From the NCBI RefSeq assembly GCF_004310335.1, contig NZ_SIRS01000005.1, positions 124,001-188,000 of the forward strand: 64,000 nt of DNA, given 5' to 3'. A program made the translations under genes and the position numbers. The notes under the pieces are model-generated. The model saw nothing but the letters and a program-made list of their open reading frames with translations, was not told the DNA's origin and did not search any database. This document shows positions 1 through 64,000 of this stretch, in pieces; the stretch's first letter is position 1, and the number at the start of each line of letters is the position of its first letter. The DNA comes from Hyunsoonleella pacifica. GTDB lineage: Bacteria > Bacteroidota > Bacteroidia > Flavobacteriales > Flavobacteriaceae.

Positions 1-1865
1 GCTACTTTAAAATCCCTTATAACCGGTGTATCATACTTGTTTTGCACTTTCTTAGACTCCATATTGGGTTTCAAAAGTCCGTAACACAGTTTTTGTTTAA
101 TGGGATTCTCAAAAGTATCTTGAACTATACCACCAAAATAACCTGTGGACATAGCCGTAATTTTACTTTTAGGTAGCAGTTCCATCATTTGGGTACTTAC
201 GTTAGTTGTTGTATCATTTTTGGTAATGTTTTTGGATGTCTTTTCCTGATGAATTTTCCCAAATATTTCACTTATTCGTTTTGCACTTTCTCCTTTGGCC
301 GCACCACTAAAAATATTAGCACAGTTGTCGAAAATCACGTCGGCTAACTCTTTTCCATAATCAGCTATGAGTTGCGAAATACTTTGAATACCAAGTACAG
401 TAGCAATAAGATGAGACCTGCCGGTGTCTATTATTTTACGCAAACCCATTAAGAAAATGGTCGGAACCTCGTCAAGAATAACGCCCATTGGTCTTCCTCC
501 TGGTTTATTGACAACCTGCAATGTCTTGTTAATGATTAATCCGATTGGGGCAGCATAAACTTCCGAACGGTCAGGGTTATTCTGTACACAAACTATTTTT
601 GGCTTTGAGGAACTGTTAACATCCAGTTGAAAATCATTACCCGTCATTACATAGAAGATTTCCTTTGTCGTTAACATAGATAATGATATTTGTGCGCTAG
701 CCGTTTGTCCTGACAATTGTTGACCAGCTTCACGCTCTAATGCGTCTTTAAAGGGAATCATCAAACTACGGACTTCCATATCTTTAAGAATAATCTCAAG
801 TAAGTATTCAATGTTTATTGTAGATAAAATAATCACATGAGGAAGGGTGCATATATTTTTTCCGAGTTCCTCAGCTTTCTTTTTTAAGTACCAGATTAAA
901 CCTGAAACATAGCTGATTGCACTTCGTGAAAAGAAATCATTTTGTTTAATCCATTCTTTGTTTAGGTTCTTCATTATTATAGTTGCCGCATCAGCCGCAT
1001 CTATTTGACTTTTCATTAAGTAAGGATTGATAGGGTTGTTTCTATGTGATTTCTCTGGATTATCAAAAGAAATTGCAAAAAACTCAGGTAATTTTGATAG
1101 GTCAGTGCTTTTGGTCTCTTCAAGCTCTTTTTTCTTCCTAAACCAATAATTAAAAGCTATCCTAGTAAGCGTGTCAAGCTTAAAATCATAAATGAGAAGC
1201 GTAAAGTATTTATTTATAAACTGTTCTATTATTTCTTCAATTAATGCAAATGATTTTCCACTACCAGGTGTCCCGATTATTAAAAGGGCTCTAAATAGGT
1301 TCACAAAATTTATCCATCCATTTCGCAATTTGCCTTTATACTTATACTCAAACGGAATGTTAACCGAATGTTTCGTATCAATTTTTTCTTCCATTTGAAG
1401 GAAACTCTCATTGATGTCATTGAATGGGTCTTTATTCGCAAGGTTATCAAAAGAGAGAACTTGAAACAGGTTATTAGTACCGGAGAGTGTAAATAAAAAG
1501 CCAAGGAGATATGCTAGTGACGACATCCAATACAAATTCAGATGCCCAGTTTTCATAATATCACAAAATGCCAGAAGCCCAATGCCAAGAATGAAGTAGG
1601 TCAGACCTTTCGAGTACTTTTTTCCTTCTACCTTTTTAGGGTTATAGAGCATTACAGAGGCTATTATCGCCATTACCAATAAAAATTTATTGGTGTACTT
1701 CAATTTAATAGGTTCGAACTTTATCAAAAACCTATATAGGTGATCTGTTTCAAAACTTACTTGATTGTGGTATACTGCAAGTGGGTAATAGTCTACAAAG
1801 CCAATCGCGAGAAATAGAAAACCAGAAATGAGCATGGCAGAAAATGCCATTTTTGTGTCGTTCAT
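1..1865 (-). CDS. Type IV secretion coupling protein (VirD4/TraG-type), 3' end cut by window edge
   Basis: Inner-membrane ATPase that couples relaxase-bound DNA to the conjugation channel. The ATG is at 1865 and the frame stays open to base 1, so the C-terminus is missing. The N-terminal ~150 residues contain several hydrophobic helices. A Walker A motif (GTPGSGKS) lies near residue 198 and a Walker B-like GVILDE near residue 460, followed by an RKIIDTGRSH stretch typical of TraG/TraD recognition domains. It resembles the MobC/YWFCY-type coupling proteins of Bacteroidota conjugative elements (inference from the motif pattern). It is last in a minus-strand run with 1898-2405 and 2402-3688. A motif shared with two other genes (1870-1888) lies just before the start. 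Confidence 0.88.
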   Translation of the reverse strand, partial: MNDTKMAFSAMLISGFLFLAIGFVDYYPLAVYHNQVSFETDHLYRFLIKFEPIKLKYTNKFLLVMAIIASVMLYNPKKVEGKKYSKGLTYFILGIGLLAFCDIMKTGHLNLYWMSSLAYLLGFLFTLSGTNNLFQVLSFDNLANKDPFNDINESFLQMEEKIDTKHSVNIPFEYKYKGKLRNGWINFVNLFRALLIIGTPGSGKSFALIEEIIEQFINKYFTLLIYDFKLDTLTRIAFNYWFRKKKELEETKSTDLSKLPEFFAISFDNPEKSHRNNPINPYLMKSQIDAADAATIIMKNLNKEWIKQNDFFSRSAISYVSGLIWYLKKKAEELGKNICTLPHVIILSTINIEYLLEIILKDMEVRSLMIPFKDALEREAGQQLSGQTASAQISLSMLTTKEIFYVMTGNDFQLDVNSSSKPKIVCVQNNPDRSEVYAAPIGLIINKTLQVVNKPGGRPMGVILDEVPTIFLMGLRKIIDTGRSHLIATVLGIQSISQLIADYGKELADVIFDNCANIFSGAAKGESAKRISEIFGKIHQEKTSKNITKNDTTTNVSTQMMELLPKSKITAMSTGYFGGIVQDTFENPIKQKLCYGLLKPNMESKKVQNKYDTPVIRDFKV

Positions 1866-1869
1866 GTTG

Positions 1870-1888
1870 AGTGAGTTTAAGGAATATT
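1870..1888 (-). promoter_or_regulatory. Shared upstream motif, copy 1 (ATTCCTTAAACTCACT)
   Basis: On the minus strand this reads AATATTCCTTAAACTCACT and ends four bases before the coupling-protein ATG. The same sequence, with one T fewer, precedes the genes starting at 4575 and 8513 in the same orientation relative to the gene. Its function is unknown; a translational or transcriptional control site is the simplest reading. Confidence 0.5.
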
Positions 1889-1897
1889 TAAAATGGA

Positions 1898-2167
1898 TTA
1901 CATGAACGTCTGTTCCTTCCAGTCTTCTATAACGGTGGCGGACGCTTGAATAAATGATATTTCTTTTTCACGGATTAACTTAACCGTATCGTCCATTAGC
2001 CGAGCAGATTCGTTTTGAATGAATTCTGTATACTCGTCTCTAAGCTGATAGCTGTTTTTTAATTCAATGTTGTATTCTTCAATGAGAGCATCTATTATTT
2101 CTAAATAATACAAGTTGTTCTTTAAATCTTCTGATAATTCTTTCATGATGTTATAGTTTAATCTCAT
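1898..2167 (-). CDS. Small hypothetical protein, 89 aa
   Basis: Family not recognised. It is a charged, largely helical protein with no signal peptide or membrane segment. It overlaps the 3' end of the upstream 84-residue gene by 17 bases and ends 32 bases before the coupling-protein start, so it belongs to the same minus-strand operon. Translation could also begin at Met8. The position suggests an accessory role in transfer, but nothing in the sequence shows one. Confidence 0.6.
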   Translation of the reverse strand: MRLNYNIMKELSEDLKNNLYYLEIIDALIEEYNIELKNSYQLRDEYTEFIQNESARLMDDTVKLIREKEISFIQASATVIEDWKEQTFM

Positions 2168-2405
2168 TTTTGGACTTTGCTAATTTTCTATTATTTAATT
2201 TTTCATCTAGGTTCATTGGTGTCCAATGTTCTTTTATTGATTTGTAAGGAATGATATAAGAGTATTTTAACCCAAAATCAGCAAGAACTCCATGCGACTT
2301 AATAACCTTCACCTCACCTACGTTAGTTGACCCCTCTGGGCCTTTCTCGGTTTTAAGAACAATCTTATCCCTTACTTTTATATTATCTATTTTGACCTCA
2401 CTCAT
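2151..2405 (-). CDS. Small hypothetical protein, 84 aa
   Basis: Family not recognised. The first ~60 residues alternate hydrophobic and charged positions with several Gly and Val, suggesting a small beta-barrel of the SH3-like kind; the tail is Lys/Asn-rich. Its ATG overlaps the stop of the Toprim gene upstream (ATGA, 2402-2405), which indicates translational coupling. It probably works with the Toprim protein or in transfer; this is inferred from position only. Confidence 0.65.
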   Translation of the reverse strand: MSEVKIDNIKVRDKIVLKTEKGPEGSTNVGEVKVIKSHGVLADFGLKYSYIIPYKSIKEHWTPMNLDEKLNNRKLAKSKNEIKL

Positions 2406-3688
2406 TTTTTGATACTTACTTTTTTTTTTGAATCCATCAAATCTTGATTCCAGTCGTTAGAATGAGATTTTAAAACATCGGTTCTAAAAGGCAAAAAAGT
2501 TTCGTTAACGGCCAACATAAATAGTTTTAATCCATTGGTGTTTTGAAAAGACTTGTAATTTAATTTCATTAAATCTTGAAGATTAAACTCATACATGAGC
2601 TTATCAGAGAACATAGTTTGTCTAATACTTTTACTTAACACAGGACTTATTGTTAAAGCTTCACCAATCTTTTTAGAATCTAGGCCAAGTTCAGCTATTG
2701 CCTTTTGATTATAATGAATTCTTAACTCTACTATCCCATTCTTAAAACTACATTCGACATACTTATCCTTGGCATATTGATTTATCATCTTGGTAAACAC
2801 CAAAACATCGTACTCATGTCCTGCTTTATCATTGTCAAATGCGGAGACGAGCTCTACATTGTTCTTTTCAATTATTGGAGCAACCAATTGAGATAAAAAA
2901 TTAATTTTCTCTTGATATATATTTCCACCAAGTGAAATATAAAAATCACCCTCTTTACCATTCAGTTCATGAAATGACAATAAATCAATACCACTTTCGC
3001 CTAATATTATTCTATGAATTCCATTTTTTGGAAAGTTAGAATGAAACAAAAAAGCATCTTTTTTGTTTAAGACAAGTCTAAATTTTTTCTCTTCACCGGT
3101 ATCTTTATCCTTGTACGGTTTATTATAAATGATATAGTTTACTCTCTTATTATTTAAATCGTATTTAGGAAAAGCAATATTGGGAATTCGCCCGCCAGTA
3201 TCTCTAAAGTGATAGGCATTGAACACCCTACCTTTAAAAGCATTGGAATTCAATGTTTCCAAATTTATTGCTCGTTCCTTTACTAAATAACTAGGATTTT
3301 CTAAAGCAACTATATTGTAGTTCTCCTCTATTGACCTACTCGTAGATTTTGGTTTTTCTGGTAGTACTTCTTGATACTCGTAGTCCCTGTTAATAGCACT
3401 CAAACCGTCTTTTACCGCTTCATAAAAATTGGCACTCCGTTGTCTTATGAACTTAAAAAAACGTCCTTTATCATTTGAATCGTTTCTATTAAAGTAGGTT
3501 GCTGGTTGTCTTGAAGTCAATACTACGATTCTGTCATCATTCTGTATGAACTCCATAGAACCTGCACTTTTTTTCAAAAGCTTAAATCCTGAGTTCAATA
3601 AATACCCGCTAAAATTGATTTCGTCATTGATTTTTTCAATGAGCCTTTTATAATGTTGTGGGTTATTGTTGTAACTAATGTTAGCCAT
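2402..3688 (-). CDS. Toprim-domain primase-like protein (DUF3991/Toprim type)
   Basis: Putative DNA primase or primase-related protein of the element, probably used to prime the transferred strand or the replicating element. Residues ~20-110 resemble the zinc-finger-less N-terminal region of DUF3991 proteins. The Toprim core has the acidic GESGID motif at 230-235, a LGG turn at 253-255 and the metal-binding AFDNDKAG motif at 283-290, all intact. The 428-residue length suits the family. It starts an operon with the 84- and 89-residue genes and the coupling protein. A degenerate paralogue lies at 4692-5918. Confidence 0.78.
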   Translation of the reverse strand: MANISYNNNPQHYKRLIEKINDEINFSGYLLNSGFKLLKKSAGSMEFIQNDDRIVVLTSRQPATYFNRNDSNDKGRFFKFIRQRSANFYEAVKDGLSAINRDYEYQEVLPEKPKSTSRSIEENYNIVALENPSYLVKERAINLETLNSNAFKGRVFNAYHFRDTGGRIPNIAFPKYDLNNKRVNYIIYNKPYKDKDTGEEKKFRLVLNKKDAFLFHSNFPKNGIHRIILGESGIDLLSFHELNGKEGDFYISLGGNIYQEKINFLSQLVAPIIEKNNVELVSAFDNDKAGHEYDVLVFTKMINQYAKDKYVECSFKNGIVELRIHYNQKAIAELGLDSKKIGEALTISPVLSKSIRQTMFSDKLMYEFNLQDLMKLNYKSFQNTNGLKLFMLAVNETFLPFRTDVLKSHSNDWNQDLMDSKKKVSIKK

Positions 3689-3702
3689 ATCGGAATTGAA
3701 TT

Positions 3703-3738
3703 AAAATAGCCGAGATAAACTAGTATTTCGGCTATTTT
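3703..3738 (-). terminator. Stem-loop between the DUF3945-like and Toprim genes
   Basis: Perfect 11-base inverted repeat (AAAATAGCCGA at 3703-3713, TCGGCTATTTT at 3728-3738) with a 14-base loop, just after the stop of the 273-residue gene and before the Toprim gene. It could terminate or attenuate minus-strand transcription; the T tract is short. Confidence 0.55.
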
Positions 3739-3753
3739 ATAGATTACTAATAA

Positions 3754-4575
3754 CTACTGGGCTAATTGACTAGACTGTTGTTTCTTTTTTTTTTCAGTCG
3801 TCACATTATTCGCAGAGTTTACCTTTAAATCCTTCACTTTATCCATTTCCATAGTTTTAGTGATAAAGCGCTCTGCTTTTGGGCTATAGCTTACCATATA
3901 GGTCTTCTTCCCTTTAGTGGTATCTATTGTAATCTGAACAGGCTCACCCTTGTTCATAGATTGCGCTTGACTTTTTGTCAACTTTTGTCCGTAGAAATAA
4001 GTGTTTTCAGAAAGTGCAGTCTTCGTTCTTACATCATTTATTTTTGGCTCATAATATGCGAGCTTATTGAAGACTTCTCCATCCCTGGTACTGCCTTGAA
4101 AAAGAACATGCTTTCCTTCTTTTACCATGGCATCAAACTCTTGCTGAGTAAACTGATAATTATAAGCTTTGGCTTCCTCTAGGGTTACAGGATTATTGCG
4201 CTTAATTTGAACATCTAGCTTAGAGCCAAGGTCCCTATCAAACATCAGTTGAACAGCCTTTACTCTTTCTTTCATTTCACCCTCATGTAAATAGGTTGAA
4301 GAGTGTATATACTCTTCTCCCTTTATGAGAGATTCTCGAACGTTTCTGGGGAGCTTATTAAAACTTATGTAAGCTCCTTCCAGCTTTTCCTTGGCATCGC
4401 CCATAGCAAACTTTTGGGCTGGAGAAATTGATCGCTCAAAATACGGGCTTGATTCATCAATTTTAAATTCTAGATTTTCAGCGGTTTTAATACGCAGGGT
4501 TGAGCCCTCTTGAGACACGATTTCACCCTTTGTCCAAACTTGATTTAACTTTACAAAAACTTTCTGTTTTTCCAT
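3754..4575 (-). CDS. DUF3945/DUF4099-like protein of mobile elements
   Basis: A 273-residue soluble protein. Residues 1-45 form a small beta-rich start. The centre and C-terminus carry repeated segments of the type LTxxQAxxMxxGxPV (for example residues ~200-215), typical of DUF3945 proteins of Bacteroidota plasmids and conjugative elements; the tail is Lys/Gln-rich. The molecular role of the family is unknown; members are common beside Toprim and topoisomerase genes. A long leader (4576-4660) carries one full and one half copy of the shared ATTCCTTAACTCACT motif. Family assignment is moderate. Confidence 0.65.
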   Translation of the reverse strand: MEKQKVFVKLNQVWTKGEIVSQEGSTLRIKTAENLEFKIDESSPYFERSISPAQKFAMGDAKEKLEGAYISFNKLPRNVRESLIKGEEYIHSSTYLHEGEMKERVKAVQLMFDRDLGSKLDVQIKRNNPVTLEEAKAYNYQFTQQEFDAMVKEGKHVLFQGSTRDGEVFNKLAYYEPKINDVRTKTALSENTYFYGQKLTKSQAQSMNKGEPVQITIDTTKGKKTYMVSYSPKAERFITKTMEMDKVKDLKVNSANNVTTEKKKKQQSSQLAQ

Positions 4576-4594
4576 TTTAATGAGTATTTAATTG

Positions 4595-4659
4595 TTAAGG
4601 AATATTAATTTTTTGTACCTTTGAATTCTCGCTGACTTGTCAGTGAGTTAAGGAATATT
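4595..4659 (-). promoter_or_regulatory. Shared upstream motif, copy 2 plus a half copy
   Basis: The full copy at 4642-4659 reads AATATTCCTTAACTCACT on the minus strand. The half copy at 4595-4606 reads AATATTCCTTAA and lies about 20 bases before the ATG at 4575. A small palindrome, CTGACTTGTCAG (4632-4643), abuts the full copy. Together they form the leader of the DUF3945-like gene. Confidence 0.5.
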
Positions 4660-4663
4660 AAGG

Positions 4664-4685
4664 AAAGAGGGCGGGAGCGCTCTTT
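4664..4685 (-). terminator. Probable terminator after the 408-aa gene
   Basis: On the minus strand, AAAGAGCGC and GCCCTCTTT pair around a four-base loop, with one mismatch, starting seven bases after the stop of the 4692-5918 gene. The hairpin is GC-rich in an AT-rich region. The T tract after it is weak (CCTTAATATT). Confidence 0.5.
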
Positions 4686-4691
4686 TTCCAT

Positions 4692-5918
4692 TTATAATGC
4701 AATCTTGTATGTTTTCAGTATTTCCTCCTTTCCTTTTAACGTTATACTTTGACTAGATTCATATTCCAAAAACCAACTATTCAACTTTGGTTTAAGAATA
4801 TCTATTGAATTTTTTAAATAATTCTTGTAGTAAGACCAAACGAAAAATTTGATAGCATTAACCTCTAATGGCACACGCACACTTAATCTATTTCCTTCTT
4901 GTGATACTGTAATGCTGTATTTGTTGATACGATGTTGGTCAATAATTTTGTTGTACTTTAAAAAGCTCTTGGACAGCCCTTCGTTATACCTTCTTACAGA
5001 ATTGTAGAACCTAACAAAAGTCTTTTCTTCACCAATTTTAAAGCCCACTTTTATTTCGCCATCATAAAGCTGCATGGAAAAATTTGAGCTATCCATGAAT
5101 GAAAAGAAATTCAGGTCCCTTATGTAGCTCTCTATTTTTTTCTCTCCAGTAAATGATACTATAAGCCTCTTTGATTTTGTTAAATTCTTTATTTGGAACA
5201 AAAGTTTTGTAGTTTCATAATTGATTTCTCCTAAAGCTATATATAGAGCCTTATCCAAATCAAATTTTTGATGAAAAGCCACCGCCTCTCTTGGATTGTT
5301 GAAAATGAGTAACCACTCCATATCGTCTGGAATGTTTGAAAACCACAGGGAATTTTTAAAACTTGATTCCTTGTAAGCCTTGACCCCATCGGTAGTATCA
5401 ACGAAGTACCCGTTAATTTCGTTGTTTCCATTGTACAAAGGAAACAACGCCTCACCAGAAGCATTTTGATAAATTCTTTCGTCAAACGCTACTGTTTGAT
5501 AAACTTTTGAGTAAAGGTCACTTTGTTTTGAGTTTAAAGGAATATTATAGGAAAGAAAGTGATTAAAGGAAGGAGTGACCTTTACCAAGTTTTTATTAGA
5601 ACTACCCTTAAGTAATAATTCTTCAGTATTTAAAATTTTGTTGTAGTACTCATCTATTTTATCCCAAAGACTCTCGTTATTCTTTCCTTCAATCCTTGAT
5701 ACTTCTTCTATAACCAAGTTTGATGCGGAAAACTTATTCTTTGGACTTTTAACATGATAGTACAGAAATCTGTCCTCGCAAAAAACAAGTACGCAGTATT
5801 GTTTTTTTCTTTTGAAAACAAGGTATTCTTCTGACTCATTCGTCATTGAAAAACCGAAGTGTTTAAAAAGATTCGGAAGATTTATTAAATGGTCTTTATC
5901 TAACCAGGAGTTCGACAT
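4692..5918 (-). CDS. Degenerate Toprim-like paralogue of the primase-like protein
   Basis: This 408-residue protein follows the same layout as the Toprim protein at 2402-3688: a similar N-terminal region, a central segment ending near SLWFSNIPDD, then a Rossmann-like Toprim region. The catalytic motifs are changed: the GESGIDLLS position reads FNNPREAVA (residues 206-214), the LGG turn reads ALGE (228-231), and the AFDND position reads SFTGE (255-259). The fold is probably kept while metal binding is lost, suggesting a structural or DNA-binding role. It is transcribed divergently from the M23 peptidase gene across a repeat-bearing 61-base gap. Confidence 0.6.
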   Translation of the reverse strand: MSNSWLDKDHLINLPNLFKHFGFSMTNESEEYLVFKRKKQYCVLVFCEDRFLYYHVKSPKNKFSASNLVIEEVSRIEGKNNESLWDKIDEYYNKILNTEELLLKGSSNKNLVKVTPSFNHFLSYNIPLNSKQSDLYSKVYQTVAFDERIYQNASGEALFPLYNGNNEINGYFVDTTDGVKAYKESSFKNSLWFSNIPDDMEWLLIFNNPREAVAFHQKFDLDKALYIALGEINYETTKLLFQIKNLTKSKRLIVSFTGEKKIESYIRDLNFFSFMDSSNFSMQLYDGEIKVGFKIGEEKTFVRFYNSVRRYNEGLSKSFLKYNKIIDQHRINKYSITVSQEGNRLSVRVPLEVNAIKFFVWSYYKNYLKNSIDILKPKLNSWFLEYESSQSITLKGKEEILKTYKIAL

Positions 5919-5937
5919 ATTTTAAAAAAGTTGCTTA

Positions 5938-5971
5938 TTTGTAAATAATACCTAAATTTGTAAATAATACC
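5938..5971. repeat. Tandem 15-base direct repeat in a divergent promoter region
   Basis: TTTGTAAATAATACC occurs at 5938-5952 and 5957-5971 (19-base period) between the divergent genes starting at 5918 and 5980. TAAATTTG at 5953-5960 matches the TAnnTTTG promoter element but no upstream TTTG lies at the usual distance. The repeat may be an operator serving both genes. Confidence 0.5.
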
Positions 5972-5979
5972 ACAAATAT

Positions 5980-6798
5980 ATGAAACTTTTTAAATTAACA
6001 AATCTTTTCTTGAAAAAAGATAACATCTCAAAAAACAAACTCTTAAGTATTCTAAGAAAAAAAGAACCTTGGTATGCCACTTTTATTATGGTGATAATTC
6101 TAGTATATCTTGCCAACAGCATACTCTCATCGGACAAGAAAAAACTTCATGAAAATCTTGTAGTGTTAAGTGGTTACGACGAATCCCTAAAAGCGAATAT
6201 CAACGAATCTATAAATGACAGTATGGTTAATGCGACTGAGCGTAAAAGGTTGTTAAATCAAATTGAAAACAAAATAGTTCACTTCTTATATGAAATCCCT
6301 GATTATTCGTATTTCACTCCGTTGGAGACTTATTTGCAACTCTATCCAAAACTATTGGATGAAATACCTTCTTGTTCACCACTAGAGAAAGGTGGCTACT
6401 ATATTGGTAGCAAGTACGGATATAGGGTTCATCCCATCACCAAAGATGTAAAAAAACATTATGGACTAGACTTTGCCGCCCCAAAAGACACTCATGTTTA
6501 TACCACCGCTTCTGGTACTATTATATCCATTAAACATTCAAAAACCGGGTATGGAACCCACATAATTATTAAACACAGATTTGGTTTTGAAACCCTCTAT
6601 GGCCACCTAACAAAAGTCTTAGTTACAAAGGGACAGTATGTAGACCAACATCAGCTTATCGGGACTGTAGGAAGCTCTGGAGCTTCAACTGGAAATCATT
6701 TACACTATGAAGTTGTAAAGAATAAACAGAAAATAGACCCGATACCATCACTAAATCAAAAGAAAAATATTCTCAAAAAACTAATAACTAATAACTAG
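5980..6798 (+). CDS. Membrane-anchored M23 family metallopeptidase
   Basis: Peptidoglycan endopeptidase, probably opening the cell wall locally for the conjugation channel, as VirB1-like enzymes do. One transmembrane helix (residues ~32-50) anchors a periplasmic domain. The M23 domain (~140-255) has all zinc and catalytic positions: H160 and D164 in HYGLD, H209 in LYGHL and H242 in HLHYE. It starts a plus-strand run and stops four bases before the 427-residue gene. A chromosomal cell-wall role is possible, but its position inside the element favours conjugation. Confidence 0.88.
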   Translation: MKLFKLTNLFLKKDNISKNKLLSILRKKEPWYATFIMVIILVYLANSILSSDKKKLHENLVVLSGYDESLKANINESINDSMVNATERKRLLNQIENKIVHFLYEIPDYSYFTPLETYLQLYPKLLDEIPSCSPLEKGGYYIGSKYGYRVHPITKDVKKHYGLDFAAPKDTHVYTTASGTIISIKHSKTGYGTHIIIKHRFGFETLYGHLTKVLVTKGQYVDQHQLIGTVGSSGASTGNHLHYEVVKNKQKIDPIPSLNQKKNILKKLITNN

Positions 6799-6802
6799 GA
6801 TT

Positions 6803-8086
6803 ATGGAAAAAGAAGAAAAAAAGAAACCCAAGCTAGTCAAAAGAATACGGAAGTTTTATGCTCAGCTTAGAAATTTTGGGTCCACAATAAGTAATAAAGA
6901 GTTTAGGGAATTCAAGACTCTGGAATATGGAAATGTTAGGCCTGAAGATTTAAATGATGTTGAAAGACTTAAATATCTAAGAAATCTAGACCTTGCTCAA
7001 ACTGGATATATAAACAGTAATTTATCTAAGCTTATTGATTACCACAAAATGAAGGACCAACTTATTAAAACTGACATGGAAGTGTTTCGAGTGGGTCACA
7101 TTAAAATAAAAGAAGCAGAAAATTTAATATCAACTATACACTTGGGGTTTAGCGATAAAATTAAGGGTTTCAAAATAGCTTCTAGTAAACATGAAAATAT
7201 TTTAAAATGGAAAACCTTGAACCTGTTAGAACTAGCCCAGAAAATTTCTAGGCTACACCCTTCCAGCGAAAACGCGCTTAATTTTGACCACTCTTTTTTT
7301 TATGAGGATGTTAAGAAAACATTTACGGATAATTTAGAAAACATAGTTCAGGTATATGCCAACATTGTCAACTCATCATTCAACTCAAACAAATACTTCG
7401 AAAATGGAGTAAAGTCTTTGAACCCAAATATTTTGGAAAACCCTTCTGAACATATCGGAAAATCTTTCACTTTTCCAGTTGCGTATAGAGGGCACCAAAT
7501 TTTAAGATTGACAGAAGGGAACGACAATTATCTCGTATTTCAACCATTTTTAGAAGTCATACCTGCTTCTAATACTTTTCATTTTACACATGATGACATA
7601 AGACAATTATATTTTGAAAGCCATATTGAGAAAATATCCAAACTCAAATATGATGTTGTATTGGGTGTAAAAGACGGAGAACTGTTTATCGGCAAGAACT
7701 ACAACAGTTCAAACCAAGCACTAAAGTGGTACTCTTTTAAAGATGCACTTGATAGCAAAGATTTTCCTAGCACTGTTAAATACTATTTATCGAAAGAAGT
7801 GATAGATAGAAAAAACTTCCATTTAGAAAAGGGAGCTATCGAACTTACAAATGGAGGGCATACTGGGTATTTGAAGAGGCACTACGGTACAAACCAATGG
7901 CACTTCGCGCAAAGCTATAATGGTAATAGCAAAGACCTTTCCTTTAGACCAATCTGGGACAACTTCAAGAGTTATATTATACAAAATTTTGAAAATGACC
8001 AAAACAAAAATCTTGCCTTGAAAATAGCAGACCAAGCTATTACGAACAATCCATTAAAGGAACCTAAAACTGAAATAAAACTTTAA
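6803..8086 (+). CDS. Hypothetical protein of the element, 427 aa
   Basis: Family not recognised. It starts four bases after the M23 peptidase stop, so the two are co-transcribed. The first ~35 residues are very Lys/Arg-rich; the rest looks globular, with no signal peptide, membrane helix or nucleotide-binding motif. Residues ~225-380 contain several short beta-rich stretches rich in Tyr, Phe and Trp. A DNA- or substrate-binding role in transfer would fit the basic N-terminus, but this is speculative. Confidence 0.7.
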   Translation: MEKEEKKKPKLVKRIRKFYAQLRNFGSTISNKEFREFKTLEYGNVRPEDLNDVERLKYLRNLDLAQTGYINSNLSKLIDYHKMKDQLIKTDMEVFRVGHIKIKEAENLISTIHLGFSDKIKGFKIASSKHENILKWKTLNLLELAQKISRLHPSSENALNFDHSFFYEDVKKTFTDNLENIVQVYANIVNSSFNSNKYFENGVKSLNPNILENPSEHIGKSFTFPVAYRGHQILRLTEGNDNYLVFQPFLEVIPASNTFHFTHDDIRQLYFESHIEKISKLKYDVVLGVKDGELFIGKNYNSSNQALKWYSFKDALDSKDFPSTVKYYLSKEVIDRKNFHLEKGAIELTNGGHTGYLKRHYGTNQWHFAQSYNGNSKDLSFRPIWDNFKSYIIQNFENDQNKNLALKIADQAITNNPLKEPKTEIKL

Positions 8087-8097
8087 AAAAAAATTAA

Positions 8098-8418
8098 ATG
8101 GTATTCACATTAACTATTACTGACCCACAAACAAAACTCATTTTTTCTGATTTGTTTATAATGAACAGCGAGTTAGAATTTCATTCAAAGTTTAAGTTTT
8201 TAGGAGAAAAGCAAAAGCACAGAAAAACTCAAAATGCATATTTCTTGGAAATCAAAACCCTTAAAAAAACACTTATTGAGGTTTCCACGGATTCAACAAC
8301 TCAAATACAAAATCTAAAAGCAAAAATATACGATGTTCTCATTGAAAAAGTAGAAGCAGATACGCATTACCACTCTCCTGAATCTAATTTGAGCATTAAC
8401 TCAACAACTAATAAATAA
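8098..8418 (+). CDS. Small hypothetical protein, 106 aa
   Basis: Family not recognised. It lies 11 bases after the 427-residue gene in the same orientation and is likely in the same operon. The N-terminal half is beta-rich (TLTITDP start), the middle is basic, and the tail is Ser/Asn/Thr-rich. There is no membrane segment or signal peptide. Confidence 0.6.
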   Translation: MVFTLTITDPQTKLIFSDLFIMNSELEFHSKFKFLGEKQKHRKTQNAYFLEIKTLKKTLIEVSTDSTTQIQNLKAKIYDVLIEKVEADTHYHSPESNLSINSTTNK

Positions 8419-8451
8419 CCAAATATGATTTAAAAAAAACAATTTTTAATA

Positions 8452-8492
8452 AGCATTGAAACAACTCAAAGCACAACATAAATTTCAATGCT
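8452..8492 (+). promoter_or_regulatory. 10-base inverted repeat in the leader of the methylase-helicase gene
   Basis: AGCATTGAAA (8452-8461) and TTTCAATGCT (8483-8492) form a perfect stem with a 21-base loop, directly before the shared ATTCCTTAACTCACT motif and the ATG at 8513. There is no T tract, so a regulatory or protein-binding role is more likely than termination. Confidence 0.45.
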
Positions 8493-8507
8493 ATTCCTTA
8501 ACTCACT
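8492..8507 (+). promoter_or_regulatory. Shared upstream motif, copy 3
   Basis: TATTCCTTAACTCACT ends five bases before the ATG of the 1,622-residue gene. It matches the copies before the coupling protein (start 1865) and the DUF3945-like gene (start 4575), oriented the same way relative to each gene. Confidence 0.5.
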
Positions 8508-8512
8508 GATTT

Positions 8513-11500
8513 ATGAAATACTCCAAGAAAAAGTATCTGGATTATATGATCCGGACTATAGAGGCGTTGCGAGATGCCCCAAACAACAATCACGTATTTA
8601 TTAATAATCCAGGATTTGGAAACATTTTTGACATCCTTAAAAATGATAGTTACAGATCGCGCTTTAATGAAGCTTTAATATCCTATGTTGACCAAGAATA
8701 TTCCGAGACTATTATTAATAGTCTGAAGAAATCCTCTTTGAACTCATTTTTTACTCCTGCCCCCTTAATAAGAGCGATTACAGAATACCTGTCATCTATC
8801 CCAAACTTTAAGCCCATAAACATATTAGAGCCATCGGCGGGAAATGGACTTATTATTAGAGGACTGTTAAAAGAGTTTCCGGATGCAAAGGTTACGGCAT
8901 TCGAAAAGGAAATTCTGACGACAAGAATTTTAGAACATAACTTTAAGAACAAACCAAATGTCACTGCATTTGGGATTCCCTTTGAGGCTATCGGAAAGAC
9001 AACAGCTCCTAAAAACTATGATTTAGTTATTAGCAACATTCCATTCGGTGCAAATAAAATTTTTGATCCAGATTTATTAAAGCATCCATTGAAATCGGAA
9101 TTGACCAGCAATATTCATAGCTACTTTATTTACAAAAGTCTGAAACTGCTTAAACAAAACGGGATAGCGCTATTAGTCTGTACTAAGAACTTCATGGATA
9201 AATCTAAGTATCAGTCCATTCGCAAACACCTTATTGAAGAAAACAACTTTATAGGTGCGGTTAGATTACCTGACAACACTTTTGAAACCGAAAACACATC
9301 CATTGTTACCGACATTCTGATTTTTCAAAACAATAGAGGTCTTGAAATATCAAAAGAGCAACATTCAATAAACAGTCTTTTTACCTCATCAATTAAACGA
9401 TTAATTGGGGAAAATGAAGTAGACTTTAGTGCATATTTCCATGAATATGAAAATAACATTTTCGGTAAAACCCTTCCTGGTGGGCTATATAACAACTCTG
9501 ATTATACAGTAACAAATGAATTCAATCTTGTAAGGATAGAACCAAACATAAAAAGCTCTTTAACAAAATTCAATCCCTTACTCGGCAAAGCCGTACAAAA
9601 CTCAATACAAAAAAAGCCAACAAACAACATACAATTCAATAAAACAGACCAAGTATATAACGGTGATTTGAAGCCTGGAAACCTCTTTATTAAAGACCAA
9701 AAAGTTGCGAAGATTACCGATACAGGCAGTTTCTATTTTTTAAAGACCAAACGAAATGAATTTCAAAAACTATCACAAATCATATCATTAAGGGATGCCT
9801 ATTTGAAACTCATAGATGCTGATGATTATAATGGAGAAAAGATACTGAATGACCTAAAATATCAATATGACGTATTCGTCTTTCAGTACGGAAATCTTAA
9901 TGCCGATTCAAACTATCAATTAGTTACAATAGATGCACAAGGGCCATTAGTTTTATCCTTAGAGACCCCAAAAGACGGACAATTTGTTAAGAGCCAAATA
10001 CTGCTTGAACCCTGGCATGGAAAAACCAAAAAGCCCGAACTTCTATCTCTTGCAGATGGCATAATGTACTCGATGAATAAAACCAACGATATTAATATAG
10101 ATGTCATTTCAGACAGTACAGGGTTACAACCAGAGGACATAATTAAGGAATCGCTCGCAAGGAACCTGCTATTTGTTAATCCTTCCAAAGATGGGCCTCA
10201 TCTTACTCCTAAATTCAGGTTTCTTTCTGGGGATATTTCAAAAAAAATTCAATGGTACGAAAGTAGACAATTTGGAGCGTTCCAACCATATATGGATAGA
10301 GCTCAAATATCTCAATCCATTGTTGAACTGGAAAAAGTTAAACCACCAATTACACCATTTGAAGACTTAGATATAAACCTCCATGAGCCTTGGTTTCCAA
10401 TTGAGGTAACTCAGTCCTTCATATTTGATACTTACAAAACAATTACAAAAATTGATTACATAGAATCAACTTCCAAATATGCAGTAAAGATTGAGTCATA
10501 CGAGTACTCCCTTATTAAAAAGTTCTATGTCAGTTCAGAAAACAGAAACTATGGATTTAAAGATGTACTTGAAGGGGCATTGAATTCTAGCATTCCCTAC
10601 ATAACAAAAGGTTCAAAAGAATACAAAAGAATTGATCGCACGAAAATGCAAGAGTTTAAAATGAAACATGAACTCATATACAAAGAATTTAGCGAGTACG
10701 TTCATCAAAACAGTGAGTTAAAATCTTCTTTGGAAAATCATTTCTATGCAACCTACGAGGCTAAAATAATGCCTAGATACAACGGCGACTATTTAAAGTT
10801 TGACGGTCTACAGAAATTCACCCCATACAGGAGTCAAAAAGACACCGTTTCTGGAATTATCATGAACCAGGGTTTATTAGTGAATAAAGAAGTAGGGTTT
10901 GGAAAAACACTTGATATGGCTCTATCTGCTCAAAAACTAAGAGAACTTAATTTATCAAACAGAACACTGATAATTGGGCTTAAACCTACTCTAATTCAAT
11001 TGCAAAAGGAATTCCTTAATGCATTTCCAAGAATGAAGCTCCTAGTAGCCACGGACAAAGAAGTAAGTGGAAAACTAAAAAGAAATCAATTCTTTTCTAA
11101 GATAATCTCGCAACAACCTGATGTTGTACTTATGAGTCATGATACTTTTCAGTTTATACCACAATCGCCCGAAGTGATACAAAAAGTGGTTCAAGACGAA
11201 CTAGACAACCTGACAAAGGACCTAGAAGTAATTTATGACAATAAGTATGATATCAACAAACGCGTCTTAAAAGGATTGGAAACTAGAAAGGAAAATTTGC
11301 AAGCACAATTAGACGGAATATATCATAAAATTGAATCTGACAAGAATGATATTCTCGACTTCGACCAACTGGGGTTTGACCACATCATGATTGACGAATC
11401 CCACAAGTTTAAGAATTTGATGTATACAACACGTCATTCAAGAGTTGCCGGTTTAAATACAAGTAAAGGATCTCAAAAAAGCAAAAACTTATTAATAGCA

Positions 11501-13381
11501 ATTAGAACCTTGCAAATGAGAAAAGGTACTGATTTTCAAGCAACGTTTCTCTCAGGTACTCCTATATCAAATTCAATAACCGAAGTCTATGTTTTATTCA
11601 AATACTTAATCCCAAATCGTCTTGAAGAACTTAATATTTCTTCATTTGACCAATGGGCACAAGTCTTTGCTAACAAATCATTCGAATTTGAACCTACCAT
11701 ATCGGGAGACTACAAGGTAAAAGAAAGATTTCGCTCTTTTAAAAAACTAAAACTACTTTCCTCATTATACAATGAAATATCCATCATAGTTAATGGACAA
11801 ACGCATACCATAGAAAGACCGAAAATCGCCGTAGATGTAAATACTTTAAAACCCACACAAGTTCAGAAAGACTACTTTGAGCAAATAAAATTATTCTTAA
11901 AAACTGGAAATTCTGAATACTTATACGGAGCCAAGAAATACTCTGATGAGCAAAAAACCGCTTTATCATTAATAGCACTTCATCACATGCGTAATGCGTC
12001 TATTGACACTAGACTTTTAAATCCCTTCGGTGAAGACAATGAAGAAACCAAACTCTGGACTGTAGCTAAGGAAGTTCATAAAACCTATACCGAGAGTAAC
12101 CACTTTAAAGGTACTCAGGCAATATTTTCAGATTTGGGAACTCCAAAAGAGTCATTTAATGTCTATCATGAATTAAAACGGATACTGACGGAAGAACTAG
12201 GTGTGCCGGATGAAGAAATAGTATTTATTCATGATTTTAAATCAGATAGTAAAAGGTTAGAGTGTTTTAAAAAAGTAAACGCTGGAGATTTCAGAATTAT
12301 TATTGGCTCAACCGAAAAGTTAGGAACAGGCACAAACATTCAAGAAAGACTAATTAGAATCCATCATGTCAACATACCACATCGCCCAACGGATGTAGAC
12401 CAGCGAAATGGCAGAGGGGTAAGAAAAGGAAATGTTTTTGCCAAGACACATTGGAACAACCAGGTTATTGTATCATTCTATATTGTTGAAAATAGTACAG
12501 ACAGTTTAATGTTGAATAATATCAACACAAAAAAGAATTTTATTGAGCAAATAACTAACGGGACAATTCAATTTAACAGGCTCGAACTAGGCGATGTAGA
12601 TGAGAACGGAGGTATTGACTACAAGACACTATTGGCAGTTGCAAAAAACGACCCTCTTTACCTTGAGAAAGAACACCTAACAAAAGAACTAGAAGAATTA
12701 GTACTAGAACAATCAATTTTTAAAAAAAATAAGTTAGAGGCTCAAAACAATGTAAAATTCTATTCAAAAGAACTAGAAACAGCAAAAAATAACTTATCAA
12801 TTCTAAACGACGATGTGAAACATTGGCACAAGCTACAAGACAGAGAAATTTATTACAGTAAAGTAAAAAGTGTACTCGGGATGTCTCAAAGCTCAACTCC
12901 AAAAGATTTAGGTGATGCAATTTTGAGAAAAGTAAAAACCTTAAAATCTCAAAACACCGAAATCGAAATATTCAAGATAGAAAGCAGTTCTCTAAAACTC
13001 AAAATCAAATCGGAAGGACATACCTCACTATTAGTTAAAACTGAAAATGCCTCTTACGGCTATGGTCTAAGAAAACTAGTTAGTAATCCAATAAGCATGG
13101 CCAACTATTTTTATAACGCACTTTCTAAAATTCCAAAATCAATAGAAAATCAAGAAACAACTATTTCAGAATATCAGGAACTACTAGAAGCCAACAACAA
13201 AATCCTAAACCTAAGTTTTGACAAGGTAGACCAACTGATAAGGATTGAGGGCAAATTATCACAAATTTCAATAGACCTCGATAACAAATTCTCTGAAACT
13301 CAATCAGAGGAAGAGGAGAAAGAAAAAGACAAAACTATTAAAACCCAAAAAGGAATTTCAAACAATCAAATAACCAGATAG
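8513..13381 (+). CDS. Adenine-specific DNA methylase fused to SNF2/SF2 helicase (mobile-element type)
   Basis: A 1,622-residue protein of the N12-class methylase/helicase family common in conjugative elements; it may protect or remodel incoming element DNA. The N-terminal methylase domain shows the SAM-binding LEPSAGNG (105-112) and the catalytic motif IV NIPF (175-178). The helicase part has a Walker A-like GFGKT (~795), a DESH Walker B box (~960), a LSGTPIS motif III (~1016) and motif VI QRNGRGVRKG (~1296). The last ~250 residues are coiled-coil and charged. Both enzymatic parts look intact. It is followed by a strong terminator. Confidence 0.85.
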   Translation: MKYSKKKYLDYMIRTIEALRDAPNNNHVFINNPGFGNIFDILKNDSYRSRFNEALISYVDQEYSETIINSLKKSSLNSFFTPAPLIRAITEYLSSIPNFKPINILEPSAGNGLIIRGLLKEFPDAKVTAFEKEILTTRILEHNFKNKPNVTAFGIPFEAIGKTTAPKNYDLVISNIPFGANKIFDPDLLKHPLKSELTSNIHSYFIYKSLKLLKQNGIALLVCTKNFMDKSKYQSIRKHLIEENNFIGAVRLPDNTFETENTSIVTDILIFQNNRGLEISKEQHSINSLFTSSIKRLIGENEVDFSAYFHEYENNIFGKTLPGGLYNNSDYTVTNEFNLVRIEPNIKSSLTKFNPLLGKAVQNSIQKKPTNNIQFNKTDQVYNGDLKPGNLFIKDQKVAKITDTGSFYFLKTKRNEFQKLSQIISLRDAYLKLIDADDYNGEKILNDLKYQYDVFVFQYGNLNADSNYQLVTIDAQGPLVLSLETPKDGQFVKSQILLEPWHGKTKKPELLSLADGIMYSMNKTNDINIDVISDSTGLQPEDIIKESLARNLLFVNPSKDGPHLTPKFRFLSGDISKKIQWYESRQFGAFQPYMDRAQISQSIVELEKVKPPITPFEDLDINLHEPWFPIEVTQSFIFDTYKTITKIDYIESTSKYAVKIESYEYSLIKKFYVSSENRNYGFKDVLEGALNSSIPYITKGSKEYKRIDRTKMQEFKMKHELIYKEFSEYVHQNSELKSSLENHFYATYEAKIMPRYNGDYLKFDGLQKFTPYRSQKDTVSGIIMNQGLLVNKEVGFGKTLDMALSAQKLRELNLSNRTLIIGLKPTLIQLQKEFLNAFPRMKLLVATDKEVSGKLKRNQFFSKIISQQPDVVLMSHDTFQFIPQSPEVIQKVVQDELDNLTKDLEVIYDNKYDINKRVLKGLETRKENLQAQLDGIYHKIESDKNDILDFDQLGFDHIMIDESHKFKNLMYTTRHSRVAGLNTSKGSQKSKNLLIAIRTLQMRKGTDFQATFLSGTPISNSITEVYVLFKYLIPNRLEELNISSFDQWAQVFANKSFEFEPTISGDYKVKERFRSFKKLKLLSSLYNEISIIVNGQTHTIERPKIAVDVNTLKPTQVQKDYFEQIKLFLKTGNSEYLYGAKKYSDEQKTALSLIALHHMRNASIDTRLLNPFGEDNEETKLWTVAKEVHKTYTESNHFKGTQAIFSDLGTPKESFNVYHELKRILTEELGVPDEEIVFIHDFKSDSKRLECFKKVNAGDFRIIIGSTEKLGTGTNIQERLIRIHHVNIPHRPTDVDQRNGRGVRKGNVFAKTHWNNQVIVSFYIVENSTDSLMLNNINTKKNFIEQITNGTIQFNRLELGDVDENGGIDYKTLLAVAKNDPLYLEKEHLTKELEELVLEQSIFKKNKLEAQNNVKFYSKELETAKNNLSILNDDVKHWHKLQDREIYYSKVKSVLGMSQSSTPKDLGDAILRKVKTLKSQNTEIEIFKIESSSLKLKIKSEGHTSLLVKTENASYGYGLRKLVSNPISMANYFYNALSKIPKSIENQETTISEYQELLEANNKILNLSFDKVDQLIRIEGKLSQISIDLDNKFSETQSEEEEKEKDKTIKTQKGISNNQITR

Positions 13382-13441
13382 TATAAGAACAAAAGAGCTA
13401 AATTTTGCTTTTATTAAAATCCTGCGTTTGTCGCAAAACAT

Positions 13442-13465
13442 AGCACCCTAAAGGGTGCTTTTTTT
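13442..13465 (+). terminator. Rho-independent terminator
   Basis: Perfect stem AGCACCC / GGGTGCT with a TAAA loop and a run of seven Ts, 60 bases after the methylase-helicase stop. It separates that transcript from the PRTRC operon. Confidence 0.9.
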
Positions 13466-13538
13466 GTGGAGAGGGAAAATGAAGAATAGGGTGGATATTC
13501 GACTTTTAATTCCTGAAAATCGTGTTATTCATTAGTAT

Positions 13539-13563
13539 TTTTACAATATAAGTAATTGTAAAA
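13539..13563 (+). promoter_or_regulatory. Inverted repeat before the PRTRC operon, candidate operator
   Basis: TTTTACAAT (13539-13547) and ATTGTAAAA (13555-13563) are perfect 9-base arms around ATAAGTA, ending 17 bases before the first gene of the operon. The placement suits a repressor site over the promoter. Confidence 0.5.
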
Positions 13564-13580
13564 CAGATAATTATACTACT

Positions 13581-14066
13581 ATGTGCGATTTTTTTTCATC
13601 ATTAAAGGAGATGGGTATTTCTCAAATTGGTTTGAGTATTACCTACGATAAGAACCTAGTTTCGGTGTCATTACTTCCCAAGTCCGAATCAAATGACAAG
13701 TCACTAAAAAAGCTGAAAGCTTTAACCATAAGTCTGCCTGTAAATGAAATGGACGAAAGGTTTTTTGAAATCATAAACGAACCTCTTGAAAAAACCAAGG
13801 TTGGATTCAACAATGTGGAAGCCTATGAGAAATCTCTTCAAGATAAGTTAAGTAAAACTGAAAGCGGTAAGAAGCAAAAAGAGAGCGTTTCAAAGGATGT
13901 TAAATCACTTCAAGAATTCGTTGGTAAAAACGGTTTTAACCCATTGAAAGACCATAAGACCGCCATTGAAATGGCTGAAAAGATATTGGCAGTAAACCCG
14001 AATCAAAAAGATGCCAAAAAGGTTATAAAAGACATGAGCGCATATACCGAACCATCATTATTTTAA
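13581..14066 (+). CDS. PRTRC system protein E
   Basis: First gene of a PRTRC (ParB-related, ThiF-related cassette) operon. The 161-residue protein starts with FFSSLKEMG, has the RFFEIINEPLEK segment expected of family E near residues 68-79, a Lys-rich coiled middle, and ends in PSLF, close to the PDLF-type ending of the family. The biochemical role of E is unknown; it may be structural or a partner for the conjugation proteins encoded next. It is followed two bases later by protein C, so the two are probably translated together. Confidence 0.82.
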   Translation: MCDFFSSLKEMGISQIGLSITYDKNLVSVSLLPKSESNDKSLKKLKALTISLPVNEMDERFFEIINEPLEKTKVGFNNVEAYEKSLQDKLSKTESGKKQKESVSKDVKSLQEFVGKNGFNPLKDHKTAIEMAEKILAVNPNQKDAKKVIKDMSAYTEPSLF

Positions 14067-14068
14067 AC

Positions 14069-14290
14069 ATGGAAGCAGTAACATTATTAAGAAGAAAATT
14101 CACCTTTTTGAAAGGTAATAGCGAATCGATTGAATTGGATGATTTCAATCCAGATTTAGGAGTTAACCAAATCATGTCTCATTATGCACAACTTTATCCA
14201 GAGATAACAAACGCACGAACGGAAGACAAAGGCATTCAAGACGGATTTCACCTTATTGAGTTCCACTCCCTTGCGGGTACAAAAGGTTGA
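14069..14290 (+). CDS. PRTRC system protein C (ubiquitin-like, C-terminal Gly)
   Basis: A 73-residue protein matching the PRTRC_C/Prok_Ub pattern: an initial beta-strand pair (VTLLRRKFTFLKG), a central helix containing HYAQLYPEITNA, and a C-terminus ending AGTKG. Prokaryotic ubiquitin-like proteins of this class have been proposed, from comparative genomics, to be activated at their terminal Gly by the ThiF/E1 protein of the same operon. Here the Gly is already exposed, so no protease step would be needed. Conjugation itself is inference. It starts two bases after the stop of protein E. Confidence 0.82.
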   Translation: MEAVTLLRRKFTFLKGNSESIELDDFNPDLGVNQIMSHYAQLYPEITNARTEDKGIQDGFHLIEFHSLAGTKG

Positions 14291-14325
14291 TATATGAATG
14301 TTGATGAGTTTTTAAAAAACGGAAA

Positions 14326-15384
14326 ATGCAAACAAAGACAAGAGAGAAAAAAATCGAAAGAACTCAAGAAATTCCACAGTTCTTTTTTCAAAGCTATAAC
14401 TCAGGAAAGTTACAAAAGCGACAACCGAAAAATGAGCGTATTAATATGCAATCAAGATTTCTATTTGACGTAAACTTAAAACCAATAACATCTACTCGAC
14501 CATTCAACGAATTTAACGAAGTTGATTGTAAGGGCATAGCTAAGTTGATGGTAAAGGCAACTAGAGAATTGACTGGTAATTTGTCAGACTGGAAGTTTTC
14601 TAAGAGAGATTCTTTGCAAGATTTAATCTTACGCTGTGCCTTTAGACTTCAAGACAGAGCGCAGGTTGACCACATAGACACCATTGAAGTTGCTCCAAAC
14701 GAATATGCGCTTTTGCTAAAAAGACATCTAGGTTCAAGAGACAAAGTGTTTTGCATTGAACTGGATAGGGTCTTTTTGTTAAGAGATAAGAACAGATTAC
14801 TTTATGAAATCATACTATCCTTTATAAAGAATTTGCCTTTTCAATCAATCTTTGATTTGAACAGCCCAATGATAGAATGGTGTTGGTCGTTTCTTCTTGA
14901 CGAATTTGACTATTGCGAAGAAATCGAGAACACCTTGAAAAAGGTAAAACAATCAGAAGGTTCTATCAATTTTATTAAGAGAAACTATAAGGCTTTTCAA
15001 TCCCATGTTGAAAGTGATTGGTCAAATCAGTTAAAACACTACAAACCAATAAAGCAAACATATAAGGACATTAAAACTTTGTTGCTTAAATCGGAAAAAA
15101 TAGACTTTAACTCCATTAATAAAGTGACAATTTATGATAATCGAGAGTGTGATACTGATCACATAGATTCCTTTTTGATTGCAGATTATAATGAAAGTGA
15201 TTTTGTTAGGCAGTATATAGATATTTTGAATCAAGTATCTGCAGATACAGATATACTTTCGGCTTTTTCTTTTGCCCGAGTAGATTCCAACAAGGTTGAA
15301 AGATTCGACGAAAACTTAGCACAAAAAATTTCCGATTTAGAAGATTTTGTATGCGATTTAAACGAGTTACTAAACAAACTATAG
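14326..15384 (+). CDS. PRTRC system protein F-like
   Basis: A 352-residue protein in the place where F is found in Bacteroidota PRTRC operons (E-C-F-B-ThiF). No signal peptide, membrane helix or catalytic motif is visible; the C-terminal half is helical and acidic. The assignment rests mainly on position. The start is uncertain: the first ~40 residues are basic and low-complexity, and Met41 (base 14446) is a plausible alternative. A second 59-codon frame starting at 14294 overlaps this N-terminal region, so the true 5' structure needs a comparison with relatives. Confidence 0.62.
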   Translation: MQTKTREKKIERTQEIPQFFFQSYNSGKLQKRQPKNERINMQSRFLFDVNLKPITSTRPFNEFNEVDCKGIAKLMVKATRELTGNLSDWKFSKRDSLQDLILRCAFRLQDRAQVDHIDTIEVAPNEYALLLKRHLGSRDKVFCIELDRVFLLRDKNRLLYEIILSFIKNLPFQSIFDLNSPMIEWCWSFLLDEFDYCEEIENTLKKVKQSEGSINFIKRNYKAFQSHVESDWSNQLKHYKPIKQTYKDIKTLLLKSEKIDFNSINKVTIYDNRECDTDHIDSFLIADYNESDFVRQYIDILNQVSADTDILSAFSFARVDSNKVERFDENLAQKISDLEDFVCDLNELLNKL

Positions 15385-15387
15385 ACG

Positions 15388-16095
15388 ATGAACGATATTG
15401 TAAGAATTGAAACGGAAGAACACTTCACTCCTCAATTTGCAATTGTGGGTTACAAAAAAACACGGAGTTACAATGAGGACGACCACTATTTTACCTACCA
15501 CAAGGTTAGAGCAGAAAAACTAACAGCAGGGACACCTCTCACAAAAGATACTGCAAAAAATATATTTGAATGTTTAGAGGGGGATTTAATCAAATATTCA
15601 TTTAAAGGTATAATTCCTAATACGCTATTGCATTTTGAGTTCAAAGGAAATCTAAGTCTAGTATGGACGGTTTTTCCAAAACAAACAACACTTTATTTCA
15701 AGGAAAAAACAGGTATTTCAAGTGGACATTATCCAATTCCTAAACTTGTTTTTTGCCTACAAGGTAACAGTCTAAAAGTATTCGCTTTGAATAGAAAAGA
15801 CCGCATAGAAGCATCAACAAAACTAATGTATGCTCCATTTTTAAACGTAGGAACGAATGGAGATGTATGTATGGGAACTGCCTCGATAAACTACGAGGGA
15901 TTTGAGTACTACGAAGACATTATGTGTTATTCGGAAAGACAATTTTTTAATTCTGTTTTTACCGAAACCCACAATAACAGACTAATAAAAGGAAACATAG
16001 TAGAGAGAATGAACTCAATTAAAGGAAGTGGAAAGTTTGATGATAAACTACTTGTTTCGAGCAACCTACAATTAAAAGATTTATATGAAAAATAG
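15388..16095 (+). CDS. PRTRC system protein B (E2-like)
   Basis: A 235-residue protein of the Prok-E2_D type, related in fold to ubiquitin-conjugating enzymes. The segment APFLNVGTNGDVCMG holds the candidate catalytic cysteine, Cys161, in the position where family members keep it. In the proposed pathway it would take the activated ubiquitin-like protein C from the ThiF protein by thioester exchange. It starts four bases after F and overlaps the ThiF gene by 11 bases, so expression is tightly coupled. The target is unknown. Confidence 0.82.
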   Translation: MNDIVRIETEEHFTPQFAIVGYKKTRSYNEDDHYFTYHKVRAEKLTAGTPLTKDTAKNIFECLEGDLIKYSFKGIIPNTLLHFEFKGNLSLVWTVFPKQTTLYFKEKTGISSGHYPIPKLVFCLQGNSLKVFALNRKDRIEASTKLMYAPFLNVGTNGDVCMGTASINYEGFEYYEDIMCYSERQFFNSVFTETHNNRLIKGNIVERMNSIKGSGKFDDKLLVSSNLQLKDLYEK

Positions 16096-16864
16096 AGTAC
16101 ATATCGCACCGAATTATTTTTTCAATCCTACACATCCGATTACCATTTCACTAATTGGGTTGGGTGGAACTGGCTCTTTGTTACTCGCAAGGTTGGCAAG
16201 GATTGATTATGCCTTACGGTACATAGGTCATTCAGGGTTGCACGTTAGAGCATTTGACAAGGACATTGTAGAACCTATGAACATTGGGCGACAACTTTTT
16301 ACACCCAACGATATTGGGGCAAACAAAGCAGTTTGCGCTATGACAAAAATCAACCAAACATTTGGACTATTATGGGAAGGAATACCATTTCATGCTAGTC
16401 CTTATGGTAATGATATTCATTCCAACATTGTTATTACTTGTGTAGACAACGCCAAATTTAGAACTGAACTTTCAAAGTCTATTAAGGATGTCTATAGAGG
16501 GAGTGAATATGAAACAATGTTTTACTGGTTAGACATTGGAAATAGCAGAAATACAGGTCAATTTGTTTTAGGGAGTTTATTTAATGAGGAAAGAAACTTT
16601 AAAGAGGTAGAATTTGAACCTATACAAAGTTTAAAATCAATAACAGATTTCTACACCAATTTGAATGAGCAAGACAATACAACCCAACAAGGGGAGGGAT
16701 GCTCTTACATTGAAAAGTTAAACGAACAATCACTTTTCATAAATGATGTGCTAGTTACCCATGCTAGTGATTGTATTATGAGACTATTAATGAATAAAGA
16801 GGTAAGTATTCAAGGTGGATTTGTAAATCTAGAGAGTGGTGTGGTTAACCCTATAAACGTATGA
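16085..16864 (+). CDS. PRTRC system ThiF family protein (E1-like)
   Basis: An adenylating enzyme of the ThiF/MoeB/E1 superfamily. The 259-residue protein has the nucleotide-binding GLGGTGS at residues 25-31, the acidic AFDKDIVEPMNIGRQ segment that positions ATP and Mg, and a CVDN motif after the fourth strand. Cys206, in the GEGCSYIE segment, is a candidate thioester cysteine. It would adenylate the C-terminal Gly of protein C (known chemistry of the superfamily; the pairing is inferred from the operon). It overlaps both the B gene and the following gene (ATGA at 16861-16864). Confidence 0.86.
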   Translation: MKNRVHIAPNYFFNPTHPITISLIGLGGTGSLLLARLARIDYALRYIGHSGLHVRAFDKDIVEPMNIGRQLFTPNDIGANKAVCAMTKINQTFGLLWEGIPFHASPYGNDIHSNIVITCVDNAKFRTELSKSIKDVYRGSEYETMFYWLDIGNSRNTGQFVLGSLFNEERNFKEVEFEPIQSLKSITDFYTNLNEQDNTTQQGEGCSYIEKLNEQSLFINDVLVTHASDCIMRLLMNKEVSIQGGFVNLESGVVNPINV

Positions 16865-17190
16865 ATATGCAAAAAGATTCAATCGAAGAATATTCTCCAA
16901 GTTCAGTTTCTGTTGGGGATATTTTTGAGGTAAGTATCCCACTTTACAATTTGAGAATTGGGACATTGGTTATCGCTTATCATCTTGACGAAAATGGTAT
17001 TTATCTATTGTCTGAAAAGATGCTCTTTTTCTATATGTCGTTTCAACAAAAGTCTTGGAATAGTTTAAAGTTTGTTCAAAGGTCAGGACTTGATTATGAA
17101 TACACCTATGAAACATTTACCTCGGATGTTTACAAAAAGTACTTCAAAATGTTGTTTGTACGCTTCAAAAACTTAGATAAAACTAATTAA
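16861..17190 (+). CDS. Hypothetical protein coupled to the PRTRC ThiF gene, 109 aa
   Basis: Family not recognised. Its ATG overlaps the ThiF stop (ATGA), which makes it part of the PRTRC operon. It is rich in Tyr, Phe and Ser, has no membrane helix and no cysteine, and looks like a compact beta-rich domain. No JAB-type peptidase motif (HxH...D) is present, so it does not supply the missing PRTRC protein A. It could be an additional partner or substrate. Confidence 0.7.
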   Translation: MNMQKDSIEEYSPSSVSVGDIFEVSIPLYNLRIGTLVIAYHLDENGIYLLSEKMLFFYMSFQQKSWNSLKFVQRSGLDYEYTYETFTSDVYKKYFKMLFVRFKNLDKTN

Positions 17191-17202
17191 ATACGTAATA
17201 TC

Positions 17203-17430
17203 ATGAATTTTAATCAATTGTACGAAGATCTTCCTTTTACTGGATTTTTACTGGTGGTTATTTATACTTTTTTAGGTATAATGAGAGTAAAACGAATACT
17301 CAGAATACCACTAATTGTAATGATTATTTTGCTTGGGTTTATACCTGGTATTTGGCTTGCTTTACCAATATTTGCTGCGTTTGAGTTAACTATGCAAATT
17401 ATGAGAGTATTGAGACCATACCTCAATTAA
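17203..17430 (+). CDS. Small integral membrane protein, 75 aa
   Basis: Two hydrophobic helices (residues ~10-27 and ~34-62) separated by a basic turn (RVKRILRIP) form a helical hairpin in the inner membrane. It lies 12 bases after the 109-residue gene and is the last gene of the PRTRC run. Its function is unknown. Its size and layout are compatible with a small toxin or a membrane anchor for the cassette, but nothing distinguishes these. Confidence 0.65.
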   Translation: MNFNQLYEDLPFTGFLLVVIYTFLGIMRVKRILRIPLIVMIILLGFIPGIWLALPIFAAFELTMQIMRVLRPYLN

Positions 17431-17444
17431 TATATATATCGCCC

Positions 17445-17502
17445 TATATGTTTATATATTTATAGGATTGTACATTCAGTTGTGTAATCATATAAACATA
17501 TA
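17445..17502. repeat. 13-base perfect inverted repeat in a very AT-rich gap
   Basis: TATATGTTTATAT (17445-17457) and ATATAAACATATA (17490-17502) flank a 32-base spacer within the ~220-base gap between the PRTRC operon and the toxin gene. It could be a protein-binding site or a weak terminator. Confidence 0.45.
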
Positions 17503-17606
17503 TTGATTTATTTAAATTGAGATAGATTCATACATAGCTATATTTAAGTCTATATCTGAATATTAATATTGATATATGGATATAATAATACATAAAAATT
17601 AAATCA

Positions 17607-17645
17607 CAAAAAGTTCGGAAAATATCCGAACTTTTTGTATATTTG
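17607..17645 (+). promoter_or_regulatory. Perfect palindrome next to a TAnnTTTG promoter box (toxin-antitoxin operator)
   Basis: CAAAAAGTTCGGA (17607-17619) and TCCGAACTTTTTG (17625-17637) are perfect 13-base arms around AAATA. TATATTTG (17638-17645), the Bacteroidota -7 element, begins on the next base, and the toxin ATG is at 17654. Such a layout is expected of an autoregulated toxin-antitoxin operon in which the HTH antitoxin represses its own promoter. Confidence 0.75.
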
Positions 17646-17653
17646 CATCAAGA

Positions 17654-17992
17654 ATGAGATTAGCCAATAAGAAAGCCCTAGAGAAGCTTAAAAGGAAAAA
17701 TAGAGGAAATACCTCATTAGCAAAAGAAATTGAACTTCTTATTGAGGATATTGAGTCTAATGAATGGAAAGACCAAACTGAATTAAATGAAACTAGGTCG
17801 GATGCAGATTGTGTCCATAGTGATGGTTTCTATTTTTTCAATATATCAGTTCATAGAACTATGATAATGATTGAGTTTGATGATGGTGAGGCTACAGTTG
17901 TTTGGGTTGGCAGTCATCAAAAATATGAAGAAGTATTTAAGAACAACAAGAACACCATTAGGAAGTGGCTCAAATCTAATAACTGGATTTAA
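17654..17992 (+). CDS. HigB/RelE-type toxin
   Basis: A 112-residue protein with the HigB pattern: helical N-terminus, an aspartate-led segment (SDADCVHSDGFYFFNI), then a strand pair ending VVWVGSHQKYEEV like the IGTHxEYD strand of mRNA interferase HigB. If active, it cleaves ribosome-bound mRNA. The gene order toxin-then-antitoxin is characteristic of HigBA. The antitoxin ATG is two bases after the toxin stop. The toxin starts nine bases after the -7 box, so the leader is very short. Confidence 0.75.
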   Translation: MRLANKKALEKLKRKNRGNTSLAKEIELLIEDIESNEWKDQTELNETRSDADCVHSDGFYFFNISVHRTMIMIEFDDGEATVVWVGSHQKYEEVFKNNKNTIRKWLKSNNWI

Positions 17993-17993
17993 T

Positions 17994-18560
17994 ATGAAAA
18001 CACAATTTAGCTTAAAAGATTTTTTGGAACTTACGGAAATCCGTAATGAACTTGAATTGGAACGTGCCTTGATAGCAGACCGAAAGTTGCGTGTACTCGC
18101 TAAAGAGAATCCTGAATATAAAAAGGTCAGAAAGCAACTCAGAGACTTAATTGAAGTCTACGAGAATAAGAACTGGAGCTCCAGTTCAAGAATTTCTGAT
18201 AAAAAAATACTTGAAAGCGATTTTGCTGAGTTCATTGCCGAAAAGGAGCGCATATTTATTGAGAATAGAAAGGCTCTTATAAGAAAGAAACTTAAGAATG
18301 TTGGACTCAATCAAAAAGAACTTGGAAGTATTTTGGGGCATCGTAGTAAAAGTTATATGTCTGAATTAATGAATGGTATTAGTCCTTTTACTTTGAAAGA
18401 TTTGGTAATTATCAATCAACTTTTGAAAATTGATTTGACTGATTTGGTACCGACATTCTTACCCCATGATGAAAGAATTAAAATAAAAAGCAAAATTGAG
18501 AAGTTGGAAAAACCAAAACTGAAGATTGCCAATGAGGAAGATTTTGCACTAGTTAGTTAG
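17994..18560 (+). CDS. HigA-like antitoxin with C-terminal HTH
   Basis: A 188-residue protein; the ATG at 17994 follows the toxin stop by one base and is preferred over an upstream in-frame start that would run through the toxin gene. Residues ~1-95 are helical and charged and probably bind the toxin. An XRE-type helix-turn-helix lies at ~95-150 (GLNQKELGSILGHRSKSYMS). The HTH should bind the palindrome at 17607-17637. The protein is longer than classic HigA (~100 residues), as seen in HTH-domain antitoxins of Bacteroidota. The next gene starts immediately at 18561. Confidence 0.75.
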   Translation: MKTQFSLKDFLELTEIRNELELERALIADRKLRVLAKENPEYKKVRKQLRDLIEVYENKNWSSSSRISDKKILESDFAEFIAEKERIFIENRKALIRKKLKNVGLNQKELGSILGHRSKSYMSELMNGISPFTLKDLVIINQLLKIDLTDLVPTFLPHDERIKIKSKIEKLEKPKLKIANEEDFALVS

Positions 18561-19337
18561 ATGTCTAAAACAAAATATAATATACTTGATTATAAAGCTC
18601 ATATTAATGATACTTCCTTTAATGAAGTATTGAGGGATATTGAGGCAAGAAAATTAGATGTTACTAACTGCTCTCTTTCTGATTACCAACTCAAAACATT
18701 ACTATCCCTCACATTCGTTTATGGAACGTATTACGATAAGATAGATAACAAGGAAAGAGAATTGTTCCTAAAGGCGGTATTTGATGAAAAAATACCTGCT
18801 TTGGACCTTCCCAAGAGGTTTTGCCTGCACTTGTTAAACAATTTAGAGATAGAATCAAATCAAGAATTCCGCAATTTAGCTGAATTAAAGTTCGACTTAA
18901 TCAGTCCTTTAAAAAATGGGGCTGTTTTAGACTTTGTAGAAACGGATTTAATTGATGTTGTGGAATCCCATAGAAAGTGGGAATTTGGACGTTTTGTTGC
19001 GGAGAATATGTTCAACAATCCAGCATTGACGAAACTACGTACTGAGTTTGAAACAAACCCACAAAAGAGGGATAAGTTTCAAGATAAACTAGAAAATCAA
19101 CTTACTAGTACCAAGTCACAACTTAAACCATACGAGAGTACTTTTCTAAAGCTTCTATTCAAAACCAAGTTAAACCCAAAGTCAGCAAGTATTGCGGAGT
19201 ACTTAATGATTGCAAACATCTTTCAGGAAAAAGTATTCCGTCTTTCCCTTTCAACAAAAAAATATGTTGCTATTTTGAATACTGTTATTTCGAAAACAAA
19301 TTCGAAGCAAAAGGGCAAAGGTGAGCAAAGGTTATGA
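18561..19337 (+). CDS. Hypothetical protein coupled to the toxin-antitoxin pair, 258 aa
   Basis: Family not recognised. Its ATG directly follows the antitoxin stop codon with no gap, and its stop overlaps the next start (ATGA, 19334-19337), so all four genes form one translational unit. The protein is mostly helical and charged, without membrane segments or recognisable motifs. The coupling suggests a role with the toxin-antitoxin pair or in element maintenance; this is inference from position. Confidence 0.7.
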   Translation: MSKTKYNILDYKAHINDTSFNEVLRDIEARKLDVTNCSLSDYQLKTLLSLTFVYGTYYDKIDNKERELFLKAVFDEKIPALDLPKRFCLHLLNNLEIESNQEFRNLAELKFDLISPLKNGAVLDFVETDLIDVVESHRKWEFGRFVAENMFNNPALTKLRTEFETNPQKRDKFQDKLENQLTSTKSQLKPYESTFLKLLFKTKLNPKSASIAEYLMIANIFQEKVFRLSLSTKKYVAILNTVISKTNSKQKGKGEQRL

Positions 19338-19819
19338 TTACAAATGAAGAACTTCTAAGACGTCTCAACAAGATTGCTGAAAAAGATGACCTCGTAATCA
19401 ACAACAATCAGTACACACTTTCCCAAATAAGACTCGCTGAGAAAATCCTTCAAGACCTTGAACTTGATATAGAACTCTCCAAAAGAAAACCTAAGCTTTC
19501 AAGAAGACGGGCTTTTATTGTAATCTTGGAAGAACTCTATTACGATGTAAAAGAATATCCCAAGAATCTCACTTTAGATGAAATTCATAAAAGAGCCTCA
19601 GTAAGGTTTGAATACTTGAACAGAGATTCAAGAAGTCTTGAGACCCCTTCAGAAATTCATCCAAAAAACCCATGTCTTTATTATGAAGACAATGGAAATG
19701 GCAAAGCTAGATACAGAACAGCTATAGAACTTCTTGCCAATAACACTTCACGGTATTTCGAAAAGCCCGAAGCAGAAATTTCCATTAAGGCAATTCTGGA
19801 AGAAATAATGCTTTGTTAA
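19334..19819 (+). CDS. Hypothetical protein, last gene of the toxin-antitoxin operon, 161 aa
   Basis: Family not recognised. It overlaps the preceding gene by four bases. The middle carries a basic RKPKLSRRRA stretch followed by a helical region that could bind nucleic acid, and the centre has an unusual CLYYEDNGNGKARYR loop. There is no signal peptide or membrane helix. It ends the plus-strand run before the 455-base non-coding oriT-like region. Confidence 0.65.
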   Translation: MITNEELLRRLNKIAEKDDLVINNNQYTLSQIRLAEKILQDLELDIELSKRKPKLSRRRAFIVILEELYYDVKEYPKNLTLDEIHKRASVRFEYLNRDSRSLETPSEIHPKNPCLYYEDNGNGKARYRTAIELLANNTSRYFEKPEAEISIKAILEEIMLC

Positions 19820-19882
19820 GGAAACTATGTTTATAAAGAAGCTGAAAGAACCAAACATTATTAGAACACTCATAATTGCAAC

Positions 19883-20254
19883 GGGGTTATGAAACCCCTG
19901 TCATTCAGGTTTTCCCTTACCACTTTTAAGAAACTTTAGTTCACCTTGTTTTTAGTAAAAAAACGAGAATAATGGTATTATTTGCTATTATTATTCTAAA
20001 TAAACTATTTAATGGAAATAGATTTTCATTTAAATAGGTCTATATACTTCCATTTACGACTTTTTTAATTGCCTCGACCATTCTGGATTTTTTAAAAACA
20101 AAAATCTGCCGTACAAAACTCTATGTACGGTAGAGGCTTTTTACACTTCTAAATCATGGTAGGTTTGCTTTAAACGGAGGTCACGAAGCAAGCCATGTTT
20201 TTGATAGCAAAAACTGCTCACTGTGTTCGCAGGCTTGTTGGGGATGCTCCCCAA
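19883..20254. other. Non-coding hairpin-rich region before mobC, probable oriT
   Basis: The 455 bases between 19820 and 20274 hold no credible gene. Three structures stand out: GGGGTT-ATGA-AACCCC (19883-19898); the stem at 20106-20133; and TTGGGGA-TGC-TCCCCAA (20238-20254), which lies 20 bases before mobC and is followed by ACCCC. In mobilizable elements oriT usually lies just upstream of the relaxosome genes and carries such inverted repeats beside the nic site. The exact nic position cannot be read from the sequence. Confidence 0.6.
20106..20142 (+). terminator. Probable rho-independent terminator
   Basis: CTGCCGTACA (20106-20115) pairs with TGTACGGTAG (20124-20133), including one G-U pair, followed by AGGCTTTTT. 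It would end transcripts coming from the toxin-antitoxin operon, or could be part of the oriT structure. Confidence 0.6.
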
Positions 20255-20274
20255 ACCCCTAAAGTAAACTAGAT

Positions 20275-20631
20275 ATGGCAAGGCCTAAAAAGAACATCAA
20301 ATCAATTAAGTCAATTCAAGTAAATGTAAGATTTACAGTGGATCAATTTTTACTTGTTTCGGATAGTGCTCATTCTTTAGGTATTGAGACTACAGAATAT
20401 ATAAGAAGAAAATCTGCAGGCCGTCCAATGCCAAGGACTCAAATCAACAATACTGACAGAGCTGTTTTTGTAGAGCTAAGCAGAATAGGTAACAACTTAA
20501 ATCAAATAACGAAAAAAGTTCATATAGGAGCTCATTCACTGATACAACTTCAAGTACAACTTGTTGAATTAAAAAATGCACTCGATTTCATAAAATCTAA
20601 AATTTTAGGAGATGATAGCAAAACAGATTAA
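20275..20631 (+). CDS. mobC: Mobilization protein MobC (relaxosome accessory)
   Basis: A 118-residue DNA-binding accessory protein that helps the relaxase at oriT. The N-terminus is basic (ARPKKNIK), followed by a ribbon-helix-helix-like segment (QVNVRFTVDQFLLVSDSAHSL). The C-terminal half holds the MobC signature ELSRIGNNLNQI with the following helix. It starts 20 bases after the last oriT hairpin and overlaps the relaxase gene by 20 bases. Confidence 0.85.
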   Translation: MARPKKNIKSIKSIQVNVRFTVDQFLLVSDSAHSLGIETTEYIRRKSAGRPMPRTQINNTDRAVFVELSRIGNNLNQITKKVHIGAHSLIQLQVQLVELKNALDFIKSKILGDDSKTD

Positions 20632-21661
20632 AGGAAAAGATTTTTATGGAGTTCTAGCTTACAATCAGAAAAAGGTAGAACAAGGAGAAGGTCACGTAAT
20701 TGATAGCATCATAACATTGGATGAGACGGTAGCAATGACTAAAGAATTCAACTTAGTTAGACAATTACGTCCTAGGCTCGGAAAGGCTGTGTATCATGTA
20801 TCCTTGAATTTGCGTCCTGAAGAAAACTTGAGTGATGAGGAATTTAATTTACTAGGACTGGATTATTTGGTCGAGATGGGTTTTGATGATAACCAATACA
20901 TCATTTATAGACACACCGATCAAGAGCATCAACACATTCATATCATAGCAAACAGGGTAAAGTTCTCTGGAGAAGTGGTTAGCGATAGCAAAGATTATGA
21001 ACGAAGTGAAGCTGTAGTAAGAAAGCTAGAGAAGAAATATGGTTTGTTAGAATTGGTCAACAAGAAGCCAAAAAATAAAACAAACCTTACTCAAAAAGAA
21101 ATTGAGAAAACTATTAGAACTGGTAAGATTCCAATAAAACTTTTGCTTCAGGGCAAAATTGAAAATTCTCTATTACACTCAAATAATTTAGGGCAATTCG
21201 TTCAAGCCTTACTTGCTGAAGGCATATCACCCAAATTCAATGTAAGTAAAAGTACTGGTAGAGTATCAGGTGTATCCTTTAGACATGACGACGTGATATA
21301 CAAAGGAAGCACTTTGGGAAGAAATTTCTCATGGAACAACATTATAAAAAGAATAGACTATGAGCAAAGCAGAGACCATTCAATTATTCTCGAAGCTAAT
21401 AGAGCAAAATTTGGAGCTGCGGGAGTTGCTTTTGAATCTTCAAAAGGACCAGTCAGAGTCAATAAAGAGACAAACAGTTCTTCGGGAAGGTCAAGAGCAG
21501 ATTTTGAAAAATCAAAATATTATTTGGGGACTACTCAAAAAAGTACTTTGACGGTAAGTAGTGAATTTAATTCGGAATGGACTGCATTTAAATTAGAACT
21601 GAATGATTTAGGCATCAAGAAGTCAAAAAAGAAAAGGAAAAAGAAATTCTTGAGACATTAA
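20612..21661 (+). CDS. mobA: Relaxase/mobilization nuclease (MobA/VirD2 family)
   Basis: Nicks one strand at oriT and stays covalently bound to it through a tyrosine. The N-terminal nuclease domain has the three-histidine metal site in HTDQEHQHIHI (H106, H108 and H110, with H101 nearby). The catalytic Tyr is probably Y17 (or Y12) in FYGVLAYNQKK. The 349-residue length is at the short end for the family; the C-terminal part is basic and low in conservation features. It overlaps mobC by 20 bases. A second, coiled-coil-like frame of 63 codons lies inside its 3' part (21360-21551). Confidence 0.9.
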   Translation: MIAKQIKGKDFYGVLAYNQKKVEQGEGHVIDSIITLDETVAMTKEFNLVRQLRPRLGKAVYHVSLNLRPEENLSDEEFNLLGLDYLVEMGFDDNQYIIYRHTDQEHQHIHIIANRVKFSGEVVSDSKDYERSEAVVRKLEKKYGLLELVNKKPKNKTNLTQKEIEKTIRTGKIPIKLLLQGKIENSLLHSNNLGQFVQALLAEGISPKFNVSKSTGRVSGVSFRHDDVIYKGSTLGRNFSWNNIIKRIDYEQSRDHSIILEANRAKFGAAGVAFESSKGPVRVNKETNSSSGRSRADFEKSKYYLGTTQKSTLTVSSEFNSEWTAFKLELNDLGIKKSKKKRKKKFLRH

Positions 21662-21662
21662 A

Positions 21663-21875
21663 ATGAAAACGGGTCTGGAACATACAAATATTGTTGAAGC
21701 GCTCAAAGAGGCATTTACCATTGAGCAGCTTGAAACGATGTTATCTGAAAAGAGACAGAAAGCAGGGATAGAAGAAATTTCTGTTTTACCAGACCCTATG
21801 ACTGAAGAAGAACGAATAAAGGAGGAGATGAGGCAATGGCTTTTGGGAACTAGGATATTGTTTCCACCCAGATAA
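21663..21875 (+). CDS. Small conserved-looking protein after mobA, 70 aa
   Basis: Family not recognised. It starts one base after the relaxase stop. The protein is acidic and helical up to residue ~60 and ends QWLLGTRILFPPR. A broken copy of its last ~38 codons occurs at 33910-34035 on the far side of the phosphorothioation operon, ending in nearly the same residues (WILGTRILFPPR). The near-identical ends argue that this is a real gene. Confidence 0.7.
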   Translation: MKTGLEHTNIVEALKEAFTIEQLETMLSEKRQKAGIEEISVLPDPMTEEERIKEEMRQWLLGTRILFPPR

Positions 21876-21970
21876 TTAGGACATATATTATAGGAAAAAG
21901 CGGAAGGAGTAAACTTGAAGAATTGAAAAAGTTTATTATTTTATTGGATTTTATTTTCTTATGATATTAT

Positions 21971-22492
21971 TTATTCTACATTTCTTTCTAAAATCAAATT
22001 TAAAAATGAAGTTGGTTGCAAAAAGTAGTTTGGATTTTCCTCCAACTTTTCTTTTATGAGAATAAGACCTCCATTCGTATAAGACTCCATCGTTTTAAGA
22101 ATTAATTTGATTGCTTGATCTTCGTCAAGTTCACCTTTCTCTAGTTCTACCAAGTCTATATCTGTTTTTGCGATGATTGCAATGAATATGTTTTCTTGAA
22201 GATTAGTAAAATCCTTTCGTGTGGTAATTGTCGTTTTGCTTCCCCAATGCTGAATGTGATGACTAAAATCCGTTTTCTTTTCCTTATCTGGAATTGGACT
22301 ATATTCATTGTTATAAAGTCCTAGAAAAAAGGCGTAGGTATATAGTTCGTAGTTAGTACTGAAATGCTTCCCCAGATTAATCTTCTTTTCGCCTTCCGCA
22401 CCAAACTTTTGAGAAAGTGAGGCAAACAAATCTTTATGTACCACACTGTATTTTGGAATTTTAGTTTTCCATTTTTCAAATAAATTATTCAT
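21971..22492 (-). CDS. Unknown protein of the phosphorothioation-linked module, 173 aa
   Basis: Family not recognised. It is the last gene of the eight-gene minus-strand operon and starts one base after the SMC-like ATPase stop. It is soluble, with a central SHHIQHWG segment and a STNYELYTYAFFLGLY stretch that could be a hydrophobic core helix. No HNH, PD-(D/E)xK or other nuclease motif is clear. By position it is a partner of the adjacent ATPase, probably part of the restriction arm. Confidence 0.7.
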   Translation of the reverse strand: MNNLFEKWKTKIPKYSVVHKDLFASLSQKFGAEGEKKINLGKHFSTNYELYTYAFFLGLYNNEYSPIPDKEKKTDFSHHIQHWGSKTTITTRKDFTNLQENIFIAIIAKTDIDLVELEKGELDEDQAIKLILKTMESYTNGGLILIKEKLEENPNYFLQPTSFLNLILERNVE

Positions 22493-22493
22493 C

Positions 22494-24644
22494 TTATAGT
22501 GTAATTACTTGTGAATTAATTGTTTTCAAATTATTTGGGTCAAAAGGTCTTTCTAGTTTTACCCAAAAAGCTTTATTTCTTCTAACGCTCTCAAATTCTT
22601 TTTTGATAGAAAGTGCTTTAGTCGTTTTATCAGTATTTAGAAAATCTTTAATGAGTAATATTTTTTGATTCTCGGTTTCAAAAATTAAGTTCAGGAACTG
22701 CGCAGTTTTATTCTCACCAAATGATGATGTGGGCGCATCAAAAATCATTGGAAAATTTTCTTCTTTTGTTTCTGTGGCTAATTCTGAAATAGCAAAAAGG
22801 ATTGAGATATGCATTGATGTTAGCAACGATTGATTGGGCTTATAAAAAACTCTACCATCCTCTTGCAACTCTACTTCAACTATAGTTCGACTAATTTTAT
22901 TTCGTCTTATAAACACAATCGTACCCGTGAACGCATCAATGTTAATTTTCTTAAAAAAGGTATTTGACTTTGATTGTAGCTTCTCAATAAACTCATCAAA
23001 CTTTTTCTCTTTAGTGTCCAAAAAGATAGTTTCAATATCTCGCAATATATTTCTAGTTTTAATCAGGAAAGAATTTGCAGAATCAGTATCAATCTTATCT
23101 TTTTCCTCTTTCTTTATTTTCAGTTGTGCTTCAATCTTTTCATATTCTGATGTATATCTAAGTTGATCCCGGTTACGGTTTTTCAAATCATCTTGCCAAG
23201 CATTATAATTTTTAAGTACATCAATTAATTTTTCTTCTGCAATGCTAGAGTTTCCTAATATCCTCTCTCTTTCTAATTTTTCCTTTTCTAACTGCTCATT
23301 AAGTTCTTCAATCTCTTTTTTCCTATCACTATTAAACTCAAACAGTTCTTTAATTTTAGTTCTTATTGATCGTAGATTTTTCAAATTGTCTTCGTGGCTA
23401 ATACTCAAATTTTCTAGCCTATTTGTGTAATCTAATTTAAAAAGTGGCTCATCTTCTTCGTCTTCTGTTTCATCTACAACTTGGCTTTCGAGATAAGTCT
23501 TTAGTCTCTCCATCATAAATTCATAGGCGTCAGAGCCCTTTTTTGCTTCACGATTACAAACTTTGCATATTTCATCTTTTAGCATTTCTTCCATATGTGC
23601 CTTTGATGGTACACCGGTCGGAAGTGGAACAGCATTATTGAGCAAATCAGCTTTTGCTTTTTTCTCACCGAGCTTAATTCCCTTTTCTTTATCAAACTCC
23701 GATTGAAGTTCTCGTCGTCTTATACTGTGCTTGGATACCTTTTTAGCGAATTCTTTATGATATGGTTCGAAATTGACAAGAATCCAGTTTTCATCAAATA
23801 GTGATGTCGTGTAGTTTTCATCAATTTGACCGTTTAGGGAAGAAATATTTTGTTCAATCTCTTTTATACGTTTATTCAAAGTTTCTAGGGCATCAGCATT
23901 TTTAACGTGACTTGCTGCCGATTGTAAATTCCCCTCAATTTTCCTAATTTCTTCATCAGTAGAGTTTAGATGAACTTCGTATTTAGCTTTCTCCTTTTGA
24001 AGAAGTGAAATTTCCCCCTCAAGTTTCTTGTAAAGATTTGCATTTTTCTTGTCAAGCTTCGCAGAATCTTCTACTGCTTTTTCAGCTTTTTCTCTTAGAA
24101 AAGTTCCTTTCTCTGAATATTTATCATAGTGTTTTGCCTCTGAAAATAAATTTATAAGGTTAACTAGAGCATTATCGCTTTCAAAAATGTTCAAATCAGC
24201 TTCGCCCTTAAACATAGAGTATTTTCGAATTTGAAAAGGGAATATTCTATCTAAAAGCGTAGCCCCGTCAACTTGACTTCGTTCACCCAAATTATTTTCT
24301 TCAATACCTTCAATCATAAAGCTCGATGTTGAACACTGATTCTCTTTTTCCTTCCTAGCTACAAAAGATCTTGTTATTATTTTATTATCGCCATACTGTT
24401 CAACAGTCATTGAAACCCTTACTCTAAAACTTTCGCCGGTTTCGGTTTCACTTAATTTTTTTGCAGAAACTAGTAGTTCTAAGTCTTCATTTTCACCATT
24501 GAATAACCAATCCACAGCTTCAAAAAACTTTGTTTTTCCTTCCCCATTTTCTCCAAGAATAATATTCAAGCCTTCCGACAATACAAAAGGATTAGTGTCA
24601 TAGTAACATAAGTAATTGTCTATTTCAATCTTTCTGATAATCAT
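22494..24644 (-). CDS. SMC/RecN/DndD-like ATPase with zinc hook
   Basis: A 716-residue ATPase of the Rad50/DndD kind. Walker A GENGEGKT lies at 31-38. Long coiled coils (~180-335 and ~400-560) flank a CKVC zinc hook at 360-363. The C-terminal head has an MHISILFAISELA signature-like region and a Walker B segment with FDAPTSSFGE near residue 645. DndD in double-strand phosphorothioation systems has this architecture. Here it lies downstream of ssp-type genes, so a role in the restriction arm, acting with the 76- and 173-residue proteins, is likelier than a role in sulfur insertion. It overlaps the 76-residue gene by four bases. Confidence 0.8.
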   Translation of the reverse strand: MIIRKIEIDNYLCYYDTNPFVLSEGLNIILGENGEGKTKFFEAVDWLFNGENEDLELLVSAKKLSETETGESFRVRVSMTVEQYGDNKIITRSFVARKEKENQCSTSSFMIEGIEENNLGERSQVDGATLLDRIFPFQIRKYSMFKGEADLNIFESDNALVNLINLFSEAKHYDKYSEKGTFLREKAEKAVEDSAKLDKKNANLYKKLEGEISLLQKEKAKYEVHLNSTDEEIRKIEGNLQSAASHVKNADALETLNKRIKEIEQNISSLNGQIDENYTTSLFDENWILVNFEPYHKEFAKKVSKHSIRRRELQSEFDKEKGIKLGEKKAKADLLNNAVPLPTGVPSKAHMEEMLKDEICKVCNREAKKGSDAYEFMMERLKTYLESQVVDETEDEEDEPLFKLDYTNRLENLSISHEDNLKNLRSIRTKIKELFEFNSDRKKEIEELNEQLEKEKLERERILGNSSIAEEKLIDVLKNYNAWQDDLKNRNRDQLRYTSEYEKIEAQLKIKKEEKDKIDTDSANSFLIKTRNILRDIETIFLDTKEKKFDEFIEKLQSKSNTFFKKINIDAFTGTIVFIRRNKISRTIVEVELQEDGRVFYKPNQSLLTSMHISILFAISELATETKEENFPMIFDAPTSSFGENKTAQFLNLIFETENQKILLIKDFLNTDKTTKALSIKKEFESVRRNKAFWVKLERPFDPNNLKTINSQVITL

Positions 24645-24871
24645 AAGGCCTCGTTTAAATATTGTGTTACTTGATTCCTTAAAACTGAGTCCGTAACTGG
24701 TGAAGTACCATCTAATCCCTCTACTATCAAAGCAATTGCTTTTACAATAGTCTTGTCTGAATTTAGAGCTTCCCTTATTGTAGTTGGTAAATCTGTTTTA
24801 TCAAATTCATATTTAGATTGAAGAAGGTCGTGGTTTAAAAAACTTTTGAGTATGGTATCTTTTCTTGCCAT
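24641..24871 (-). CDS. Unknown small protein of the phosphorothioation-linked module, 76 aa
   Basis: Family not recognised. It sits between the helicase (gap of 10 bases) and the SMC-like ATPase (4-base overlap), so it is co-translated with both. It is predicted to be wholly helical, with no cysteines, and could be an adaptor or a middle-domain protein such as those seen between helicases and SMC-like ATPases in defence operons. It does not resemble DndE as I know it. The tight coupling supports a real gene. Confidence 0.7.
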   Translation of the reverse strand: MARKDTILKSFLNHDLLQSKYEFDKTDLPTTIREALNSDKTIVKAIALIVEGLDGTSPVTDSVLRNQVTQYLNEAL

Positions 24872-24881
24872 AAGAGTAATA

Positions 24882-27086
24882 TTATATATCGTTCAGGTTT
24901 AAACTATAGTAGTCTAAAACATTCTTTAGTGTTTCATAGGTATCAGACTTATTCATAGCTAAATTGGCGAAGTCAACAACTCTCTCAAGTTCTTTCCTTA
25001 CCAATCCTTTTTCCATCTCAAAAGTATTTTCTTCAGAGCCTACCTCAGGCACTACTACTAAATCGTGAATTGTTGCGTGTGTTTTATCGTCGTGCAAACG
25101 TAAAACCCTACCTCTACGCTGAATAAATTGTCTAGGATTTCCTGTGCTAGCACAAAATATGGCTAACTCTGAGCGTGGAACATCTACACCTTCATCCAAA
25201 CACTTCATTGATGTTAATACGTGAGTATTGCCAAATTCAAAACTCTTGAGTATGTCTTCACGATTGATAGAGTTAGATGTGAACTGCTTTACCATAATAG
25301 AGTTATCTGTTTGACTAACAACTCTGGTGTACTCATTTATCAACCTGTTTTCATCTTCCGTTTCGACACTAAAATCCACATTTTCAAAATTTGATTCTAC
25401 TCCTTCTGGGACATACACCAATGTATATTTTAGATTTCCGCGCTTATTATATTCATTGTTTAATATACTTTTAAAAGACTCTAACTTATTTGCTGCTTTG
25501 TGAATAATACGTTTTCTTTGAAGAAGCAATCTCTCGATTTCTGGACTACTCTTGAATGCACCTGTTTCTTCATCAAACATTCCCATTCTTAATAATTGCA
25601 GAGATAATCTCTTATATTCCTCCAATTCCTGAGGGGTAAGTCTAACGATGTGTGGGTAATAAGTATAACTACACAACCATCCAATTTTTAGAGCTTCCTC
25701 CATAGAATATGAAACTATGTAAGGCGGCTCATCATTAAAAAATTCTTGAATGGCTCTATTTCCAAGTTCATCAAATTGTCTATGCGGTGTTGCAGACAGT
25801 CCAATTCTCTTCTCCAAATGTACGTTTGGTAAAATTCTCAAAAGGCCTTGTGAACCCAGATTATGGGTCTCATCTGCTATTAAGATGGTATCGCTAGGAA
25901 GTTGGGTAAAATAGCTCTGAAACTTCTTTCTTGGTAAAGAAGCATATGTAACAATGACAATAAAGGATGTTTCAATAAGTTTTGAGGCTGTATTGAAGAA
26001 AGCAAGATTACTATCCCAATTTTCCTTGGAACTTACTGTAATAATATTTTTGAAGTTAAACTTGGCACATTCCTTTTTCCACTGCTCTACTAAAGCAATA
26101 GTGGGCACCATTATAATGGCCCTATAGACGTTTGTTGTTTTGTATTCATTCAAAAGACAGTTAAGAGAAGTGATTGTTTTTCCTGTCCCGGTAGCCATTG
26201 CGAAAACCCCCTTATAATTATTAGAAACCCATTCATTATATGCATCAATCTGATATTCTCTAGGGCCTTCTTTATATGGAAATTTAGGTGTTCTGCGAAT
26301 GATGTCGATTTGATTGAAAAGTTTTGTAATCGTTCGTTTTAGTTTAGGATTTGAGATGAGACTTCTCTTCTTTTTTAAGAGTTGTTCTTCCTGAACAAGT
26401 AATTCATTGATATCCTTTTTACCGAACTTATCCTTAAGTACAACTTCTATCTCATCGACGGGAATATACTCTACGTCTTCATCCTTTTCAGAAAAATAAG
26501 TATCAATTAATTTCCGTTGTTTTCGTATCAAGGTATTTGATCGTCCATTTTCCCAACTTAGAAAAGCTTCTAGTTCCTCTAAATTTTCTGATAATCCATA
26601 AAGAGTGAAATTACAGGATGCCTTATAACCTACCGAATCTTGTCCATCACTAAAAATCCCAGACTTATAGTGAGCTATTCCTTTTCCATTTTTCGGTTTT
26701 ATTACTTTGATTTCAATTCGCTTTTCAGAAATGAGATAAGTTAAACACTCAAAGAAGTGAGTATCATATTCGTCCAACACTTTTCCTAAAGAAACTACAT
26801 CCATCAAATCAAAAACCTTTCCTTGAGGTTCATTACTTGCTCTTGTAATAGCTTCTTTGTCTTTTGAAGACAGTAAATGATTTATGACCATTTTCATTGT
26901 ACCACCTTTACTGATGAAGGTGGCAAAGCCAACGGAAAGAAGATTGATAGCAGAAGAACTGAAATAGCCTAGTAGTAGATTAAACTCATTACTATTGGCC
27001 AACCCATCTAAGTAAAATTGTAGTGGCTCATTTTCCAAACCTGTTTTATAGTCTCGATCTTTTGACCATTCGCAATCTTTAAGCAT
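24882..27086 (-). CDS. PLD-like domain plus SF2 helicase, probable restriction component
   Basis: A 734-residue protein. Residues ~20-175 resemble a phospholipase-D-like nuclease domain: H139-x-K141 with a following Asp and a CNFTLYGL segment where the GSxN motif is expected; the spacing is slightly off, so activity is uncertain. The helicase core has Walker A ATGTGKT (298-304), a DETH box (405-408), a LSATPHR motif III and QRRGRVLR motif VI. Such helicases accompany phosphorothioation genes as restriction enzymes that attack unmodified DNA (family knowledge). Its ATG overlaps the cysteine desulfurase stop by eight bases. Confidence 0.8.
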   Translation of the reverse strand: MLKDCEWSKDRDYKTGLENEPLQFYLDGLANSNEFNLLLGYFSSSAINLLSVGFATFISKGGTMKMVINHLLSSKDKEAITRASNEPQGKVFDLMDVVSLGKVLDEYDTHFFECLTYLISEKRIEIKVIKPKNGKGIAHYKSGIFSDGQDSVGYKASCNFTLYGLSENLEELEAFLSWENGRSNTLIRKQRKLIDTYFSEKDEDVEYIPVDEIEVVLKDKFGKKDINELLVQEEQLLKKKRSLISNPKLKRTITKLFNQIDIIRRTPKFPYKEGPREYQIDAYNEWVSNNYKGVFAMATGTGKTITSLNCLLNEYKTTNVYRAIIMVPTIALVEQWKKECAKFNFKNIITVSSKENWDSNLAFFNTASKLIETSFIVIVTYASLPRKKFQSYFTQLPSDTILIADETHNLGSQGLLRILPNVHLEKRIGLSATPHRQFDELGNRAIQEFFNDEPPYIVSYSMEEALKIGWLCSYTYYPHIVRLTPQELEEYKRLSLQLLRMGMFDEETGAFKSSPEIERLLLQRKRIIHKAANKLESFKSILNNEYNKRGNLKYTLVYVPEGVESNFENVDFSVETEDENRLINEYTRVVSQTDNSIMVKQFTSNSINREDILKSFEFGNTHVLTSMKCLDEGVDVPRSELAIFCASTGNPRQFIQRRGRVLRLHDDKTHATIHDLVVVPEVGSEENTFEMEKGLVRKELERVVDFANLAMNKSDTYETLKNVLDYYSLNLNDI

Positions 27087-28236
27087 ATTTTGATTGAGGT
27101 TCAGTTAGTTTTCTTATGTTCTCAACAACTAGTTCAACATCTTCCATTGTATTATACTTTCCCAATGAAAAACGTAATGACGCGAGTGCATCATCATTAC
27201 TAAGTCCCATCGATTTGAGAACGTGAGATGGCTCAAAAAAAGCTGATGAACAAGCCGAACCATTTGAAACTGCAATGTTCTTCATTCTACCAATTAGTAC
27301 ATTAGCATCCTGCCCTTTGAAGCATATATTAGTTGTATTATAAATCCTTTTAGTTGAATCGCCATTTAGTGCTGTATTGGGCATTCTTAACAATTCATTT
27401 TCCAGTTTATCCCTTAATTCAGATATGATTGTCCTATCCTCTTTCATTTCCTGACTAGAAATTTCACAGGCTTTCGCTAAGGCTATAATCCCAGGTACAT
27501 TAAGTGTGCCGCTTCTTAATCCTATTTCGTGACCACCACCGTGTGTTTGAGGTGTGAGATTTACCCGTTTATCGCTCTTTCTTACGTATAAAGCACCGAC
27601 ACCTTTTGGGGCGTACATCTTATGCCCGCTGAAACAAAGTAAGTCTATATCTAATTGCTTTACATCAACTTCAATTTTACCAACAGCTTGGGTAGCATCT
27701 GTCATAAATAGTGCTCCTTTTCCGTGGGTTATCTCAGCTATCTTGTTGATAGGTTGAATTATCCCTGTCTCATTATTGACATACATAACCGAAACAAGTA
27801 TAGTATCCGTTCTTATAGACCGTTCTAAGAGGTCCAAATTCAGTAAACCATTTTCTTCAACTGGTAAATAAGTAACTTCAAAACCTTTTCTTTCCAAATC
27901 TCCACAAGTATCCAAAACTGCTTTATGTTCAGTTGAAACAGTAATGATGTGACTTCCCTTGCCTTTGTAACTCTCTGATATTCCCTTGAGTGCGAGGTTA
28001 ATTGCTTCTGTAGCTCCACTTGTGAAGATAACTTCATTGGGTTCTGAATTTATAAATTCAGCGATTTGGTTTCTGGCTTGTTTAACTTTTTCGTTTATTA
28101 ATTGACCGAAATGATGTGTGCTACTTGAGTTTCCAAAACTATCCTTTAAATAAGGCAACATTGCATCTACTACCCTGGCATCGACTGGGGTAGTAGAATT
28201 GTAATCTAGGTATGATATGTTTTGTTTTTGATTCAA
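27079..28236 (-). CDS. sspA: Cysteine desulfurase (SspA/DndA-like)
   Basis: PLP enzyme that takes sulfur from cysteine and supplies it for DNA phosphorothioation. The 385-residue protein has the NifS/IscS layout: LDYNSTTP at the start, H104 in STEHKAV, the PLP Lys206 in SGHKMYAP and the sulfur-carrying Cys329 in SNGSACSS. The start must be TTG at 28236: a TGA codon immediately precedes it and the first in-frame ATG is inside the folded domain. It follows the sspD-like gene after a 114-base gap and overlaps the helicase gene by eight bases. A housekeeping IscS role is unlikely in this context. Confidence 0.82.
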   Translation of the reverse strand: MNQKQNISYLDYNSTTPVDARVVDAMLPYLKDSFGNSSSTHHFGQLINEKVKQARNQIAEFINSEPNEVIFTSGATEAINLALKGISESYKGKGSHIITVSTEHKAVLDTCGDLERKGFEVTYLPVEENGLLNLDLLERSIRTDTILVSVMYVNNETGIIQPINKIAEITHGKGALFMTDATQAVGKIEVDVKQLDIDLLCFSGHKMYAPKGVGALYVRKSDKRVNLTPQTHGGGHEIGLRSGTLNVPGIIALAKACEISSQEMKEDRTIISELRDKLENELLRMPNTALNGDSTKRIYNTTNICFKGQDANVLIGRMKNIAVSNGSACSSAFFEPSHVLKSMGLSNDDALASLRFSLGKYNTMEDVELVVENIRKLTEPQSKYA

Positions 28237-28350
28237 TCAGATTTCCAATAAAATGTTCAATAGTTTTTAATAATATTAAAAATGGAAGCAAAACCTCCTT
28301 GGCTTCTTACAATTCCAACTCCTTAATTTTTCCACTTATTCGTTTGAAAA

Positions 28351-29454
28351 TCAAATGAAACAAGCAGCACATCCTTCATTCTCATCATCACCCAAGATGT
28401 CAACCAGATAAGGGGATTTAACTTTAGATTTTCTTTCCATCCTTTTGATATATTCCTCTTTAATTTTTTCTATTCTTTCAGGTTGTATCAATTCTTCTAA
28501 ACTTTCATTTTGACCCCAGGTATAACCATCCTTCTCATAATCCATAGCTTTCTTATATAATTCAGGGTGTTGTTCATATAACCAAACCCATTCGATTTTT
28601 TGTTGAAAAAAGCAAAAGAAACATCCTGAACGGCTTCGAGCATATTCGCCTTTTTTACCGTTAACCTCAAACTCAATTTTATTGTAATAGGCGGGAACGC
28701 CTACACCACTTTCTTCTAAAATCTTGAAAATATCAGCTTTAACTAAAACTTCGTCATTGTCCAATAATGGAAACACTTCTTCTTTAGCCAAAGGATAATC
28801 TGTTGTTTTCAAAAAATCGAAAACTAGGTGATTAAAGGCTTTAACATTTGAATCTAACAATATGTTGAGTTTCTGATCAAGAGTAAATTGAGGGCTCACC
28901 ATTTGTGAAAGGGCTTGAAAAGCCTTTTCTTGATTTTGACCAAAATCTATAGTTCTGGACATTAAAACTAGTTGCTCTATATTTTGATTGGATAGCATCT
29001 TTTTCACCACATCCTTACTCCAAATATTCTTACGAAAAGGAAATATTGACTGAATATTTTTCTTCGTAGAGATGTAACCCTCTCTTTCTTCATCACCTCT
29101 AATACCAACGTATGAAACTACTGGGTCATCACCAACATAGTTCTCAAAAGGTGCTAATTTCAATTGTTTCGTACACCAGCGAGCATTGGATGAAGGTAAA
29201 AAACCACCATACATTTTTAGAAAATGATCAAATGAATCTTCTGAACTTTTCTCCGCCCCCTGTAAAAGATTAATTTTTACACCAAGATAGACTTCTAAAT
29301 TTCTAATCAATTGATATGTTTCTTCTAATTCCTTACCCGTGTCACAAGAATAAAATTCCAAATCAATGGATGGATATTTAGTCTTCACATAAATAGCCAA
29401 AGCAGCACTGTCCTTGCCTCCCGATATACCTAATACGTGTCTTGTTTTGCTCAT
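28351..29454 (-). CDS. sspD: PAPS-reductase-like ATP pyrophosphatase (SspD/DndC-like)
   Basis: Activates the DNA backbone for sulfur insertion, with electrons relayed by an iron-sulfur cluster (established for DndC; SspD is the equivalent in single-strand systems). The 367-residue protein has the PP-loop SGGKDS at 11-16, the ARWCTKQLKL segment (C94), and the SGCFFCFF motif (C278, C281) followed by a W-rich YEQHPELY region shared with DndC. The C-terminus ends in a CAAC pair (C362, C365), a further possible cluster ligand. The ATG overlaps the stop of the large ATPase gene (29451-29454). Confidence 0.85.
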   Translation of the reverse strand: MSKTRHVLGISGGKDSAALAIYVKTKYPSIDLEFYSCDTGKELEETYQLIRNLEVYLGVKINLLQGAEKSSEDSFDHFLKMYGGFLPSSNARWCTKQLKLAPFENYVGDDPVVSYVGIRGDEEREGYISTKKNIQSIFPFRKNIWSKDVVKKMLSNQNIEQLVLMSRTIDFGQNQEKAFQALSQMVSPQFTLDQKLNILLDSNVKAFNHLVFDFLKTTDYPLAKEEVFPLLDNDEVLVKADIFKILEESGVGVPAYYNKIEFEVNGKKGEYARSRSGCFFCFFQQKIEWVWLYEQHPELYKKAMDYEKDGYTWGQNESLEELIQPERIEKIKEEYIKRMERKSKVKSPYLVDILGDDENEGCAACFI

Positions 29455-32400
29455 TGCAATAATTCTTTTAATAGATTCAATACAGCTGCTATATTCGAAG
29501 TATTATCTTTACCAAGCTTATTCTTTAAATCGTTTTTCAATCGCTCAATCTCTTTGCTCTTACTTTTGGGCATTCTTACTACCTTTGGGTCAATCTTGCT
29601 GAAGAAAGAATCAATTTTAACTCCAATTACTTCCTCTTTACTTTCGTCTATATCAGTTTTAGAAATTTTCGTCAAGCTATCTAAATCTAGAATCATTGAC
29701 TTAAACTTCTCATATAGCAAAATTTCATCTTCATCAGAAAACCTTTCAAGAGTTTTACCCATTATTGCCTGTCCAATTGAATTTAACCAAGCCTTTTTGT
29801 CATCAAGCGGTGAGTCAAGGCGTTGAATGAATGATTTTTGATTGTTTAAAAGCATATGCTTTTTTAAACTTGAAAATCTTTTTTGAAGAGATTCTCTATA
29901 ATCCTCAAATTCAACTTTACTGCCAACAAACTCATTAACTATGAACTCTTCGAACCTATTAAGAAGACCATCATATGCCGTTCTTAATTCCTTAACTGCA
30001 TTTTGAAGGTTTACAGTATAATTTTGAAGTTTGGACTTATCCTTTTGCAAAGCGCTTAAGGTGATTCCAAGAGCGCTTGGAAAGGCTTCAAAAAATGTTT
30101 TTTCAGGATCCCTACTGTTGGCAATAGCTTTACGTATCTTCTTGGCGGAAGGGGATAATCTATTTGTATGTTTACTGTATTCTGGCAATTGTTTGTAAAA
30201 AACAATAAATGGCTTAATAGTTTCAATAAAAGACTCGTTATCAAATTTTTCCTGAGTTCCAATATCTAGGAACGTTCGATAGCTGTTGAAAATATCTAGT
30301 TTAACACCTTCTATGTCGAAGGCTTTGATGGAATACTTGTCTGGGTACTTAGCAATTAATTCAAGATTTTCTTCAGAAAGGTCTGGTATATAACTGTCAT
30401 CGTTGAAAATTGCAAAATCGTCGCGTTTTAAAAATAGAAAAGTAGGAATCCAAAAATCAATAAATCCTTGTTTAAGTTTAAAAGGTCTTTTACACAAAAT
30501 ATTAGCCAACTCTGAAATCCTAAGTTGCTCAGATTTGGCACTTTCTATAAAATCTTCAGAGGCTCTCCATAATTTATTGAACGAAGAATTTTCTTTAATG
30601 GTCACTACACCTGTAGTGTTTTCTCTTACTGGTGAAATCCCATTTTCTTTTAAAAGTGATAGATAAATAGTTTTTTCTGGCGGAAATTTGGAATCTTCAA
30701 AACCTAAGTTCGCTTGATCCCAGCAATTTGTTAAGGCTCTAAAATAATTTCTTTTGGCTGTATGAATTGAAGAAGAAATTTTGTGTTTATTTACCAATTC
30801 ATTTTTAAATATGGGCGTTGCTTCGTATACGAAGCTACAAACTTGAGAAAGTAGTTTGTTAAAGTCTTTCTTGTCTCCGATAGTTTTTTCCTCACCATTG
30901 AAATACCACTTTACTTCTTTGCCTCCAGAATATATGCTATCCTTTATATAATGGTTAAGTAGCCTAATTTGTGATTCTACTATATTTTCGAGCTCCCTTT
31001 TAGCAACCTTGTCATCTTTGTTTTCTTCTATGACTTTCTGAATTTTCTCTATCTCAAATAACAAATTTTTAATCTCGGCAGAATTGTTGAAAAAACAATA
31101 AATTATAGCTTCTTCTTGAAGTTTAGATTTGTTTTTAATGTCACTTTCTTTCAGCTTACTACTAAAAATAAGATTTACGAAACCGTCAACTTCTCCTAAT
31201 GGTATTTCCTGAATCGGATAATCTGAAATAACGAACTCAAAATATCTTGGGGTGCCAGTTATGAAAGAATACTGCTTTGCAAATACAGGGCCAAAGTGGA
31301 AATGCTTGTTCAAAAGCGTAGTTATATCAACTACTTCCGAAATTTTATTTCCTGCTTCAATTAAAGCATTGTGGATATCCAAATCTGTTCCTTCGAACAA
31401 AATAAATCGTTTCGAATGCTCACGATAACGAATAATATTTTTCGTTTCGAGATTCTCAATTACGATCTTTGAGTTAGTGATACCACAAGCAGTTTTAAGG
31501 TAATCAACCAAAAAATTCAAATCTAAGACTGAACCACTAGCAGAAAAAATGTTTAAAAGGCCGATAACTTTAACAGTCTTGATATAGTTGTTGATATCAA
31601 GGTCAAATGCTCTTTCGACTTCTTCAATAGCAGAACGAATAGAACCCCAGGCAGAAAAATCAGGATTATACCTTGATATTAAAAACGAATAAAAATTAAA
31701 ATTTAAATAGTCATATACGTTGGACAAATTGTAAAAAGGATTTTCACGCTTATCAAATTTTGATAGGCCGGTATGATCCGAAGATTCAAGAAAGGAAAAC
31801 AATGATCTTTCGTTTTGACCATATTTTTGAAGAGAAAGAGTTAGAGTGTTAGCCGAAAGAATATCTAAAGGATATAGCTTTGAAGCGATATCCTTCAAAA
31901 AACCTGTATTAAAGTTGAAGGCTTTCGTTTCAGTTGTCAATGTCAAGCACTTTTCAATATCTTGAGCCGATGTACTTGCATCAAATTTTTCAACAAGATA
32001 CTCTGATGCTAAAAACAATAACTGCTCAACAGGCTCATTAAAAGTTATTTCACGAAAACGACCTTTGATTTTAGTCCATTCCTGTTGCTGAGTTTTACTT
32101 AAGGAATAAGCATAAGATTCTAAACTCTGGTGAACTGTTGTGATTAGAACAATATTATGATTCGGGTTGTTGCAAAATTCTGCAAGTTGTTGAACAAAAT
32201 ACAGTTCCCTTTCAGGGTTGTTTCTCGTAGCATATTCCAAGAATTTCCCAAACTCATCAACCAAAATAAATAAAACCTTGTTTTGGTCACCTAAAGAATG
32301 GTACCTATTGAATATCTCAGAAAGTATGTTTTCCTGTAGATTTTTTTGAGATACAACATCAAATGTATCTTTAAATTGCTCTATAATCGACGTGTAAGAG

Positions 32401-32669
32401 CCAATTATTTTAACAAAATCAAAATTAGGATTGCTTATAAAATTTGGGTCGAAGTAACGTTTTTCTCCCTTTACACTTTGTTCAAATGCTAAGAGGAAAG
32501 ATGACTTCCCAGTACCATAAGTTCCTACAACATTAAAAGAACGAATTCCCTTTTTAAAATCATTGACTATTTGACTAACAACTTGTTTTGCATTTGGTGT
32601 GGGGATATAATTAAAATCCCTGTTAGTGTCTCTAATGATATTAACTGATGTCGTGAAATTATTTGCCAT
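29451..32669 (-). CDS. sspC: Large P-loop ATPase (SspC-like)
   Basis: A 1,072-residue ATPase next to a DUF4007 gene, the arrangement of SspB-SspC in single-strand phosphorothioation systems. Walker A GTYGTGKSS is at 49-57, Walker B VLFILVDEFG at 131-140, and a TTVHQSL sensor-like motif follows near residue 178. The long C-terminal part is helical with coiled-coil stretches. SspC is thought to drive modification together with SspB and SspD (family knowledge); assignment here is by domain pairing. It overlaps sspB by 11 bases and sspD by four. Confidence 0.78.
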   Translation of the reverse strand: MANNFTTSVNIIRDTNRDFNYIPTPNAKQVVSQIVNDFKKGIRSFNVVGTYGTGKSSFLLAFEQSVKGEKRYFDPNFISNPNFDFVKIIGSYTSIIEQFKDTFDVVSQKNLQENILSEIFNRYHSLGDQNKVLFILVDEFGKFLEYATRNNPERELYFVQQLAEFCNNPNHNIVLITTVHQSLESYAYSLSKTQQQEWTKIKGRFREITFNEPVEQLLFLASEYLVEKFDASTSAQDIEKCLTLTTETKAFNFNTGFLKDIASKLYPLDILSANTLTLSLQKYGQNERSLFSFLESSDHTGLSKFDKRENPFYNLSNVYDYLNFNFYSFLISRYNPDFSAWGSIRSAIEEVERAFDLDINNYIKTVKVIGLLNIFSASGSVLDLNFLVDYLKTACGITNSKIVIENLETKNIIRYREHSKRFILFEGTDLDIHNALIEAGNKISEVVDITTLLNKHFHFGPVFAKQYSFITGTPRYFEFVISDYPIQEIPLGEVDGFVNLIFSSKLKESDIKNKSKLQEEAIIYCFFNNSAEIKNLLFEIEKIQKVIEENKDDKVAKRELENIVESQIRLLNHYIKDSIYSGGKEVKWYFNGEEKTIGDKKDFNKLLSQVCSFVYEATPIFKNELVNKHKISSSIHTAKRNYFRALTNCWDQANLGFEDSKFPPEKTIYLSLLKENGISPVRENTTGVVTIKENSSFNKLWRASEDFIESAKSEQLRISELANILCKRPFKLKQGFIDFWIPTFLFLKRDDFAIFNDDSYIPDLSEENLELIAKYPDKYSIKAFDIEGVKLDIFNSYRTFLDIGTQEKFDNESFIETIKPFIVFYKQLPEYSKHTNRLSPSAKKIRKAIANSRDPEKTFFEAFPSALGITLSALQKDKSKLQNYTVNLQNAVKELRTAYDGLLNRFEEFIVNEFVGSKVEFEDYRESLQKRFSSLKKHMLLNNQKSFIQRLDSPLDDKKAWLNSIGQAIMGKTLERFSDEDEILLYEKFKSMILDLDSLTKISKTDIDESKEEVIGVKIDSFFSKIDPKVVRMPKSKSKEIERLKNDLKNKLGKDNTSNIAAVLNLLKELLQ

Positions 32670-33534
32670 AATATTTATCTAATATCTTAAATGCTTGAAC
32701 CTTATTTTTGAACTGCAACTCTTTTATTCCCGCTTGGTCTGTAAAAGTTATTCCTTCAAACTCACTAACTATTTCAGAAATTTTATTCATCAAGCCTTGA
32801 CGGTTCAATGCAAAAATTGAGCCTGGGCTATTGATATTGAACTCTAAGGAATTTAAACTGATGGAATTTCCGTAATCTTCATTTTGAAGAATTGCATAGA
32901 GCACGACAAATTCAGATAGGCTATCTCTTTCGCTGTTTTCTATATAGAATTGTTCATCTTTTCCTTTCCCGGTGGTCAATAGAAGCCCTATTTCAGATAG
33001 AATCCCTGTGAAACTATCTTCTATATTCTTTCCTTTAGATTCATTTTTATACAAATTCGTAAATACATTAAAGTCTTTAGCAACAGTATTTTCATTGAAA
33101 TTAAGATGACTATTACTTTCAGCAATCCTCTTCAAATAATTAATATATGTTTCTTTATTAAAGAAGAGCTTTTCTTTTCTGAACTCATTGAAAACAATGC
33201 TGTATATAGAAGCAAAACCAGTTTTTACTAAATTGTAGTGTAAAAGCCATAAGCTTGCTTCATCTTCCAAAAATGGGTCATAGCCAATCTCGTCATCAAA
33301 TAGCTTTTTCCCAAATTCGGTCGGTGAATCATTATTGTCTACAATGTTGAACGCTTTTAGCCAAAAGCGAATTGAAGAAACCATATTTTTACCGACGCCA
33401 AGTTTGACAACTGCATCTTCATCATTAAAGTTTTTATTATCGACTACGTAGTCATAACCTTTTTTCAACCACAACTGTCTACACTGAAAAGAGTCGTGTC
33501 CTGAAAAAGTATATTTCGTATTTAGCGAACCCAA
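32659..33534 (-). CDS. sspB: DUF4007 protein (SspB-like DNA nickase)
   Basis: First gene of the operon. The 291-residue protein starts with the hallmark DUF4007 sequence FSGHDSFQCRQLWLKKGYD and continues with a LGVGKNMVSSIRFW segment, both strongly conserved in the family. SspB members nick DNA at the modification site so that sulfur can be placed. The start is TTG at 33534: only one codon separates it from an upstream in-frame TAA, and the first in-frame ATG lies at residue ~51, inside the conserved domain. No clear TAnnTTTG promoter was found upstream. Confidence 0.85.
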   Translation of the reverse strand: MGSLNTKYTFSGHDSFQCRQLWLKKGYDYVVDNKNFNDEDAVVKLGVGKNMVSSIRFWLKAFNIVDNNDSPTEFGKKLFDDEIGYDPFLEDEASLWLLHYNLVKTGFASIYSIVFNEFRKEKLFFNKETYINYLKRIAESNSHLNFNENTVAKDFNVFTNLYKNESKGKNIEDSFTGILSEIGLLLTTGKGKDEQFYIENSERDSLSEFVVLYAILQNEDYGNSISLNSLEFNINSPGSIFALNRQGLMNKISEIVSEFEGITFTDQAGIKELQFKNKVQAFKILDKYYGK

Positions 33535-34117
33535 ATTTTATTAGTTTGATATGTATTTTTCTCTCTACTATGGTAAATAAAAAAGCCAGAAACCCCTGGT
33601 TTTCTAGCCAATTTACATCTTCAAATCCAATAAAAATCTTGCATTCTTTTGATAAATTAGCTTAGACAAATTCCTGAAATATAATCTGAAATTCAAGCCA
33701 AGCCTAAAGTCATCTCAAGAAATTTTCATCCCATATTCAAGGTCACTTTGAAGTGTTAAATTAATTTAAATACCCAATGGGTAAATCTACAAAGAATTGA
33801 TTCTGTTAACAAGTTTTTGGGCTTCAACTTTGACCAAAAATTAGACTAATTTCTGTATGACTCTTATAAACTTGAACAATTGATAAATTTCTGTGTATTC
33901 TTAAAATAGTGTTATTATGAAGCAGGTATTCCTAATCTCTCTGTTAAACCAGACTCTATAACCATTGAGGAATCTACAAAAGAGGAAATGAGAAGATGGA
34001 TTTTAGGAACCAGAATATTATTTCCACCCAGATGATATAAACTATATCAAGTCCATTGCAGTGCATAATTTACAAATACACCCTCTACTTTTCGAAATTG
34101 CAATTAACAGTTTTAAA
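33535..34117. other. 583-base non-coding gap between the sspB-like gene and the integrase
   Basis: This gap holds the broken copy of the 70-residue gene (33910-34035) and, near 33583-33610, an imperfect hairpin (AGCCAGAAACC...GGTTTTCTAGC). The rest is AT-rich without a credible frame. It marks the junction between the phosphorothioation operon and the integrase end of the element. Confidence 0.6.
33910..34035 (+). pseudogene. Broken 3' copy of the small post-mobA gene
   Basis: Between a TAG at 33907 and the TGA at 34033-34035 the frame encodes about 41 codons ending RWILGTRILFPPR, against QWLLGTRILFPPR at the end of the intact gene at 21663-21875. The two also share EEM and PDxxT positions upstream. 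There is no ATG in the frame and the N-terminal half is absent, so this is a remnant. It is direct, same-strand evidence that related sequence flanks the phosphorothioation operon on both sides. Confidence 0.75.
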
Positions 34118-35464
34118 TTATTTGAATTTAGGCAAACTTTGAACTAACATTCCACTATAGTCCTCAGCAAGTTCGGCATCTATATCCCTTAAATATTCTT
34201 TTAGAGCTTTTAGAGTTGAATGACCTGTGACAAGCATTAATTTATCATAGGTTTCTGTTATAGTATATTTTTTCCTGAATTCGCTAAATAATATTGTAAT
34301 GATTGTATGCCTGAAAGAGTACATGGTATGGTCATCCGTTAGTTGGTAATTAATGTTTTGCTCAATTAGATACTCATTGAATTTCGTTTTTAAACGCCCA
34401 TATCTCTTTGTGAAATATTCTCTTCTACTTGTTTCTTGTACTTCCTTTCCGTTTTTTCCTTTTACCAACCAAGATTTTCCCATACCACCTGGAGTAAAAA
34501 GAAGTGCATTTTGCTTAGAATAGTCCAGATTCAACAATTCCGAAACAACTAGATCAGGAATGAGTTTCCTTTTTGTGGGCTTGTTTTTTGCTTTAACATA
34601 AAGATATTTTTCTGGAATAATCAAATCCTTTAAGCGCAATCTACATACTTCTATAGGTCGTAAAAAATTATAGGCTACTACTTTCACAAATAAGAATAAC
34701 AAGGGGTCATTCTCAATCATAAATTTGAAAAGTTCTTCTAATATTGAAATTGGATAAGTTTTATGTACTACTGAATTGGTTTTAAGATCATCAATATCCT
34801 TAATGAAGTTTCTTGGAATAATTTCATCCTTTTCTAGAACACCGAAAAATGAACTCAATACGGTTTTATGATTATTGCTAGAGCGAGAATTAGAAATTCC
34901 ATTCAAATAAAGATTTACATGCCTTTTTGTAACATCTAATATATTTCTTTTTAGAAGCCCTTTTTTTTCAAGATACTCCTTGAACAATTTATGTTTGCTC
35001 TTATAATCGGGTAGTGTGGTTGCCGATACTTTTTTAGTTCTATATTCCAATGCATAATCCAAGGCAGCTTCAGCAGTATAATTCAGTGATTCTTCATTAA
35101 AGAACTTTTTTCTGTCGTATGGTGAATGCCCTTGCTTTAACAATTCATGTATTACGTCCCTGAGCCATTCCAAATACTTTAACCGCTCCCTAACCGTCTT
35201 GAACTTTCTATTAGCCCCGTACATGATATGCGACTGGCGAACCATTTTGGGAGATCCATCTTTGTTTTTTAATGTTGGATGTTCATACGAATAATAAACG
35301 AACCATCTTTTCGAAAGGTCAAAATTGTCACCACCATGATAGATACGTGGCTCGATGTATTTCTTTTTTAAGCTGATAGGAAAGGTATCTTTATATTTAG
35401 TGAATTCTGATTCACTGTTTACGTTACTGTTTACGCTTTGTAAGATACTAAAAAAATAACTCAT
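34118..35464 (-). CDS. Tyrosine recombinase/integrase of the element
   Basis: Catalyses integration and excision at the adjacent tRNA gene. The 448-residue protein has an N-terminal SAM-like core-binding region (~125-230) and a catalytic domain with R269 (FLRPIEVCRLR), the YSFRH box (R385, H386), H415 (TGHSTLK) and nucleophile Y424 (KEYLRD), so it looks active. The ATG at 35464 is preferred; a TTG at 35494 would add ten residues. The gene ends at the element interior and starts 43 bases from the tRNA 3' end, the usual position for a tRNA-targeting integrase. Confidence 0.88.
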   Translation of the reverse strand: MSYFFSILQSVNSNVNSESEFTKYKDTFPISLKKKYIEPRIYHGGDNFDLSKRWFVYYSYEHPTLKNKDGSPKMVRQSHIMYGANRKFKTVRERLKYLEWLRDVIHELLKQGHSPYDRKKFFNEESLNYTAEAALDYALEYRTKKVSATTLPDYKSKHKLFKEYLEKKGLLKRNILDVTKRHVNLYLNGISNSRSSNNHKTVLSSFFGVLEKDEIIPRNFIKDIDDLKTNSVVHKTYPISILEELFKFMIENDPLLFLFVKVVAYNFLRPIEVCRLRLKDLIIPEKYLYVKAKNKPTKRKLIPDLVVSELLNLDYSKQNALLFTPGGMGKSWLVKGKNGKEVQETSRREYFTKRYGRLKTKFNEYLIEQNINYQLTDDHTMYSFRHTIITILFSEFRKKYTITETYDKLMLVTGHSTLKALKEYLRDIDAELAEDYSGMLVQSLPKFK

Positions 35465-35507
35465 TGTATTAAGACTTAAAATCTTGAATAACAATGAGTT
35501 ATTGTTG

Positions 35508-35580
<73 letters not shown>

Positions 35581-35591
35581 ATATTGGACGA

Positions 35592-35621
35592 CAAATATAC
35601 AACCCTTTTTAGATTTAGCAA
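35592..35621 (-). promoter_or_regulatory. Promoter of tRNA-fMet
   Basis: On the minus strand TATATTTG (35592-35599) matches the Bacteroidota -7 element TAnnTTTG, with TTG (35619-35621) 19 bases upstream as the -33 element. The -7 box lies 11 bases before the tRNA 5' end. Confidence 0.7.
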
Positions 35622-35639
35622 TGCTTTATTTTGAAAAAT

Positions 35640-35822
35640 TTATTGTTCTATACTAGTTGCCTGAAACTCTGCGATTTCTGAATTAAAAAAGGTAATCTTT
35701 ATTTGTATTGGGTTACAGCACACTTAACAATCTTCAATATACTCTTGTTTCATTATAGAATCATCTAACAACATTGAGATCTCCTCCCAACAATATGGAC
35801 AAACAAAATAGTGTTCTTTCAT
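35640..35822 (-). pseudogene. CPXCG-type cysteine-rich protein gene with in-frame stop
   Basis: From the ATG at 35822 the frame encodes a 60-residue zinc-ribbon-like protein: FVCPYC at residues 7-11, QEYIEDC at 26-32, then a TAA at codon 33 (35724-35726). The same frame continues as VCCNPIQIKITF to a normal stop at 35640-35642. In the family the segment reads IEDCxVCC without interruption, so one base change (GAA to TAA, or similar) explains the stop. The usual G after CPXC is W here. It may be a recent loss or a sequencing error. Confidence 0.7.
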
Positions 35823-35839
35823 ATATAAATATAAAAAAA

Positions 35840-35857
35840 GGCACAATTACTTGTGCC
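35840..35857 (-). terminator. Terminator of the LRR protein gene
   Basis: On the minus strand GGCACAA and TTGTGCC pair around a four-base loop and are followed by a run of seven Ts, 32 bases after the stop of the LRR gene. Confidence 0.85.
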
Positions 35858-35888
35858 TTTTACCAATAACTATTTTTCAAACTATTTA

Positions 35889-36713
35889 TTAATCTTTTTC
35901 AATGTCCATTGTTGCTGTTGAATTATTAGATTCAATCAACATCAACGATGGTGGATTTTTTCCTGATACACTAATGTATTCTTTGTTTAGCTTGTTATCG
36001 CTAACCATTATTGTATTTAATTTTGTTAAGTTTATAAACTCAATAGGTACATCTCCTGTAAATTGGTTTGTAGATAATAATAACTCTTCCAATTCTGTTA
36101 ACTGAGCCATTTCTACTGGAATTTCTCCATCCATTTTATTATCCATTACACTAAACTTCTTTAACTTTTCTAATGCTTGGATTTCTCGTGGAATATTACC
36201 AGTTAAAAAATTACTTCCAATTAAGAGCTCTTCAAGATTTGTCAAGCCCATAATAGATAAAGGAATATTACCTGTAAGTTGGTTACTATATAATTTTAAT
36301 GATTTCAACTTTTTTAATTGTCCTAACTCAGATGGAATTTCTCCTTCAAACTTATTCATAAACAACTCTAAAGTTTCAAGGTCTTGTAAATTACTTAATG
36401 CAGTTGGTACATTACCTGTTAAACCATTAAAACCTAGATTTAATTTTACCAATCCTTTAAGGTTTCCTATTTCAGCTGGTAATGGTCCTCTTAAATTGTT
36501 GAAAGGTAAATTAATTTCTACTACTTTATTATTTTCTATTCTAACACCATGCCATGTATCTATTGATGATGCTGTATCCCATGGGGAATTCCATTCTGCA
36601 CCATTAGTACTATTGTACAATGCCAATAATGCTTCCTTTTCGCTATTAGAAATATTAGCAAAGGCTGCAAATGATATTAAAAAAGTTAAGATTGTATACT
36701 TTAGGTTTTTCAT
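35889..36713 (-). CDS. Secreted leucine-rich-repeat protein
   Basis: A 274-residue protein with a Sec signal peptide (residues 1-19, ending AAFA). The capping segment (SEKEALLALYNSTNGAEW...) and about seven repeats of ~23-24 residues in plant-like form (LxxLxxLxLxxNxLTGxIP) are the same as in other Bacteroidota LRR proteins. It probably binds proteins or glycans at the cell surface or in the periplasm. There is no obvious type IX sorting domain at the C-terminus. It is a monocistronic minus-strand gene with its own terminator. Confidence 0.85.
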   Translation of the reverse strand: MKNLKYTILTFLISFAAFANISNSEKEALLALYNSTNGAEWNSPWDTASSIDTWHGVRIENNKVVEINLPFNNLRGPLPAEIGNLKGLVKLNLGFNGLTGNVPTALSNLQDLETLELFMNKFEGEIPSELGQLKKLKSLKLYSNQLTGNIPLSIMGLTNLEELLIGSNFLTGNIPREIQALEKLKKFSVMDNKMDGEIPVEMAQLTELEELLLSTNQFTGDVPIEFINLTKLNTIMVSDNKLNKEYISVSGKNPPSLMLIESNNSTATMDIEKD

Positions 36714-36814
36714 CTTTAGGTTGATTTGGGACTAATTTCTATTACGAAAATAGCAACCAAATAGATAAAAAACTATTTTTATCGATGAAATACATAAAAT
36801 TTTAACATTTCACA

Positions 36815-38722
36815 CTAAACTAATGCTTCAATCTGCATTTGAACATCTTCCCATTGCTGCATATAGACATCTAAATCTGATTTCTTTTTTTGGTAATTAT
36901 CAAAGAAATTAGGTTTTGAGGTTGCCTCATGATAATTAATTTCCAACTCTAAATCAATGGCTTTTATTTCTTTTTCTAATTGTGATATTTTAGATTCAAT
37001 ATTACTTAACTTATTATTTAAAGATTTTAATCGTTTTTGTTCTTCATAAGATTGATTCTTTTTCGCTTTTGGCAACTCTTTTACTGCTGTACGCTTTTCA
37101 ACTTCTCTTAAGTTTTCAACCTGTCGCTCTTCTAAGTAATAGTCTATATCTCCAAGGTATTCTTTTATTTTATGATCTTTAAACTCATAAACCATATTGG
37201 TTAATCCTTGTAGAAAATCCCTATCGTGAGATACTAACAGAAGCGTACCTTCAAAACGCTTTAAGGCTTCTTTTAGCACATTTTTAGATTTGATATCTAA
37301 GTGATTGGTAGGCTCATCCATAATAAGCACGTTAAAAGGCTGTAACATTAGCTTTGCTAATGCTAAACGGTTTCGCTCTCCTCCTGACAATACTTTTACA
37401 TATTTCTCTACCTCATCGCCTCTAAACAAAAACGATCCTAATATATCGCGTACTTTACTTCTATTAGTTTCATTGGCCGCATCTATCATGGTATCTAAAA
37501 CCGTTTTATTACCATCTAAATATTCTGCCTGGTTTTGAGCAAAATAGCCTATTTGCACATTATGCCCCAATTTTAAACTGCCGTTATATTTAATCTCATC
37601 TACTATTATTTTGGCTAAAGTGGATTTGCCTTGCCCATTTTGTCCAACAAAGGCGGTTTTACTATCGCGTTCAATTAATAAATCAATTGACTTTAGTACA
37701 TGATTGTCCCCATAACTTTTTGAAATAGCTGAAGCCTCTACAACTACTTTTCCTGGAGTAACCGAAACAGGGAAATTTAAAGTCATTACACTGTTATCAT
37801 CTTCATCAACTTCAATACGCTCAATTTTATCTAATTTTTTAATTAGCGATTGTGCCATTGTAGCCTTTGACGCCTTGGCCCTAAACTTTTCAATAAGTTT
37901 CTCAGTATGTTCAATCTGTTTTTGTTGATTTTTTTGAGATGCCAGTTGCTGATCTCTAATTTCTTTTCTAAGAACTAAATACTTAGAATATGGTTTTGGA
38001 TAATCGTATATACGCCCTAAAGAAATCTCTATGGTTCTATTAGTAACGTTATCCAAAAACATTTTATCGTGAGATACTATCACTACTGCTCCTGAATAAT
38101 TTTTTAAAAAACCTTCTAACCAAATAATAGACTCAATATCTAAATGGTTTGTAGGCTCATCCAAAAGCAAAATATCGTTATCTTGAAGCAGTAACTTGGC
38201 AAGCTCTATACGCATACGCCACCCCCCAGAAAACGTGTCAGTAAGGCTATCAAAATCTTCACGTTTAAAACCTAAACCTTGTAATATTTTCTCTGTATTA
38301 CCTTGATAATTGTAACCTCCAAGTATTTCATATTGATGCTGAAAATCGTTAATATCAATCATTAACTGATTATACCCTTCACTTTCGTAATCGGTACGTT
38401 CGGCTAATTGGGTATTTATGCCTTCCATTTTAGCTTCTATCCCTTTAATCTCAGTAAAGGCTTGGTAGGCTTCTTCTAAAACAGTTCTTCCAAGAACAAA
38501 ATCTATATCTTGTTTTAAAAACCCAATCTTTAAAGCTTTATCTGCAGCAATTTGTCCTGAATCTGGTTCTAATTCTTTTGATAAAATTTTGAGCATTGTA
38601 GATTTCCCTGCTCCGTTTTTACCAATTAAACCTATTCTATCGCCATTCCCAAGTTTAAACGTGATATCTTCAAAGAGGTATTCTCCTTGAAATGAAATAG
38701 ATAAATTATGAATGTTAAGCAT
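36815..38722 (-). CDS. ABC-F family ATPase (ribosome-associated type)
   Basis: A cytosolic protein of 635 residues with two ABC cassettes and no membrane domain. The first cassette has GKNGAGKST near residue 34 and LLDEPTNHLD near 190; the second has GQNGQGKST near 355 and IMDEPTNHLD near 470. A linker (~245-310) between them and a C-terminal coiled coil (~545-635) match Uup/YdiF-type members, which act on the ribosome or in precise excision control. No transporter partner is encoded nearby. Confidence 0.88.
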   Translation of the reverse strand: MLNIHNLSISFQGEYLFEDITFKLGNGDRIGLIGKNGAGKSTMLKILSKELEPDSGQIAADKALKIGFLKQDIDFVLGRTVLEEAYQAFTEIKGIEAKMEGINTQLAERTDYESEGYNQLMIDINDFQHQYEILGGYNYQGNTEKILQGLGFKREDFDSLTDTFSGGWRMRIELAKLLLQDNDILLLDEPTNHLDIESIIWLEGFLKNYSGAVVIVSHDKMFLDNVTNRTIEISLGRIYDYPKPYSKYLVLRKEIRDQQLASQKNQQKQIEHTEKLIEKFRAKASKATMAQSLIKKLDKIERIEVDEDDNSVMTLNFPVSVTPGKVVVEASAISKSYGDNHVLKSIDLLIERDSKTAFVGQNGQGKSTLAKIIVDEIKYNGSLKLGHNVQIGYFAQNQAEYLDGNKTVLDTMIDAANETNRSKVRDILGSFLFRGDEVEKYVKVLSGGERNRLALAKLMLQPFNVLIMDEPTNHLDIKSKNVLKEALKRFEGTLLLVSHDRDFLQGLTNMVYEFKDHKIKEYLGDIDYYLEERQVENLREVEKRTAVKELPKAKKNQSYEEQKRLKSLNNKLSNIESKISQLEKEIKAIDLELEINYHEATSKPNFFDNYQKKKSDLDVYMQQWEDVQMQIEALV

Positions 38723-38788
38723 AGAAATGTGACTTTAGTTACAGTCGTTTAAACTTTAAAATATACCTTTGTATTATAATATTGCGAG

Positions 38789-38796
38789 CAAAAATA
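38789..38796 (-). promoter_or_regulatory. Candidate -7 box of the ABC-F gene
   Basis: TATTTTTG on the minus strand fits TAnnTTTG and lies 66 bases before the ATG at 38722. No clear -33 element was assigned. Confidence 0.4.
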
Positions 38797-38823
38797 CAAT
38801 AAAAAATTACTTGTGATTTTTTA

Positions 38824-38846
38824 TTTAGATTCCCGTTTCCTCGGGA
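38824..38846. repeat. REP-like palindromic intergenic element (TTTAGATTCCCG type)
   Basis: TTTAGATTCCCG (38824-38835) continues into CGGGA (38842-38846), giving a TCCCG-TTTCCT-CGGGA hairpin. A related degenerate element lies at 54237-54265. Sequences of this form are frequent between genes in flavobacterial chromosomes. Confidence 0.45.
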
Positions 38847-38905
38847 CAGATAATTTTAACTGAATCCTCGACACTATGAGTTGAGAAGCCATTTTTAATA
38901 AAGAA

Positions 38906-39304
38906 ATGTTTAAAAAAGGAACCAAAATTTATAGCATTTTAACTGGATGTTGTCCTAAATGCCATCAGGAGTCTATGTACAGTAATAAAAATGCCTATGC
39001 ATTATCTGAGACATTAAAGGTAAACGAACGTTGCTCTAAGTGTAATACAAAATATAGGATTGAACCTTCTTTCTTCTATGGCGCCATGTACGTAAGTTAT
39101 GCTGTTGGTATCGCTTTTGGCGTAGCTGCTTTTGTGGTTAGTAACTTAATATTGGGTGCAGATTTAAAAATTACCTTTATTTCTATAGTGGGCACACTAA
39201 TAGTGTTTATGCCAATTATTATGAGACTTTCAAGAAATATTTGGATTAATATGTTTATGAGTTATGATGAAACTCTAGTGCATAAAAATGAGAAAACTAA
39301 TTAA
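38906..39304 (+). CDS. DUF983 membrane protein
   Basis: A 132-residue protein with a zinc-ribbon-like start (CCPKC at ~12-16 and CSKCNTKY at ~43-50) followed by two transmembrane helices (~62-90 and ~94-113). This is the DUF983 layout; the function of the family is unknown. It converges on the FAD-oxidoreductase gene, the two stops overlapping by eight bases. Confidence 0.85.
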   Translation: MFKKGTKIYSILTGCCPKCHQESMYSNKNAYALSETLKVNERCSKCNTKYRIEPSFFYGAMYVSYAVGIAFGVAAFVVSNLILGADLKITFISIVGTLIVFMPIIMRLSRNIWINMFMSYDETLVHKNEKTN

Positions 39305-40337
39305 GTCTTGATAAACTAATTTCTCGATCCAAAGGGTTTTCATTGTCAATAAACTCAAAAAGTTGCTTTGCTACATAAGGTCCAATCATTACTCCTCTTG
39401 TCCCTAACCCATTTAATAAATACATATTTTCATGGGTTTTATGCTTACCTACTAAAGGTCTTCTATCTCTTACAGTAGGTCTTATACCTGCTACTTGGTT
39501 TATAATTTCAAACGGACAAGAAATCATACTTTTTAATCCGTCTAAAAGTTTCATTTTTGCTTTATCTGTAGTATTATGTGTTAAATCGTATAATTCATAA
39601 GTTGCCCCAACTACATACAAATCATTACCTATCGGAATTAAAAACACAGGACCTTTTAGGACAAAATCAATTTTTAATTCTGGAGCGTGAATAGTTAGTA
39701 ACTCTCCTTTAGTTGGGCTTAAAGGTAAGTCTGTAAAAAATGGATTTTTTGTAACTCCAAAGCCTTCAGAAAAAACAATATGCTTGGCATTGATATTATT
39801 GTAGGTTATAGGTTGTTTTTTAACATTTAGGGCATCATAGTTAAACGATTCCTGAATTAAAGCGTTATGAGAGTTTAAAAAAGTTTTATACGATGTAATG
39901 AGCTTACTTACATCTATACGGCCAGTGTGTAATACTTTACCAAAACCGTAATCTGCTTTTATTCCAGCATTTTCATTTGCAATAATAGCACTCGATAGGT
40001 AAGTCTTCAATTTTGGTTTATCTGTAGCTATAAACCAATTGTTCTGCTCCTCGATTGAAGCAAACTTTCTATATACTGGAATCTTATAGTCTAAGGTAAC
40101 TTTTAAAAGCTTTTCTAAATCGCTGTAATGTTGCAAAGCTAAGTTTAGTTGCTCATCACTTTTCCATACTGAAGTAAAGCGTTTTAAAACTACAGGATTA
40201 TACAATCCTCCTGCCACAACTGATGATTTTTGCGAGCTATCATCAAATACCACAAATGTTTTATTATGTGCTCGTAATTGTTCGCAAAAACTTATTCCTG
40301 CTAAACCTAGGCCTACAACTATATAATCTACTTGCAT
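39297..40337 (-). CDS. FAD-dependent oxidoreductase (DAO family)
   Basis: A 346-residue flavoprotein of the D-amino-acid-oxidase/glycine-oxidase fold. The Rossmann start IVVGLGLAGISFCEQL (5-20) binds FAD, and a VAGIRPTVRDRRPLVG segment near residue 285 plus GLGTRGVMIGPYVAK near 315 form the conserved C-terminal FAD site. The substrate is not evident; an amine or amino acid is likely. It is the last gene before the gld operon and read in the same direction, but a terminator at 40388-40409 separates them. Confidence 0.85.
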   Translation of the reverse strand: MQVDYIVVGLGLAGISFCEQLRAHNKTFVVFDDSSQKSSVVAGGLYNPVVLKRFTSVWKSDEQLNLALQHYSDLEKLLKVTLDYKIPVYRKFASIEEQNNWFIATDKPKLKTYLSSAIIANENAGIKADYGFGKVLHTGRIDVSKLITSYKTFLNSHNALIQESFNYDALNVKKQPITYNNINAKHIVFSEGFGVTKNPFFTDLPLSPTKGELLTIHAPELKIDFVLKGPVFLIPIGNDLYVVGATYELYDLTHNTTDKAKMKLLDGLKSMISCPFEIINQVAGIRPTVRDRRPLVGKHKTHENMYLLNGLGTRGVMIGPYVAKQLFEFIDNENPLDREISLSRLN

Positions 40338-40387
40338 TTTGCGAAGATAAAAAATGGATACCTGTCTTTATATAAATCACAAAAAAA

Positions 40388-40409
40388 ACGCCTACTTTTC
40401 AGTAGGCGT
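40388..40409 (-). terminator. Terminator of the gldKLMN operon
   Basis: On the minus strand ACGCCTACT and AGTAGGCGT pair around a four-base loop and are followed by eight Ts, 24 bases after the gldN stop. Confidence 0.9.
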
Positions 40410-40432
40410 TTCCATATAATTTTGAATTTAAA

Positions 40433-41323
40433 TTAGTATGTCCACATATCTAATTCAAAATCTCTAATTTTTGTTTTGATACGTTCGGATTCTAAAAGCT
40501 GCATTAATGCATTATCCGAAATATATTCATTTACTTTTCTATCGCCTTGAACATTTTCCTCTTTATAGATATAGCCTTGGAAACGTCTGGAATTTAGTAA
40601 ATGATCAAACGAGTGTGGTATAGCACTATTAGTATTATTAAAGGCCTTAGATTCATGTAATACTTCTCTAGCATCTGGGAAAAACACCCAAAATAATGGC
40701 ACTAAGTCAGGGTTTTCATCATCAATAAAGTTAACATCTGGAGCTACTGGAGCAATTCCCAAAAGCCTGTACTTCATTTCAGCATGGCGCTTATCAAAAT
40801 ACCATAATCCTTTCACTCTATATTCAACAATATCAGCAGCAGTAATATCGCGTCTATCGATAAACTCATCAGATAACTCTTCTCCTGCATTTAATTGCTC
40901 GATACCATATTCGGTAGTATCAATTTTAGACAAAGCTGCTTCAATATCCTTTAGCGTACGCTTTGTTGTGAAATAAGAATCGTCATAAATGTTTTTAATT
41001 TTACCATTTTTAATGCTTTTCATTAAAACATCATACAATGAACGTCTGTTACTACCAATATTGTTGGTGTCGATAGGATAATATAATGGAAAGTTTGCGC
41101 GCTCATCAAGGCTTACTCTTTCCCATACCATTTTAGAATAGAGTATATCTCTATCATCAACATACCCATACTCTAATGGTTTATCGTTATCAATAGCTTT
41201 TTGTTCTTCTGTTCTTACTCCTATTTCTTCTGGACTTTTAGCATTAAGTATATTAGCTTGTGCAAATACACTTGACACTGTAAAAACAGTTACAACAGTT
41301 AATAAAACACTTTTCAAATTCAT
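40433..41323 (-). CDS. gldN: Gliding motility protein GldN (type IX secretion)
   Basis: Periplasmic component of the type IX secretion machinery, associated with the GldK/GldN ring under the outer membrane. The 296-residue protein has a signal peptide (residues 1-21, ending FAQA) and the GldN pattern of SPEEIG near residue 30, DDRDILYSKMVWE at ~56-68 and a YRVKGLWYFDKR segment near 175. It is last in gldK-L-M-N, as expected. A 10-base-arm stem-loop lies between it and gldM. Confidence 0.93.
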   Translation of the reverse strand: MNLKSVLLTVVTVFTVSSVFAQANILNAKSPEEIGVRTEEQKAIDNDKPLEYGYVDDRDILYSKMVWERVSLDERANFPLYYPIDTNNIGSNRRSLYDVLMKSIKNGKIKNIYDDSYFTTKRTLKDIEAALSKIDTTEYGIEQLNAGEELSDEFIDRRDITAADIVEYRVKGLWYFDKRHAEMKYRLLGIAPVAPDVNFIDDENPDLVPLFWVFFPDAREVLHESKAFNNTNSAIPHSFDHLLNSRRFQGYIYKEENVQGDRKVNEYISDNALMQLLESERIKTKIRDFELDMWTY

Positions 41324-41345
41324 CTTATTCCTTATTTTATGTGTT

Positions 41346-41375
41346 ATTAGGCTAACCGCTAACGATTAGCCTAAT
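41346..41375 (-). promoter_or_regulatory. Intercistronic stem-loop, gldM-gldN
   Basis: Perfect 10-base arms ATTAGGCTAA (41346-41355) and TTAGCCTAAT (41366-41375) with a 10-base loop, six bases after the gldM stop. No T tract follows. It may act in mRNA stability or partial attenuation rather than full termination. Confidence 0.6.
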
Positions 41376-41380
41376 ATATT

Positions 41381-42943
41381 TTAATTTGTAAGCTCAACAA
41401 ATACTGGAGATACTTTTTTAAGAATCACACTTACGCCACTTGCTTTTGCTTCTATATCAAATATTTGAACACCAGAACCACGCTTCGCTTTACGTAAAGC
41501 ACTTTTAGCTCTGTCATTTAATTTGTTTCCTCTTACATTAATTGTAGGCTGTCCTGGAACTTTAAATTTAAATCCGCTAACTCTGAGTGGTAATTCAAAA
41601 TCGAAATCATCAAACTTAGCACCGATAGAAGATTTTTCTAAACTCTGACGTTGCATTTTAATAGCACCATCCTCACCTCTTACAGTTCCTGTTGGCTTTG
41701 GTAAATCTTTAATTCTGAATTTAGCATTATCGCTAACTTTTCCACCATCAGGAAGTGTACCTGTTACATTAATAGTAACTTCTCTACCTTTGATAGATGT
41801 TGCATCCATAACATATTTACTACCACCACCTCTAGATAATCCTTGAGCACTAGCATTTACTTTGTTATCAGGAATACCAGCAAATGAAATCGTCATAGGG
41901 TTTTTAACACCTCTATACACCACATTCATTTTATCAGCAGAAATTGTAGCTGCATTTGGCTTAGCAACAGTTGCAAAAGATGATTTTACTGGAACTTCAA
42001 TTTCCTCACCACCTTCTCCAAAGATTAATTTACCTTCAATTTTGTGCTCTCCTACTCCACCAGTACCTATTTTAAGCTTTACCTTACCATCTTCAATAGC
42101 GTATTGATTTTCTGAAAGTTTTCTTCCATCTAAAGTCAATTCAACTCTCTTTGGCTTAGTAGTAGCATCTTTACGACCTAAAACGATTTGTCCATCAAAC
42201 TGCTCACCATTGAAATAGGCAGATTTTGAAGTCTCCATTAATGTTGTATAGTTCGTCATAGATAACTGAGCTGCTTGAGTACCTTGTAGCATCGTTGATA
42301 AAATTTGAGACTCAGTAGTTTTGATATCAGCTTGCAATTGCGTCATTTTTGTTAATGAAGCCACTAAAGGAAAACCTTTGTAGTGGTAGTCTAACCAATC
42401 TACTTTGATACCATCTCTGTTTTTTACCTGATCAGTATTAAACTTTTCATTAACTTCTTTTATTACTGGTGCCATTGCTGGATTATCTCCTAGTACTTCT
42501 GCAACACCTTCTCTAAAAGTTTTCATGTGGTTTAAGAAAGCTTGACCTTCTTCCTTTATTTTGTCTCCTTTAAAGAAATTTTGATCTAAATAATCTCCCT
42601 TATCCATTACTTCGTAATCTGTAGCATCATCAATTTTAGCTGTCATTTTTCCTTTTAACTCAGATAAATAAGAATCAAAATCATGAGCTAACTTGTCTAT
42701 TTGACTCGCTTTAGCCTGTAAAGGTTGATACTTCTCTGGTTGATCAGCAGCTTTTTGCTCTAAACTAGCCACAAAGCTTTCATTTCTTGCTTCGGTTGCC
42801 TCGTTGGACTCCGTTAATTTTTCGTTCATTAAACCGAACGCTGATAATACTTCTTTTGACATATTTAACGCTAACATCGCGATGAATATTAAATACATCA
42901 AGTTTATCATTTTCTGTCTTGGGGTTTCTTTTCCTCCTGCCAT
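41381..42943 (-). CDS. gldM: Gliding motility protein GldM (type IX motor subunit)
   Basis: Forms, with GldL, the proton-driven rotary motor of type IX secretion and gliding. The 520-residue protein has one transmembrane helix near residues 9-28 (KMINLMYLIFIAMLALNMSK), a helical periplasmic domain to ~220 and then beta-rich domains reaching toward the GldK/N ring. The residue pattern and length match GldM of Flavobacteriaceae. Confidence 0.95.
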   Translation of the reverse strand: MAGGKETPRQKMINLMYLIFIAMLALNMSKEVLSAFGLMNEKLTESNEATEARNESFVASLEQKAADQPEKYQPLQAKASQIDKLAHDFDSYLSELKGKMTAKIDDATDYEVMDKGDYLDQNFFKGDKIKEEGQAFLNHMKTFREGVAEVLGDNPAMAPVIKEVNEKFNTDQVKNRDGIKVDWLDYHYKGFPLVASLTKMTQLQADIKTTESQILSTMLQGTQAAQLSMTNYTTLMETSKSAYFNGEQFDGQIVLGRKDATTKPKRVELTLDGRKLSENQYAIEDGKVKLKIGTGGVGEHKIEGKLIFGEGGEEIEVPVKSSFATVAKPNAATISADKMNVVYRGVKNPMTISFAGIPDNKVNASAQGLSRGGGSKYVMDATSIKGREVTINVTGTLPDGGKVSDNAKFRIKDLPKPTGTVRGEDGAIKMQRQSLEKSSIGAKFDDFDFELPLRVSGFKFKVPGQPTINVRGNKLNDRAKSALRKAKRGSGVQIFDIEAKASGVSVILKKVSPVFVELTN

Positions 42944-42946
42944 GTG

Positions 42947-42990
42947 TAATTAGGTTTTTGGTTATTAAAAATTTGGGTAACCCCTAATTA
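42947..42990 (-). promoter_or_regulatory. Intercistronic stem-loop, gldL-gldM
   Basis: TAATTAGG (42947-42954) and CCTAATTA (42983-42990) form perfect 8-base arms with a 28-base loop; the second arm covers the gldL stop codon. This is the second of three stem-loops in the gaps of the operon. Confidence 0.5.
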
Positions 42991-43620
42991 TTTGTTCATT
43001 GCAGATAACATTCCACCATACACACCATTAAGCGACGATAAGTTTGAAGCTAAAGACTCCATTTGTTCTTTTAACTTAGCAGCATTTTCTACAGATTCTT
43101 CGTTAATAGAAGCTTGTTTGTTAATGCTTTCTAATTGTACTTTATAAAGGCTATTTAAAGATTCCATTTGTGCTGCTGCTAATGATAACTCTTCGCCATA
43201 TTTTTGAGTAGCTTGAATAGAATCTACAGTTGGAGAGATCCCTTTGGCTGCACCTTCGAAGTTTTTAATACTCTCACCTAAACTAGCCATTAATTCTCCA
43301 TCAATTTTAGCTTCTTTAAGTAACTCATCTAATTTTTGAGATAATACACCTTTAGGGTTTTGTGCTTCTTTACTTGAAGCTTGTCCTCCTGCTAATTCAG
43401 GATATACTAGAGACCAATCTAATTCATCATCTACAGGTTCGAAGGCTGATAATGCGAAAATAATTGCTTCTGTTACCAGACCTATGGTTAACATTACGTT
43501 ACCTGTTAAGAATCCGATTTCGAAATGTATAATTTTGAATAATGCTCCAACGATTACAATTGATGCTCCTAATCCGTAGGCCATATTCATAAATTTCTTG
43601 CTTGCTTTTGACTTTGCCAT
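42988..43620 (-). CDS. gldL: Gliding motility protein GldL (type IX motor stator)
   Basis: Inner-membrane protein of the GldLM motor. The 210-residue protein has two transmembrane helices in the first 60 residues (~8-28 and ~34-57), with the acidic and His residues (KIIHFEIGF) known to matter for proton flow in the family, then a soluble helical C-terminal part. The start at 43620 is the only ATG compatible with the first helix. Confidence 0.94.
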   Translation of the reverse strand: MAKSKASKKFMNMAYGLGASIVIVGALFKIIHFEIGFLTGNVMLTIGLVTEAIIFALSAFEPVDDELDWSLVYPELAGGQASSKEAQNPKGVLSQKLDELLKEAKIDGELMASLGESIKNFEGAAKGISPTVDSIQATQKYGEELSLAAAQMESLNSLYKVQLESINKQASINEESVENAAKLKEQMESLASNLSSLNGVYGGMLSAMNK

Positions 43621-43638
43621 AATTTTTGGTTTTTAATT

Positions 43639-43659
43639 TTAAGTAGACAAACTACTTAA
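43639..43659 (-). promoter_or_regulatory. Intercistronic stem-loop, gldK-gldL
   Basis: TTAAGTAG (43639-43646) and CTACTTAA (43652-43659) form perfect 8-base arms with an ACAAA loop, 43 bases after the gldK stop. No terminator T run follows on the minus strand. Confidence 0.5.
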
Positions 43660-43702
43660 GTAGGTTAAATTAATAGTTATTACTGATTTGATTTAATACG
43701 AT

Positions 43703-45073
43703 TTATTTCCCGTTGTTCGTTACGTTTGTCCCCATGTAATCTTGAACGGTTCTGAAACCTATATAACTTCTTGCAGAATCTGCATATTCGTAATCTCGTG
43801 AACTTACCTGTAAAAAGTAAGCTACATCTTTCCAAGATCCACCGCGGATAACTTTACGCGTATTATCCGGATCGTTAACGCTTGGATTTATTGTTGATGA
43901 GTATTCATAAGATGCTGGATCGTATGAAGCATTTACCCATTCTGAAACATTACCAGCCATGTTATATAAATTATAATCATTTGGCTCATAAGATTTTGCT
44001 TCTACTGTATATAATGCTTGATCTGCTGCGTAATCTCCACGTACTGGCTTAAAGTTTGCCATAAAACAACCTCTATCACTTTTTGTGTAAGGTCCTCCCC
44101 ATGGATAGGTTGCCGCTTGTAAACCACCTCTGGCAGCATATTCCCATTCTGCTTCTGATGGTAATCTAAATCTATTTACCATAGCAGCACCTTTTCTACT
44201 CTTTTGGTATGTATTTTTATTTATGGTTCTCCACTCACAAAATGCTTTTGCTTGCTTCCACGTAACTCCTACTACTGGATAATCGCCATAAGCTTCATGC
44301 CAGAAATAATCGTTATGCATGGGTTCGTTATATGAATATTGGAAATCTCTAATCCATACTGTTGTATCTGGATAAATTTCTACTTCTTCCTTTTTAATTA
44401 CCTTACTACGCTTTACGCCTCTGTTTCTAGCTGCTTCTTGGATATCCATATAGCTGTATTGGAACTTGAATTTTTTAACGTCCCAAGTACGTTGCCCATT
44501 ATAAGATTCTTCTAATGGTAAATACATAGTATCCATTACCTCTGCATAGTACTCATCTAAATACTCCTCAGTATCTAAAACTAAATCTATGTCTTTATTT
44601 ATTTTTCTACCTTCATATCCTGTAGGTCCCAATCCTGTATAATTCTCGTACATATACTTTTCGTATACAGACATATTTTCAGGATCTGCATCACTAAATG
44701 CATATTCTCCAATGGTACCTGCATCTGCTTGAGTTAAACCTACATCATCAGCTAGGATTGCTAATTTCATTCTAAGAATAGAATCTCTTACCCAATGTAC
44801 AAACTGGCGATACTCACTATTTGTAATTTCGGTTGCATCCATATAAAAGGCTCTAACTGTTACTGTTTTACCTGGAGCATCATTTACCCCAGCAAGATCG
44901 TCATCAGCTTTACCCATTATAAATGCACCACCTGGAACAAGCTCCATACCATAAGGCTTTTCTGGATGCCACTTTTTTCCTTGAACTCCTACTAGCTCTC
45001 CTCTATCTTTAGAGCCACAACTAGCTAGCAATGTCAATACTGCGGTTAATAAAATAAACTTCTTCATATTCAT
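43703..45073 (-). CDS. gldK: Gliding motility lipoprotein GldK (type IX secretion)
   Basis: Outer-membrane-associated lipoprotein forming a periplasmic ring with GldN. The 456-residue protein has a lipobox (LLASC, Cys19) and a formylglycine-generating-enzyme-like (SUMF1) domain: PGGAFIMG at ~47-54, TEITNSEYRQF at ~81-91, WPxEAEWEYAARGG-like RLPSEAEWEYAARGG near 303 and RGGSW near 412. The fold is kept but GldK is not an enzyme in the known system. First gene of the gldKLMN operon. Confidence 0.95.
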   Translation of the reverse strand: MNMKKFILLTAVLTLLASCGSKDRGELVGVQGKKWHPEKPYGMELVPGGAFIMGKADDDLAGVNDAPGKTVTVRAFYMDATEITNSEYRQFVHWVRDSILRMKLAILADDVGLTQADAGTIGEYAFSDADPENMSVYEKYMYENYTGLGPTGYEGRKINKDIDLVLDTEEYLDEYYAEVMDTMYLPLEESYNGQRTWDVKKFKFQYSYMDIQEAARNRGVKRSKVIKKEEVEIYPDTTVWIRDFQYSYNEPMHNDYFWHEAYGDYPVVGVTWKQAKAFCEWRTINKNTYQKSRKGAAMVNRFRLPSEAEWEYAARGGLQAATYPWGGPYTKSDRGCFMANFKPVRGDYAADQALYTVEAKSYEPNDYNLYNMAGNVSEWVNASYDPASYEYSSTINPSVNDPDNTRKVIRGGSWKDVAYFLQVSSRDYEYADSARSYIGFRTVQDYMGTNVTNNGK

Positions 45074-45227
45074 AGAAAACTGGAGGTTAATTATTATAGC
45101 TTCAATTTTGAGAGCGTAAACATATTTATATATTTCCTAAAAAACAACTTTTTATCTAAAAAAATAACATTTCATCGTGAAAATTCAGCATTTCAACGAT
45201 GAAATTGACCTTTTGACCATGGTTTGT

Positions 45228-46397
45228 CTATAACACAGAATTCTTCTGAAATGCTTTAAACCAGCGGTTTGGCACTATATCGTTACATGCATCTAAGTAA
45301 TCTTGATGCGTGCATGGTAATAACGTATGTCTTTTCAATTTATTATTTACTTCGGCTAAAAAAGGAATCTCAACCCACCAACGTCCTGTTTTTGTGCTCT
45401 TATAAAACACCAACTCGTGAGATTCTACCATAGTGTAGAATTTTTGATAGCTTCTTTCATCTGCAAAATCATCATCCATTACTCTACAATTAACACCTTC
45501 GATAAAATACCATATAATTTGTGCTATAAGCATTGATGTAATTTCGTCGTTATTTGATGACTTATACTCATATATCCCAAAAGAGCTTACTTTATTACTT
45601 ATTCCTGCATATCTAGATATTGCACAAATCTCTTTCCCATCTAATCCATTAGGAGAATACTTTTGCTTTAAACTTACTTCTGCTCCCTTTACTGCTTTTA
45701 AATCAATACTAACTAAATTAGCATCTCTTAGTACGGGTTCTACAATAGTTATATCTTTATTAACTTCCCCTAAGCGGTAAGATTCAAAATATAAACGCTC
45801 CATTAAATCTATTTCTTCTTGCGAATTAAAATAGGTTTGGTAGCCTATATTTGAGTAGTTAAATAAGTTGTAAGGTTCGTCTAGTATAATTTTCCCAACG
45901 TAACTATTATTTTTTATGGGTTTTGCTGAGTCTCCTAAATCGAACTTACAATCTACATTTACCAAATTTACCATAGGCATCAATGCATCATAAGCACGAT
46001 AATTCGCATATGTTAAGTCTTGACTGCCTCCTAATAAAACAGGAATTATATTTTTTTTAATGAGAATCTCAATGGTTTCTCTTAGTGCAAAGTATGTATC
46101 CTCTACACTCTCTCCTGCATTAATATCGCCTAAATCTGCTATAGTAGTATTCCAACTACCAGGAAATAAAGCGTAAAGTGATTTTCTAATTTCGTCTAAT
46201 TGAAATATCTCGCCAATATAATCTGCATCATTTCTATTTTCAATGACTCCTAATAAAGCAATTTGGACGCCATCTAGTTCTGGGATGCCATTTTGGCTAG
46301 AGTGTATCTGAAGTTTTCTTCCCAGAGCTTGCATCGACAGAAGTTCATTATGAGCTAAAACTTTGTCTGATACCGGGGAAAGAAAATTAAAATTCAT
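45228..46397 (-). CDS. Ureohydrolase-fold (formimidoylglutamase-like) protein lacking metal ligands
   Basis: A 389-residue member of the arginase/formimidoylglutamase superfamily, located, as in many flavobacteria, between topA and gldK. The three metal-binding motifs are altered: GGDHS reads GGSQD (123-127), DAHFD reads DCKFD (149-153) and the SxDxD motif reads SIDLK (near 229). Without these histidines and aspartates it is unlikely to hold the binuclear manganese site, so an amidino-hydrolase activity is doubtful. The conserved position suggests a different, perhaps structural, role. It ends 154 bases before gldK. Confidence 0.82.
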   Translation of the reverse strand: MNFNFLSPVSDKVLAHNELLSMQALGRKLQIHSSQNGIPELDGVQIALLGVIENRNDADYIGEIFQLDEIRKSLYALFPGSWNTTIADLGDINAGESVEDTYFALRETIEILIKKNIIPVLLGGSQDLTYANYRAYDALMPMVNLVNVDCKFDLGDSAKPIKNNSYVGKIILDEPYNLFNYSNIGYQTYFNSQEEIDLMERLYFESYRLGEVNKDITIVEPVLRDANLVSIDLKAVKGAEVSLKQKYSPNGLDGKEICAISRYAGISNKVSSFGIYEYKSSNNDEITSMLIAQIIWYFIEGVNCRVMDDDFADERSYQKFYTMVESHELVFYKSTKTGRWWVEIPFLAEVNNKLKRHTLLPCTHQDYLDACNDIVPNRWFKAFQKNSVL

Positions 46398-46410
46398 GTT
46401 TTATGTACTT

Positions 46411-48912
46411 TTATTTTTTTGCTGCAGTTTTCTTTTTAGTAGTGCGTTTTTTAGTTGCTTTTTTCTTAGGAGCTTTTGTTTCAATATGTGCTTTTGCTTC
46501 TTCTAAAGTCATATCGGTCACATCTACCGTTTTTGGCAACTCTACTTTTATTTTACCTTTTATAACATTGTGACGTCCCCATCTTGCTTTTTCTACACGA
46601 ATGCCTTCATCTTCCCAATGGTGGATAAGCTTATCTTTTTCTTTTTGAATCTTATCTTCAATCAATTCTACTATATCAGTATCAGATAAGTTATCCCAAT
46701 CGTACTTCTTATTTACATTAATAAACATATTGTTCCATTTTATAAATGGGCCAAAACGTCCTTTACCTTTTTGCACGGGTAAATCTTGATACATATATAT
46801 AGGCGCATCAGCTTTTTGTTTTTCTTTAATTAAAACAATAGCATCTTCCAACTCTACACTTAAAGGGTCTTGCCCTTTTGGTAACGACACAAATGACTTA
46901 CCAAATTTTACATACGGTCCATAACGCCCATTATTAACCACTACTTCTTCTCCTTCATAAGTTCCTAAATCTTTTGGCAACTGGAATAAATCCATGGCCT
47001 CTTCAAAAGTAATCGTATTTAATTGTTGCTCTGGGCTTAAACTTGCGAACAATGGTTTTTCTTCATCATCTACAGTACCAACTTGTACCATAGGACCAAA
47101 CTTACCTAAACGTACACTTACTTGTCTTCCTGTTTTAGGATCAGTTCCTAAAATACGTTCTCCAGATTCTCTATCAGCATTTTCTTTTACATCTTCAACT
47201 ACTGGATGAAACTTCTTGTAAAACGATTGCATCATTTCTGTCCAATCCTCTTTACCTTCGGCTATTTCATCAAAATCTTCTTCAACTTTTGCTGTAAAAT
47301 TATAATCTAAAATAGCTTCAAAATGATTTACTAAGAAGTCTGTTACAATCATTCCTATATCAGTTGGCACTAATTTACCTTTATCAGAACCTACTTTTTC
47401 TGTTAATGTCTTATCTGTAACTGTTCCCTCTTGAAGCTTTAGTTGTGTATACTCTCGTTCTATACCTTCAACAGTTCCTTTTTCAACATAGTTTCTATTT
47501 TGAATTGTTGAAATAGTTGGCGCGTAAGTTGATGGACGCCCAATACCTAACTCTTCTAATTTTTTAACCAAAGAGGCTTCGGTATATCTTGCTGGCGGTC
47601 TTGTGTAACGTTCTGTTGCTGAAATAAAACTATTTAATAAGGCTTCATTTACTTTTAGAGCAGGTAACATCCCTTCTTGTTCAACATTTTCATCATCAGT
47701 ACCTTCCAAATACACTTTTAAAAACCCATCAAATTTGATAACCTCTCCATTTGCGGTAAAGGTTTCGTTATGTGTAGATGCATCAATTTTAACATTAGTA
47801 CGCTCTAATTGAGCATCACTCATTTGAGAAGCAATTGCGCGTTTCCAAATTAAATCATATAAACGGGCCTGATCTCTATCTATATTTACCGAATGTCTTG
47901 AAAAATCTGTAGGACGAATAGCTTCGTGAGCTTCTTGCGCACCTTTAGATTTTCCTTTATAATTTCGAGGATTACTATAATTGTCGCCATAAGCCTTCTC
48001 AATTTCAGCTTGTGCGCCTTGTCTCGCTTCATCTGATAAGTTTACACTATCAGTTCTCATATAAGTAATTAAACCTGCTTCATATAGGCGTTGTGCCATA
48101 GTCATGGTTTTACTTACTGAAAAATATAATTTACGTGATGCTTCCTGTTGAAGCGTTGATGTTGTAAATGGTGCTGCAGGCGATTTTTTAGCTGGTTTCT
48201 TTTGAAGATCTGCAACTTTAAAATCTGCTGAAGCATTATTTTGTAAAAACTGATACGCTTCTTCTTTAGTTTTAAAGTTTTTAGGAAGCTTTGCTTTAAA
48301 TGTTTGTCCATCTTCATTTGAAAACTCAGCGTCTATCCTAAATGAAGCTTCTGGTGTAAAACCTTGAATTTCACGTTCTTTTTCTACAATTAATCTTACA
48401 GAAACGGATTGTACTCTACCAGCAGATAGGCCTCCTTTTACTTTTCTCCAAAGAACAGGAGAAAGTTCATAGCCCACTATTCTATCTAATACTCTACGTG
48501 CTTGTTGCGCATCTACTAAATCATAGTCTATTCCTCGAGGATTTTCAATAGCTTTTTTTATCGCAGCTTTTGTTATCTCATGAAAAACAATGCGCTTTGT
48601 TTTTTCTTTATCTAATTTTAAAGTTTCTGCTAAATGCCATGCTATTGCTTCTCCTTCTCGATCTTCATCACTCGCTAACCAAACCATTTCAGCCTTTTTT
48701 GCAAGATCTTTTAGTTTCTTTACAACGTCCTTTTTATCTTTTGATACTTGATATTTTGGTTTAAAATCGCCATTTACATCAACACCTAGTTCTTTAGAAG
48801 GAAGGTCGGCAATATGTCCAAAACTAGATTCTACTTTGAAATCTTTACCTAAAAATTTTTCTATAGTTTTCGCCTTTGCAGGTGACTCTACTATTACTAA
48901 ATTCTTCGCCAT
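46411..48912 (-). CDS. topA: DNA topoisomerase I
   Basis: Type IA topoisomerase relaxing negative supercoils. The 833-residue protein has the N-terminal Toprim domain (IVESPAKAKTIEKFLG at 6-21, DEDREGEA near 82), the active-site Tyr in TYMRTDS near residue 285, and three C-terminal repeats with GxFGP/GRYGP/GRFGP turns (~585-735). It ends in a Lys-rich tail (~810-833), typical of Bacteroidota TopA. Four-cysteine zinc fingers are absent. It is the first gene of the run topA - ureohydrolase-like, 13 bases apart. Confidence 0.95.
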   Translation of the reverse strand: MAKNLVIVESPAKAKTIEKFLGKDFKVESSFGHIADLPSKELGVDVNGDFKPKYQVSKDKKDVVKKLKDLAKKAEMVWLASDEDREGEAIAWHLAETLKLDKEKTKRIVFHEITKAAIKKAIENPRGIDYDLVDAQQARRVLDRIVGYELSPVLWRKVKGGLSAGRVQSVSVRLIVEKEREIQGFTPEASFRIDAEFSNEDGQTFKAKLPKNFKTKEEAYQFLQNNASADFKVADLQKKPAKKSPAAPFTTSTLQQEASRKLYFSVSKTMTMAQRLYEAGLITYMRTDSVNLSDEARQGAQAEIEKAYGDNYSNPRNYKGKSKGAQEAHEAIRPTDFSRHSVNIDRDQARLYDLIWKRAIASQMSDAQLERTNVKIDASTHNETFTANGEVIKFDGFLKVYLEGTDDENVEQEGMLPALKVNEALLNSFISATERYTRPPARYTEASLVKKLEELGIGRPSTYAPTISTIQNRNYVEKGTVEGIEREYTQLKLQEGTVTDKTLTEKVGSDKGKLVPTDIGMIVTDFLVNHFEAILDYNFTAKVEEDFDEIAEGKEDWTEMMQSFYKKFHPVVEDVKENADRESGERILGTDPKTGRQVSVRLGKFGPMVQVGTVDDEEKPLFASLSPEQQLNTITFEEAMDLFQLPKDLGTYEGEEVVVNNGRYGPYVKFGKSFVSLPKGQDPLSVELEDAIVLIKEKQKADAPIYMYQDLPVQKGKGRFGPFIKWNNMFINVNKKYDWDNLSDTDIVELIEDKIQKEKDKLIHHWEDEGIRVEKARWGRHNVIKGKIKVELPKTVDVTDMTLEEAKAHIETKAPKKKATKKRTTKKKTAAKK

Positions 48913-48931
48913 ACGTCATTTTTTGAAGCTA

Positions 48932-48939
48932 CAAATGTA
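48932..48939 (-). promoter_or_regulatory. Candidate -7 box of topA
   Basis: TACATTTG on the minus strand fits TAnnTTTG and lies 19 bases before the topA ATG at 48912. No clear -33 element was seen. Confidence 0.45.
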
Positions 48940-49022
48940 TATGAAAAAAAGTTTATCTGCCTAATTAATCGATATTTTACCTAATCTTAACACAAAAAAT
49001 AACACTCTATTTTTATGAATAC

Positions 49023-49943
49023 TTAAATACCAAAACCAAATACTAACATACCATAAATATGAGATTTTGATAATGGTGTTTCTTTAGAGTTATAGTTGAA
49101 TTCAATCTTATAAACCTGATTTCTAATTTTCAAGGCACTACCTACCACCATATTAAAAACATGATTTTCAGCAATTGACGTAAAAGGATCGTTATTTCTA
49201 AATGGACTCCCTTGTATTAACGTATTTAGTGCTACATATTTATAACCTCCACCAATAAAACCAAAAAATTCTTTTTTAAATGTTGCATCTAATGCTTGTA
49301 TTCGATAGGAATTTTGAAAGTCATTAAATTTTCCAAAAAACAAAAACACATTGTTTTGTAGATAAGTGTCTTTACTTCCCAAACTGAGACTGGCACGATT
49401 TTGAATATCCAAATTCTTAGATATCTGAAAATTATATATTTTTTTTATCTTGAAATTAAAGAGCCATTTAAAAGCTATTTCATCTTCCCAAGTAGGCTTT
49501 TCTATATTCAACAAACCATGAAATGCATTTTGCAATTTTCCTGCTAATGATGCTTCTCCTGTTATTCCTGATTCTAAAGCTAGAAATAAAGCTGAATTTG
49601 ATTTAATCTTACCCAACTCCAAGCTACCAAACAACCATCCTGCATAAGGACGATCAAAATCATTAGTATCAAAAGAAAAAAGGTTACTGGGGGTATATGT
49701 TTCGTTTCCTATTGATATATTGGTTTGCAATTTTTCATTTTTCGTCTTTTTGAATAAAATATTACTATTTACATTTTTCCTGTAGGTAATATGTAAACCA
49801 TTAGTATAGTACTTGTCTTGAAAAACAAACTTATCGTTGCTTATTCTTATTTCTATTTGCTGATCTTGAGATACTATAACATTACAACCTAATAGACCGA
49901 GGACTAAAAAACTCCAGATTTTTAAAATTTGTAGCGTATACAA
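49023..49943 (-). CDS. LpxR-like outer-membrane lipid A deacylase family protein
   Basis: A 306-residue beta-barrel protein. After a signal peptide (to ~25) it shows the LpxR signature ISNDKFVFQDKYYTNG (34-49), the DRPYAGWLFGS segment near 97 and a FHGLL histidine near 141, all matching LpxR, which removes 3'-acyl chains from lipid A. Asn36-Asp37 and the His are the positions used in catalysis, so activity is plausible. It is a separate minus-strand gene. Confidence 0.78.
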   Translation of the reverse strand: MYTLQILKIWSFLVLGLLGCNVIVSQDQQIEIRISNDKFVFQDKYYTNGLHITYRKNVNSNILFKKTKNEKLQTNISIGNETYTPSNLFSFDTNDFDRPYAGWLFGSLELGKIKSNSALFLALESGITGEASLAGKLQNAFHGLLNIEKPTWEDEIAFKWLFNFKIKKIYNFQISKNLDIQNRASLSLGSKDTYLQNNVFLFFGKFNDFQNSYRIQALDATFKKEFFGFIGGGYKYVALNTLIQGSPFRNNDPFTSIAENHVFNMVVGSALKIRNQVYKIEFNYNSKETPLSKSHIYGMLVFGFGI

Positions 49944-50020
49944 TTAAGTTATAATTAAATATTGATGTAAACATATAGTCGTATTATGACGTGATCATCT
50001 TACGATTTTAAATAACAATA

Positions 50021-50048
50021 AAAAGCTAAACTTGTAAGTTTAGCTTTT
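50021..50048 (-). terminator. Terminator after the tandem membrane-protein genes
   Basis: AAAAGCTAAACTT and AAGTTTAGCTTTT are perfect 13-base arms, giving a strong AT-rich hairpin with a T tract on either strand, 23 bases after the stop of the 50072-50836 gene. Confidence 0.85.
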
Positions 50049-50071
50049 TATTTTACTCGTGTATATTAAAA

Positions 50072-50836
50072 TTATTCTCCTGAACCTATTTGCTCGATTT
50101 CACTTTTGTCGTCAAAGCCAACAGATTCTTTATAAATCATATATAAAGGAATATAAGAAAAAGAAGAAGTAGCTATAATTCCAATAAAGCACATTAACAT
50201 ACCTACTAACCCCGCTAAAAAACCAGCCACTATCATTAGCCCAAAGGTTATCAACCATTTTTTATTCCCTAATTTAAATCCAGCTTTTACTATTTCTGAA
50301 ACAGACAAATCTGGGTTAAATGCATATATAACATTTATAATAGAAATAGGCACCACAGCATATATTATTGGAAAAAAACATAACATGTAAGAAATTATAA
50401 TAATTAAGAATGTTGCAGCTCCTACTTTAATTGTTTTTCCTAAATAAGGTCTTTTAAAAAAATATAGATAATCGTCATTGGCATTTTCATCAGCATCTTT
50501 ATGCTTACATATTCTAAAAAAAGCTGCTTTAAGACCAACACCTATTATCATTGCAAAAAATGAAAAAACAATCATCATGCCGTAGAATGGTAACATTACA
50601 GCAAAGTTTGGCTCCCCTCCATTATTGAATGATTCAGGATCCATAATACCCATTCCTATAAATGGCACATACATTAACAAATAAAACGGCAGCATAAATA
50701 ACATACTTAAAAGTAAAATTACTAACCCTTGCACCCAAACTTTTTTGAATAGCTCTATAGAATCACTAAAAATAGTTCCAAAATCTAACTCCTTAGCAGT
50801 TTCTATCTTGTCTAATAATATATCAATTGTATTCAT
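50072..50836 (-). CDS. Polytopic membrane protein, paralogue 2
   Basis: A 254-residue integral membrane protein with about six helices. It starts ILLDKIETAKELDFGTIFSDSIELFKKVW, nearly the same pattern as its neighbour at 50848-51621, and both end in a PLYMIYKESVGFDD-like segment, so they arose by tandem duplication. Flavobacterial proteins of this type are often labelled as beta-carotene monooxygenase without support. No catalytic motif is visible; the function is unknown. It starts 11 bases after its paralogue stops. Confidence 0.8.
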   Translation of the reverse strand: MNTIDILLDKIETAKELDFGTIFSDSIELFKKVWVQGLVILLLSMLFMLPFYLLMYVPFIGMGIMDPESFNNGGEPNFAVMLPFYGMMIVFSFFAMIIGVGLKAAFFRICKHKDADENANDDYLYFFKRPYLGKTIKVGAATFLIIIISYMLCFFPIIYAVVPISIINVIYAFNPDLSVSEIVKAGFKLGNKKWLITFGLMIVAGFLAGLVGMLMCFIGIIATSSFSYIPLYMIYKESVGFDDKSEIEQIGSGE

Positions 50837-50847
50837 CTTTTATTATT

Positions 50848-51621
50848 TTAAAATGAGTCTTCTCTTTGGTTTGTACCAATTAAATCAATTTCGTTACGGT
50901 TATCAAACCCTAACACTCCTTTATAGATTAAAAAAACTGGTAAATACATTATACTAACGGTAAGGACCACCCCTACTATGCAAGCTATCGCCCCAAGCAT
51001 TCCTAATATACCACACACAAACATGGATCCAAAACTAATTAACCACTTTTTATTACCTAATGCAAAGCTTAACTTAATAATTTCTGTTTCACTCAAATCT
51101 GGGTTATTAGCAAATATGATAGAAAAATAGGATAAAGGCACAAAAACATATATATAAGGAATTAATAACAGAGCCTGAGCTAATGCCTGTATTAGAGCGT
51201 ACACGATTCCTAGCATTAATGCCTTAGAAAAATATTCTTTTTTGAAATAATAAAAATAGTCATCATTGTAAGTTTCTCCCTGTACTTCTTGCTTACACAT
51301 TCTGTAGAATCCTGCCAACATTACAATCATTAATGTGCTAGCTAAAATAGTTTGTGGCAAGCCATACAGTGCACTTTGAGAATAAAATTTTGTTAAGCTA
51401 TCTATAGTTATGCCTTCCATTAGTATAGAAGGATCTACAGCCAGACCGATAGCTTGAAAAATAAAATTTAAGCATACACCAGCTATCGCTATAATTAATA
51501 TCACTAAAAACCCTTTTAACCAAACTTTCTTGAACAACTCTATGGCTTCATTTAAAATATCTCCAAAATTTAATTCTGGTGCATTTCTTATTTTATCTCT
51601 TAAAACTTCGTATGAATTCAT
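50848..51621 (-). CDS. Polytopic membrane protein, paralogue 1
   Basis: A 257-residue integral membrane protein with about six helices, same architecture as 50072-50836: amphipathic start (LRDKIRNAPELNFGDILNEAIELFKKVW), a central MCKQEVQGETYNDDYFYYFKK loop and a conserved NPDLSETEIIKLSFALGNKKWLI segment shared with the paralogue. Function unknown; likely an inner-membrane pair acting together. Confidence 0.8.
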   Translation of the reverse strand: MNSYEVLRDKIRNAPELNFGDILNEAIELFKKVWLKGFLVILIIAIAGVCLNFIFQAIGLAVDPSILMEGITIDSLTKFYSQSALYGLPQTILASTLMIVMLAGFYRMCKQEVQGETYNDDYFYYFKKEYFSKALMLGIVYALIQALAQALLLIPYIYVFVPLSYFSIIFANNPDLSETEIIKLSFALGNKKWLISFGSMFVCGILGMLGAIACIVGVVLTVSIMYLPVFLIYKGVLGFDNRNEIDLIGTNQREDSF

Positions 51622-51666
51622 TTAAACAAGTGATTTATTATAGATATCTTTATACAATTATAAACA

Positions 51667-51693
51667 AAAAAATCTGCCCGAGAGCAGATTTTT
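51667..51693 (-). terminator. Terminator of the LVIVD/lipoprotein cluster
   Basis: AAATCTGC and GCAGATTT pair around CCGAGA, with a T run on the minus strand, 21 bases after the stop of the LVIVD gene. Confidence 0.85.
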
Positions 51694-51713
51694 CCAACAA
51701 CATCAGTTTTAGT

Positions 51714-52943
51714 TTAGTTTAGCGAATAAGCACTAATAAGCGCCACGTTGTTGACTTTATATTCATATTGATATAGTGTATTCTCACCAATCATTATTAA
51801 ACTATTTTCTAAAGGAATTACATCTTTGGCTTGGGCTTCTTCAAGTGTGTTAACCAAATCTAAATCTACAGGAGTATTTCGTTTAAATAATTTTAAACCA
51901 GCTGTTCCATCGCATACATAAAGTATATCATCTTTTATCCCAAGTCCATACGGATTTTCTAATATGTAACGTTTAGCTAAAGTAGGATTAGATTTGTCTG
52001 ATATATCTATAACTTCAAGTACACTTTCCTGTTGTCCACATAAATTACCTCCTCTCAAAGTTAAATATGCATAATTACCGTCAACTACAACCGGGTCGCA
52101 TCCCTCCCAATGCACAAACTCTGAAACATATTCTGGTGTAGATGGAGTTTTTAAATCATAAATATACATCCCTTGAGTGCTCCCTAAATACAAATAACCA
52201 TCAGCAGCAAACATGGTCTCAATATTCCACCCTGCACTTTGCGTAGCCTCTAACACAGGATTTGATAAATTTTGAATATTGAAAATAGACATGCTGTATT
52301 GTCCGACAGTATACAAATAGTTATTTACTATTTGAAATCTTGCTAAAGACCCACCTTTACCAACCGCTGCTTCTGCAGATGTATTACTGAAAGCGATATC
52401 GTCAATTAATACTCGATCAAAATCTTCTCTTCGTTCCTGTTTTAGATTCCAACCTACGATAACTTGAGTTTCATAATTAAAACCCTCAAAATCAGAAAAC
52501 TCAGCTTCTTCAGGAATTTGATAATTATATATTTCAAATACATCTTCTAAACGCTCCACTTGTTTTACATCATTAATATTAGAAATATCGAACACTACTA
52601 AATCTGTAGCACTATCAGCATATAGATAATCGTTTTTTACAGAAATATCTTCATTACCAGGGATTTCAATATAATTTAATGGTTGGGGAGATACAGGGTT
52701 AGAATTATCAATAATATGTACACCTCTATCAGTATCACTTACAAAAATATAATTACCGTAAGTGTATATCTTTCCAGGTTCAGCAATAGGTTGAGGCGCT
52801 TTGATTTTAACTGATTTACGAAAATCAGATTTACTCATAACTTCTGGTGTTGCAACCAGTACCAGATCAGAATTACTATCGTTATCACAAGAAAAAAATG
52901 TAACAATTAGTAATAGGTTTAAAAAAAATGTAGTTGATTTCAC
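51714..52943 (-). CDS. LVIVD-repeat lipoprotein
   Basis: A 409-residue surface or periplasmic lipoprotein; the lipobox is FFSC with Cys19, followed by Asp/Asn-rich DNDSNSD. The body is a beta-propeller of LVIVD repeats (for example VHIIDNSNPVSPQ near 79, LVVFDISNINDVK near 115, LEVIDISDKSNPT near 305). Such propellers bind proteins or ligands at the cell surface; the specific partner is unknown. It is the last gene of a three-gene lipoprotein cluster with 52976-53410 and 53425-54123. Confidence 0.82.
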   Translation of the reverse strand: MKSTTFFLNLLLIVTFFSCDNDSNSDLVLVATPEVMSKSDFRKSVKIKAPQPIAEPGKIYTYGNYIFVSDTDRGVHIIDNSNPVSPQPLNYIEIPGNEDISVKNDYLYADSATDLVVFDISNINDVKQVERLEDVFEIYNYQIPEEAEFSDFEGFNYETQVIVGWNLKQERREDFDRVLIDDIAFSNTSAEAAVGKGGSLARFQIVNNYLYTVGQYSMSIFNIQNLSNPVLEATQSAGWNIETMFAADGYLYLGSTQGMYIYDLKTPSTPEYVSEFVHWEGCDPVVVDGNYAYLTLRGGNLCGQQESVLEVIDISDKSNPTLAKRYILENPYGLGIKDDILYVCDGTAGLKLFKRNTPVDLDLVNTLEEAQAKDVIPLENSLIMIGENTLYQYEYKVNNVALISAYSLN

Positions 52944-52975
52944 AGTTTATAGTTTGTTTATAGCTTAGTTAAAGT

Positions 52976-53410
52976 TTAGTATGAATAGTTTACAGATGTT
53001 TCCCAACCATCAAGATTCAAAATAATTTCATTACTCCCGCTAATTTGCAACGGCTCTAGATTAAAAGAAATTGTACGTTCAAAAAAGGCAGTACATACCT
53101 CAGCATTAAGGAATTCAAATTTCAAAAAACGTTGTTCAGGAGAAGATTCAGCAACAGCTCCAGAATCTACCAAAGCAAAAGACCAAGAATTACCATCGCA
53201 ACCTGATGCTCCTATTGAAATACTTAAACAATCTCCATCAATACTAACATCTGTAAACTGGAAACTATCAGATTGAATAGTATCATAAGCCGTATTATCT
53301 ATTACAACTATATCATCACATAAATTATCAATATCATCAACAATATCGTCATCACATTGTGTGCTCAAAAAACAGCACATTACAAAAACTAGGAAACTTA
53401 TTTTTTTCAT
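52976..53410 (-). CDS. Small lipoprotein, 144 aa
   Basis: No family recognised. The lipobox LSTQC (Cys19) is followed by an Asp-rich linker, the +2 acidic pattern seen in surface-exposed Bacteroidota lipoproteins. The rest is beta-rich with a SGCDGNSW loop and two cysteines that may pair. It sits 32 bases before the LVIVD gene and 14 bases after the 232-residue gene. Confidence 0.75.
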   Translation of the reverse strand: MKKISFLVFVMCCFLSTQCDDDIVDDIDNLCDDIVVIDNTAYDTIQSDSFQFTDVSIDGDCLSISIGASGCDGNSWSFALVDSGAVAESSPEQRFLKFEFLNAEVCTAFFERTISFNLEPLQISGSNEIILNLDGWETSVNYSY

Positions 53411-53424
53411 TTTTAAAGATTTAG

Positions 53425-54123
53425 TTAGTATTTTAAAATTGGAAAACCATTTTCACAGACTACAGCAGTGGGTTGCGGAGTGATATCACAAGTTGAAAAA
53501 ACACTCCACTTTATATTATATTCATTTTCAGCTTGGGTATAAATCTCAACCTTTTCTAAAAACGCCTCAACATCTATAGATTTTGGATAAGCAACATACC
53601 CTTGCGGTCCACCGCAAGATTTAGAACCGTATGGTGCAAATGCCCAATCCTCGGCATTTTCACAAGCTATACCATCAATCAATTCATTAATATCATCAAA
53701 TAAACTCATCAATATTCTATAATCTTGTTCTTGTTCACTAAGCGCCTTAGTTACTACAAGCTCTGTTTCTGTAACTGATATAATACGCCATACATAATTG
53801 TTTGGAAAGTGATTTTGTGTTATGGTTATTACATTTTCAGTGAGTTCCCAAGTACCGTTATAATCTGAAAAATGAAGCGGAGGTGTTCCACACCATCCAG
53901 AAGAACGTTCAACTAAATTACCTTTAGCTCTAAATGAAATACCATAAGTATTCTCAGGTAAAGAATTTTGTCTTTTAAAAGTGATGTTTTCCTTATCATA
54001 CTGTACCTCAGACCAGTTTCCTATTAACAAATTAGACGCATCTATTAAATCATCTTCATTCGATTCACACTTCATATTAATACAACAAATTAATATGGTT
54101 ACAGCAAAGGCTAACTTTTTCAT
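53425..54123 (-). CDS. Lipocalin-like lipoprotein, 232 aa
   Basis: A 232-residue lipoprotein with lipobox NMKC (Cys19). Residues ~35-115 read like a lipocalin-like domain (LLIGNWSEVQYDKENITF..., FRAKGNLVERSSGWC..., GTWELTENVITI), as in many flavobacterial lipoproteins. The C-terminal half is cysteine-containing (CGGPQGYVAYPK) and of unknown fold. First gene of the cluster; the 225-base gap upstream is shared with miaB, which is read the other way. Confidence 0.72.
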   Translation of the reverse strand: MKKLAFAVTILICCINMKCESNEDDLIDASNLLIGNWSEVQYDKENITFKRQNSLPENTYGISFRAKGNLVERSSGWCGTPPLHFSDYNGTWELTENVITITQNHFPNNYVWRIISVTETELVVTKALSEQEQDYRILMSLFDDINELIDGIACENAEDWAFAPYGSKSCGGPQGYVAYPKSIDVEAFLEKVEIYTQAENEYNIKWSVFSTCDITPQPTAVVCENGFPILKY

Positions 54124-54236
54124 AAGCGTCTTTTGGGTTTAATTTAAAGTTCAATTATTAGATACAGAACTAAACAAATGGTTGCGTGAAAAATTTGAAT
54201 CAATATTGAAAATACAATGAAAACAGAATGTTTCAT

Positions 54237-54265
54237 TTTAGATTTCTGTCTTTGCAGGAATAACA
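54237..54265. repeat. REP-like palindromic intergenic element (degenerate)
   Basis: TTTTAGATTTCTG followed by CAGGAA forms a hairpin TTTCTG-TCTTTG-CAGGAA (one wobble pair). It is related to the element at 38824-38846 by the shared TTTAGATT start. Confidence 0.4.
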
Positions 54266-54326
54266 ATTTTTAATACAAACTTCGTTGCTGTACACAAAGA
54301 ATTATTTTTCAATTTAAATATGACAC

Positions 54327-54359
54327 TTTGTCATAAAATGCATATTAATTGTATCTTTG
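54327..54359 (+). promoter_or_regulatory. Promoter of miaB
   Basis: TTTG (54327-54330) and TATCTTTG (54352-54359) match the Bacteroidota -33/-7 pattern with a 21-base spacer. Transcription should start near 54366, which rules out the in-frame ATG at 54349 and supports 54394 as the miaB start. Confidence 0.8.
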
Positions 54360-54393
54360 CACACTTATTGACCCATTGTGGACTCAGGATATT

Positions 54394-55842
54394 ATGGAAA
54401 AGATTATAGACGAAAGCAAACAAGGACAATCCTTAATTTTAGACAAAAAAGAAGGCAATACGCGTAAACTTTTTATTGAAAGTTATGGGTGTCAAATGAA
54501 TTTTAGTGATAGCGAAATTGTGGCTTCTATTTTAAACGAACAAGGCTACAACACTACACAAAATTTAGAAGAAGCCGATTTGGTTTTGGTTAATACCTGC
54601 TCTATTCGAGATAAGGCAGAACAAACTGTTAGAAAACGTTTAGAAAAATATAATGCCGTAAAACAAAACCAAAATCCAAGCATGAAAGTTGGTGTTTTAG
54701 GGTGTATGGCAGAACGTTTAAAAAGCAAGTTTCTTGAGGAAGAAAAAATTGTAGATTTAGTTGTTGGTCCTGATGCCTACAAAGATTTACCTAATCTTTT
54801 AGCTGAAGTCGAAGATGGAAGAGATGCTATTAATGTTATTTTATCTAAAGAAGAGACTTATGGCGACATATCTCCTGTACGTTTAAACACAAACGGTGTA
54901 ACTGCCTTTGTTTCCATAACAAGAGGTTGTGATAACATGTGTACATTTTGCGTAGTTCCTTTTACTCGTGGGAGAGAGCGCAGTAGAGATCCACAAAGTA
55001 TTATTGAAGAGGTTAATGATTTGTGGAATAAAGGATACAAAGAAGTAACGCTTTTAGGGCAGAATGTAGACAGTTACCTGTGGTATGGTGGTGGGTTGAA
55101 AAAAGATTTTGATAAAGCCAGCGAACTTCAAAAAGCTACAGCTGTGAATTTTGCTATGCTGCTAGATATGTGCGCTATTGCTCAACCAAAAATGCGTTTC
55201 CGCTTCTCTACATCTAATCCTCAAGATTTCACTTTGGATGTGATTGAAACTATGGCAAAACATAGAAACATTTGCAATTATATACACTTACCTGTGCAAA
55301 GTGGAAGTGACCGAATTCTAAAAGCAATGAATCGTTTACATACACGCAAAGAATATTTCAAATTAATTGATAACATAAAACGATTGATTCCAGATTGTGC
55401 TATTAGCCAAGATATGATTGCTGGTTTCCCAACAGAAACAGAAGAAGATCATCAAGATACATTAAGCTTAATGGAATATGTGAAATACGATTTTGGTTTC
55501 ATGTTTGCATACTCAGAAAGACCGGGCACACTTGCAGAGCGCAAAATGGAAGACGATATTCCCGAAGATATTAAGAAAAGGCGTTTAAATGAAATTATTG
55601 CTTTGCAACAAAAGCATAGTTTATTGCGCACACAGGAACATGTTGGAAAAATTGAGGAGGTATTGATCGAGAAGTCTTCGAAGCGTTCTGATGCGCATTG
55701 GTCTGGTAGAAACACTCAAAACACTGTAGTTGTTTTTCCAAAAAACAAATATAATATTGGAGATTTTGTAAATGTAAAAATCACAGATTGCACCAGTGCT
55801 ACCCTAATTGGAGAAGCTGTTGGATATTCAGATAATAATTAA
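54394..55842 (+). CDS. miaB: tRNA-2-methylthio-N6-dimethylallyladenosine synthase MiaB
   Basis: Radical-SAM methylthiotransferase acting on A37 of tRNAs that read UNN codons. The N-terminal domain has its three cluster cysteines ([21 protein letters not shown]). The radical-SAM triad CDNMCTFC (GC-DNM-C-TFC) binds the second cluster and SAM. A TRAM domain closes the protein. The start at 54394 gives 482 residues; an ATG 45 bases upstream is excluded by the promoter. The next gene starts 7 bases after the stop. Confidence 0.95.
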
Positions 55843-55849
55843 ATAAAAG

Positions 55850-56191
55850 ATGACTGAATTTAACTTTAACAACAAAACATTTTCTTTAATTGAAAACTCA
55901 GAAAATGGACAGGTTAATTCTGAAACACTATTTAAATATAAACAACAAGGCAATCTAATTACTGCTGATTATTCTGGAGGAAGTGTTATTTACGGAAAAA
56001 TAGTTGGTAAGCTAAACAAAGATAAAATAGAGATGCTTTACCAATGTTTAACTTCAGACGAAGAATTAAGAGCAGGAAAAGCAATTGCAACGATTAGTTT
56101 AACAAAAGAGCATAAAATTAAACTGAAGTTACATTGGGAGTGGCTTAATGATAAAAACGAAAAAGGAACTTCAGAATATATAGAAAACTAA
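55850..56191 (+). CDS. Conserved hypothetical protein between miaB and the sigma-54 activator, 113 aa
   Basis: A 113-residue soluble beta-rich protein (YKQQGNLITADYSGGSVIYGKIVG pattern near 29-52), often annotated as N-acetylglutamate synthase in flavobacteria without support; it has no acetyltransferase motif. It begins 7 bases after miaB and its stop is followed immediately by the next ATG (56192), so it is part of the operon. Confidence 0.8.
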   Translation: MTEFNFNNKTFSLIENSENGQVNSETLFKYKQQGNLITADYSGGSVIYGKIVGKLNKDKIEMLYQCLTSDEELRAGKAIATISLTKEHKIKLKLHWEWLNDKNEKGTSEYIEN

Positions 56192-57466
56192 ATGGAATCA
56201 GTACAAGCCATAAAACAACGCTTTGGTATTATTGGTAATACACTATCGTTAAACCGTGCTTTAGAAAAGGCGATTCGTGTATCTCCAACGGATATTTCAG
56301 TTTTGGTAACTGGAGAAAGTGGTGTTGGAAAAGAAAGTATTCCTAAAATCATACATCAATTATCACATAGAAAACACAATAAATATATTGCTGTGAACTG
56401 TGGTGCCATTCCAGAAGGCACTATAGATAGTGAACTTTTTGGGCATGAAAAAGGTGCTTTTACAGGAGCAACTTCTACACGTAGTGGATATTTTGAAGTA
56501 GCTGATGGTGGGACTATTTTTTTAGATGAAGTTGGAGAATTACCACTTACCACACAAGTACGTTTATTACGTGTTTTAGAAAATGGCGAGTTCATTAAAG
56601 TAGGCTCCAGTAAAGTACAAAAAACCAACGTTCGTATAGTTGCAGCTACAAACGTTAATATGTTTGAAGCTATCGAAAAGGAAAAGTTTCGCGAAGATTT
56701 ATACTATCGTTTAAGTACCGTTGAAATTAACTTGCCACCGCTTCGAGAACGCCAAGATGACATCCATTTACTATTTAGAAAATTCGCCAGTGATTTTGCA
56801 TTAAAATATAAAATGCCTACTGTAAAACTTACCGATAATGCAGTTCAATTGCTTCTAAAACATAGATGGGGAGGAAACATTAGGCAGTTGCGTAATGTTG
56901 CCGAACAAATATCTGTTCTTGAGCAAAACCGAACAGTTTCAGCTGAAGTTTTAAGAGGCTATTTACCTGCCTCAGGCACTCCAAATTTACCTGCAGTTGT
57001 AAAGTCTTCTAAAAGCGAAAGTGATTTTAGTAGCGAAAGAGAGATTCTTTACAAAGTACTGTTTGATATGAAAAGTGACTTAAATGATTTAAAGAAACTC
57101 ACTATGGAGCTCATGAAAAATGGTAACTCCAAAGATGTAGAAAAAGAAAACGAGCATTTAATTCAGAAAATTTATGGAGACGATAATGAGGATGCTACTG
57201 ATTTTTCTTTTGAAGAAGAAGAAAACATAGTAGAAAACCCTGAAGTTTTATCTATTCCAGAACATATCAACGAAGTATCTACTGGAGATAAATACCATTT
57301 CGCCGAAGAAATCGAAGAAGAAGAGACTTTGTCTTTACAAGACAAAGAATTAGAATTAATAAAAAAATCATTGGAGCGACATAACGGAAAACGTAAATTA
57401 GCCGCTGCTGAATTAGGTATAAGTGAAAGAACACTATACCGAAAAATTAAGCAATACGATCTTTAA
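56192..57466 (+). CDS. Sigma-54-dependent transcriptional activator (AAA+, Fis-type HTH)
   Basis: A 424-residue enhancer-binding protein that opens sigma-54 promoters. It has no receiver or sensor domain: the AAA+ domain starts at ~15. Walker A GESGVGKES (~40-48), the sigma-54 contact loop GAFTGA (~88-93) and Walker B GTIFLDEVGEL (~106-116) are intact. An acidic linker (~325-375) leads to a Fis-type HTH (RKLAAAELGISERTLYRKIK, ~400-420). Between miaB and lptE it occupies its usual place in Bacteroidota genomes. Activity may be set by a partner protein. Confidence 0.92.
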   Translation: MESVQAIKQRFGIIGNTLSLNRALEKAIRVSPTDISVLVTGESGVGKESIPKIIHQLSHRKHNKYIAVNCGAIPEGTIDSELFGHEKGAFTGATSTRSGYFEVADGGTIFLDEVGELPLTTQVRLLRVLENGEFIKVGSSKVQKTNVRIVAATNVNMFEAIEKEKFREDLYYRLSTVEINLPPLRERQDDIHLLFRKFASDFALKYKMPTVKLTDNAVQLLLKHRWGGNIRQLRNVAEQISVLEQNRTVSAEVLRGYLPASGTPNLPAVVKSSKSESDFSSEREILYKVLFDMKSDLNDLKKLTMELMKNGNSKDVEKENEHLIQKIYGDDNEDATDFSFEEEENIVENPEVLSIPEHINEVSTGDKYHFAEEIEEEETLSLQDKELELIKKSLERHNGKRKLAAAELGISERTLYRKIKQYDL

Positions 57467-57529
57467 ACTAAACTATAAGTCGCAATATTAAATTAGCAAC
57501 AATATTAAAAATTCTACGTTAGGAATTAA

Positions 57530-58036
57530 ATGAAATACATAAAATACATATACATTTTAGGACTACTTGTTTTAGTTTCTAATTGTGGGTTCTATTCGTT
57601 TACGGGAGCTTCAATATCTCCAGACACTAAAACATTTCAAGTAAATCGTTTTGAAAATAATTCGCTTTTAGTTGAACCCGGTTTAGAGGTAACTTTTAGA
57701 AATACCATGATTGCCATTTTGGAAAATCAAACCAACTTAAACAATGTAAACTCCAATGGAGATATTGTTTATGAGGGAGAGATTACAGAATACCGTATCT
57801 CTCCTACTACAGCTACAGCTCAAAATACAGCTGCACAAAACAGGTTAACTATAAGTGTAAAAGTGCACTTTTATGATAAAAACGATCCTGAAGCAGAATT
57901 TGATCAAAGATTCTCATTTTTTCACGATTATGAAGGAACCGCTCAATTATCAGGGGCTGTTAAGGACACTGCTATAGAAGAAATTTTTGAGCGTATAACA
58001 CAAGATATTTTTAATGCCTCTTTGGCAAAATGGTAA
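57530..58036 (+). CDS. lptE: LPS-assembly lipoprotein LptE
   Basis: Outer-membrane partner of LptD in lipopolysaccharide insertion. The 168-residue protein has a lipobox (LVSNC, Cys19), followed by the GFYSFTGASI start and a VNRFENNSLLVEPGLEVTFR segment, both typical of Bacteroidota LptE. It lies 63 bases after the sigma-54 activator and overlaps the next gene. Confidence 0.9.
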   Translation: MKYIKYIYILGLLVLVSNCGFYSFTGASISPDTKTFQVNRFENNSLLVEPGLEVTFRNTMIAILENQTNLNNVNSNGDIVYEGEITEYRISPTTATAQNTAAQNRLTISVKVHFYDKNDPEAEFDQRFSFFHDYEGTAQLSGAVKDTAIEEIFERITQDIFNASLAKW

Positions 58037-58985
58037 ACACACTTTGAATAGTCACGATTTTACATCATTATTACAAAACCCTCAAAACATAAATCCTCAA
58101 AAAACCGAGGCACTTAGGACTATTATTCAACAACACCCCTATTTTCAATCTGCAAAAGCATTACACCTTAAAGGCTTAAAACATCAAGAAAGCACTGATT
58201 ACAACCAAGCCTTAAAGACAACTGCAGCTTACACTACAGATAGAAGTATCCTTTTTGACTTTATTACATCAGATGTTTTTATTCAGAATGAAATATCAAA
58301 AATAATCAAACAAAATACCATTTATTTGAATGACATTAATGTAAATGCTGATGATATTTCTTTAGATAAAAGTCAACAAATTGCTCATAACCTTAAACAG
58401 CAAATTAAAGAAACCTCTGGTGTTTTAGACCCTGAATTATTTCAACCTAAAGACCCCTCAGCAGTAAGAACCATTAACTTTAAGTTAGATGAATCTGAAG
58501 CTATTGAAAGTACTACTGAAGCCTCTAATATTGAAGAAGCATCAGCCGAAGACATTTTAAAATTAGGTAAGCCCTTACAATTTGATAGGCGTGAAACACA
58601 TTCCTTTAATGAATGGTTAAAACTAACGCGAATAAAACCAATTAAAAGAAATGAGGCTTCTGAAAAAATGACTTCAAAAGAAAAAACATCAACCCAAACG
58701 CATGATAAGTCAAAACAAAGTGAAATTATAGATAGATTTATCGCGGAAAATCCTAAAATAACACCAGCTAAAGCGCCAGTCTCAAAAGAAAACTTAGCAA
58801 AGGCAAGAACAAAGCAGTCTGAAACCTTAATGACTGAGACTTTAGCAAGGATTTACCTAGAGCAAAAAAACTACAAAAAAGCAATTCAATCTTACAAAAT
58901 TTTAAGTTTGAAATATCCAGAAAAAAGTAGTTTCTTTGCAAACCAAATTAAGGCAATACAACAATTACAAGAATATAATAAATAA
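58014..58985 (+). CDS. Hypothetical protein between lptE and secG (flavobacterial), 323 aa
   Basis: A 323-residue soluble protein that accompanies lptE and secG in flavobacteria. The N-terminal part (LLQNPQNI, TIIQQHPYFQSAKAL) and the C-terminal part (LAKARTKQSETLMTETLARIYLEQKNYKKAIQSYKILSLKYPEKSSFFANQI) are helical; the end is a single TPR unit. The middle is charged and disordered. The ATG at 58014 overlaps lptE by 23 bases; a TTG at 58044 is an alternative start. Confidence 0.78.
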   Translation: MPLWQNGKHTLNSHDFTSLLQNPQNINPQKTEALRTIIQQHPYFQSAKALHLKGLKHQESTDYNQALKTTAAYTTDRSILFDFITSDVFIQNEISKIIKQNTIYLNDINVNADDISLDKSQQIAHNLKQQIKETSGVLDPELFQPKDPSAVRTINFKLDESEAIESTTEASNIEEASAEDILKLGKPLQFDRRETHSFNEWLKLTRIKPIKRNEASEKMTSKEKTSTQTHDKSKQSEIIDRFIAENPKITPAKAPVSKENLAKARTKQSETLMTETLARIYLEQKNYKKAIQSYKILSLKYPEKSSFFANQIKAIQQLQEYNK

Positions 58986-58991
58986 AAAATA

Positions 58992-59360
58992 ATGGGTACG
59001 TTTACAATATTTTTAATCCTTATCGTAGTTGTAGCATTTTTGCTTGTAGTAGTAATTATGGTACAAAACCCTAAAGGTGGTGGCTTATCTTCATCTTTTG
59101 GTGGCGGTGGCACACAGCAACTTGGTGGCGTTAAAAAAACCACAGACTTTTTAGATAAAAGCACATGGACTTTAGCAACAGTACTTTTGGTATTAATCTT
59201 AGTATCAAATATTACAATTGGTGGTGGGAATGCAACAGCAGATTCTAAAGCTCTAGATACTGATGCGCAAACTACGCAACCTTTACCAGATGCAGTACCA
59301 GACACGCAACCATTACCTACAGGTAGTGATAATTCTGGAACAACAGACACAAATCCATAG
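58992..59360 (+). CDS. secG: Preprotein translocase subunit SecG
   Basis: Small subunit of the SecYEG channel. Two transmembrane helices (~2-24 and ~57-75) flank the conserved cytoplasmic VQNPKGGGLSSSFGGGGTQ loop (~26-44). The Asp/Thr/Pro-rich tail (~80-122) is the usual low-complexity extension in Bacteroidota. It ends the operon begun at miaB; a terminator follows. Confidence 0.93.
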   Translation: MGTFTIFLILIVVVAFLLVVVIMVQNPKGGGLSSSFGGGGTQQLGGVKKTTDFLDKSTWTLATVLLVLILVSNITIGGGNATADSKALDTDAQTTQPLPDAVPDTQPLPTGSDNSGTTDTNP

Positions 59361-59390
59361 TAAGATCACAATCTGTAAAATATAAAACAA

Positions 59391-59424
59391 AAGTCAACTT
59401 ATATTATATAAGTTGGCTTTTTTT
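59391..59424 (+). terminator. Terminator after secG
   Basis: CAACTTATA (59395-59403) and TATAAGTTG (59407-59415), extended by G-T and A-T pairs, are followed by seven Ts. It ends the miaB-secG run. From here to 59640 the gap has no gene. Confidence 0.9.
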
Positions 59425-59643
59425 AATGAATTTAATTTGGACATTACCAAACTTAGCCGAGGTCTAACCTTCCTATTAGCCGCAGACTACCCTTTACAAC
59501 TCCTCACTTCGCAACTCTCTGCGAGATTTCCATTGCAATTCCTAATGCAATCTATCCGCCAAAAACAGTAACTGAGCTTAAATTAATAGATCATCTAGCA
59601 ATACTATCATATCTTTTCTGCAAGTTTGTCAGTTTCCCTGCCA

Positions 59644-59658
59644 TGGCACATTTTTAGC
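59644..59658 (+). promoter_or_regulatory. Candidate sigma-54 promoter of groSL
   Basis: TGGCACATTTTTAGC has the sigma-54 GG and GC dinucleotides at the required 10-base spacing; one base differs from the TGGCACN5TTGC consensus. It lies 52 bases before the groS ATG. No CIRCE element is visible. Confidence 0.5.
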
Positions 59659-59676
59659 TTAACGCTTAAGCGTTAA
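59659..59676. promoter_or_regulatory. 18-base perfect palindrome before groS
   Basis: TTAACGCTTAAGCGTTAA is its own reverse complement and directly follows the candidate sigma-54 element, 33 bases before the groS start. It may be an operator for heat-shock control. Confidence 0.6.
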
Positions 59677-59709
59677 TATAATAACCTAAATAATAAAATA
59701 TAAAACAAA

Positions 59710-59985
59710 ATGGGAGTAAACATTAAACCATTAGCAGACAGAGTTCTTATAGAACCTGCCGCAGCTGAAACAAAAACAGCATCAGGAATTATTATTCCAG
59801 ACAACGCTAAAGAAAAACCTCAAAAGGGAACAGTAGTAGCTGCCGGACCTGGCACTAAAGATGAACCTATTACAGTTAAAGTTGGCGATACCGTTTTATA
59901 TGGAAAATACGCTGGCACAGAATTAAAACTTGACGGCACAGATTATTTAATGATGCGTGAGAGTGATATTCTTGCAATTGTTTAA
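59710..59985 (+). CDS. groS: Co-chaperonin GroES
   Basis: The 91-residue lid of the GroEL chaperonin. It has the family start [26 protein letters not shown] with the mobile loop (~17-32) that docks on GroEL, and ends with [13 protein letters not shown]. It is 111 bases before groL; the gap between them contains repeats. Confidence 0.97.
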
Positions 59986-59989
59986 TTAC

Positions 59990-60078
59990 AAATTCCAAAA
60001 ACCAAAAAAATAAATTCCAAAAAATCTCATTTAACTAAGCTCCTTCTTTGGAATTTAGAATTTGAACATTGAGATTTT
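59990..60078. repeat. AAATTCCAAA repeats and inverted repeats in the groS-groL gap
   Basis: AAATTCCAAAA occurs at 59990-60000 and AAATTCCAAA at 60012-60021; TTTGGAATTT (60047-60056) is its inverse. AAAATCTCA (60021-60029) and TGAGATTTT (60070-60078) form a second, outer inverted repeat. The mRNA could fold into a nested hairpin between the two genes. Confidence 0.6.
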
Positions 60079-60093
60079 AAATAAAATTTTTAA

Positions 60094-61728
<1,635 letters not shown>

Positions 61729-61757
61729 TATCAGATCGTTACAGATAAATTAAAAAA

Positions 61758-61784
61758 ACGCTTCCTGTTTGGAAGCGTTTTTTT
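61758..61784. terminator. Bidirectional terminator after groL
   Basis: ACGCTTCC and GGAAGCGT pair around TGTTT, flanked by A and T runs on both sides, so it serves groL on the plus strand and the 61783-63090 gene on the minus strand (it overlaps that gene's stop). Confidence 0.92.
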
Positions 61785-63090
61785 ATTTACCACGTATCAC
61801 ATCTTTATCTTTAAAATAGCCTTTTTCGCCATTAGGTAACTTTGCGATAATCCATTTGCCATCTTCTGAAACTTCAACAACATCAAGTTCTATTCCCCCT
61901 GGAAACTCGCCAACTGTTTTAGAAGCTTCATTTGCTTTAGAATATGCCATCTTTCTTTTACTTCTAGACCCTTTAATTTTAATACGCTCTATCAATACAT
62001 TTTCTCCAGAACTTACAAAAGTATAAGGCTGTATTGCAATCCCTAAAAGACCTAAATAGGCTGTGAGTTCAATATTTTCCTCTGCTCGCCTTAAGCCATT
62101 AACATAAGCTTCATTTCCAGAATTCATATTTACTGCTACGCTATACAATTCCTTTGCTTTTTGATAATTACCTACGGCTTCGTTTAACACCCCCATATTA
62201 AACACCAATTCAGCATTATATGGATCTACTTCATATATGGCACTGTACATATCGTAAGCTTTATCTATTTCTCTTAGTTTAAGATATTCTGTAGCATCTT
62301 TGATGCGCTCCTTAAACTGCTTATTTTTCACCCTTTCAAATGTAAAAGTATATGAATAATAATAAGGTGCTATGTAATTAGCCAATTGATATGCAATACT
62401 TTCACAACCAAATTCTGCTAATTTTGCTGGTGCCATCACCGCATCATCCAACGGTCTTGTATTTGACACTGAAGTATCTTTTTTTGATGATCTACCACTA
62501 GTTTGCCCAATAATTTCTCCTGTTTCAATAGATAATACTTTCATTCTCGCCTCTACTGATGTGGTTCTCGTTAAATGATACGATATTATTAATTTACCGT
62601 CGTCATTTCTATAAGAGCTTCTATCTCGTTCATCCGTACTAGAATAAGACACGTTTCCTGTAATAATAGCATCTACACCTAAATCTTTACCTATAGATAC
62701 AATTTGCGCATCACTTAATTCTGCAAGTACTATATTTTTATCTTTTAGTAATCGTTGTAACTCCTCTCTTTCTACAATCGAATAAATATCAGTTCTCGCT
62801 CCCTCAATAAAACAATTATCACTCTTACCTCTATATTCTTTTAATAAAGCAATAGAAATATAATCTGAAAGCTTACTACCAACATCTATACCTGCATTTT
62901 TATATTCGTCTGAACTTATATTTTGGAAATCCAATATTGCTATACGCTGTACGTTACCAATATCTTTTTTGGGTGGACTTAACAAGGAAGTTCTTAATAT
63001 TGATTTAAAAAGTTGGGCGGATACGTTTTGTGTATTTATACATACCAAAAAAATGAAAATTGACAATTTGAGAGTATTCTTTATGTTCAT
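61783..63090 (-). CDS. CsgG-domain, TPR and SH3-like envelope protein
   Basis: A 435-residue secreted protein with a signal peptide (to ~26, VSAQ). Residues ~45-240 carry a CsgG/FlgO-like domain (RIAILDFQNISSDEYKNAGI, YSIVEREELQRLLKD). A TPR unit pair follows (~265-335, AYDMYSAIYEVDPYNAELVFNMGVL), then a C-terminal SH3b-like domain (~370-432, KLPNGEKGYFKDKDV). The layout suggests a periplasmic or cell-wall-associated protein; the role is unknown. Confidence 0.82.
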   Translation of the reverse strand: MNIKNTLKLSIFIFLVCINTQNVSAQLFKSILRTSLLSPPKKDIGNVQRIAILDFQNISSDEYKNAGIDVGSKLSDYISIALLKEYRGKSDNCFIEGARTDIYSIVEREELQRLLKDKNIVLAELSDAQIVSIGKDLGVDAIITGNVSYSSTDERDRSSYRNDDGKLIISYHLTRTTSVEARMKVLSIETGEIIGQTSGRSSKKDTSVSNTRPLDDAVMAPAKLAEFGCESIAYQLANYIAPYYYSYTFTFERVKNKQFKERIKDATEYLKLREIDKAYDMYSAIYEVDPYNAELVFNMGVLNEAVGNYQKAKELYSVAVNMNSGNEAYVNGLRRAEENIELTAYLGLLGIAIQPYTFVSSGENVLIERIKIKGSRSKRKMAYSKANEASKTVGEFPGGIELDVVEVSEDGKWIIAKLPNGEKGYFKDKDVIRGK

Positions 63091-63235
63091 CGTAATTAAT
63101 TTTAATATTACACCGAAAGTAATAGTGTTTTAATTACTTTGTATGAGAGAACCCGTAAACAAAAGGTTTTTATTAAATTGATCCCTCTATTTTTAAACCT
63201 AGACAGGTAAGTACAAAAGTTATATTTTTATAAAC

Positions 63236-63895
63236 ATGAAAAAAATAAATTGGCAATATGCGCTTGGAGAGGTTTTAATAGTAATTGTTGGTATTTCTAT
63301 AGCATTTAGCATGAATAAATGTGCCGAAAACACAAAAAATGACAAACTGAAGCAGCAATATTTAACGAGTATAAAAAACGATCTTGAAATTGATAAAGTT
63401 ACACTTGAGACCAACACCGAAGAATTGGGAAGAAAAATAGGTGTACTTCAAAAAGTACTACCTTTGTTTAGTGCTACTAACTCCAATGAAAAAAATGGAC
63501 TGCGTGAAATTTTCTCTATCATGCAATTAACCGATTTTAATCCTAAAGATATTACCTATCAATCTATGATCAACTCTGGAGATTTTAGCTTGATAGAGGA
63601 TTTCCAATTAAAAACAGCTATAGAAACACACTACTCTGATTATAAAACTATTTTAAAAGACTACGAGCGTCAGGAAATTATTCATAAAGAATACTTTGGC
63701 GATTATTTCATACATAACATGGATTATGATGCAATGCGTCGTGGGGAATTAGGCTTTATGGATGAAAAACTACTTAAAAATATCCTACAAAGTATGAGAG
63801 GCGCTTTTATTATTAAACAGAAGGCAAGTGAACGTGGTATAAAAAGCTGTGATAGTTTAATTAAACTAATTTCTTCTGAATTAGCTTCCCCTTAA
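63236..63895 (+). CDS. DUF6090 family membrane protein
   Basis: A 219-residue protein that begins [21 protein letters not shown], one transmembrane helix (~8-25) typical of the family, followed by a helical soluble part. Function unknown. It converges with the partial minus-strand gene at the window end; their 3' ends overlap by 15 bases. Confidence 0.85.
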
Positions 63896-64000
63896 AATTT
63901 TTTCCATTTTTCGACCCTTGGCCAATTCATCTATCAGTTTATCCAAATAACGGCATTGCTTTGTTAATGTATTATCAATTTCTTCAATACGATAACCACA
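63881..64000 (-). CDS. C-terminal end of an unidentified gene, cut by window edge
   Basis: On the minus strand the frame is open from base 64000 to a TAA at 63881-63883 (39 codons visible). The residues are charged and helical ([30 protein letters not shown]). Too little is present for family assignment. Confidence 0.5.

Follow-up and report, generated by a model that had tools for sequence, protein, structure and literature searches.

An SspBCDA phosphorothioation module paired with a PbeABCD-type effector on a probable integrative element of Hyunsoonleella pacifica

Eight genes on the minus strand of a Hyunsoonleella pacifica contig (positions 21971-33534 of the window, i.e. the whole stretch of 64,000 nucleotides analysed) raise the question of which effector accompanies a single-strand type of phosphorothioation (PT) module and whether both halves of the set form one system. 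The identity, intactness, linkage and recurrence of these genes were examined computationally. Our reading, held at a probability of about 0.8, is that the locus encodes a PT-based antiviral system, SspBCDA-PbeABCD, carried as cargo of a putative integrative conjugative element (ICE) of ~81 kb in this Bacteroidota genome.

All eight ORFs were intact, and ORF calling agreed with an initial annotation of the locus as an eight-gene minus-strand set with overlaps of 11, 4, 8 and 4 bp (SspB/SspC, SspC/SspD, SspA/PbeA and PbeB/PbeC, respectively). The genes and their predicted products are as follows.

32659..33534, minus strand: SspB (DUF4007), 291 aa, the modification-module component for DNA binding and nicking (Pfam, PADLOC, structures)
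29451..32669, minus strand: SspC, AAA+ ATPase, 1072 aa (PADLOC)
28351..29454, minus strand: SspD, PAPS-reductase-like sulfurtransferase, 367 aa (PADLOC; PP-loop SGGKDS in the translation)
27079..28236, minus strand: SspA, cysteine desulfurase, 385 aa (PADLOC)
24882..27086, minus strand: PbeA, N-terminal HKD/PLD nuclease domain and SF2 helicase, 734 aa (PADLOC, TIGR04095)
24641..24871, minus strand: small protein in the PbeB position, 76 aa (position and size)
22494..24644, minus strand: PbeC, ABC ATPase with a mid-chain CxxC zinc hook (C360-KV-C), 716 aa
21971..22492, minus strand: protein in the PbeD position, 173 aa (weak TIGR04062 and PADLOC matches; position)

A gap of 114 bp (28237-28350) separates sspD from sspA and contains a short, weak terminator-like hairpin (28298-28284); nine terminator-like sites were present in the region as compared to a mean of 6.3 in shuffled sequence. 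Smaller gaps of 10 and 1 bp lie between PbeA and PbeB and between PbeC and PbeD, respectively. Because of these three gaps and the hairpin, a single transcriptional unit of all eight genes is considered likely rather than certain. Comparison with Hyunsoonleella flava (85–93% protein identity per gene) gave dN/dS values of 0.03–0.11 across all eight genes, with 0.11 for the 76-residue protein and 0.03 for the 173-aa protein, indicating purifying selection and hence that the small ORFs are genes.

The first four genes are assigned, on profile and structure matches, to an SspBCDA PT module. SspB matched PF13182 (261.5 bits, Pfam), the PADLOC SspB model (398 bits) and the solved SspB structures 6juf/6lb9 (E 7e-20). 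SspC scored 1684 bits with PADLOC model PDLC02776, covering 1038 of 1039 positions, as compared to 238 bits for BrxC. SspD scored 315 bits with its own PADLOC model as compared to 28 bits for BrxP and 18.5 bits for DndC, and the desulfurase was barely separable between SspA (549 bits) and DndA (546 bits). Homologues of SspB, SspC and SspD are present in one operon with a desulfurase, in agreement with the initial naming of a DUF4007 protein, an SspC-like ATPase and SspD and SspA homologues. No second SspD and no match to DndC were found in the host genome. A DndABCDE identity was rejected, since no DndC match was obtained in the genome and the ATPase groups with PbeC, a sister family of DndD. 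Studied SspABCD systems of Vibrio and E. coli place single-strand PT at 5'-CCA; with the SspB encoded here, the motif may be another.

The last four genes exhibit the order and the predicted anatomy of PbeABCD and not of SspFGH. A PLD-like helicase had been expected from the initial reading, and PADLOC PbeA (1119 bits over the full length) agreed with the Pfam domains ResIII and Helicase_C; the TIGR04095 score of 405 bits was under the model cut-off of 600. Pfam returned no PLD domain for PbeA. Five residues (i.e. H139, K141, S157, N159 and E170), which we take to be the HKD nuclease-site pattern, were invariant in nine of nine aligned sequences (the window and eight relatives from four families), and the PLD, ResIII and helicase C architecture of PbeA was present.

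Two small proteins had been left unassigned. For the 76-aa protein, no family exceeded its cut-off among Pfam, PADLOC, TIGRFAM and PHROG profiles (best match Nmad5, 12.8 bits, E 0.13), but both genes occupy the positions of PbeB (66 aa) and PbeD (152 aa). The 76-aa gene is kept between PbeA and PbeC in relatives, and its product gave a helical model (pLDDT 75, pTM 0.57), which is a mild argument against the description of PbeB-type proteins as 'mostly disordered' (PMC10853773, available text). Direct scores of the 173-aa protein were 16.8 bits for TIGR04062 (dnd_assoc_4; cut-off 74.25) and 12 bits for PADLOC PbeD, whilst the relative in locus L015 reached 20.6 bits for TIGR04062; relatives at the corresponding position were retrieved by phmmer and hmmsearch. 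This protein, with a confident helical AlphaFold model (pLDDT 85), is probably PbeD. Its identification with DndE was unsupported, as hhalign gave a probability of 8% (E 0.004 for a single comparison) and the model had no PDB match.

SspABCD-SspE and SspABCD-SspFGH systems share the SspB, SspC, SspD and SspA families with the window (PMC8092258, available text) and differ from it in the effector. An SspFGH identity of the downstream genes was rejected, as four genes are present instead of three and Pbe-type families were matched, PbeA over its full length. None of the eight proteins gave a match named SspF, SspG or SspH in PADLOC 2.0.0, which may hold no such models. The initial annotation had held that a full-length match of the downstream genes to SspFGH would make the arrangement a known one; in the profile search SspFGH went unmatched and Pbe families were found instead. 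An SspE effector was likewise rejected, the SspE-type GmrSD_N domain (DUF262) having 0 matches in the whole host genome.

Pairing of the two modules was examined in a draw of 395 genomes from the window's order, taken to be Flavobacteriales, with thresholds of E <= 1e-60 for PbeA and E <= 1e-30 for SspC. PbeA was detected in 16 genomes, SspC in 15 and both in 12 (Fisher p 3e-17); in all 12 the two genes lie within 9 kb and DndC had no match. The other four PbeA genomes (i.e. G725, G529, G355 and G021) contain DndC within 11 kb, and no SspC was found in them; for G355 and G021, DndC is 7.5 and 11 kb away, outside the initial stretches. Each of the 16 PbeA genomes therefore contains one PT type and none contains both, with one ssp set decayed (G628, where SspB and a 224 aa SspC persist, no SspD was found in the genome and the pbe genes are intact). 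SspC occurred without PbeA in three genomes, of which G571 and G721 break at a contig edge inside ssp, and G672 has a complete sspBCD with neither PbeA nor DndC.

A wider set of PbeA loci was obtained from a profile scan of genome_contigs (9-sequence alignment), 18 of the G genomes and three plasmid records, with an inclusion threshold of 250 bits; L084-L107 fall below this threshold, L010 was left out, and L029 (taken as a duplicate of G628) and L098 were dropped. The 80 genome_contigs loci were pattern-selected from among the matches listed and their proportions are not a census; many records are metagenome-assembled genomes (MAGs). Loci were labelled as Ssp-linked when at least one of SspB, SspC and SspD exceeded 100 bits and no DndC was present in the stretch. 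Among the matches listed, 76 PbeA loci were obtained, of which 33 were Ssp-linked and 16 Dnd-linked; the remaining 27 had neither module in the stretch. A genome-wide DndC search moved G355 and G021 to the Dnd class (33, 18 and 25, respectively, among the matches listed), whilst the desulfurase and strand counts and the single-origin test use the earlier labels (16 Dnd). The 25 neither-type loci among these matches lack both modules within the stretch, several ending at a contig edge, and include L030, where sspA-pbe is present near the contig end. Plasmid matches amounted to 25 records at 24–35% identity, none resembling the window, and the sole match in viral contigs was one distant helicase (L010, 26% over 219 residues).

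In a quick PbeA tree, built without bootstrap and with 27 rows of odd amino-acid make-up, the Ssp-linked loci among the matches listed formed three groups of 20, 10 and 3. The largest consists of Bacteroidota, the second of Bacillota, Fusobacteriota, one Methanobrevibacter MAG and one further bacterium, and the third of loci from Acidobacteriota and Rhodobacteraceae together with G167, which belongs to a distant family within the window's phylum. At least three switches between Ssp and Dnd were required on this tree, and a single origin of Ssp-linked PbeA was rejected (p-AU 1e-43; 33 Ssp versus 16 Dnd loci among the matches listed).

The strongest competitor of a joint system, which we nevertheless consider improbable, is that two independent systems share an island, i.e. 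a solitary SspBCDA with an epigenetic role and a Pbe set working with something else. Solitary PT modification and solitary PbeAC, often near methylase genes, have both been described (PMC6459918, available text), and the sspD-sspA gap with its hairpin would permit separate units. Gene orientation varies among the matches listed. Of the 33 Ssp-linked loci, 12 have the ssp genes downstream of pbe and oppositely oriented, as independence would allow; 20 have them upstream and on the pbe strand, and one has them upstream but oppositely oriented. Against independence, 20 of these 33 loci have a desulfurase gene, sspA, no more than 50 bp upstream of pbeA, as compared to 0 of 16 Dnd loci. Independence is further opposed by the co-occurrences, 12 of 12 being less than 9 kb apart, and by the presence of a PT set, one decayed, in all 16 PbeA genomes of the window's order. 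Distances of SspC and PbeA were also correlated (Spearman 0.52, Mantel p 0.0005, a value that includes shared host descent) in a subset of 15 Ssp loci out of the 33, all from Bacteroidota and each with four gene products longer than 200 aa; for the same loci, correlations were 0.31 for SspC versus PbeC (p 0.011) and 0.18 for SspD versus PbeC (p 0.08).

The abutting desulfurase gene is also found at loci with sspBCD in the opposite orientation (e.g. G265, G709 and G218), which suggests two units, sspBCD and sspA-pbeABCD. Among the matches listed, 13 Ssp loci lack an abutting desulfurase; eight have none in the stretch, one has it elsewhere and four have it 191–2549 bp upstream. Protein identities to the window contrasted between loci, with 74–78% for SspBCD but only 32–41% for PbeBCD in G495, and 46–70% for PbeBCD but only 30–37% for SspB and SspC in G265, G709 and G700, suggesting that the Ssp and Pbe modules may reassort. 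A Bacillota Ssp-Pbe locus, L048, contains a BrxP-like SspD (258 bits) with 4Fe-4S domains, and this type was present in nine of the ten loci of its group among the matches listed; L049, the remaining one, is a short contig.

The ATPase had direct PADLOC scores that were weak and headed by LmuB (PDLC03859, 60 bits, as compared to 54 bits for PbeC), so that a Lamassu-like or other SMC-type system with Ssp genes as unrelated neighbours was weighed. Relatives at the same position preferred PbeC over LmuB (107 versus 69 bits in L015, 88 versus 85 bits in L013), and in L018 PbeC reached 168 bits with LmuB absent from the best 25 matches. A profile of the ATPase family aligned with DndD over 611 columns (probability 100%, E 2e-56), and a mid-chain cysteine pair was present in 60 of the 61 PbeC proteins listed (L029 and G628 being one record), the exception being one fragment of 336 aa. 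The hook is CxC in most groups and CxxC in the window's Bacteroidota group and a few others (L063, L070 and L075). From the scores of the relatives, the DndD match and the CxxC pair, the ATPase is assigned to the PbeC family, which is sister to DndD, and not to DndD proper; the zinc hook and DndD likeness of the initial annotation were borne out. These results, the PbeA score of 1119 bits, the absence of a Pfam methylase domain from the eight proteins, the restriction of PADLOC methylase-named matches to helicase and PP-loop parts and the lack of an LmuA match among the eight proteins led to rejection of Lamassu, and an SMC-type system of this kind is very improbable. Equally improbable is a decayed or silent cargo locus without present function, for although the relative G628 demonstrates that decay occurs, all eight ORFs here are full length and under the purifying selection described above.

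The surroundings of the operon were examined for signs of mobility, and four features were found in the window.

34118..35494, minus strand: tyrosine integrase-like protein (phrog_1 integrase, 83 bits)
35507..35580, minus strand: tRNA-Met (CAT), probable attachment site
20275-20631, plus strand: MobC/NikA-like protein (PF21983, PF05713 and PF03432, jointly with the relaxase)
20612-21661, plus strand: MobA/VirD2-like relaxase (the same three families, jointly)

The integrase-like protein had no Pfam match at E 0.001. A stretch of 67 bp of the tRNA-Met is repeated at contig position 78440, outside the window, as part of a second tRNA-Met 81 kb away. The relaxase and MobC genes lie between the two copies, as do several ORFs that by eye we take to be Bacteroidota Tra and metal-efflux proteins, and the operon is at the integrase end of this ~81-kb putative ICE. 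As an integrase-like gene and tRNA-Met adjoin the operon and a second tRNA-Met copy encloses the relaxase and MobC genes, the operon is probably cargo of an integrative conjugative element; there is a small probability that the two tRNA-Met copies are resident genes rather than element ends.

The closest described relative is DndCDEA-PbeABCD of Haloterrigena jeotgali A29, in which PbeABCD is the effector of a double-strand Dnd system (PMC6459918, available text). Both have an effector joined to a PT modification module and the same four-gene order (i.e. a PLD-ResIII-helicase, a ~70-aa protein, an AAA_23 ATPase and a ~150-aa protein), the small proteins being of 66 and 152 aa in the Haloterrigena cassette and 76 and 173 aa here. 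The window differs in its single-strand type SspBCDA module as compared to double-strand type marking, in the CxxC hook as compared to the CxC of most other PbeC proteins listed and in the desulfurase gene that abuts pbeA. The same succession of four pbe genes also occurs beside dndBCDE on a Ruegeria plasmid (NZ_CP045388). In the available text of PMC10853773, the PbeABCD set is reclassified as a CxC ABC-ATPase/DndE system with an HKD-SF2 protein and a small protein, as here, and mixing and matching with modification modules is described, the partners being DndD-type systems and methylases where Ssp is found here. BREX type 4 likewise combines SspB/SspC/SspD-like modification genes with another effector (PMC12839542, available text), but no PglZ or BrxL match was obtained among the eight proteins. 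The proposal of a distinct type mixing Ssp and Dnd parts is thus sustained in so far as the locus differs from SspABCD-SspFGH, but its effector set is the already named PbeABCD and, as far as the available text of PMC6459918 goes, only the pairing seems new.

By analogy with these systems, we infer the modification chemistry, its strandedness and motif, the action of Pbe and a role in phage defence as follows. SspA (desulfurase) and SspD would mobilise sulfur, whilst SspB with SspC would scan and nick host DNA, sulfur being inserted at a short motif into the backbone of a single strand. DNA scanning on the effector side would fall to PbeC together with PbeD, and PbeA, directed by PbeC and the small partners, would act with PbeB through its helicase and HKD nuclease on unmarked incoming DNA. 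Protection would require host phosphorothioation and Pbe alone would be harmless, as reported for haloarchaeal DndCDEA-PbeABCD (PMC6459918, available text). About half of archaeal PT sites are hemi-modified according to the same text, implying that Pbe there already copes with one-strand marks. Archaeal Pbe blocked virus replication without visible DNA cleavage (PMC6459918, available text), contrary to which a Pbe-type effector has been argued to cleave DNA (PMC10853773, available text); the conserved HKD-type residues of PbeA here fit the latter view. Of 553 PbeAC sets, 320 were without dndCD and called solitary, 155 of these being near methylase genes (PMC6459918, available text), which, together with the 25 of 76 loci with neither module among the matches listed, suggests that Pbe may also use other marks.

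The modification module and the effector module are each known, and their combination looks new. No published pairing of Ssp with Pbe was found in the article texts examined on PbeABCD, SspABCD/SspBCD, PT and BREX type 4, and no published experiment on this locus or on any Ssp-Pbe pair was found; an earlier notice of the pairing may nevertheless exist. Such SspC and PbeA sequences were probably already in the sets of the PADLOC builders under separate names, as the models score very high on both proteins here. The broader proposal, on which we are evenly divided, is that SspBCDA-PbeABCD represents an undescribed and widespread class of PT defence that was put together on three or more occasions and whose Pbe effector, so far tested only with Dnd marks, is gated by single-strand marks. 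If this is true, Pbe would be a general reader of PT, its modification partner would be swappable and the desulfurase SspA would be part of the effector unit. Some PbeAC sets called solitary (320 of 553 in the available text of PMC6459918) may be Ssp-linked, since all 16 PbeA genomes of the window's order have a PT set, one decayed, once ssp is counted. As a PT effector, Pbe is still poorly understood: no cleavage was visible in archaea, as far as that text goes, and yet its HKD-type residues are conserved. If one effector serves both Dnd and Ssp marks, what Pbe reads would become directly testable by module swaps, for which the natural combinations in G495 and G265 would be ready-made bacterial test cases.

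Accessory genes can occupy the sspD-sspA interval, as observed from its contents in three loci:

28237-28350, window: empty
L011:8058-9084, genome G296: membrane-like protein and nucleoside-deoxyribosyltransferase-like protein (PF15891)
L028:7613-8848, Hyunsoonleella flava: DndB-family protein (PF14072)

A pair resembling the gap genes of G296 was also observed after sspD in G672 (L150:14942-16050), a genome from which Pbe is absent. DndB-like proteins are known regulators of Dnd systems. Profile searches detected such proteins, with scores of 40-74 bits, in seven loci where pbe genes are linked to ssp genes (i.e. L028, L055, G265, G399, G653, L031 and L044), and the PF14072 match was borne out in both of the DndB-like loci scanned (L028 and L055).

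In G628, a Chryseobacterium relative (L117:8892-16746), sspD and sspA have been replaced entirely by a ~6-kb block of other genes, which also takes the place of most of sspC and of the first part of pbeA; the pbe genes were otherwise intact. PbeC proteins of the third Ssp-linked group (L018:2496-4622, L044 and L083) contained a C-terminal four-cysteine cluster in addition to the zinc hook. A sigma-70-like protein with regions 2 and 4 was encoded after pbeD in a Lachnospiraceae locus (L048, 14885-16045).

The window operon is probably carried by a putative integrative conjugative element:

contig 78440-159580 (window 1-35580): putative 81-kb element with a tRNA-Met copy at each end and a relaxase

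Further cargo of this element appeared to include Tra and metal-efflux genes.

A Selenomonas Ssp-Pbe locus contained a GmrSD_N gene of the SspE type between sspA and pbeA (L076:7821-9941), suggesting that one modification module possibly serves two effectors.
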